A program made the translations under genes and the position numbers. From NCBI GenBank assembly GCA_004294095.1, contig RDZR01000059.1:1-32372 (forward strand): a stretch of 32,372 nt of DNA, given 5' to 3'. The DNA is from Verrucomicrobiota bacterium. Its GTDB lineage: Bacteria > Verrucomicrobiota > Verrucomicrobiia > Verrucomicrobiales > Akkermansiaceae. The notes beneath the pieces were generated by a model. That model saw nothing but the letters and a program-made list of their open reading frames with translations. It was not told the DNA's origin and made no database searches. This document shows positions 1-32,372 of the stretch, piece after piece (positions within the stretch are counted from its first letter, which is position 1; each line of letters starts with the position of its first letter).

Positions 1-221
1 CCGGGAAAGGCGATTGCATCGCGTTTTTTTGCCCAGCGTTCTTCGGGACTGGCGCGCATGATTTCCAGCGCGGCAAAGTGGGCTTCGACATCGCGTGGAT
101 CTAAAAAGCGCACCGGATGCGGAACGGGCCCAGCGCCCGTGGGGAAATCAAGTTCCGCGAGCGAGCGCGGCTTGGATTCGATTGATGGCGGCAGGTCCTC
201 CATGGCGTAAAACCGTTGCAT
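1..221 (-). CDS. Unknown protein, N-terminal part (cut by window start)
   Basis: An open frame runs from an ATG at 221 leftward off the window, giving about 73 residues beginning MQRFYAMEDLPP. I chose this ATG because GAAGAG lies about 7 bases upstream; a second in-frame ATG at 203 has no such sequence before it. The visible part is hydrophilic and Pro/Glu-rich, with no signal peptide or membrane segment. It contains the stretch FLDPRDVEAHFAALEIMRASPEERW. I do not recognise a domain. It overlaps the 3' end of the nucleotidyltransferase gene by 74 bases in another frame, which suggests translation coupled to that gene and a functional pairing. It could be the partner of a two-gene module (for example toxin-antitoxin-like), but nothing visible proves that. 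Confidence 0.55.
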   Translation of the reverse strand, partial: MQRFYAMEDLPPSIESKPRSLAELDFPTGAGPVPHPVRFLDPRDVEAHFAALEIMRASPEERWAKKRDAIAFP

Positions 222-681
222 GAATCGTCTCTTCGTCAAGCCTGAGTTGGTGTGCTTTGAAAAGCGCGATGATATCAGACCAGTCTTTTTCGCACTCAGC
301 TCGGGTCGGCTGTTTGGCCGCATGCAGTTTAAGAGCGATCAGCCCCTCGACCGATGGCACTGCGATGGGTTTGATGTTGTTCTTCGTTAGCTCGAGAGCC
401 GCGAAAACATCGTGATCTACTAACATGAGATCGATCGGTGCGAGAGGGAACTCAGCAGGCGCCTCGTATTGATGAAAATTGGCAGACTCTGCGAACAACG
501 AGTAATTCAATTTCTGAAGTGCAGCTTTCCATTCCGTTGCGGCATCGCGTGGGATCAAGAGATCCAGATCAAACGTCGCCCGAGGATGACCCAGAGCCGT
601 CACTGCGTGGCCGCCGATCATCAATCCGGGTAGGTTTTTCTCGACCATCAAATCCCCGATTCTGTTGAGTAGGCTTTGCAT
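148..681 (-). CDS. Nucleotidyltransferase-fold protein (AbiEii/MNT-like)
   Basis: A 177-residue protein. Near the N-terminus it has GGHAV (residues 23-27) followed by the PRATFDLDLLI stretch. This is the glycine-rich turn plus Asp-x-Asp metal site typical of small nucleotidyltransferase-fold proteins of the AbiEii/MNT type. The later segment VPSVEGLIALKLHAA followed by a Lys-Asp-Trp region matches the helix that follows the catalytic sheet in that family. There is no signal peptide, so it should be cytoplasmic. Members of this family include toxins that transfer nucleotides to RNA or proteins, antitoxins and uncharacterised enzymes; the substrate here is not readable from sequence. The following gene overlaps it by 74 bases, so the pair is probably one transcription unit. 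Confidence 0.75.
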   Translation of the reverse strand: MQSLLNRIGDLMVEKNLPGLMIGGHAVTALGHPRATFDLDLLIPRDAATEWKAALQKLNYSLFAESANFHQYEAPAEFPLAPIDLMLVDHDVFAALELTKNNIKPIAVPSVEGLIALKLHAAKQPTRAECEKDWSDIIALFKAHQLRLDEETIHATVLRHGGPAAINRIQAALARGT

Positions 682-718
682 ATGATCATCATAGATAAAG
701 TGCGATTAAGCGCCAGCA

Positions 719-2566
719 TCACCGCGGCTGCGTCATGCGTGCAGGTGTGAGCAAATCGTCGAGTTGGGTTTTATCCAGCCAGCCTTTTTCTAACACCAGA
801 TCATAAACGCTGGCACCGGTGGCGAGCGCTTCTTTGGCAATCTGGCTGCTGCGTTCGTAGCCAAGAACCGGATTGAGCGCGGTGACAAGGCCGATGGATT
901 GTTGCACGTAGCTCATGCAGCGCTCGGCATTCGCTTGGATGCCTCGAATGCAGCGGGTGTGGAGCGTGATCGCGGCGTTGCGCATCAACGTCAGACCAAA
1001 GAGTAAATTGAAAGCGATGATTGGCTCGGCCATGTTGAGTTCCAGCTCGCTCGCTTCTGATGCCATCGAGACCGAGACATCCGCGCCGATGATCTGATAG
1101 CAAACTTGATTGACCACTTCAGGAATCACGGGATTGACCTTGCCGGGCATGATCGATGAGCCTGGTTGCATCGGCGGCAGGCGGATTTCAAAAAGTCCAC
1201 AGCGCGGGCCGGACGAGAGCCAGCGCAGGTCGTTGCAAATTTTTGAAAGTTGAATGGCCACCGTTTTCATCGCGCTGCTCATGAGCGCGAAGCAACTGCT
1301 GTCTTGAGTGGATTGCACTAAATTGGCCGCGAGCCGCACGGGAAGTCCACTGACGGCGGCGAGGTGTTTGCAGCACAATGCCGCGTAGCCGGGTGGGCTA
1401 TTGATGCCGGTGCCGACGGCAGTCGCGCCCATGTTGATTTCTAACAATTCGTCGCCCGCGCGTTCGAGATAGCGAATGCCATCTTCGATCATGAACTCAT
1501 AGGCGCTGAATTCTTGGCCCAAAGTCATGGGCACGGCATCTTGATTTTCGGTGCGGCCCATTTTTAAAATGTTAGAAAATTCCTCAGCTTTCAGATGCAG
1601 TGCGTGCTGCAATTCGCGGAGGGCGGAGGTGGCATCTCGCAGGGTGAGAATCACTCCAAGTTTGATGGCCGTTGGATAGACATCATTGGTGGATTGCGAG
1701 CGGTTCACATCATCATTGGGATGGAGAAATTCGTATTGTCCTTTCCGATGGCCGAGTATTTCCAAGCCGCGATTGGCGATCACTTCGTTGGCATTCATAT
1801 TCGTCGAGGTGCCAGCGCCGCCTTGAATCATATCGATGGTAAAATGTTCATGCCATTTCCCGGCGATGATTTCATTGCAGGCGGCGACGATGGCATCGAC
1901 GCGATTTCCGGCCACCACACCCAGCTCGCGATTAGAAAGTGCGGCGGCCTTTTTCACATAAGCGATCGCGCGGATGAAGTGGCTGAAATGATGCAGCGGG
2001 ATTCCGGAAATGGGAAAATTTTCCATGCCGCGCAGCGTCTGCACGCCGTAGTAAACGTGATCTGGCAGCTCCCGAATGCCGAGTGAATCTTGCTCCTTGC
2101 GCCAAGTCGCCACCACCGGTGCGCTCGATGCGATGGTGCGCTCATTGGCAGCTCGCAAGCGGCTACTCAGGCGCCGCGCCACATGGCCCACCATGCGGTA
2201 AAAAACTTCCGGTTTACTCTCGCGCAATTCATCAAATACCTCGCGCGGAATCAGCCAAACCTTCGCATCATCCAACGCCACCGCCGATGCGGAATGCGGC
2301 AGCTCATCTAACATCACGCCCTCGCTAAAAACGGTGCCCGCAGTTAGCGTTGCGAGCCGTGTGATGCGGCCATGATTGCCATGGATGATCTCAATTTCTC
2401 CTTGCTCAACGATGCCCATCCAAAGCCGTGGCGTGGATTCGTGAAATAGATAAGCCCCGGCGGCGAAGTCGTGCGCTTGGCCCTTGCCGATTAATCTTGC
2501 CAACTCATCGGGCGCGACGGACATCGTCTTGGCCAACGCGGCGATTTGTTTTTCTTTGAAGATCAT
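719..2566 (-). CDS. aspA: Cyclic-nucleotide-binding domain fused to aspartate ammonia-lyase
   Basis: 615 residues, against about 470 for ordinary aspartase. Residues 1 to about 145 form a Crp/Fnr-type cyclic-nucleotide-binding beta-roll. Residues about 155-615 form a fumarase/aspartase-superfamily lyase that reversibly deaminates L-aspartate to fumarate and ammonia. Family landmarks are GTSTNMNANE (252-261), NRSQSTNDVYP (288-298) and the flexible catalytic loop GSSIMPGKVNP (469-479), whose serine is the expected base. Fumarase is the alternative, but the GSSIMPGKVNP loop and overall match favour aspartase. The sensor half is odd: the phosphate-binding arginine in the usual PRSA motif is His91 (PHSA), and the usual FGE is FSE, so classical cAMP binding is doubtful. 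No DNA-binding helix-turn-helix is present. The domain may regulate the enzyme through another ligand or serve in oligomer contacts. Start ATG at 2566, no Shine-Dalgarno. Confidence 0.92.
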   Translation of the reverse strand: MIFKEKQIAALAKTMSVAPDELARLIGKGQAHDFAAGAYLFHESTPRLWMGIVEQGEIEIIHGNHGRITRLATLTAGTVFSEGVMLDELPHSASAVALDDAKVWLIPREVFDELRESKPEVFYRMVGHVARRLSSRLRAANERTIASSAPVVATWRKEQDSLGIRELPDHVYYGVQTLRGMENFPISGIPLHHFSHFIRAIAYVKKAAALSNRELGVVAGNRVDAIVAACNEIIAGKWHEHFTIDMIQGGAGTSTNMNANEVIANRGLEILGHRKGQYEFLHPNDDVNRSQSTNDVYPTAIKLGVILTLRDATSALRELQHALHLKAEEFSNILKMGRTENQDAVPMTLGQEFSAYEFMIEDGIRYLERAGDELLEINMGATAVGTGINSPPGYAALCCKHLAAVSGLPVRLAANLVQSTQDSSCFALMSSAMKTVAIQLSKICNDLRWLSSGPRCGLFEIRLPPMQPGSSIMPGKVNPVIPEVVNQVCYQIIGADVSVSMASEASELELNMAEPIIAFNLLFGLTLMRNAAITLHTRCIRGIQANAERCMSYVQQSIGLVTALNPVLGYERSSQIAKEALATGASVYDLVLEKGWLDKTQLDDLLTPARMTQPR

Positions 2567-2596
2567 CTATTCAGAGAATGGAATTGGTTTATTGCG

Positions 2597-2649
2597 AAAA
2601 AAAACGCGAAGCCTGTTAGAAATGGCTCGGTTGAGCTACGATCTAACAG
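2597..2649 (-). terminator. Hairpin plus T-tract terminator built on CTGTTAGA/TCTAACAG arms
   Basis: Perfect 8-base inverted arms CTGTTAGA (2613-2620) and TCTAACAG (2642-2649) enclose an inner GCTC-GGTT-GAGC hairpin (2625-2636). Read on the minus strand, downstream of the lipoprotein gene that ends at 2686, the structure is followed after about 9 bases by eight T residues (A8 at 2597-2604). That is the layout of a rho-independent terminator. The arms are copies of the word that is enriched across the whole window. Confidence 0.6.
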
Positions 2650-2685
2650 ACAACGCGCGGTTAAATTTTCAAATATACGTTAGAA

Positions 2686-3090
2686 CTATTCGGGTGCGGG
2701 TGCTGGCTCAGGAGTCACTGCTTCTTTCATTGATTCGACGGCTTCTGTTGCCTGCTGCACGGCATTGTCAGCGGCAGATTCGACTCCTTGGATTGCGTTA
2801 TCGATTGACTCCTTGGCAGCCGCAGCGGCTTCATCTGCTTTGACGGAAGCATCTTCCGCAGCTTTTTTGGCCGCATCAGTCATTTCCTGCATTTTCTCAG
2901 AAGCAGCAGCCGCAGCAGCGGTCGCCTCCTCGGTTTTTTCCTTCGCCGCATCGGCTGCTTTTTGGATGCTATCGGCAATCGTTCCTTTTTCAGCGTCCAT
3001 TTTTTCTGTCGTTGTTGTCGGCTCTTTGGAGTCGCAAGCAACAAATGCAAGCGGCATAGCGAGGGCAAATAACCATGATGTCTTTTTCAT
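2686..3090 (-). CDS. Alanine-rich coiled-coil lipoprotein
   Basis: 134 residues. The N-terminus MKKTSWLFALAMPLAFVAC is a lipoprotein signal peptide with lipobox F-V-A-C; Cys19 would be the lipidated residue. The mature part is almost entirely Ala, Glu, Lys and Asp in heptad-like order (for example AADAAKEKTEEATAAAAAAS), so it should be a long helix or coiled coil. It ends in a short Pro-rich tail (TPEPAPAPE). This recalls Lpp-like or LEA-like periplasmic helical proteins, but I cannot name a function. It is flanked by its own promoter-like sequence (3139-3167) and a terminator-like hairpin, so it is probably a single-gene transcript. Low-complexity composition makes distant homology unreliable. 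Confidence 0.8.
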   Translation of the reverse strand: MKKTSWLFALAMPLAFVACDSKEPTTTTEKMDAEKGTIADSIQKAADAAKEKTEEATAAAAAASEKMQEMTDAAKKAAEDASVKADEAAAAAKESIDNAIQGVESAADNAVQQATEAVESMKEAVTPEPAPAPE

Positions 3091-3138
3091 AATATATATT
3101 GGGTTGATGACCGAAAAATAATTTTTTCAATCTGCCTA

Positions 3139-3167
3139 TTTTTAGGTCATTTCACAGTCCTTGTCAA
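3139..3167 (-). promoter_or_regulatory. Sigma-70-type promoter of the lipoprotein gene
   Basis: On the minus strand a perfect -35 hexamer TTGACA (3162-3167) is followed by a 17-base spacer and TAAAAA (3139-3144; 4 of 6 matches to the -10 consensus). It lies between the stop of rimO at 3178 and the lipoprotein start at 3090. It would give a 5' leader of roughly 40 bases. The surrounding 3091-3177 is AT-rich. Confidence 0.5.
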
Positions 3168-3177
3168 ATTTTCTTGT

Positions 3178-4578
3178 TTAGCGTGCCGCTACCAAGTCAT
3201 AGCCGCGCCAATCGCCAATACGGACGTCTGCAAACTCGCCAACGGGCAGTGCTTCATCGACCATGACTGAGCCATCAATTTCTGGCGCATCCCACTCAGT
3301 GCGAGCGATGCCCGGTTGCTCAACGAGCACTCTAACCGATTTGCCGACTTGCGCTTGGTTTGTTTCCGCGGCGATTTTTTGCAGCTTCGCCATGGCCCGA
3401 GACCAACGGCTTTTCCGCGTCGCATGGTGCAAGTGACCATCGAGCTGATGGGCGCGCGTGCCTTCTTCTTTTGAATATTGGAACACACCAGCTCGCTCGA
3501 AACGGAATTCTTCGATGAATTCTAACAGCTCGTTAAAATCTTCTTCCGTTTCTCCCGGAAAGCCGACGATGAAGGTCGTCCGAATGCCGATGCCCGGAAT
3601 GCCTGCGCGCATCCGCCGCAGCAGATCGCGAATGTAATCTCCGGTGGTCACTCGCTTCATCGCAGTGAGCATGCGGTCGGAAATATGTTGCAAAGGAATA
3701 TCCACGTATTTGGCAACCTTGTCGCAAGCGGCAATCGTTTGGATCAATTCATCGGACCAATGCGCTGGGTGAGTGTAGAGCAGGCGCACCCAGAAATCTC
3801 CCTCAATGCGATTGATGGCTTGCAGCAAAGTTGTTAGAGACTCACCGCGGGACGAATCCACCGGTGAGCTTGGCGTTGGCCGCTTGCCTTGCCATTGGTC
3901 CATTCCAAAATAGGTGGTGTCTTGGGAAATGAGGTTAATTTCTTTCACCCCGGAGCGCACCAACGCCTCCACTTCTCGCACCACAGAATCTTGCGTGCGC
4001 GAGCGATGCTGGCCACGGATTTTCGGAATGATGCAAAAGGTGCAGGTGTGGTTGCAGCCTTCCGCAATTTTTACGTAGGCAAAATGATCGGGCGTTAGGC
4101 GCATGCGCGGCGTCGAGTAGTCCGGCACATACTGCGGCTTGAGGGTGACGAAATCGCGGGGATCATCCGTCGCCGCCGGTCCTTCATCTTTGCTGAGGCT
4201 GACATTTGTTAGACCTAACAGATTTTGGATGATGGGCGCGACCTTGGTAATTTGATCGAGGCCGATGAAGGCATCGACTTCTGGCATGATGCCCGGCAAG
4301 TCTTTGGCAAATCGCTGTGAGAGGCATCCGGCGACGATGATTTTTTGCTGCGCTCGCTCGGGATCTTCTTTGCGATCGTTCACCGCGCCGAAGATCGCGT
4401 CTATCGATTCCTGCTTGGCCATATCGATGAACGAGCAGGTATTGACGATGAGCACATCGGCAAGTTCAGGGTCGGGTGTGAGCGACATGCCAGCTTCCGC
4501 CAAGTGACCGATCATCACTTCTGAATCGATCAGATTTTTAGCGCAGCCAAGCGAGATAAGACCAACGGTGGTGGACAT
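3178..4578 (-). CDS. rimO: Ribosomal protein S12 methylthiotransferase RimO
   Basis: 466 residues, close to the family length. RimO is a radical-SAM enzyme that adds a methylthio group to an aspartate of ribosomal protein S12. The N-terminal MTTase domain starts VGLISLGCAKNLIDSE, the RimO signature, and supplies auxiliary [4Fe-4S] ligands Cys12, Cys48 and Cys85. The radical-SAM motif CNHTCTFC gives Cys175, Cys179 and Cys182. A beta-rich C-terminal TRAM domain follows (about 390-466). The GCAKN motif separates it from MiaB, which is also present in this window at 28024. It starts 20 bases after the coiled-coil gene and is probably co-transcribed with it. A near-palindrome of the enriched word lies inside it at 4207-4220. 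Confidence 0.96.
   Translation of the reverse strand: MSTTVGLISLGCAKNLIDSEVMIGHLAEAGMSLTPDPELADVLIVNTCSFIDMAKQESIDAIFGAVNDRKEDPERAQQKIIVAGCLSQRFAKDLPGIMPEVDAFIGLDQITKVAPIIQNLLGLTNVSLSKDEGPAATDDPRDFVTLKPQYVPDYSTPRMRLTPDHFAYVKIAEGCNHTCTFCIIPKIRGQHRSRTQDSVVREVEALVRSGVKEINLISQDTTYFGMDQWQGKRPTPSSPVDSSRGESLTTLLQAINRIEGDFWVRLLYTHPAHWSDELIQTIAACDKVAKYVDIPLQHISDRMLTAMKRVTTGDYIRDLLRRMRAGIPGIGIRTTFIVGFPGETEEDFNELLEFIEEFRFERAGVFQYSKEEGTRAHQLDGHLHHATRKSRWSRAMAKLQKIAAETNQAQVGKSVRVLVEQPGIARTEWDAPEIDGSVMVDEALPVGEFADVRIGDWRGYDLVAAR
4207..4220. repeat. Inverted pair of the enriched word inside rimO
   Basis: TGTTAG and CTAACA arms separated by two bases (TGTTAGACCTAACA). This is one of several places where copies of the enriched word face each other at close range. 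Confidence 0.6.
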
Positions 4579-4597
4579 GATGAGTAGTTTTGAAAAT

Positions 4598-5269
4598 TTA
4601 ATAATCGGGCGGTAAAATCAATTCATCGCCGACGACGGGTTGGGAATCTCCAAAACTCGCGAGTGGGCTGGCGATGGCACCCTCGGCTTGCACGTCGGTT
4701 ACTTTCACTCGTCCTAAAATGCCTGTATTGCGGCGGATTGCGAGCACGGTGCCCACTTGGACTTGCTCGCTCATGACGACATCCAAGGTCATAAATCCTC
4801 CCAATTCTTTGTCTTCAACGTATTCTTTCACTCTGGCCATCAGTAGAGCGTCAGCGATCAACCGCGCCCGGCGCAGTTCGCTATCTTTGCTTTCAAGGTT
4901 GCGTTGATCGAGCAGCAGCTCTTCGGAATCCTCCATCTTGGCTTCATCCTTGGTGCGTTGGGCGGCTTGCTCATCCTCCAATTTGCGGATCGCCTCTTTA
5001 CCAGCTTCCATCTCAGCTTTCATTTTCTCAATTTCCGTGGCGTTGGCGACGGGGTTTGCTTCAACGACGGTCCTAGCGAGCAATTGGCGCTCTCTTTCAA
5101 TGGCAAGTTTGTCTTGTTCTGCGCGGATCAGATCGATTTCTTTTTTGATGCGATCGAGATCACTGCGCGAAGCATTGTTCACGCCTTGATTCATCCCATG
5201 CCATGAAAGAGCGAGTGCCCCTAACAGCAAAGCAACCGTAGCGGCGAGAAGAAGTTTCATCGTGTCCAT
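4598..5269 (-). CDS. Membrane-anchored coiled-coil protein
   Basis: About 223 residues from the ATG at 5269 ([20 protein letters not shown]); the ATG at 5260 (MKLL) is equally possible. The reading frame continues upstream to 5326, but that extension would put an unlikely leader before the hydrophobic segment. One N-terminal membrane anchor (residues about 4-22) is followed by a long charged helix rich in Glu, Lys, Gln and Arg (about 35-140), very probably a coiled coil. A small beta-rich C-terminal part follows, containing [20 protein letters not shown]. The topology suggests a periplasmic protein tethered to the inner membrane. I do not recognise a family. It precedes rimO by 20 bases and is divergent from gcvP. 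Confidence 0.75.
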
Positions 5270-5428
5270 GCGCGGCAAGGTGCAGGGCGCGGCACCAGAT
5301 GTCAACGCGGCGTAAGCGATTGCCACAAAGAATCATCGATAAAAAAAGCAACGAGGGTTGCACAGAGCTCATTTTCGACTAAGAAGTGCAGGTCTTCACG
5401 CTTCACTATTCTCGATCCATCAATCTTC

Positions 5429-8248
5429 ATGAATACACGCTTTGACTTTTCAAGCCGCCACATCGGTCCAAATCAGCACGAAATCTCAAAAATGTTAGAT
5501 TCGGTGGATGAACCAACGCTCGACCATTTGATCGATCTCGCCGTGCCGCAATCCATTCGTCTCGGTCGTGAAATGGAGCTCCCCGCAGCGCGCTCCGAGG
5601 CGGCTGCGCTGGCTTGGCTCAAAGAAATCATGAGTCAAAATCAGGTCCTTAAGTCATGCATTGGCCAAGGATATTACGGCACGCACACGCCTGGGGTGAT
5701 TTTGCGAAACATTTTGGAAAATCCCGGCTGGTATACCGCTTACACACCCTACCAGGCAGAAATCGCCCAAGGCCGCTTGGAGGCGTTGCTCAATTTTCAG
5801 ACGATGGTGACCAATCTAACAGGCCTCGATGTGGCCAATGCTTCACTGCTTGATGAGGGCACTGCTGCGGCGGAAGCGATGAGTCTTGCACTATCGGGAA
5901 AACCAAAGGGAAAGCAGATGTTTGTTTCAGATCGCTGCCATTCGCAGACGATTGAGGTGGTGGTCACTCGCGCAGAGCCGTTAGGCATCGAGGTGGTGGT
6001 GGGTGATTGGGAATCGTATGATCCTCAGGGTGCAGACGGACTTTTCGCGGTGTTGGTGCAATACCCAGACACGCGTGGGCGCATCGATGATTTCACCGAT
6101 TTTTTTGCACGCTGTAAAAAGGCAGGTGCCATCACTATCGTGGCTGCGGATTTATTAGCCCTCACCGTGCTTCGTCCACCGGGTGAGTGGGGTGCGGATA
6201 TTTGTGTGGGATCCTCACAACGTTTTGGAGTGCCGATGGGATTTGGCGGGCCGCATGCTGCCTTCATGTCGTGCGTGGATAGCTTGAAACGGAAAATTCC
6301 CGGCAGACTGATCGGCGTGTCGGTCGATTCGCGCGGCATGCCCGGCTACCGCCTCTCGCTGCAAACGCGCGAGCAGCACATTCGCAGAGACAAGGCGACT
6401 TCTAACATCTGCACGGCGCAAGTTCTGCTCGCAGTGATGGCCTCGATGTATGCCGTTTATCACGGGCCACGAGGTTTGCAGAACATTGCAAATCATTGCC
6501 ACTCGATGGCAAATCAATTGAAAGCATCTCTTGCTGCCGGCGGGATACTCGTGGAAGAAGGTGCATTTTTTGATACGCTCACCTTGCTCGTTCCGGCCAA
6601 GGCAAAAATCTTGTTAGAAAAAGCCGCCGCCGCGGGCATCAATTTACGCCTGATCGATCATGACCACCTTGGCATCAGCGTGGATGAGACGACCACAACG
6701 GAAGATGTGGCGAAATTGGCAGATGTTTTTGCAGTGAAACTTTTAGATGAGGTCGTGACTGAACCATTGGTCCGCGATTCCGAAATTTTACCCCAACCAG
6801 TCTTTCACCAATACCACTCCGAGACGGAAATGCTGCGCTACATTCAGCGCTTGGAGACCAAAGATTTGGCTTTGAATGAATCGATGATCGCACTCGGCTC
6901 ATGCACCATGAAGCTCAATGCGACGTCCGAAATGCTGCCACTCAGTTGGCCGGAAGTTTCATCCATCCATCCATTTGCGCCCGCATCTCAATCTCTTGGC
7001 TATCGCGAGATGCTAACGATGCTAGAAGGTTGGCTGGCGGAAGTGACGGGCTTTGCAGGCGTTTCTTTGCAACCGAATGCAGGCTCTCAAGGCGAATACG
7101 CCGGGCTGTTGGCAATTCGTCGCTACCATTTGGCGCGCGGCGATGAGCATCGCAATGTGTGCCTCATTCCCGTTTCCGCACACGGCACCAATCCTGCCTC
7201 GGCGGTGATGACGGGCATGAAAGTCGTCGGCGTGAAGTGCGATGCCGATGGAAATATCGATGTGGATGATCTCAAAGCACGGGTTGAAGAACATCGTGAA
7301 CATTTATCGACCCTGATGGTTACCTATCCATCGACGCATGGTGTCTTTGAGGAAAGCATCGGCAAGATTTGCGAGATGATTCATCAAGCCGGCGGCCAAG
7401 TTTACATGGATGGTGCAAACATGAATGCCCAAGTTGGCCTCACCAGCCCGGGCTTGATCGGCGCCGATGTCTGCCATCTGAATTTGCATAAAACATTCTG
7501 CATTCCTCACGGCGGCGGCGGCCCGGGAGTGGGCCCGATCGGCGTCGCATCGCAGTTGCTGCCATACCTGCCGGGTCATGCAGATTTAGAATCCACCGCG
7601 GGCGCTGTCTGCTCCGCGCCATGGGGCAGTGCTTCGATTAATACCATTTCTTGGATGTATATCGCGATGATGGGTGCCAGTGGCCTCAAGCAAGCGACGC
7701 AAATTGCGATCCTCAATGCCAATTACATGGCAAAGCGACTGGACCCATTTTTCCCCGTTTTATACAAAGGAAAAAATGGCCTCGTGGCCCACGAGTGCAT
7801 CATCGATGTGCGCCCACTTTCCGATGCCAGCGGAGTGACCGTAGAGGACGTTGCGAAACGCCTGATGGATTATGGTTTCCATGCGCCTACGATGAGCTGG
7901 CCGGTCGGCGGCACACTCATGATCGAGCCCACGGAATCTGAATCCCTCGCAGAAATGGACCGCTTCTGTGATGCGATGATCTCGATTCATAGCGAAATCA
8001 CGGCCATCATGCACGGCAAAATGGATGCGAATGATAACCCACTCAAGCACGCGCCGCACACGGTGGATGTGGTATGCGCAGATGTCTGGGCGCGCTCATA
8101 CTCGCGCGAGACTGCTGCGTTTCCACTGCCCTACCTTCGCGTGCATAAGTTCTGGCCGTCCGTCGGACGCATTGATAACGTGCACGGAGATCGGAATCTG
8201 GTTTGCACATGTGATAGCGTGGAGTCATACGCCACCGCCGGATCATGA
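5429..8248 (+). CDS. gcvP: Glycine dehydrogenase (decarboxylating), P-protein of the glycine cleavage system
   Basis: 939 residues, the single-chain form with both the alpha-like and beta-like halves. The P-protein decarboxylates glycine with pyridoxal phosphate and passes the aminomethyl group to the lipoyl arm of the H-protein. The start [14 protein letters not shown] is typical. The PLP-binding lysine is Lys688 in [16 protein letters not shown]. The N-terminal half has the expected [13 protein letters not shown] and [12 protein letters not shown] stretches. No gcvT or gcvH is visible, so the rest of the system must lie elsewhere. The stop overlaps the start of the Nudix gene as ATGA, indicating coupled translation. 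I looked for a glycine riboswitch in the 159 bases upstream and saw none. Confidence 0.97.
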
Positions 8249-8754
8249 GTCACTCAGATCATCAGCGAGTTGCGTCGATGGATTGGGAATCATGGGAGCC
8301 CAGCATTCGTGCCACATTGATTTTCATCATCCAAGGAAATCAGATTTTGATGATCGAGAAAAAGCGCGGTCTCGGGGCGGGGAAAATCAACGGGCCCGGT
8401 GGCAAAATCGATCCGGGTGAGACCGCTCTGCAAGCGATTATTCGCGAGACTCAAGAAGAGGTCTTAGTCACGCCTCACGATCCGCAAAAAATCGGAGAGC
8501 TTTATTTCTCCATGTCGGATTCTCCAGATATCTTATGCCACGTTTTTCGCGCAGAATCGTATGATGGAATACTCGGCGAAACGGATGAAGCTGTGCCCGT
8601 TTGGTATGATCTCAGCTGCATCCCGTTTGATAAAATGTGGGAGGATGATCGATATTGGCTCCCGCATGTGATCGAAAAACGCACCTTCCAAGGGAAGTTT
8701 ATCTTCGATGGTGAAACGATGTTATGGCATGAAATACAGCTAAATAAAATTTAG
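8245..8754 (+). CDS. Nudix hydrolase, MTH1/8-oxo-dGTPase-like
   Basis: 169 residues. The Nudix box spans residues about 53-75 ([20 protein letters not shown]), with G53, E59, R67, E68, E71 and E72 in the expected places; the late glycine of the box is replaced by Leu74. The preceding [16 protein letters not shown] closely resembles the entry of MTH1 (NUDT1), which hydrolyses oxidised purine nucleoside triphosphates. [21 protein letters not shown] matches the MTH1-type C-terminal region, which carries substrate-pocket residues. Nucleotide-pool sanitation is therefore the likely role. The start is set by the ATGA overlap with gcvP; an internal ATG at 8278 is possible. It is the last gene before a convergent neighbour. 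Confidence 0.9.
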
Positions 8755-8795
8755 ATCGGAATATAAGATAATATTTCCCAGCCAAATAACACATG

Positions 8796-8850
8796 AGGAT
8801 TGCCCCTCTTGGTCACCTACTTGTGAATGGATGTCCAAGAGAGGAATCTT
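8796..8850. terminator. Long imperfect inverted repeat between convergent genes
   Basis: Arms CCTCTTGG (8805-8812) and CCAAGAGAGG (8835-8844) are extended outward by imperfect pairing of GGATTG with GGAATC. An inner TCAC/GTGA pair (8813-8816 and 8823-8826) sits in the loop. It lies between the stop of the Nudix gene (8754) and the stop of the convergent HTH gene (8860), where a bidirectional terminator is expected. No long T-tract follows it on the plus strand. Confidence 0.4.
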
Positions 8851-8859
8851 AAAGTAAAT

Positions 8860-9465
8860 TTATAAAGATGCTTTCAATGCGTTAAACTTCGTCTCTAGAT
8901 TCTTCAAGGAAGTTTGTGCTTTGGCGATTTCTTGGCTGAGTGCGAGTAGCGATTTCAGCTTGGCCTCAAAGCCAGTTGTCGAGAGCGCCGCGGACGGAGC
9001 TGCAGCCTTGGTATTGGCACGCTTTTCCGGTGACGTAGATAATTCTTGACCGTTTCGCTTACCGAGCCATGACGTTACTGTGATAGGGGAAATGCCATAC
9101 TTTTTAGCTGCGCTGTTTTGTCCACCGCGGCCATGCTCAGCGTTATAATTGGCTACAAATGCTACAACTTCCTGCTTGAACTCGTCTGGGTAGCGGCTGC
9201 TTTTTTGAAGCGCTTGGGTCTTGGTCTTGTTGGATTTGCTGTTTTTGGGGGTCACGACACCAGCGGCATCTAGCCACGCACCTACTGTGATGGGGGAAAT
9301 TTTGAATTTCTCAGACGCTTTGGTTTGGCCACCACGCGTATGTTCATTGTTGTAACTAACTACAAAATCAACGACTTCCTGCTTTTGCTCAGGAGTGTAG
9401 CGAATGCTTTTAGTGACTTGCTTAACTTCTTCGATGATACCTGTTGTTTCTGATTCAATTGACAT
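8860..9465 (-). CDS. Protein with two tandem transposase-type HTH repeats and a C-terminal coiled coil
   Basis: 201 residues from the ATG at 9465 (MSIESETTG). The frame is open to 9519, but that extension (MDVFFDLDCSYS) does not look like part of the protein. Two similar blocks stand at residues about 22-65 (IRYTPEQKQEVVDFV) and 91-134 (SRYPDEFKQEVVAFV). Each continues with a YN-x-EH-x-RGGQ stretch, an Ala/Lys helix and an ISPITV-x-x-WL recognition-helix-like end. This matches the helix-turn-helix at the N-terminus of IS3-type transposase OrfA, but no catalytic domain is present. A Lys-rich linker joins the blocks, and residues about 165-201 form a leucine-heptad helix, likely for dimerisation. 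DNA binding is a reasonable inference; target and role are unknown. Confidence 0.8.
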   Translation of the reverse strand: MSIESETTGIIEEVKQVTKSIRYTPEQKQEVVDFVVSYNNEHTRGGQTKASEKFKISPITVGAWLDAAGVVTPKNSKSNKTKTQALQKSSRYPDEFKQEVVAFVANYNAEHGRGGQNSAAKKYGISPITVTSWLGKRNGQELSTSPEKRANTKAAAPSAALSTTGFEAKLKSLLALSQEIAKAQTSLKNLETKFNALKASL

Positions 9466-9524
9466 TACAAAGACCATATGACATGAATATGAACAATCAA
9501 GATCAAAAAATACATCCATTTGGA

Positions 9525-10655
9525 CTATGTGAAATGGTTTTTACATACATCCAGCCAAGAATAAGGCGGTTGAAATGCATCTAACCAAATATCACATTGG
9601 CTTCTAACAACCGAGCGCACGGCTACGCCGCCAAATCCGATAAAGCAATCAACATCAATGCGTGTTTCCAAATCTGATATACCATCACCCACCATGATGA
9701 CAGATTCTGGCAGCATCGCCTTTTTCCACTCGCGGATGATTTCGTTTTTCCCTAAATTTCGCGTCGTCGGATAGTCGGTGCCGTATCCTAGATAGTCGCC
9801 ATCAGCTGTGAAAGAAAGTGGCACTGCCTCAACGTGATCAATGCCGAGATACGCCGCCAGCGGCTCGATCAACGGTGCAAACCCGCCTGATAGAATGATC
9901 GGTAGCCAGCCGCTTGCCTTGGCGTGAGAAATCATCTCGCGCGCCCCCGGCACGATGTGACGAATGTATTGTTCCGCGACTAAGTCGGCCACTTGTTTGC
10001 TCGGACGAATCATCTCCATGCGTTTGGGGAAAACTTCTTGAATCGGCAGCTCGCCATTCATGGCTGCTTCGGTGAGCGCCACTGAGCGAGCAAAAATATC
10101 CTCACCGCATGCGCGCGCGAGCTCATCGATGCCTTCGATCGATGAGAGGGTGGAATCACAATCGATGAAGAGTAATTTTCCGTGGGGCATGGTGGCGGGT
10201 AGAATTTCCAGTTCGGCTGTTAGATCAAGTTGATTGAACAACTCAATCATGTCATCATTTTTTAATCGAATGCATCCATGGCTTGCGGGCTGGCCGATGA
10301 GATCTTCACGATTCGTGCCGTGGATGTAGATATTGCGCTCCAAGGTATTCGCATTTTCCGCATCCAGCCCATGCAGGCGAATCACGCGGGTAAGCACACG
10401 ATCTTTGGAATCCATTTCGTGGGTTTCCCAAATACAAGTCGCAATGCGGTTTTCAAAAACTGTATGCAGTGGAGCATCATCGCCAATTTTCTCTGCGATG
10501 GAAAATTTTCCCGTCGGCGTGCGATAGCTTCCGAGTGAGAAACCCATGCCTTTTTTTGCAGTAGAAATGGGATACTCTCGAACTAATTTTCCATTCTGAT
10601 AGAATGCGAGCAATTGATGATCGATGGAAGCGACGAGGCGTTGGTTCGTATTCAT
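9525..10655 (-). CDS. Fusion of a YkuD L,D-transpeptidase domain to a SerB-like HAD phosphatase
   Basis: 376 residues. Residues 1 to about 155 are a YkuD domain with HGTN (112-115) and SHGCIRLKN (125-133), catalytic Cys128. Residues about 158-376 are a HAD phosphatase resembling phosphoserine phosphatase: motif I DCDST (165-169), motif II Ser256 in LSGG, Lys303, and motif III GDGISD (323-328). All key residues of both enzymes are kept. YkuD enzymes normally cross-link or cleave peptidoglycan in the periplasm, yet there is no signal peptide here, and HAD phosphatases are cytoplasmic. So the YkuD half may act on a cytoplasmic substrate such as a recycled muropeptide; this is inference. The start overlaps the stop of the ketosynthase gene as ATGA, so the two are translationally coupled. 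Confidence 0.9.
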   Translation of the reverse strand: MNTNQRLVASIDHQLLAFYQNGKLVREYPISTAKKGMGFSLGSYRTPTGKFSIAEKIGDDAPLHTVFENRIATCIWETHEMDSKDRVLTRVIRLHGLDAENANTLERNIYIHGTNREDLIGQPASHGCIRLKNDDMIELFNQLDLTAELEILPATMPHGKLLFIDCDSTLSSIEGIDELARACGEDIFARSVALTEAAMNGELPIQEVFPKRMEMIRPSKQVADLVAEQYIRHIVPGAREMISHAKASGWLPIILSGGFAPLIEPLAAYLGIDHVEAVPLSFTADGDYLGYGTDYPTTRNLGKNEIIREWKKAMLPESVIMVGDGISDLETRIDVDCFIGFGGVAVRSVVRSQCDIWLDAFQPPYSWLDVCKNHFT

Positions 10656-11797
10656 GGAGCGGAAAGAGCAATGAGTGAATTATGGCCACCCATGCCATGA
10701 GAAATGTTGTAGATGATGCCAGTGGCTTCGATGGCCGTCGTTGGTAAATGAAATCCGTTAGGCTCGGTGAGGTTGGGAATGTTAGGCGGAAATTGTTGCT
10801 GCTCCAGAAATGCGCACAAGACCACAGATTCTAACAAACCACTTGCGCCGATCGCATGCCCAAGCTGCGGCTTGAGCAGATGCAAAGACGGTCGATTTTC
10901 TAAATAACAACGGTTTAACCAAGCAGGATCCGCCACTGCTTGCACTCGGGTGCCGGTGGCATGTGGGCAAATTGCCGCCGGCCTTCCCACTGCTTTTTCT
11001 GCTAGAGAAATCAATTCCGGCGTGCGCCCGCCATCCGCTGGAATGCCGACTGGATCGCAGCCATCGGCATTGCTCGCATAGAATAAGAGCTGGGAAAAAT
11101 TCCCCTCGCGCTTTCGCTCAAGTGCCATCGCGGCGGCCCCTTCTGCAGGAATGAAGCCGTTGCTTTTCTCTCCATAGGGATCGAGAAAACAATCCATCGA
11201 GAGCAGCCCAGAAGCGCGGTAGTTATCTAACAAAATTTCCACCAATGGTAAATCCACGGCGACGGCCAACGCTCGATCCACCACTCCAGATTGAATCATC
11301 ATCATCGCCAGTCCCGCGGCATCGAGTCCCGCTGCGCAGCCATTGGCGATGACGTGATTGGGGCCTAAAATCCCGCATTCGATGGAAATGGCAGTGGCCG
11401 GCTCACTGTGAATCGTATTACTCGCCGCCATCAAGCGGAACGGCCTGCGCCCGGGCCATGGATCTAACCAACCCGCCGCGTTTCCACGGCTCGTGCCTAA
11501 CACAATCGCCGCATCACGGCAGTCCGCGCTCGTCCATCGAGCTGCCGTGATCGCTTGGCGGGCGACGATGAGCGCCGCCATGCTCGCGGGACTCCACTTG
11601 CGGTGATTGAGCAATCCACGCGGCTCAATCCATGCCGCAGGTGTGGCCGCATGTGAGTTGTTAGGCCCTAACAATTTTCCCAAAAATTGAAACGGCACAA
11701 CCTTTTCTAACAGCCCGAATCGATGCGCAGGCACGTCGTGACCCAGCGCCGAAAGTGCGCCGAGGCCCGTTATCGAGCAACCGGTTTTTGCATCCAT
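10652..11797 (-). CDS. Beta-ketoacyl-ACP synthase-like (thiolase fold) protein
   Basis: 381 residues from the ATG at 11797 (MDAKTGCSITGLGALSALG), which starts directly on the ketosynthase fold; the frame is open up to 11878. The catalytic triad of FabB/FabF-type condensing enzymes is present: Cys154 in ANGCAAG, His279 in PHATGT and His314 in KPQLGHAIGASG, with the conserved Lys309. Such enzymes extend acyl chains on an acyl carrier protein. It is somewhat shorter than FabF (about 410), and no carrier protein, reductase or other fatty-acid gene is beside it. It is therefore more likely a specialised synthase than housekeeping FabF. It is the first gene of a pair with the YkuD-HAD fusion (ATGA overlap). 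A 17-base palindrome of the enriched word lies inside the gene. Confidence 0.85.
   Translation of the reverse strand: MDAKTGCSITGLGALSALGHDVPAHRFGLLEKVVPFQFLGKLLGPNNSHAATPAAWIEPRGLLNHRKWSPASMAALIVARQAITAARWTSADCRDAAIVLGTSRGNAAGWLDPWPGRRPFRLMAASNTIHSEPATAISIECGILGPNHVIANGCAAGLDAAGLAMMMIQSGVVDRALAVAVDLPLVEILLDNYRASGLLSMDCFLDPYGEKSNGFIPAEGAAAMALERKREGNFSQLLFYASNADGCDPVGIPADGGRTPELISLAEKAVGRPAAICPHATGTRVQAVADPAWLNRCYLENRPSLHLLKPQLGHAIGASGLLESVVLCAFLEQQQFPPNIPNLTEPNGFHLPTTAIEATGIIYNISHGMGGHNSLIALSAP
11658..11674. repeat. Perfect 17-base palindrome of the enriched word
   Basis: TTGTTAGG and CCTAACAA arms flank a single central C, inside the ketosynthase coding region, where it encodes Leu-Leu-Gly-Pro-Asn-Asn on the minus strand. 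Confidence 0.7.
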
Positions 11798-11952
11798 TTT
11801 TCTTAAATCTACCGAGCAAGCGCCATCAAGCGGACGCGGTTTTAATCGACCAGTCGCTCGCTGGCTAGAGGAAATCAAGTTGCATTCTTGACCTCACAAA
11901 ATCATCGATGGGGTCTTTACAATCGGCGGAGTTGCGATTGGTTTTATCCATC

Positions 11953-12693
11953 ATGATTTCATGGCATCGTTCTCTCATCGCCGCGCTCTGCACGCTCCTC
12001 TGCGCCACATCGCTCAACGCATTTCAACTTCCGGCATCATCAAAGCAATGCATCGTCGGCATCGCGGATGGATGGAATTCATCGCATGTCGAGTTGCGTT
12101 GGTTCGAGAAACGGGCAGGAAAGTGGCAGCCTGTGGGTGCGCCATGGCCGGGACGGCTCGGTAAAAATGGCCTCATCTGGGGGCTCGGCCTGCATCCAGT
12201 GCCCAAAGGCGCAAAAACTAAGATCGAGGGTGATATGAGATCTCCTGCCGGCGTGTTTCGTCTTGGCGGCGTTTGGGGCTACGCGGAGGCAATTCAAAAA
12301 CACCCGAAGCTCGCCTATCGCCAAGTCACCCCGCGCGATTTGTGGGTGGAAGATCCCGAGTCGCCCTCATACAATCTCAACGTCATTTTACCCCACGATC
12401 CCAAAACCGATTGGGAGCGCAAGCAACAAATGCATCAAAACGATGCCGCGCATTCGCTCAAATGGTTCATCGCTCACAATGCCAAGCCCAATATTATTCC
12501 CAACGCGGGATCATCGATTTTCTTTCACATTTGGCGCCGAGGTGGCGCGGCTCCCACCGCGGGATGCACCACCATGAGTGAAGCCAAACTCAAGCAACTC
12601 ATCGCTCTAGCAGATCCGCAAAAAATGCCGTTATTTGTGCTCTTGCCTCGTGCCGAATACGAGCGCTTGGCACCGATTTGGAAATTGCCCTAA
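11953..12693 (+). CDS. Secreted YkuD-family (L,D-transpeptidase-like) protein
   Basis: 246 residues from the ATG at 11953. The N-terminus MISWHRSLIAALCTLLCATSLNA is a signal peptide with cleavage expected after LNA; the frame also has an ATG at 11908, which would bury the signal peptide. The catalytic stretch SSIFFHIWRRGGAAPTAGCTTMSE carries His192 and Cys205, as in the divergent YkuD branch (COG3786-like) whose motif is HxxRxx...PTxGC. An upstream region with GDMRSPAGVF is also typical, matching the YkuD entry 'TPxG'. It should act on periplasmic peptidoglycan as a cross-linking or trimming enzyme. It is divergent from the operon encoding the cytoplasmic-looking YkuD-HAD fusion. The stop TAA lies in CCCTAACT, a relative of the enriched word. 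Confidence 0.87.
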   Translation: MISWHRSLIAALCTLLCATSLNAFQLPASSKQCIVGIADGWNSSHVELRWFEKRAGKWQPVGAPWPGRLGKNGLIWGLGLHPVPKGAKTKIEGDMRSPAGVFRLGGVWGYAEAIQKHPKLAYRQVTPRDLWVEDPESPSYNLNVILPHDPKTDWERKQQMHQNDAAHSLKWFIAHNAKPNIIPNAGSSIFFHIWRRGGAAPTAGCTTMSEAKLKQLIALADPQKMPLFVLLPRAEYERLAPIWKLP

Positions 12694-12719
12694 CTGGATT
12701 TCCTTCTAGCATCCGCGGC

Positions 12720-14321
12720 ATGATGCCTCTCCGCACTGGAATCCAGAGCGCTTGCCTATTTGCCTTTGTCCTTCTCTTTTCCCATTGCGGAGCTCCGCAG
12801 GCACCGGTTTGCCGCAGCGTGCCGAGCGCTTCCAAAGTGCCCAGCCAAGAATTGTTAGATGAAGCCCGCCGCTCATGGCGCGAGCTTAAAAAATCTCCGA
12901 ATTCTCCCGGATTTATCGCTGCCCGAGATCGCTACAACGCCGCTCTCGCTAAATTGTTAGATCAATTGCGCTGCGGCCCGCAAGACTGGCCATCTCGCGC
13001 AGGATCGCTCGGCACACAAATCTCCACACATGGCGATGAGGACGTGGATCCCGCGAGACTCGATGCCGTATTTCCTGCCACACAAGTCGATATCAACGGC
13101 TCGTTGGCACATCGCTGGACTGAGGGAGTCGGCGTCCCATTCGTCGGCTGGAAGCGCACCACGCCCGTAGGTATCAAGCGCGAGCCGCACGTTTTGCCAA
13201 CCGGCCTGCCTTACAATCTAACAGCCATTTTATCATTCGATGAACCGGGCGCTCCAACATGGCATTTCAAAAAACGCTGGCTGGTCAATGAGATCAATCT
13301 CGCAGGCGGCAAGCGCACACTCGCCGCGGATTGGACGGCACCCAATGCGTTCTATTGGAGCATGTGCGATTTGGACGATCTCAACATCCAGAACGCCATT
13401 TTGCCGGATCGCTTCAGTGAAGAAACCGGCCTCTTTTTTATTCAGCGTTATGATCCTAAAAAAATTCCACTGATCATGGTGCATGGCCTGATTTCTTCGC
13501 CCGCAGCCTACAAGCACATCATCAATGACCTTGCCCCGCAGCCGTGGTTCCGGGAAAATTATCAAATCTGGTTGTTTAATTATCCCACCGGCAATCCATG
13601 GCTCTATAGCAGTATGAAATTTCGCGAACATGTGCGAGCTGCCTGCGATGAGGCCCGCGCTGCTCACGGCCTAGGCCGCCTCGATCAAATGGTCATTCTT
13701 TCCCACTCGATGGGCGGCCTGATCACTCGCTCAAGTGTGACTAATCCCGGAAATCTATTTTATGATGCCGTTTTTCGCGTGCCGTTGCGAAACCTGCGTG
13801 TCTCTGAAGCAACGCGTGAATTTATCCGCGATGCCACGCTCTATCAGCCACTCACGGAGCCGAAGCGTGTCATTTTCATGGCTGTGCCCCATCGCGGCAG
13901 TCCAGTGGCAACTTTTCGCGCTGCTGTCTTAATTTCGCGCCTGATTCGGTTACCAAAAGTATTAACCGTCGATTTGTTAGATGCAACAGTCCAAAGCGTT
14001 CAGGGTGTGTTGCGCAGTGAGCAAGCCAAACCGAAAATGCCCAACTCGGTCAGCAGCCTCGCGCCATCGGATAAATCGAACATCGCACTCAGCAGCATGC
14101 CGCTGCCGAAGCGCATCAAGTTTCACTCGATTATTGGCGATCGTGGGAAAGGCCCACTTTCAGAGAGCAGTGACGGCGTCGTGCCCTATTGGTCGTCTCA
14201 CGTCACCCCGGTCGAATCCGAAAAAATCATTCCTAGCGATCACAGCGTGCCGGATCATCCGCAAGCTGCGGAAGAAGTCACTCGAATCCTCAAACTTCAC
14301 CTAACAGAAAATCCTCGGTAA
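12720..14321 (+). CDS. Exported alpha/beta-hydrolase, probable lipoprotein esterase or lipase
   Basis: 533 residues from the ATG at 12720. A hydrophobic leader MMPLRTGIQSACLFAFVLLFSHC ends in a Cys (Cys23). His at the -1 position is not lipobox consensus, so lipidation is uncertain although export is likely. An alpha/beta-hydrolase domain starts around residue 240 with IPLIMVHGLISSP, the oxyanion strand. The nucleophile elbow is SHSMGG (Ser330), the acid is probably Asp485 in SSDGVVP, and the His is His508 in SDHSVPDH. The roughly 200-residue region before the hydrolase domain is of unknown function. An unidentified ester or lipid substrate is inferred. An ATG at 12678 would overlap the previous gene and lacks support. 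Confidence 0.85.
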   Translation: MMPLRTGIQSACLFAFVLLFSHCGAPQAPVCRSVPSASKVPSQELLDEARRSWRELKKSPNSPGFIAARDRYNAALAKLLDQLRCGPQDWPSRAGSLGTQISTHGDEDVDPARLDAVFPATQVDINGSLAHRWTEGVGVPFVGWKRTTPVGIKREPHVLPTGLPYNLTAILSFDEPGAPTWHFKKRWLVNEINLAGGKRTLAADWTAPNAFYWSMCDLDDLNIQNAILPDRFSEETGLFFIQRYDPKKIPLIMVHGLISSPAAYKHIINDLAPQPWFRENYQIWLFNYPTGNPWLYSSMKFREHVRAACDEARAAHGLGRLDQMVILSHSMGGLITRSSVTNPGNLFYDAVFRVPLRNLRVSEATREFIRDATLYQPLTEPKRVIFMAVPHRGSPVATFRAAVLISRLIRLPKVLTVDLLDATVQSVQGVLRSEQAKPKMPNSVSSLAPSDKSNIALSSMPLPKRIKFHSIIGDRGKGPLSESSDGVVPYWSSHVTPVESEKIIPSDHSVPDHPQAAEEVTRILKLHLTENPR

Positions 14322-14386
14322 GGCACTCCAAAAAAAATTGGCCGCCAAGTGCTTGAATGCCGCGCAGAAGAAGATAGAAGTCATGT

Positions 14387-14857
14387 ATGGAAAATTTTGA
14401 AGAGCAAGTCAGGCAAGCATTGGCCAATCCGCAGAATCAAGGCGAGTTGGCGGATGCTGATGCCGTGGGCACCGTCGGCTCACCCGAATGCGGCGATATG
14501 TTGCGCATGTGGCTGAAATTTTCTGAAAAAAATGGCCAACGCGTGATCGACCGCGCGTCGTTCCAAGCCTTCGGCTGCCAGACTGCCATCGCCGTCGCCT
14601 CCATGGCCACCGAATTGCTTCGCGGAAAAACGTTAGAAGAGGCAAAGTCATTGAATGCCGAAGCACTTGCCGGCGGACTCGGCCCACTGCCACCGATGAA
14701 AATTCACTGCGGCCAACTCGTGGAAGGAGCGCTCAAAAATGCTCTCGATCAAGGCCAGCCGCCTGCTCCCCAACTCAATTCCGCACCGACGCTTGCGGCC
14801 GCCATCCACCGTCCACTGCAAGGTGCGATCCGCGTGGTCAAACTGGATCAAGAATAA
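14387..14857 (+). CDS. NifU/IscU-like iron-sulfur cluster scaffold protein
   Basis: 156 residues. The three scaffold cysteines are in place: Cys35 in GSPECGDML (with Asp37, which modulates cluster release), Cys64 in AFGCQTAIA and Cys108 in IHCGQLVEGAL. This matches the IscU/NifU N-terminal domain (about 125 residues). The last roughly 30 residues form a Pro/Ala-rich tail unlike standard IscU. It would assemble [Fe-S] clusters for delivery to apo-proteins; window candidates are RimO and MiaB, though no direct link is shown. No cysteine desulfurase (IscS/SufS) or Isc chaperone gene is nearby. It ends 17 bases before the ABC transporter gene and may be co-transcribed with it. Confidence 0.88.
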   Translation: MENFEEQVRQALANPQNQGELADADAVGTVGSPECGDMLRMWLKFSEKNGQRVIDRASFQAFGCQTAIAVASMATELLRGKTLEEAKSLNAEALAGGLGPLPPMKIHCGQLVEGALKNALDQGQPPAPQLNSAPTLAAAIHRPLQGAIRVVKLDQE

Positions 14858-14874
14858 TAACTAACCATCCATTT

Positions 14875-16596
14875 GTGTTAGAATTAAAAAATGTTTCCTA
14901 TCACGTCACCAAAGATGGTGCGGATGTTGCGTTGATCGATGAGATCACGTTGCAAGTGCCGCATGGGCACTTCATGGCCATCGTCGGTCCTTCAGGTTGT
15001 GGTAAAACAACGCTGCTGAAGACGATTGCCGGCCTGAATCCTGAATCGGCCGGGCAATTGATTTGGGAGGGCCGCGATCTCTCGCGCGATGATGATTTCT
15101 CGCCGTTAGAAATTGGCTACGTGCCGCAATTTTCCATCGCCTATGATCCACTCACGGTGGATGAATCGATTGAGGCCGTTACCCGGTTGCGAGTGCGCAC
15201 CGCGAGCAACCAAGCCTTGGATGCGCGCATCGATCGTGTGCTGGCAGAGACCGGTCTGGATGCGATTGCGGACCGCCAAGTGAAAGTTCTATCAGGTGGG
15301 CAAAAACGCCGCTTGGGCCTGGCCATGGAGCTGGTTTCCAATCCTAAAATTCTGCTGTGTGACGAAGTGACATCCGGCCTTGATCCTCGGTCGGAGCGCG
15401 ATGTGGTGAATCTGCTCCACGATCTCTCTCGCAAAAATGGCAGGCTCGTGCTCTCCGTCACTCACTCGCTTGCGCATTTGGAACGTGTGGATTCTGTGCT
15501 CGTGATGCATGAAGGACGCATCGCCTATCACGGCCCACCGAACCAGCTTTGCCATTATTTTTCGGTGAATGACTCGGAGGAAATTTACCCAAAACTAGCA
15601 ACCCAAGAGGCCTCGGCATGGCATGCTTCATGGCTCAAACACCGCGAGCATTATCAAAATAAGTTAGAACGGCAACGGTTCGCGCTGTTGGATTCCGGTG
15701 AGTTGTTAGAGCCTGCAGAAGCTGACGGTGCGCGCTCTCTGGATCTACCAGGATTTTTTAGCCAAATGATGACGCTGTTAGGCCGCCGTTGGAAAATTTT
15801 CTACCGCGATCGCACACAAATGCTTTTGCAACTCGCGATCATCATCGCATTTCCATTATTGGTCACACTCTTTAGCGAAAAAGCCTCCGGTAATATCCGC
15901 CGCTTCTCGGACACGCGGCAGACCAATCTGATGGCAGAAATTCAGGAACAACAAAGCGTGCGTGGAGACCAAGCGAAGGTTGGCTCCGCCGTCTCAGGCA
16001 TCATCATGTTCCAAATTATTTTGCTCTCGTTGATGGGGTCTAACAATTCCGCGCGAGAAATTGCCGGTGAGCGATCTATTTTTGAAAAAGAAAAATTTGG
16101 CGGATTACGGCCGACGGCGTATCTCGCATCCAAGTTTGTTTTTCTCGGTATATTGGTGGTCATTCAATCATTATGGATGGCCTTCTTCGTCGATGCATTT
16201 GGCGCGTTTCGCGGAGATTTCATGACGCATGCGATTTTTCTATTCATGGCAAATGCGGCGATGACTTCAATTTGCTTGGGCATTTCTGCGTTGATGCGCA
16301 CGGCGGAGCAGGCCTCGCTGCTTTCGATTTATTTGGTGGGTTTCCAGCTTCCGTTATCAGGCGCAGTGCTGGCCTTGCCGGAAGTGATTGAGCCCTACAC
16401 GCAGCCATTCATCTCGGCGTATTGGGCGTGGTCTGGCTCCGTCAATGCCCTGCAACAGCAAGTCCATCACGCGGTCAAATCAGTGGTCGATACGAACATG
16501 GCCGCCTCGGACACGGGCATGTGGATTCTTGCCATTCACTTGTCAGTCGGCCTGCTGGCTGGCTGGCTTGGCACGCGGCGCCCGCATTGGGATTGA
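14875..16596 (+). CDS. ABCG-type ABC transporter, ATPase fused to ABC-2 permease
   Basis: 573 residues, starting with GTG at 14875, which is inside a GTGTTAGA copy of the enriched word. The N-terminal nucleotide-binding domain has Walker A GPSGCGKT (38-45), signature LSGGQKRR (139-146) and Walker B ILLCDE (159-164). The C-terminal half (about 290-573) is an ABC-2 permease with about six hydrophobic segments. The segment between them contains REIAGERSIFEKEKFGG, the conserved pre-membrane motif of ABCG (White-type) half-transporters. It should dimerise in the inner membrane and export a lipid-like or hydrophobic substrate. It is followed after 15 bases by the EboF-like gene. That close packing suggests one operon with the NifU-like gene and the phosphodiesterase. 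Confidence 0.92.
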   Translation: MLELKNVSYHVTKDGADVALIDEITLQVPHGHFMAIVGPSGCGKTTLLKTIAGLNPESAGQLIWEGRDLSRDDDFSPLEIGYVPQFSIAYDPLTVDESIEAVTRLRVRTASNQALDARIDRVLAETGLDAIADRQVKVLSGGQKRRLGLAMELVSNPKILLCDEVTSGLDPRSERDVVNLLHDLSRKNGRLVLSVTHSLAHLERVDSVLVMHEGRIAYHGPPNQLCHYFSVNDSEEIYPKLATQEASAWHASWLKHREHYQNKLERQRFALLDSGELLEPAEADGARSLDLPGFFSQMMTLLGRRWKIFYRDRTQMLLQLAIIIAFPLLVTLFSEKASGNIRRFSDTRQTNLMAEIQEQQSVRGDQAKVGSAVSGIIMFQIILLSLMGSNNSAREIAGERSIFEKEKFGGLRPTAYLASKFVFLGILVVIQSLWMAFFVDAFGAFRGDFMTHAIFLFMANAAMTSICLGISALMRTAEQASLLSIYLVGFQLPLSGAVLALPEVIEPYTQPFISAYWAWSGSVNALQQQVHHAVKSVVDTNMAASDTGMWILAIHLSVGLLAGWLGTRRPHWD

Positions 16597-16611
16597 AAAA
16601 CTAAAACGCGC

Positions 16612-17970
16612 ATGCCGCTCGCAGTGATTAACGTCGTCGGCCTTTCGGCATCTTTGTTAGATGAGCGCATGCCGCGGCTATCTTTCTTTGCCGAGCGGGT
16701 GGGATTGCAATCGTATCGTCCCGAATTTCCAGCGCTCACCTGCAGTGCGCAGGCCTCGATGCTCACGGGCCGCACGCCCGCAGAGCACGGCATTGTCGGC
16801 AATGGTTGGTATGATCGAGAGACGGCCGAGGTGCGATTTTGGAAACAAAGCAACGCCATCATTCACGGCGAAAAAATTTGGGATCATCTGCGAGCAAGCG
16901 TGCCCGGCTTTTCATGTGCGAATTTTTTCTGGTGGTTCAACATGCACTCGACGGTGGATTTTTCGGTGACTCCACGGCCGTTGTATCCGGCAGATGGGCG
17001 GAAAGTTTTTGATGTGCACACGCAGCCGATGGAGCTGCGTGAATCGCTCAAGCAAGATCTCGGGCCATTTCCTTTTCCCCAATTTTGGGGCCCCGCGGCA
17101 GGCATTGCTTCATCGCAGTGGATCGCTCAAGCCGCACGCTGGGTCGATGCCCGCCATGCTCCGATGCTGCAATTGATTTACCTGCCGCACCTCGATTATG
17201 GCCTGCAGCGCGATGGGCCGGATGCCCCACAAATGGTGGCGGAGCTGTCTGCGATCGATCAAACGGCGGGCGATTTGATTGATTACTATGAATCTAGTGG
17301 TTTTGATGTGATGGTGCTCTCGGAGTATGGAATATCCGCCGTTTCCAAGCCGGTGCATCTCAACCGCGCATTTCGCGAAGCTGGCTGGATTCAAATCAAA
17401 CATGAGCTCGGCCGCGAAACGCTCGATGCAGGTGGTAGCCAGGTTTTTGCGATCGCGGATCATCAGGTGGCTCACGTTTATGTGAAGCAGTCATCGATGT
17501 TAGACGCGGTGAAAAAATTGTTAGAAAATTTACTCGGCGTCGAGCGATGCGTGCCAGCGAGTGAAATCTGGGCAGAGGGAATCGGCCGCGAGCGAGCTGG
17601 GGATTTGATTGTGATTGCGGAAAAAGATGCGTGGTTCACCTACTATTTTTGGAATGATGATGCAGTCGCGCCTGACTACGCCCGCACCATCGATATCCAT
17701 CGCAAACCCGGCTATGATCCGTGCGAATTGCATATTGATCCAGCACTCCGCTTTCCTCAATGGCAGATCGGAAGACATCTGTTGAAAAAGAAGATAGGAT
17801 TTCGCTCGCTGTTAGAAGTGATCCCGCTCGATGCCACACTCGTTCGCGGCTCGCATGGCCGCTCAGATGTGCCCGTCGGCGAGCAACCGGTGGTGATCGG
17901 TAGCAAGCACACGATTCGCTGCGCCGCAGATATTTTTGAAGCGATGATTAGGCATGCGTCGCCAGCTTAG
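16612..17970 (+). CDS. Type I phosphodiesterase/nucleotide-pyrophosphatase family protein, EboF-like
   Basis: 452 residues of the alkaline-phosphatase superfamily. Thr43 in FPALTCSAQAS, followed by LTGRTPAEHG, is the expected nucleophile. The central block ANFFWWFNMHSTVDFSVTP plus RPLYPADGRK, and later LPHLDYGLQ and TIDIHRKPGYDP, match from memory the phosphodiesterase of the ebo gene cluster (EboF). That cluster acts in precursor export or metabolism in cyanobacteria and other bacteria. Several usual metal ligands differ: the N-terminal Asp is Asn7 and the usual SDHG reads SEYG (236-239). No other ebo genes are visible. No signal peptide. It is the last gene of the plus-strand run, and its end overlaps the convergent oppF by 23 bases. 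Confidence 0.85.
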   Translation: MPLAVINVVGLSASLLDERMPRLSFFAERVGLQSYRPEFPALTCSAQASMLTGRTPAEHGIVGNGWYDRETAEVRFWKQSNAIIHGEKIWDHLRASVPGFSCANFFWWFNMHSTVDFSVTPRPLYPADGRKVFDVHTQPMELRESLKQDLGPFPFPQFWGPAAGIASSQWIAQAARWVDARHAPMLQLIYLPHLDYGLQRDGPDAPQMVAELSAIDQTAGDLIDYYESSGFDVMVLSEYGISAVSKPVHLNRAFREAGWIQIKHELGRETLDAGGSQVFAIADHQVAHVYVKQSSMLDAVKKLLENLLGVERCVPASEIWAEGIGRERAGDLIVIAEKDAWFTYYFWNDDAVAPDYARTIDIHRKPGYDPCELHIDPALRFPQWQIGRHLLKKKIGFRSLLEVIPLDATLVRGSHGRSDVPVGEQPVVIGSKHTIRCAADIFEAMIRHASPA

Positions 17971-18973
17971 CAGGGGCCGCTAACATTTCAAAATCACTCA
18001 CTGATAGACTGCAAGGATCCGCCGCCACCCAATGGTCGGGTGCAATTTCCTTCAACGATAAATCCATGCCGATGGTTTCCTCGTAGCGCGGATGCCCGAT
18101 GCGGTGGCCAAATGCACTGCCCGCCGGCGGATTGATTGGCGATGGAATATCTCCCTGCAAAATGAGCCGCTTCCCTTCGCGGCGCTGATCCGTCGATGGA
18201 ATCGCGGAGAGCAATGCCTGCGTGTAGCCGTGGCGTGCGTTCTGATAGATCGAGGATGCCTTGGCGAGCTCGACCAATTTTCCCAAATACATCACGGCCA
18301 CTCGGTCACTCACGTGTTTCACCACCGATAAATCGTGGGAGATAAATAGATAGGCGATGCCTAAATCGCGTTGCAGCTCTAACAGAAGATTGATGATTTG
18401 TGATTGAACCGAGACATCGAGTGCCGAGACAGGTTCATCACAAATGATCAGCTTCGGTTCCAAGGCCAAGGCTCGTGCGATGCCGATGCGCTGACGCTGG
18501 CCACCTGAAAATTCAAACGAATAGCGATCGCTCGAGCTGCGCTGCAAGCCGACGCGATCTAACAATTGATGAACTTTTTGAGTCTGCTGCGCACGGTTGC
18601 CGATGCGATGAATAACCAGTGGCTCGGCGATCAAATCTCGCACGCTCATGCGCGGATTGAGCGATTCCGCCGGATCTTGGAAAACCATTTGAAAATCTTT
18701 TCTCAGAGCTCGCAATTTCATCTGGCTCATCATCGTGATGTCAGTTTGCTGAAAGTGGATCGAGCCAGATGTCGGCTTGAGCAAACGAATCAGCGCCTTT
18801 CCCAAAGTCGATTTCCCACATCCAGATTCGCCGACAAGACCCAACGTCTCGCCCGGGGAAATTTCTAACGAAACACCATCGACGGCGTGCACCGCTGCCA
18901 CCGCCCGCTTGATGATGCCACTTTTCACAGGAAAGTGGACGCGTAAGTCAGAGCATTCGAGAATAGGTGTCAT
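17948..18973 (-). CDS. oppF: Peptide ABC transporter ATPase, OppF/DppF type
   Basis: 341 residues. Walker A GESGCGKS (48-55), signature FSGGQRQR (155-162) and Walker B LIICDEP (175-181), with the extended C-terminal region of peptide-transporter ATPases. It should pair with OppD to drive the YejB/YejE permease. The C-terminal region normally carries a cysteine cluster; here the equivalent reads AGSAFGHRIGHPRYEE, and only one late Cys (321) remains, so any Fe-S function is absent. In E. coli the two ATPase halves are fused as YejF; here they are separate genes, each complete. The gene stands 30 bases after the methyltransferase stop rather than next to oppD, because the restriction-modification pair lies between them. 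Expression may now depend on readthrough or on the insert. Confidence 0.93.
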   Translation of the reverse strand: MTPILECSDLRVHFPVKSGIIKRAVAAVHAVDGVSLEISPGETLGLVGESGCGKSTLGKALIRLLKPTSGSIHFQQTDITMMSQMKLRALRKDFQMVFQDPAESLNPRMSVRDLIAEPLVIHRIGNRAQQTQKVHQLLDRVGLQRSSSDRYSFEFSGGQRQRIGIARALALEPKLIICDEPVSALDVSVQSQIINLLLELQRDLGIAYLFISHDLSVVKHVSDRVAVMYLGKLVELAKASSIYQNARHGYTQALLSAIPSTDQRREGKRLILQGDIPSPINPPAGSAFGHRIGHPRYEETIGMDLSLKEIAPDHWVAADPCSLSVSDFEMLAAPAKLATHA

Positions 18974-19002
18974 GCAGTCTAGATCAGAAGGTAGGCTAGG
19001 AA

Positions 19003-20535
19003 TTAGGAGCGGCGCATTGTTCGATATTTCAGTTCTTGCTCCATGAGCAACGACATCTGCGTATCGACACCACTGTCATCTTCGCTGTATGACTGACAAA
19101 TTTTTTGAAGGTTGTCGATTCTACCCAAGACTCGTGCCAATTCCACAATAGACAAGCGGCGCAGGACATCCACAGTGATCGGTCTTTTTGAGTCTGTAAA
19201 AATCAACGAATTCAGAAACGCGGTTGCCACATCCGAAGACAGAAGCTCATAGACAAGCTCTGCTTCCTCTTTGCAGCAGCAAGGAATTGAATAGCATGTG
19301 TCATCGACCATGACAGGGCGACCATCAGTTGGTGCAACCAAAACAAACGAAATCCTCTTGTAGAGTCCAGAAATACAAACCTTCCAAGGAGAAAAAGAAT
19401 AGGAACCAATTCCAAACACGCAGAACCTAGGGCGATTCTGATAAATAGAACTCTTCCTTGCATCCAGAGTGTCTGCGTGCTCCATCAAATAAGCCCACGT
19501 CTTGGGGGCCTTTCTCTTAATCTCTGACGTATTGTCTCCGGTATGTCTTTGGGTGACTAAAACCGACTTGCGGATGGCAATACGACCGTTGCCAAGATCA
19601 GATGACTTAAGCAACGGAAATACATAGTCATCCTCAATATCGGCCTCGTTGCCATACCCGTTAATCAATCGCCCATTCTTTTTGGTGAATTCCATCACTT
19701 TTGAGGCATCGTGTTTAATGCCAGAACGCCAAGTATAAATGGATGACCCTCCATCAAGATGACGATAAGCCTCGTAAGAATCTATGTCTGAAACTAAATC
19801 GCCGTCGATGAAACCTATCCGCGTTTGATTGGATTCAAAATCTAGGGCGGCATGAACAGTGGCCGCGCGATCAGAAATCTTTTTGCCGGTGGTAAAAAAT
19901 AGGCAGGCATCTACTGAAACATCAAATTCAGCTTTCGCATCGATTTTAAACAAATGAGAGTCTTTCCGGCCTCCTTCAGTTTTCCAAAAATGTTTAAGAA
20001 CCTTGCGGGCGGTCATTGTCTTGCAAAGCATGGCAATCGCGCCAGTCGAAGGAAGTGCCTCAATGAGACGAATCAGCATCCATTCTGCGATGTCAAAGTT
20101 CGCTTTACCTGTCCGCGCATCTAGGCCCCTCAAGCCTTGAAAATTCGTTTTCTTTGGAAGATTACTACTTCCGAGCTGGCCTAGATCGGAATTAGTAACC
20201 CAAGGAGGATTACCGATGACAAGAACTCTAGGCTTGTCCGATTTTGACAGATTGGACACCCAATCTTCAGTGAAAAAATCTCGATGATGCACTTCCACAT
20301 TTAATCCTGCTAAGCGGAGACGAGAAGCTTCAACATAATGGTTATTGATCTCGTAGCCCTCGTAGCTTGCAGTTCTATTCCAGTAATTTGCCGCAGCTCC
20401 TAAAAACCCACCGATTCCAGATGTGGGCTCAACTACATAATCGGGATTCTCGAAGAGCTTATCGATGAGGGCGATAGCTCTGATTGCCAAACTATCTGGC
20501 GTCTGAAAGTCCCCGAATTCTTTTTTCTCATTCAT
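19003..20535 (-). CDS. N6-adenine DNA methyltransferase of a type II restriction-modification system
   Basis: 510 residues from the ATG at 20535 (MNEKKEFGDFQTP), fixed by an ATGA overlap with the endonuclease gene. The SAM-binding motif I is VVEPTSGIGGF (34-44), preceded by FGDFQTP as in many N6-adenine methylases; the catalytic motif IV is NPPW (109-112). The remaining roughly 390 residues would hold the target-recognition region; the specificity is not readable. It protects host DNA from the partner nuclease. Sampled lines here are about 40-42% GC against 52-62% in the flanks, and the enriched word TGTTAGA is absent, so the gene looks acquired. It sits between oppD and oppF in the same orientation. 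Confidence 0.88.
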   Translation of the reverse strand: MNEKKEFGDFQTPDSLAIRAIALIDKLFENPDYVVEPTSGIGGFLGAAANYWNRTASYEGYEINNHYVEASRLRLAGLNVEVHHRDFFTEDWVSNLSKSDKPRVLVIGNPPWVTNSDLGQLGSSNLPKKTNFQGLRGLDARTGKANFDIAEWMLIRLIEALPSTGAIAMLCKTMTARKVLKHFWKTEGGRKDSHLFKIDAKAEFDVSVDACLFFTTGKKISDRAATVHAALDFESNQTRIGFIDGDLVSDIDSYEAYRHLDGGSSIYTWRSGIKHDASKVMEFTKKNGRLINGYGNEADIEDDYVFPLLKSSDLGNGRIAIRKSVLVTQRHTGDNTSEIKRKAPKTWAYLMEHADTLDARKSSIYQNRPRFCVFGIGSYSFSPWKVCISGLYKRISFVLVAPTDGRPVMVDDTCYSIPCCCKEEAELVYELLSSDVATAFLNSLIFTDSKRPITVDVLRRLSIVELARVLGRIDNLQKICQSYSEDDSGVDTQMSLLMEQELKYRTMRRS

Positions 20536-21182
20536 AGTGCCTCGATTCCTGGTATCGCACCGGCCTGCTGAATCACACGGCTGTATTGAAGCCGCCATTG
20601 CAAGGCATTGGAAATGGTTAGGTATCCAATATCCGGTGGATTCGCGAGCACCTCTTCTGCCAGTGTCTGCGCCTGAATATCGTCTAGCGGTAGCATTCGC
20701 TCGGCGAAAAATGCCAAAACGTCATCCAAATTGCCATTGTTATCAATGACGCGAGCAAGGCCAGAAGTGGTCTGGAAATCCGCTGTTCGAGTTCGATCTA
20801 CAAAAATAGTGTGGAGAATATTCAATCTGGCTGTTTTGGATGCCTCGTCATCGGTCTTCTCGTAAACGAAAACAAGTAGGTTGTAGCCGAGTCCGTAAAT
20901 CTTTTGCCTAGCAGATTTGAAAGGGCAGGATGACTGAGGCTGGCGAATGCTTGTCACCTTGATATCGACCTCAAGTTTTGGGAAATCGATTCCTTTCGCC
21001 GATGACCCTGCCGCGTAGCGGTATTTGGTGTGCAAATAGGCTTGAAATTTGTGCTCAAGGTATGTCCCGACAGCCTTGCCATCTGTGACACCATATAGCG
21101 ATGGCTCAGGAAATGCGGACTTTCGGGCCGCGAATTTTTGAGCTTCAGCTTTGAGTCTGGATACTGTGAGTGCGCTGGGCAT
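20532..21182 (-). CDS. Putative type II restriction endonuclease, PD-(D/E)XK-like
   Basis: 216 residues. A PD-(D/E)XK-type core is visible: Glu43 in GTYLEHKF, Asp66 in AKGIDFP, then Asp73-x-Lys75 in EVDIKVTS. It is followed by a QPQSSCPF stretch and ARQKIYGLGYNLLVF, whose strand/helix order fits the fold. I cannot give the recognition site. It precedes the methyltransferase in the transcript and overlaps it by 4 bases, the reverse of the order that would safely make the methylase first. No control protein gene is visible. The start at 21182 (MPSALTVSRLKAEAQ) has no Shine-Dalgarno; it follows a region with inverted repeats at 21253-21295. Identification rests on the motif and on the adjacent methylase. 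Confidence 0.78.
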   Translation of the reverse strand: MPSALTVSRLKAEAQKFAARKSAFPEPSLYGVTDGKAVGTYLEHKFQAYLHTKYRYAAGSSAKGIDFPKLEVDIKVTSIRQPQSSCPFKSARQKIYGLGYNLLVFVYEKTDDEASKTARLNILHTIFVDRTRTADFQTTSGLARVIDNNGNLDDVLAFFAERMLPLDDIQAQTLAEEVLANPPDIGYLTISNALQWRLQYSRVIQQAGAIPGIEAL

Positions 21183-21252
21183 AAAAATTTTTCATTGAAC
21201 TTCAAAAAAGCGCCTCAACAACGTGGCATGGGCTGATGTAAGACCTTCTTTT

Positions 21253-21295
21253 TGCTTATTCTAATATGCGAAATGCAGATAAGCATTTTCTGCAT
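21253..21295. promoter_or_regulatory. Interlocked inverted repeats upstream of the endonuclease gene
   Basis: Two 7-base perfect inverted repeats interlock: TGCTTAT (21253-21259) with ATAAGCA (21279-21285), and ATGCAGA (21273-21279) with TCTGCAT (21289-21295). They lie in the 172-base gap between the end of oppD and the endonuclease start. A TAGAAT resembling a -10 element (minus strand, 21258-21263) overlaps the first arm. They may be an operator for the restriction-modification genes or a terminator of the upstream operon. No protein-binding evidence is available. Confidence 0.35.
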
Positions 21296-21354
21296 CAACA
21301 AAACCCCAATGGCGGAGCGCATCAATGATGGAATCTGATTTCTCAGCATATCAG

Positions 21355-22344
21355 TTAGATGGAAAGGTTGCACAGAGGACAATTTTCCACCCAATGGCCT
21401 GGGCGGCACTCGATGAGGCTTGGACGCTCGTTGGGCCGCGGGGGAGTGCGGCCCAAGCGTTGGCAAAATCGGCAGCCATGCGTGTAGTCTTTGAGCGCCG
21501 CGACCATGCCGGGAATCGTCGGCAATATCGACTTCGGTTGCACATCTGGCTTTGGCACGGAGCGCAGTAAACCTTGCGTGTAGGCGTGGCATGGGTTGCT
21601 AAACACATCCCGCACTGGGCCGCGCTCGACCACGCGGCCTGCATACATGACGACGATTTGATCGCAGCTCTCAGCGATCACGCCAAGATCGTGCGTGATC
21701 AGTAGCATGGCCATGTTCGACTCCTGCTTGAGGTTATCTAACAGTTCAAGGATTTGCGCTTGCACCGTCACATCCAGCGCCGTCGTTGGCTCATCAGCGA
21801 TCAATAGTTGAGGACGGCAGGCGATTGCCATCGCAATGACGACCCGCTGCCTCATGCCTCCCGAAAGCTGGTGCGGATAGTCCGCCATGCGCAATGCGGG
21901 GGAGGGGATTTTAACCAAATCTAACAAATGCGTCGCTTGATCCCATGCATCCTTGTTAGAAATTTTCTGATGGATGCGCAACACTTCCGCGACTTGCTTG
22001 CCAATGCGATGGACGGGATTGAGCGCGGCCATCGGTTCTTGGAAAATCACTCCGATTTCTTTGCCGCGCACCTTGCACATGGCATCATGGCTGACATGTG
22101 TTAGATCGCGGCCATTGAACATCACCTGCCCGCCCAAAATCCGGCCGGACGGCTGTGGTAAGAGGCGCACAATCGACATCGCCGTGACACTTTTCCCACA
22201 GCCCGATTCGCCAACGATCCCGACTGTTTGGCCAGCATTCACCGAGAACGAAACGTGATCTACGGCCCGCAGCATGCCGGCATCGGTCTCAAAAGAGGTG
22301 ATGAGCTGATCGACTTCTAACAACGCTTTAGCAGGTGCATTCAT
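21355..22344 (-). CDS. oppD: Peptide ABC transporter ATPase, OppD/DppD type
   Basis: 329 residues. Walker A GESGCGKS (45-52), signature LSGGMRQR (160-167) and Walker B LLIADEP (180-186). The C-terminal extension holds the cysteine-rich patch [10 protein letters not shown] (Cys291, Cys294) plus Cys313, Cys322 and Cys325. This resembles the Fe-S-type region known in DppD-like ATPases. It would pair with OppF. Its start overlaps the end of the yejA gene as ATGA (22341-22344), which fixes the start and indicates coupled translation. The stop TAA sits inside ATCTAACT, a near copy of the enriched word. Downstream lies the restriction-modification insert rather than oppF. Confidence 0.94.
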
Positions 22345-24455
22345 TCAGGATCTGGCTCGGGCGTGTTTGATGCAGGCAGCGTGCGAAATTGATCATACAA
22401 TTTCATCACTTCGGGAAATTTTTTACCGCTGCGCCGTGCGGCGAGGGTTTCTTGTTTGATTGAATCATCCACCCAAAAAACAAACGATTCGTGGGGATCA
22501 AATACCACTGCGGGGCTGAATTGAGTGAACTCAGAATCTGGCCATCGCACCCAACGCCAAGAACCCACACGGACGAAATCCACCGAGTAGCCTGGTGCGA
22601 AAAATCCTTCCTCGTGCATGATGTTTTGCAACGCCTTGCTCGCTTGGGCAAGCTCTTCGGTGCTGGTGGCCGTGCGGACTTTTTCACTGAGTGCATCCGT
22701 ATCTTTGCGGCTCCAAACGAAAATATTGTTGGTGTGAGGTTTGACGTTGCCCTTGGCATCGTAGGCATTGGTTGAGTGAAGAAACTGATAGAAATCCGGA
22801 GTCGGCGGACCGATCAGCCAGCTCGATAGCGTCATTTCATGTTGTTTGAGCATAACTTTTTTATAGACCACCGTGTCTTCTTGAGCATCGAGCCGGAGAT
22901 CGAATCCGCAGGCGAGTGCTTCTTCGCGGAGGATGGAAAATAAACTATCGAGCAATGGCATTGATGGATAGGTGACGGAAACGGAGAGGCGCGTGCCATC
23001 CGGTTTTTCTAAAATGCCATCGCGCCCCGGCACGGTGAAACCTGCTTCAGTAAAATATTGCCGCGCCTTTTCGATCGAATACGGCCGAGCCACAATCGAA
23101 GGATCGCTAAACAACGCGTAACCTTCGTTGAAGGCGTTGAGCCGCTGATAGTCGCCGCGGAACATCACCTGGATCACTTTTTCCCAGTTCATGGCGTGAT
23201 GGATGCCCACTCTCACCAAGCGATCATTCAAGGGGGCTTTGCTCACGTTCATGTAAAGTCCGCGCGGGATTTTCGGATAACGATTGAAAAAAGTGACTCG
23301 CTCGATGTAGCCATCAAAGATCGGCTCCACTTCAGATTTTTCATACCAAAGCTCCGGCCTGGTGAGCATCGCGGTATCCAGCTCGCCCACGCGAAAAAGC
23401 TCAAATGCCTTCGAGTCATCCCGCACCACCGTGTGCACCAATTGATCTGGATTAAAACGGTATTTGTAGTATTTGCGATCTTTCGCCCACCAATTTTTCA
23501 CTCGGCTTTGGGTGATAGAAACACCTTTGACAATGCCATCCGGCAGCAATTCGTATGCGCCGGTGGTCGGTGGAAATCGCCATTGGTATCTCTCTGAATA
23601 ATCGGGCCCATATTCTTGATAGAATCCTTCATGCGAGGGATTCAGTCCGCCCGCCAGCAAAGGCGCGTAAATTTGTGCTTCGGGCAGCGAGACGGAGAGT
23701 GTGGACTCATCGTAAATGGCAACTTGAGCGACATTTTCGCGGAAGTATTGCTTGGTGAAGGGATTGTTGACGTGATCCGAAACTCGCACATAAACAAAGC
23801 GCAAATAATCGATCGCGCGCACGCGGCTGCCGTCCGAATACGTCGCTTCAGGATCGATCTTAAAGTAAATCGTCCGGCCATCCGGCGATGTGGCCCAACG
23901 CGATGCGACGCCTGGAATTAACTGCATCGTGTCCGGATGCAAGGTAACGAGTGGCATCTCGATCGAGTCATACAAATCACCGCGGAAGGAATGATTCGAG
24001 TTTTCTCCAAATGGCCGAATCGTTGGCGGAAAAGCAGAAATCGCGCGGCGGAAGCTGCCACCTTTTTTGGCCTTGGGATCACCAATCTCCGGCTGATCCA
24101 TGCCGTCTTGCCACGCTAAATCAATCGGCAAATCGGCGGGCGTTGCGATCCTTAAAAAATCACCCAATCCAAGTCGGAATTCCCATTTCGATTGATTTTG
24201 GCGCAAGCCGGAAAGCGTGGTTTCTAGCGCTTCTTTGGATGGATCTGGCGCGCTTTCGAGTTCTTTCGTGGTCGCCTCAATTTCAGCGGCGGTTGATTTT
24301 TGTTGATCGAGCAACCATTCGCGGATGTAGCGGTTATACATCGGGATAAATCCCTGCAAATCGGCGGTTTTTTGCGCAGGCGGCTCAGAGCGCTCGCAGC
24401 CGGTGATGACCAGCGCGATGCAGCATGCCATGATGAATGAATGGAAAGTTCTCAT
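22341..24455 (-). CDS. yejA: Peptide-binding lipoprotein, YejA-like (solute-binding family 5)
   Basis: 704 residues. The leader MRTFHSFIMACCIALVITGC has a good lipobox (V-I-T-G-C) with Cys20 lipidated. About 100 residues of extra, Gln/Glu-rich N-terminal sequence come before the family 5 solute-binding domain, which begins near PKAKKGGSFRRA. The YejA-type landmarks GGSFRRA, GRTIYFKIDPEATYSDG and PTPDFYQFLHSTNAYD are present. It would capture peptides and hand them to the YejB/YejE permease. In E. coli and alphaproteobacteria this branch handles microcin C and murein peptides; the substrate here is inferred only. It is unusually placed after the two permease genes. It overlaps yejE by one base (TAATG) and oppD by four. 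Confidence 0.93.
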   Translation of the reverse strand: MRTFHSFIMACCIALVITGCERSEPPAQKTADLQGFIPMYNRYIREWLLDQQKSTAAEIEATTKELESAPDPSKEALETTLSGLRQNQSKWEFRLGLGDFLRIATPADLPIDLAWQDGMDQPEIGDPKAKKGGSFRRAISAFPPTIRPFGENSNHSFRGDLYDSIEMPLVTLHPDTMQLIPGVASRWATSPDGRTIYFKIDPEATYSDGSRVRAIDYLRFVYVRVSDHVNNPFTKQYFRENVAQVAIYDESTLSVSLPEAQIYAPLLAGGLNPSHEGFYQEYGPDYSERYQWRFPPTTGAYELLPDGIVKGVSITQSRVKNWWAKDRKYYKYRFNPDQLVHTVVRDDSKAFELFRVGELDTAMLTRPELWYEKSEVEPIFDGYIERVTFFNRYPKIPRGLYMNVSKAPLNDRLVRVGIHHAMNWEKVIQVMFRGDYQRLNAFNEGYALFSDPSIVARPYSIEKARQYFTEAGFTVPGRDGILEKPDGTRLSVSVTYPSMPLLDSLFSILREEALACGFDLRLDAQEDTVVYKKVMLKQHEMTLSSWLIGPPTPDFYQFLHSTNAYDAKGNVKPHTNNIFVWSRKDTDALSEKVRTATSTEELAQASKALQNIMHEEGFFAPGYSVDFVRVGSWRWVRWPDSEFTQFSPAVVFDPHESFVFWVDDSIKQETLAARRSGKKFPEVMKLYDQFRTLPASNTPEPDPE

Positions 24456-26032
24456 TACCGATAGTAGCTGAACTTTTTAGGATCGAACGCTTCTCTAACA
24501 GCCTCGCCGATGAAGGTGAATAAAACTAACAGACAGACGAGCACGAAGAACGCGGATGTCACCAACCACGGCGCGGAAAGATTGGCCAAGCCATCATTTA
24601 ACAAACGGCCCCACGTGGCGTATGAAGGCGGCAAGCCGAAGCCAAGGTAGTCCAGCGAGGTCAGCGCAAAGACCAATCCTGATAGAGAAAATGGGATCAG
24701 CGTGACAATGATCGAGAGCGAATTGGGAATCAGATGCAAAAACAAAATCCGTGGAGTGCTGGCTCCCAAAACGCGCGCCGCGGCGATGTAGTCGCGTTGT
24801 TTATCGCGGTAGGCGGACGCACGCATCAGGTAGGTCATCTCCATCCAGCCAAATGCCATCAGAATGGTTAGAATGATTGGCAGACCTTTATACGCATCCG
24901 GAACCATGCTCGCCAAAATGATCACCACAAATAAGACGGGCACGTTGGTGAGAATTTCCATCAAGCGTTGGCTGATCAAATCAAACCAACCACCGTAAAA
25001 TCCCATCAACATGCCGACAGTAATCCCTATCAGATAGACAAGCGGCATGTAAATGATCGCCGCCTTGAAATTCACCTGCAAGCCGCCGTAGAGGTAGGCC
25101 ACTAAGTCGAAGCCCTGAGAGGTGGTGCCGAGCAAGTGGCCTTCTTTGGGCATCGGCGGTGCCGGATGGTAGAAAATTTTTCTCAACTCGCTCGCTGGCG
25201 TGGAGAGGTAATTTTCTTTGCTGCCCAACCCGGTGTAATGATCGTGCTTGAGAAATCCTTTTTCGTATTCTGCTAGATAAACTGGCGTGCCATTTTCATC
25301 CCATCCTTCCGCCGGACCATTGGCCAAGCCGTTGCGATACGTGGTGCGAATGTGCATTTTCGCTTCATTCACATTGAGGTAAGTCGCCGCGAGGCCAAAG
25401 AACCGCTTTTTCCCGCCACTCTCATAGACGATGCCGTTGCGTTGTTCCAAAGCGCCAGACATCGGCGGCAATGTGTCACCCGTTGGATCATATGGGATGA
25501 GCGGCATGATCACACGCTTGTCTTTTTGGTTGGCCCACAAGCGTTTGAGCATCCGATAGTCAGCCTGCGCATCGCCAGTGGCATCCTTAATTCCAAAGTC
25601 CCGATTGAATAAATCGGTGCTCAAAAATGCGGGGAAAATCCATTTGCCATCGTGATGCACGGCCAAGGCACGCTTGCCAACGACGACTTGATCCAGCGCC
25701 GCGAGCACCAACAATGAAACCACAATCCAGAGCGCATAGTATCCCCGGCGGATGCTACAAAATCGTTTGATCCGGTTGCGCGTGATTGGATTGATGCGAT
25801 TCCGCTGGAACGAACGAATCAATAATAAAAGCCCAGTGCCTAACAGCAGCGCCACAGCTAACCAACCAAACCACAAAAAAGGTTCGCCTTTTTCCACCGG
25901 CATTTGCAGCCAAGACATTTCCCGGCTCACCGAGAAAAACCAACGGGCCGTGGGAAAGGCGATATCCTTCCACTCGCCGAACCACGCGAGAAGACCTAAC
26001 AGAATGCTGCTGATGCCGAGAGTGCGCGTCAT
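24455..26032 (-). CDS. yejE: Peptide ABC transporter permease, YejE-like, with an enlarged periplasmic loop
   Basis: 525 residues, against about 340 for E. coli YejE. RRGYYALWIVVSLLVL (95-110) followed by an HHDGKWIFPAFL stretch is the YejE entry motif. The core permease is residues about 305-525, with the coupling loop YIAAARVLGAS, then SLDYLGFGLP and FIGEAVREAFDP as in YejE. Two additional hydrophobic segments lie in the first 90 residues. Between about 120 and 300 the loop is longer than in YejE and contains a stretch like a MORN/YwqK repeat (TYRNGLANGPAEGWDENG, about 231-248). It overlaps yejB by four bases (ATGA) and yejA by one. Confidence 0.93.
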   Translation of the reverse strand: MTRTLGISSILLGLLAWFGEWKDIAFPTARWFFSVSREMSWLQMPVEKGEPFLWFGWLAVALLLGTGLLLLIRSFQRNRINPITRNRIKRFCSIRRGYYALWIVVSLLVLAALDQVVVGKRALAVHHDGKWIFPAFLSTDLFNRDFGIKDATGDAQADYRMLKRLWANQKDKRVIMPLIPYDPTGDTLPPMSGALEQRNGIVYESGGKKRFFGLAATYLNVNEAKMHIRTTYRNGLANGPAEGWDENGTPVYLAEYEKGFLKHDHYTGLGSKENYLSTPASELRKIFYHPAPPMPKEGHLLGTTSQGFDLVAYLYGGLQVNFKAAIIYMPLVYLIGITVGMLMGFYGGWFDLISQRLMEILTNVPVLFVVIILASMVPDAYKGLPIILTILMAFGWMEMTYLMRASAYRDKQRDYIAAARVLGASTPRILFLHLIPNSLSIIVTLIPFSLSGLVFALTSLDYLGFGLPPSYATWGRLLNDGLANLSAPWLVTSAFFVLVCLLVLFTFIGEAVREAFDPKKFSYYR

Positions 26033-27378
26033 GAATCGTATTTCACTCGGGGATCGACGATGGCCAACGCGATGTCGGAAAGAATTTGGCCAATCAACAT
26101 CAGAAACGCGCCGATGACCAAAGTGCCCATGATCACCGGCACATCGCGCTCAATCACCGCCTGATATTGCAGCAAACCAAAACCTTGGATGTCAAAAACT
26201 CGCTCGACCAGCATCGAGCCGCCCATGAAAACGCTGATGAGCCCACCGATGCCAGCGGCCAGCGGAATCATCGAATTGCGCAACGCATGGCCGACCACCG
26301 CGCGGCGGTATGAGGCACCCTTGGCAACGGCCGTGCGCACATAATCGCTCGCCAGATGGTCCATTAAATTATTTTTCGTCATCATCGTCATCATCGCAAA
26401 CGAGCCGACCAAATAACAGATCAGCGGCAGCACCGTATGATGCGCTAAGTCCAAGATTTTTTCGCCAAAATCCATGCTATTGAAATCAGGACTCGTGACT
26501 CCGAACAGTGGAAACCAACCGAGCCTCGCGCCCAAATGCACTAACAGAATTGCGCCTAAGGCAAATCCGGGCACCGAGTAGCCGATGAAAATCAAAATGG
26601 AACTCGCGCTATCAAACCACGAACGATGCCGCAGCGCTTTGATAATTCCTAACGGAATGCAAATCAGATAGGTAATCAATGCGGTGAGGATTCCAAAATA
26701 CGTCGCTACCGGCACGCGGCTGATAATCATTTCCCAAACAGAATCCTGATAGACCATCGAGTTGCCCAAGTTCCCTTGCAAAAGCCCTGAAAATTGCTGC
26801 CGGTAAACAATCGCACGCGGGCTGTAATTCGGCGGCTTGCTGTCATTTCCGTTGCGAGTGATAAAACGATCTTTGCGCTCCGCAGCGGATTCGAAGCGCA
26901 CTTTCCAACCCTCATCGCGCACGTCGTTTCCGCCATCCACGTATTTTGCGGAAACGATTTCAGCCCCATTGCGCACCACGCGCACTGCGCGCCCGCTGCC
27001 GCGCAGCACCGCATTGGCCGTTGTTTCCGGATCCAGATCATCGCCGATTGTGTCTGCCTCCCGAGCGCCGAATTCCGCCTTCGAGCGGTTCGCCTCTCGT
27101 GGGAAAATGCCTAACCATTGGCAGTAGGCCACGAGCATCGGCTTATCCATGCCATATTGTTCTTCGAGTGCTTCGATTTGATCTTCACTGAGCCCGGCTT
27201 GATTGTTTTTTTGGGTTGATGACGCTTTGCCTCCTTGATCCGCACCGAGCGACATTTGTTGCAGCATCCGCTCCATCGGCCCACCGGGCGCGAAACGTGT
27301 GATGGCAAAAACAAGCAACGTGATCCCGATCATCGTCGGCGGAATCAGTAATAGGCGGCGGATTAAATAATTCCTCAC
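26029..27378 (-). CDS. yejB: Peptide ABC transporter permease, YejB-like, with an extra periplasmic insert
   Basis: About 449 residues from a GTG at 27378 (VRNYLIRRLLLIPPT). The frame is open to an ATG at 27429, but that would add a charged tail before the first membrane helix and overlap the divergent gene. TM1 (about 7-27) is followed by FAPGGPMERM, as in YejB. Roughly residues 92-194 are an insert not present in E. coli YejB, hydrophilic and beta-rich in character. The core resumes at LLQGNLGNSMVYQDSVWEMI and carries the coupling loop RTAVAKGASYRRAVVGHALRN and the ends GSMLVERVFDIQGFG and ALAIVDPRVKYDS. It is the first gene of the operon. Both permeases have enlarged loops in the same place, after TM1-type helices. 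Confidence 0.92.
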   Translation of the reverse strand: MRNYLIRRLLLIPPTMIGITLLVFAITRFAPGGPMERMLQQMSLGADQGGKASSTQKNNQAGLSEDQIEALEEQYGMDKPMLVAYCQWLGIFPREANRSKAEFGAREADTIGDDLDPETTANAVLRGSGRAVRVVRNGAEIVSAKYVDGGNDVRDEGWKVRFESAAERKDRFITRNGNDSKPPNYSPRAIVYRQQFSGLLQGNLGNSMVYQDSVWEMIISRVPVATYFGILTALITYLICIPLGIIKALRHRSWFDSASSILIFIGYSVPGFALGAILLVHLGARLGWFPLFGVTSPDFNSMDFGEKILDLAHHTVLPLICYLVGSFAMMTMMTKNNLMDHLASDYVRTAVAKGASYRRAVVGHALRNSMIPLAAGIGGLISVFMGGSMLVERVFDIQGFGLLQYQAVIERDVPVIMGTLVIGAFLMLIGQILSDIALAIVDPRVKYDS

Positions 27379-27415
27379 AAAAAGATGTTTTGATTTCAGC
27401 TTGTGATCTCCAGCG

Positions 27416-28000
27416 ATGCAAGCCCACAAGATGTCTCACCTTCACTCTTGCCAGCCGCACGCCAAAGCATTTGACTCGCCAACCAAAATAAATTTTCCAG
27501 TGAAAGCCCACGAACTTTACTCCGCAGTTGATCCGTCCGTTGTTACAACCATGCTTGATTGGTTTCGCACCAATGATCGCAAAGTTTACAAATCAGCGGT
27601 CTCCACCTTGGCTGCGAATCGTAAGCTGCGCCCCGTTTTTGTTGAGAAAAAATCCACCGCAGAGCAATACGCGTGGATTCTCAAAACGCTCAAAATCCCA
27701 GCCTGCGATACCATCGGCGAGCACATGATCCAAGCCTACCTGATGGCTGGACAGCAATCGATGCTCGCAATGTTTTGCGATGGCCTTGGCATTCCTCACG
27801 ATGGCAAAGGCTCGGTGATTGGCGAGTTGCCCAAGGCGCTGGATGCAGAGCGACTCACTACCACGATTGATCGTCTGTTAGATATTTTCGAGCCTAAACT
27901 TTTCGCGACCTATCTTCATTGTTTCAACATGCAAGTTCCTAACGGATGGCCAGAACTCACCGAAAAACTTGCGTCTGATGAACGCCTGAAACTTGCCTAA
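27416..28000 (+). CDS. Conserved hypothetical protein, helical
   Basis: 194 residues from an ATG at 27416; a second ATG at 27431 (MSHLHS) and a GTG at 27499 (VKAHELYSAV) are other start options. The last is the most likely real start by composition, because the first 25-30 residues look like leader-like filler. The body is mainly helical: DPSVVTTMLDWFRTNDR, AEQYAWILKTLKIPACD, EHMIQAYLMAGQQSMLAMF, then GKGSVIGELP and IDRLLDIFEPKLFATYLHCF. No catalytic motif, signal peptide or membrane segment is visible. I recall similar proteins in Verrucomicrobiota without a known function. The stop TAA is part of CCTAACA, and a second TCTAACA lies just after it, 14 bases before miaB. It is probably co-transcribed with miaB (gap 23 bases). 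Confidence 0.8.
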   Translation: MQAHKMSHLHSCQPHAKAFDSPTKINFPVKAHELYSAVDPSVVTTMLDWFRTNDRKVYKSAVSTLAANRKLRPVFVEKKSTAEQYAWILKTLKIPACDTIGEHMIQAYLMAGQQSMLAMFCDGLGIPHDGKGSVIGELPKALDAERLTTTIDRLLDIFEPKLFATYLHCFNMQVPNGWPELTEKLASDERLKLA

Positions 28001-28023
28001 CATATTCTAACAAAAAACGCGCA

Positions 28024-29400
28024 ATGCCCAAAGTTTATCTCAAAACCTACGGCTGCCAAATGAACGAGCGCGACTCTGAACAAGTCGCCAAAATGTTTAC
28101 CGAAGGCGGCTACACCGTCACTCCGCATGAGCACGAGGCCGATGCGGTGCTCATCAATACTTGCTCGGTGCGCGATCAGGCGGAGCAAAAGGCGTTGGGG
28201 AAAATGGGCAATTTGATGCATCAAGAACGCCACCGCAGCCATGTGGTCTATGGCTTCATGGGATGCATGGCGCAATCTCGCGGCAGTGAGTTGTTTCAAT
28301 TGATGCCGAAACTGGACGTCGTCGTCGGCACGCAAAAATATCACAAGGTGTTTGATTACGTGGATGGCATTTTACAACGCCGGTTAGATTTGCGGATGGA
28401 TGATCCGGGCTTATCGCTGCGCGGCACCTCAGTTTGCGATATCGAGGATGAGGACGGCTCGCAAAATACGATTCGCGACCACATGCCGCGCGCGCTGCAA
28501 GCCACTGCTTTTGTTTCGATCATGCAAGGGTGCAACATGCGGTGTTCTTTTTGCATCGTGCCGGATACCCGTGGCAAAGAACGCGGCCGACCGATCGCGG
28601 AGATCACCGAAGAAGTGCGCAACCTCGTCAAATTGGGCGTCAAGGAAGTCACTCTGTTAGGCCAAATCGTCAATTTATACGGGCGCACGGAATTTCCCAT
28701 CATCGATAAAAAATCGCCTTTCGTGCAGTTGTTAGAAGCAGTCCATGAAATCGATGGCCTCGAGCGGATTCGTTTCACATCGCCGCATCCGATCGGCTAC
28801 CGTGATGATTTAATCGCGGCATTTACCTATTTGCCGAAATTGTGCTCGCATATTCATTTCCCGATGCAGAGCGGCTCAGACCGAATTCTCAAGGCGATGC
28901 GCCGCCCTTATAAAAACGCGAAGTTCGTGGAAATTTGTGAAAAAATGAAGGCAGCGCGCCCCGGCATTGCCATCACCACGGACATCATCGTTGGCTTCCC
29001 TAGCGAAACGGAGGAAGACTTTGCGGCGACGGTGGACACGGTCGAGCGCTTGCAATTTGATAACGCATTCGTGTTTCGCTATTCCAAACGCCGCAACACA
29101 CCGGCCGCGGAAATGGATGAGCAACTCACAGAAGTCGTCAAAGAACAACGCAATCAGGAATTGCTCAGCGTCGTCAATCGCATCGCCATCGCAAGTCATG
29201 CCGCGCTCGTCGGCAGCCGCCAGCGCGTGCTCTGCGAAGGACCGTCCAAACACAATGCCGCACGTCTTTCAGGCCGCACCAGCCAGAATAAAATCGTGAT
29301 CTTTGATGGCGATCCGAATCGCCTCACTGGCCAGTTGTTAGATATTCAAATTGAATCATCATCCGGCTTCACTTTGTTTGGAACCGCCTGCTTGGATTAA
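28024..29400 (+). CDS. miaB: tRNA-2-methylthio-N6-dimethylallyladenosine synthase MiaB
   Basis: 458 residues, family length. MiaB adds a methylthio group to isopentenyl-adenosine-37 of tRNAs that read codons starting with U. KTYGCQMNERDSE gives Cys11 of the auxiliary cluster, joined by Cys47 (INTCSVRDQAE) and Cys81. The radical-SAM motif is CNMRCSFC (Cys170, 174, 177). A C-terminal TRAM domain follows (about 385-458). The QMN motif separates it from RimO. No miaA is visible here. The final TTAA is shared with the convergent argH. Confidence 0.97.
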   Translation: MPKVYLKTYGCQMNERDSEQVAKMFTEGGYTVTPHEHEADAVLINTCSVRDQAEQKALGKMGNLMHQERHRSHVVYGFMGCMAQSRGSELFQLMPKLDVVVGTQKYHKVFDYVDGILQRRLDLRMDDPGLSLRGTSVCDIEDEDGSQNTIRDHMPRALQATAFVSIMQGCNMRCSFCIVPDTRGKERGRPIAEITEEVRNLVKLGVKEVTLLGQIVNLYGRTEFPIIDKKSPFVQLLEAVHEIDGLERIRFTSPHPIGYRDDLIAAFTYLPKLCSHIHFPMQSGSDRILKAMRRPYKNAKFVEICEKMKAARPGIAITTDIIVGFPSETEEDFAATVDTVERLQFDNAFVFRYSKRRNTPAAEMDEQLTEVVKEQRNQELLSVVNRIAIASHAALVGSRQRVLCEGPSKHNAARLSGRTSQNKIVIFDGDPNRLTGQLLDIQIESSSGFTLFGTACLD

Positions 29401-30755
29401 TTTTCTAACATTTTTTGCCATCGTGAAATCTCGTTTTGCACGTTGAGCGGCGATGGTGAGCCCGTATTGGTGCGTGCAGCCATCGCCCGTTCCAAAGAAA
29501 AAACGTCCTTCGCATCGGCAGCAAATGCGGGATCAATCGCCGCGAGATCGAGTTGATCCAGAGCCGTGCCCGAGCTCAGCGCGGCGGCGACTGCTTTGCC
29601 CACCAACTCATGCGCATGGCGGAAAGGCACGCCTTTTTTCACCAAATAATCGGCGAGATCGGTTGCCAAAAGCATCGGATCTGCGGCTGCGCGCGCGCAG
29701 GAAGGCACGTTCATTTCCAAGGCGGCAACCATTTCTGAATTCACCGCGAGGATCATGCTCAAGGTATCGAACGAATCGAACAACGGCGGCTTATCTTCCT
29801 GCAAATCACGATTGTAGGTGAGTGGCAGACCTTTGAGCGCGACTAACAGATTGATCAAATTTCCCACCAAGCGGCCAGTCTTCCCACGGCTGAGTTCGCA
29901 CACGTCCGGATTTTTTTTCTGCGGCATCAATGACGATCCAGTGGTGTGCGCATCCGCGAGAGTCGCGAAGGAAAATTCCGCCGTGCACCATAAAATCAAA
30001 TCCTCGCTCAAACGCGATAGATGCACGCCGCAGAGTGACATCGCAAATAGCATCTCCGCGATGTAATCTCGGTCCGCAATCGCATCCATCGAATTATGCG
30101 TGATCCCATCAAAACCAAGCTCGCGGGCGATCGCCTCCCGATCCAAATTGATCGTCGAGCCAGCCAATGCGCCGGAACCTAACGGACAAATATTCAGCCT
30201 CGCCCGGCAGTCGCGCACACGTCCCCGGTCGCGCTCTAACATTTCGATATACGCCAGAAAATGATGGCCGACGGTGACTGGCTGGCCGCGCTGCAAATGC
30301 GTATAACCCGGCAGTATTGTCGCCGCATAACGGTCCGCACGTTCTAACAGCGCTTGCTGCAAAAGCCGGATCGCTCGATCTAACAGATCAGCGGCCTCGC
30401 GGCAAAAAAGCCGAGTATCCGTCGCCACCTGATCATTGCGGGAGCGCGCGGTGTGCAATTTTGCGCCAGCTGGGCCGATGCGCCGCGTCAGCTCGGCCTC
30501 GATGTTCATGTGGATGTCTTCCAACGAACTGCGGAATTCAAAAGTGCCGGCAGTGATTTCCTCGCGAATCGCCAGCAAGCCATTTTCGATGCTGAGAAAT
30601 TCTTCTTCAGTTAGAAGCCCCGCGATTTTTTGCGCGCGCGCATGGGCGATGGAGCCTGCGATGTCGTGCGCGTAGAGCCGCCAATCGGTGGAAATGGATT
30701 CACCAAATTGTTGAACGAGTGATGAAGTATCTTGAGAAAATCGGCCTTTCCACAT
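29397..30755 (-). CDS. argH: Argininosuccinate lyase
   Basis: 452 residues, family length. It cleaves argininosuccinate to arginine and fumarate, the last step of arginine synthesis. Landmarks are the N-terminal MWKGRFSQDTSSLVQQFGES, the HTARSRNDQVATD stretch (101-113), TILPGYTHLQRGQPV (146-160) and the catalytic loop GSSLMPQKKNPD (273-284). It is in the same superfamily as the aspartase fusion at 719-2566. No other arg genes are adjacent. It is convergent with miaB: each gene ends in TAA, and the shared bases are TTAA at 29397-29400. The gene contains at least five copies of the enriched word or close variants, for example at 30236, 30342 and 30379. Confidence 0.96.
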   Translation of the reverse strand: MWKGRFSQDTSSLVQQFGESISTDWRLYAHDIAGSIAHARAQKIAGLLTEEEFLSIENGLLAIREEITAGTFEFRSSLEDIHMNIEAELTRRIGPAGAKLHTARSRNDQVATDTRLFCREAADLLDRAIRLLQQALLERADRYAATILPGYTHLQRGQPVTVGHHFLAYIEMLERDRGRVRDCRARLNICPLGSGALAGSTINLDREAIARELGFDGITHNSMDAIADRDYIAEMLFAMSLCGVHLSRLSEDLILWCTAEFSFATLADAHTTGSSLMPQKKNPDVCELSRGKTGRLVGNLINLLVALKGLPLTYNRDLQEDKPPLFDSFDTLSMILAVNSEMVAALEMNVPSCARAAADPMLLATDLADYLVKKGVPFRHAHELVGKAVAAALSSGTALDQLDLAAIDPAFAADAKDVFSLERAMAARTNTGSPSPLNVQNEISRWQKMLEN

Positions 30756-30831
30756 GATGGTGCAGAGATGAGTGGGCTAGATTGCCCAGCAACAACGGCT
30801 CCGGCAAGAGTGGAAATCGAGCATTCTCACA

Positions 30832-32031
30832 TCAACTCGATTGCGAAAATTGAGCCGGCTCTGGGGCATCATGTTGGGATTCGATCGCGCACTCGCAGTT
30901 GGTGCAGCAATCGAGATCACTATTCATGAAGCCCGCTTTGAGGTAGGGTAAAAGTTTTTCATCAATTTGAGTTTTCCCCAAACGCGAAGCAATTTCAGCG
31001 GCGATCACGCCAAAACGCGCGCGGAATTTATACACAAAACAGAACAACGATTTGCGATGAACGAGCGACGGGCCGCTGTAAAAAAGCCCGGGCGTCAAAG
31101 TTGATTCATCGGCTTCTTCGGTGAAAATGGGCAAGCCGTGGGCATCCACATTAAACAAACTCGAAGCGAGACCGAGCCCCGATTGGTAGCCATTGGCCAG
31201 AATCGGCTGCGTCTTGCAGACGATCGGTAATTCATCATGATCATACAAAATCCAAAATCCATCACCGGCCTCGATGCGACGGATGTCCGTATTTTTAGAA
31301 AACTCGATCCGTTCCTTGCGCTCGGGGTGGCGCAATGCCGCGCGCAGTCGGTCAAATGTCCGCGGGCTCAGCGAGCGCGATGGATCCGGATGATCGGATG
31401 ACCATGGCTCGCCTCGCGAAAGAATGCGCACGGATTTTCCCAAATCAAAAAGCCTCAACGCCGCATCGATGCCACTTTCATAACCGCCGATGATCGTAAA
31501 TGAATCACCGCTGAGTGCGCTCCAGTCTTTCACCCGAGAGCTGTGAATCGCGTGCTCTGCTCCGGAGAAATCCCGATCTCGCGGCGAGAAAAATTGACCT
31601 GCCGCCCACACTAAAAAGTCGCAGTGAATTGTGCCGCCATTTTTGAGATGAACGATGAAATGATCTGCCTGTCGATCGATGGCAGTGACTTCCATGCCCG
31701 TGGAAACTGGCAATTGATGATGACCCGCCACTGCATCCAAATACGCTGCGTAGCCCAGCCCATCCGGATGCTGCGTGCGCAAAAAATCGGCTGGCGAGCT
31801 TTCCGGGTTGATCGCATTCAAATCGGTTAGACCAAAGGCGTTCGAGTGAAATGACGGCGTGAGCATCGACATCCCAGCCGTCCAAGCGCGGAATGATGCG
31901 CCGATTTCGCGAGCATCGATGATCAGCATGTCTGCCACGCCCGTCTTTTGCAAAGCCAAGCCAACCCCAAGGCCCGCTGGACCTGCGCCGACGATTAGGA
32001 CGCGCGTAAAAATCGTTTCACTGGCAATCAT
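30832..32031 (-). CDS. FAD-dependent NAD(P)-binding oxidoreductase with a Cys-rich tail
   Basis: 399 residues. An N-terminal FAD-binding Rossmann motif VLIVGAGPAGLGVG (11-24) is followed by a second Rossmann motif, FTIIGGYESGIDAA (178-191), for NAD(P)H. The intervening LVWAAGQFFSP (140-150) is typical of the CzcO/TrkA-flavoprotein-type two-dinucleotide family. It would oxidise a small substrate or move electrons; the substrate is unknown. The C-terminus has four close cysteines (375, 376, 379, 381, CCTNCEC), which could bind a metal or an Fe-S centre. No signal peptide; cytoplasmic. It starts at 32031 without a Shine-Dalgarno, ends 77 bases before the start of argH, and may be followed by it on one transcript. 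Confidence 0.87.
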   Translation of the reverse strand: MIASETIFTRVLIVGAGPAGLGVGLALQKTGVADMLIIDAREIGASFRAWTAGMSMLTPSFHSNAFGLTDLNAINPESSPADFLRTQHPDGLGYAAYLDAVAGHHQLPVSTGMEVTAIDRQADHFIVHLKNGGTIHCDFLVWAAGQFFSPRDRDFSGAEHAIHSSRVKDWSALSGDSFTIIGGYESGIDAALRLFDLGKSVRILSRGEPWSSDHPDPSRSLSPRTFDRLRAALRHPERKERIEFSKNTDIRRIEAGDGFWILYDHDELPIVCKTQPILANGYQSGLGLASSLFNVDAHGLPIFTEEADESTLTPGLFYSGPSLVHRKSLFCFVYKFRARFGVIAAEIASRLGKTQIDEKLLPYLKAGFMNSDLDCCTNCECAIESQHDAPEPAQFSQSS

Positions 32032-32080
32032 GAGGTGGTTGTTTCAAAGCGTTCTAAACACAGATTATACATGCGGGAAG

Positions 32081-32372
32081 TTAAGGCAAACCAAGCCAGC
32101 GTAAAGGATATTGATGCAAATAATTTGCGAATATCCTGCCGATTCTGGATTTGTGGAAAACTGGAAATTCTTCCAAATCGTGGCGGTGGATTTCATCCGC
32201 CATGCCATATACTCGGATGATGGGCTTGGCAGATGCAATCCGCCGCCAGTGCGTTGTGAAGCGCCGGAAGCCGATGGCTTGCTTGATGATGCCAAACACG
32301 GGTTCGACGGTTTGCTTGCGCAATCCATCGAGTTGCTTGCCTCTCGCTGTATCTAACCGATGTGCCATGCGC
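32081..32372 (-). CDS. Transposase C-terminal region, IS5/IS1182-type (partial, cut by window end)
   Basis: The frame enters from beyond the window. Its first residues include LRKQTVEPVFGIIKQAIGFRRF, which closely follows the C-terminal end of DDE transposases of the IS5/IS1182 type, with the conserved Glu of the catalytic triad in VEPVFG. After FRRF the sequence no longer follows the usual 'GL.KV..EW.LV.LA.N' end. It reads TTHWRRIASAKPIIRVYGMADE and then runs to a TAA at 32081. This may be a truncated, frame-shifted or chimeric end, so the copy may not be functional. No inverted repeat was identified in the remaining 49 bases before the flavoprotein start. The identity is fairly clear for the first third and weak for the tail. 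Confidence 0.6.
   Translation of the reverse strand, partial: RMAHRLDTARGKQLDGLRKQTVEPVFGIIKQAIGFRRFTTHWRRIASAKPIIRVYGMADEIHRHDLEEFPVFHKSRIGRIFANYLHQYPLRWLGLP

Follow-up and report, generated by a model that had tools for sequence, protein, structure and literature searches.

The DNA analysed here probably carries a complete type II restriction-modification (R-M) cassette that was gained horizontally, inserted in the sense direction between the oppD-type and oppF-type genes of a peptide-importer operon, and is mostly transcribed as a passenger of that operon. In sequence terms, the cassette belongs to the family defined by NF052465 / PDLC03454 for the endonuclease (R) together with PDLC03310 for the methyltransferase (M), and the importer operon appears otherwise intact. 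The window, by which we mean the whole stretch of DNA that was analysed, comprises 32,372 nucleotides and corresponds to one whole contig (1-32372) of a 3.0-Mb genome assembled in 113 contigs.

On the minus strand, the ORF list and the domain matches give the order yejB-yejE-yejA-oppD-R-M-oppF. The operon contains two permease genes, of the yejB type (26029..27429; BPD_transp_1, 2.6e-34) and the yejE type (24455..26032; BPD_transp_1, 1.8e-27), followed by a gene for a yejA-type solute-binding protein (22341..24455; SBP_bac_5, 9e-39), these three names being taken from the earlier note, and by an oppD-type ABC ATPase gene (21355..22344), assigned by domain and family matches, whose product ends in NLSI, while many relatives end in YQP or similar. 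The last importer gene, an oppF-type ABC ATPase (17948..18973; ABC_tran, 2e-36; oligo_HPY, 8e-9; best NCBIfam model OppF PRK15079 at 2.8e-111, with a score under that model's cut-off), is displaced by an insert of 2381 bp that runs from the oppD stop to the oppF start (18974-21354). The ORF coordinates confirm that the importer genes overlap by 1-4 bases (4 for yejB/yejE, 1 for yejE/yejA and 4 for yejA/oppD) and that oppF is split from oppD by the R-M genes, as had been described before.

R and M are the sole ORFs with family support in the insert, and both read as intact genes, separate and adjacent, as type II restriction-modification requires. Downstream of oppD, and likewise on the minus strand, an AT-rich spacer of 172 bp (21183..21354; 39% GC) precedes R, which encodes a 216-aa type II restriction endonuclease (20532..21182). 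The R stop and the M start overlap by four bases, ATGA (20532..20535), and M, encoding a 510-aa DNA methyltransferase (19003..20535), is followed by a 29-bp spacer between its stop and the oppF start (18974..19002). A longer in-frame start for M exists at 20598, while the inner start at 20535 matches the overlap of the closest homologs.

The assignment of R is carried by NF052465, which it matches over the full length of the model (residues 5-213 against positions 1-209 of 209) at 2.7e-105 and 350.1 bits, above the curated cut-off of 290, and by the PADLOC model PDLC03454 REase_II (5.3e-97), with no difference from this family in sequence terms. With a limit of E = 1, Pfam assigned no family to R, and the PDB contained no convincing sequence relatives, nor was EcoRI among its sequence matches. 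An alignment of 59 rows, including the window, has 48 invariant columns, among them D66, D73 and K75, a D..D-x-K pattern that suits PD-(D/E)XK. Compared by fold, the AF2 model (pLDDT 90.4) came closest to NlaIV (Z 9.2, rmsd 3.2, 124 aligned), followed by MvaI, EcoRV, HincII, SwaI, MutH and BcnI at Z 7.7-7.1. As best Z values of 7-8 are commonplace and the Foldseek matches are weak (best E 0.19, to MutH; none below 0.001), a PD-(D/E)XK fold for the modelled R is likely but not proved.

M matches the PADLOC model PDLC03310 MTase_II over nearly the whole protein (2.4e-149), and a profile search connects its N-terminal part to M.BseCI (1.2e-12). The motifs EPTSGIGGF and NPPW are present; in an alignment of 54 rows, E36, P37, G40, N109, P111 and W112 are invariant, the window reading NPPW. 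The order of an AdoMet motif, then NPPW, then a further domain is the layout of N6-adenine methyltransferases such as M.TaqI and M.BseCI. The fold of the AF2 model (pLDDT 87.6) matched M.BseCI (Foldseek E 9.4e-23, TMq 0.63), CamA, MmeI and M.TaqI, all of which we take to be adenine-specific, in part from their structure titles, and on the strength of this fold M would be of the N6-adenine type. M and M.BseCI (PDB 7qw5 to 7qw8) are alike in fold over most of their length, but at 16% identity in the fold alignment the recognition site of M is not inferable from that of M.BseCI.

The insert occupies a junction that is empty elsewhere in the genus. OppF orthologs occur in 65 of the 73 genus genomes, our own included, and among the 64 relatives the junction was measured in 60, leaving out three without oppD in the stretch compared (L026, L118 and L124) and one at a contig edge (G011). 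None of the 60 has R-M genes there, and the uninterrupted oppD-oppF junction for which the earlier note had looked to close relatives is what they present: the gap is at most 50 bp in 52, the two genes often overlapping, and 71-497 bp in the other eight. Outside the genus, 17 genomes of the order were taken and 12 measured, with a gap of at most 50 bp in 11 and of 458 bp in one; L167, L169 and L171 were left out for having no oppD, L168 for being too short and L165 for a senseless value. Among 386 order genomes sampled, R was found in three, our own included, and M was found in three of 99 genomes, namely our own, G037 and, as a weak partial match, G019. OppF of the window is about 65-73% identical to that of its genus relatives, and the insertion sits on a long terminal branch.

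The closest pair known to us from the search is L034, which is G037 (KLAP133), from another family of the same order (R 80% and M 75% identical; L032 and L174 are contained in L034). Homologous loci were taken as the best 80 of at least 544 relatives of R, and a tree of 68 rows, from which 13 of the 80 loci had been dropped for short or missing proteins, places the window with L034, then with three Nitrospirota bins and one Latescibacterota bin, with L071 and a clade formed by five other Verrucomicrobiota placed elsewhere. The transfer suggested by the earlier note is supported by the empty junctions, the rarity of R in the order, the atypical composition and this cross-phylum tree, which together argue, at the level of sequence, that the pair arrived by horizontal transfer and split an operon that had been contiguous. 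Under the opposite account, the R-M pair would be ancestral at oppD-oppF, the rest of the genus having lost it, as the related pair in another family of the order might suggest; but the 5.3-kb contig of L034 holds no opp gene (only 248 bp lie upstream of R), every measured junction of the genus lacks the pair, the tree mixes phyla and the composition is atypical, so that this account, which already appears to conflict with the distribution, is highly improbable. The assembly, from which rather than from reads the case is judged, consists of many contigs, and a chimera or a contaminating fragment joined into this one could imitate an insertion; since both joins are intergenic, leaving oppD and oppF whole, and homologous pairs are nested similarly in other assemblies, we regard this as unlikely in the extreme.

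The junction also has other occupants. By eye, the oppD-oppF junctions of L008, L010, L012, L015, L022, L123 and L134 contain arrays of GAACATC/GATGTTC-type repeats with inverted arms, those of L115 and L117 contain such repeats in one direction only, and those of L135 and L143 contain variants. In L012 the array encloses an ORF that Pfam assigns to the 23S rRNA-intervening-sequence proteins (2.6e-11). These arrays indicate that a second kind of element, unrelated to R-M, has also entered oppD-oppF.

Composition sets the insert apart from its surroundings, with a GC content of 46.0% against 52.8% in the rest of the window and of 43.6-47.8% along its core in 500-bp windows. A GC content below that of the flanks had thus been seen correctly, while the previous figure of 40-42%, read from sampled lines, was too low for the insert as a whole. 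In codon usage, which the earlier note had named as a check together with GC, R and M are the most atypical of the 25 ORFs of the window (distances of 1.246 and 1.271), two others following closely at 1.235 and 1.216. A gene with a high codon-usage distance adjoins a low-GC stretch elsewhere in the window (8245-8754, plus strand, and 8860-9519, minus strand) that matches the candidate defence protein PDC-S07 (2.6e-10).

The word TGTTAGA/TCTAACA, present in 45 copies in the window, is absent from the insert, as had been noticed, where about 3.6 copies are expected (Poisson P ~0.03). The caution attached to this absence as weak evidence was apt, since the window has two further word-free gaps, of 2991 bp and 3382 bp. 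Genome-wide, the two orientations amount to 1642+1671 = 3313 copies, compared with 141+133 = 274 for the reversed control. The word is non-palindromic and evenly spread over both strands, with window copies at, for example, 18558, 21737 and 21920, and across the 73 genus genomes it ranges from an excess (G068, 1696 vs 247) to a deficit (G063, 30 vs 136). Its density resembles that of known DNA uptake words; by this analogy TCTAACA may be uptake-sequence-like and, if it marks natural transformation, would offer one entry route for the pair. Our literature search found no paper joining uptake sequence, Verrucomicrobiota and natural transformation.

The borders of the insert bear no trace of a vehicle. 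No mobility gene was found within it and no repeats flank it, and a target duplication, another feature proposed for inspection, was rejected, as the best border alignment (10.5) was equalled by 135 of 1000 shuffles and the longest word common to both borders (5 bp) was matched in 295 of 300. According to the accessible part of PMC3031569, R-M systems occur on mobile elements, and operons are named among their settings, so that a composite transposon, an integron cassette or a phage island might have brought the pair. Relatives of R were found in 10 of 72,556 plasmid records, in 1 of 50,697 phage records and in nine viral-contig loci, the family appearing, by sequence, widespread and mainly chromosomal and rare on such records. 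Given the lack of a mobility gene and of border repeats, and a 172-bp spacer of which no second copy was found in the genome, a mobile vehicle already appears disfavoured and we hold it to be very unlikely. The mobile R-M insertions of Nobusato 2000 and Furuta 2010, as cited in the accessible parts of PMC3031569 and PMC12707154, share with the present case the horizontal insertion of R-M genes, but were accompanied by a target duplication or an IS, whereas here neither is found and the insertion runs from gene to gene.

The endonuclease-first order, considered unusual in the earlier note, is the rule in this family: among the best 80 of at least 544 homologous loci, R precedes M in all 78 that show M, the contigs of the other two ending 5 and 209 bp past R, and the ATGA overlap recurs in seven of these loci, including the six closest. 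R also precedes M in the two-gene operons of EcoRI and Eco29I, for which the accessible text of PMC3874152 describes a two-gene message with upstream and internal promoters, the latter a separate M promoter inside R. What differs here is the nesting of the pair in a host operon, and no conserved M promoter is apparent within R.

The other means of control postulated in the earlier note did not emerge from ORF, Rfam, sigma-70, RNA-structure and synonymous-site scans; control of another kind may exist. For a C-protein controller, no separate supported ORF of at least 80 aa exists in 18974-21354. A structured RNA or attenuator in the spacer was rejected, its RNA structure not being unusual (z -0.16 and -0.21) and Rfam giving no match. 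No sigma-70-like promoter was found in 18800-21500, against a shuffle mean of 3.3, by a consensus that may not fit the phylum. For a conserved M promoter inside R, no synonymous-site constraint was detected, the pooled fourfold-site identity of 70 pairs being 0.36-0.43 along R and 0.37-0.45 along M; the window-L034 pair alone gave 0.50 for R and 0.34 for M, which was not repeated in the pooled pairs. DNA similarity between the window and L034 begins 19 bp into R and reaches nearly to the end of M, and the spacer has no similarity to the 248 bp upstream of R in L034, revealing no upstream control common to both. Short inverted repeats can be made out in the spacer by eye.

These data bear on a second account, possible but rather doubtful in our view, by which the R-M pair is a self-contained unit driven from a promoter of its own in the spacer, or with M expressed from inside R as in EcoRI, and its operon position has no functional meaning. 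The AT-rich spacer with its inverted repeats, offering room for a promoter that the sigma-70 consensus scan would miss, and the upstream and internal promoters of EcoRI and Eco29I speak for such a unit and count against transcription as a passenger. The empty promoter scan, a spacer that the closest relative does not share and the lack of synonymous constraint in R speak against it.

Related cassettes provide further evidence on both sides. By mechanical ORF calls, 63 of the best 80 of at least 544 loci have a neighbour on both sides; within 300 bp on each side, R-M is in sense with its neighbours in 31, antisense to co-directional neighbours in 11 and in a mixed setting in 15, the neighbours of six lying further off. 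With the RNase G/kdsD loci counted once, 27 sense cases face 11 antisense ones (binomial 0.014 against 1:1), the value being 0.039, 0.093 and 0.028 at limits of 120, 200 and 500 bp. As ordinary flanking ORFs give 119 sense and 37 antisense, the R-M genes are seated as natively as other genes, not more. The 11 antisense loci favour a self-contained unit over a passenger, as do the 43 of 63 loci with a called neighbour, on one side or both, over 120 bp away, by which tight sense nesting is not universal. Conversely, the upstream gap is 4-30 bp in L086, L062, L073, L081, L090, L079 and L071, again by mechanical ORF calls, which leaves scant space for a promoter in the gap in several loci.

Empty sites are stronger evidence for nesting than these orientation counts. 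Operon nesting, with host genes contiguous in relatives and in the same orientation, was seen at the window, in L086, in the L073 group and in L108, the host genes being named, in part tentatively, from Pfam domains. In L086, arranged hisC-R-M-hisB, the gaps measure 4 and 13 bp; in 24 of 24 relatives the hisC-hisB gap is -8 to 172 bp (17 within 11 bp) and R is absent, six further relatives falling outside this count. In the L073 group, of several Planctomycetota, the order is RNase G-R-M-kdsD. For this site 37 genomes gave a match, and 30 loci were compared, of which 20 are empty, five have M, including L073, and five are not scorable; R is 78-94% identical to that of L073 in the four further loci, and four of the five belong to one supported clade. 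L108 carries R-M between the permease and the ATPase of an ABC-importer operon, and its 30 loci comprise its own, 16 in which the two genes are adjacent (L264, with a senseless gap, being discounted), six with other DNA of 456-737 bp and seven without an upstream permease; in two close relatives permease and ATPase overlap by 4 bp. In two of the six with other DNA, L240 and L251, the ORF at this junction matches the HicA toxin (Pfam 1e-9 and 2.7e-10), and a further small ORF beside it, without a Pfam match in L240, could be an antitoxin.

Other sense nestings, by domain, involve Asn_synthase/glycosyltransferase (L062), an enoyl reductase (L079) and a queuosine enzyme (L105), and neighbours of the defence type, Cap15 (L099) and an HNH nuclease (L098), occur too; several of the 30 neighbouring proteins scanned have no Pfam match. 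No third conserved gene accompanies R-M, the RNase G/kdsD cluster of five loci being the only tight recurrent flank set, while other recurrent flank groups, of 3-5 loci each, are scattered in position. Many of the homologous loci are from fragmentary metagenome bins. With related cassettes nested alike in unrelated bacteria, the present one looks like an instance of a recurring pattern.

Both genes are under purifying selection between the window and L034, with dN 0.12 and dS 1.0 for R and dN 0.17 and dS 2.4 for M. For R, dN/dS averages 0.095 over 12 close pairs, for M 0.152; R has the lower value in 11 of these pairs, which are not independent, the exception being L043/L051. R identity exceeds M identity in 2274 of 2278 pairs, from loci picked by R similarity, which favours slow R. 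In the loci L034-L113, a sample picked in this way, the endonuclease is the more constrained of the two genes. The accessible part of PMC4176335 reports the reverse trend over all R-M types, R being less conserved than M; a slower R runs counter to this published general trend and is open to test on all homologs.

Taken together, a functional R-M passenger transcribed with the host operon is the best reading and remains a prediction from sequence. Transcription of the importer operon would carry the R-M genes along, R would be translated first and M next by way of the stop/start overlap, and this coupling is proposed to yield the two products in a roughly fixed ratio. R is predicted to cut unmethylated target sites and M, as an adenine methylase, to protect them. 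Post-segregational killing is a general property of type II R-M systems and may make loss of the cassette costly, and its place between useful genes would make clean loss harder.

The usual picture of an R-M system is that of a mobile or defence-island unit that is self-contained and controls its own timing. More tentatively, the whole family might be a specialised, operon-nesting addiction cassette, consisting of just two genes, in many cases lacking their own promoter, that insert repeatedly and in sense into housekeeping operons (for peptide and other ABC importers, histidine and RNase G/kdsD). There they would rely on transcription by the host to set the R:M ratio, tie their loss to that of useful genes and last long, with R as the more constrained partner; junctions of this type can also take a toxin-antitoxin gene (HicA) in place of R-M. 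Among papers on R-M systems or addiction modules in host operons, searched at the level of titles and abstracts (including PMC2997769, with most subscription papers beyond reach), nothing was found on the NF052465/PDLC03454 family or on repeated nesting of one family. Our findings raise the question of how a cassette with the endonuclease in front and no delay circuit in evidence establishes itself. If the addiction-cassette reading is true, the finding of one family nested separately in four operons, with the sites empty in relatives, would offer a testable case of an addiction module whose regulation is left to the host.
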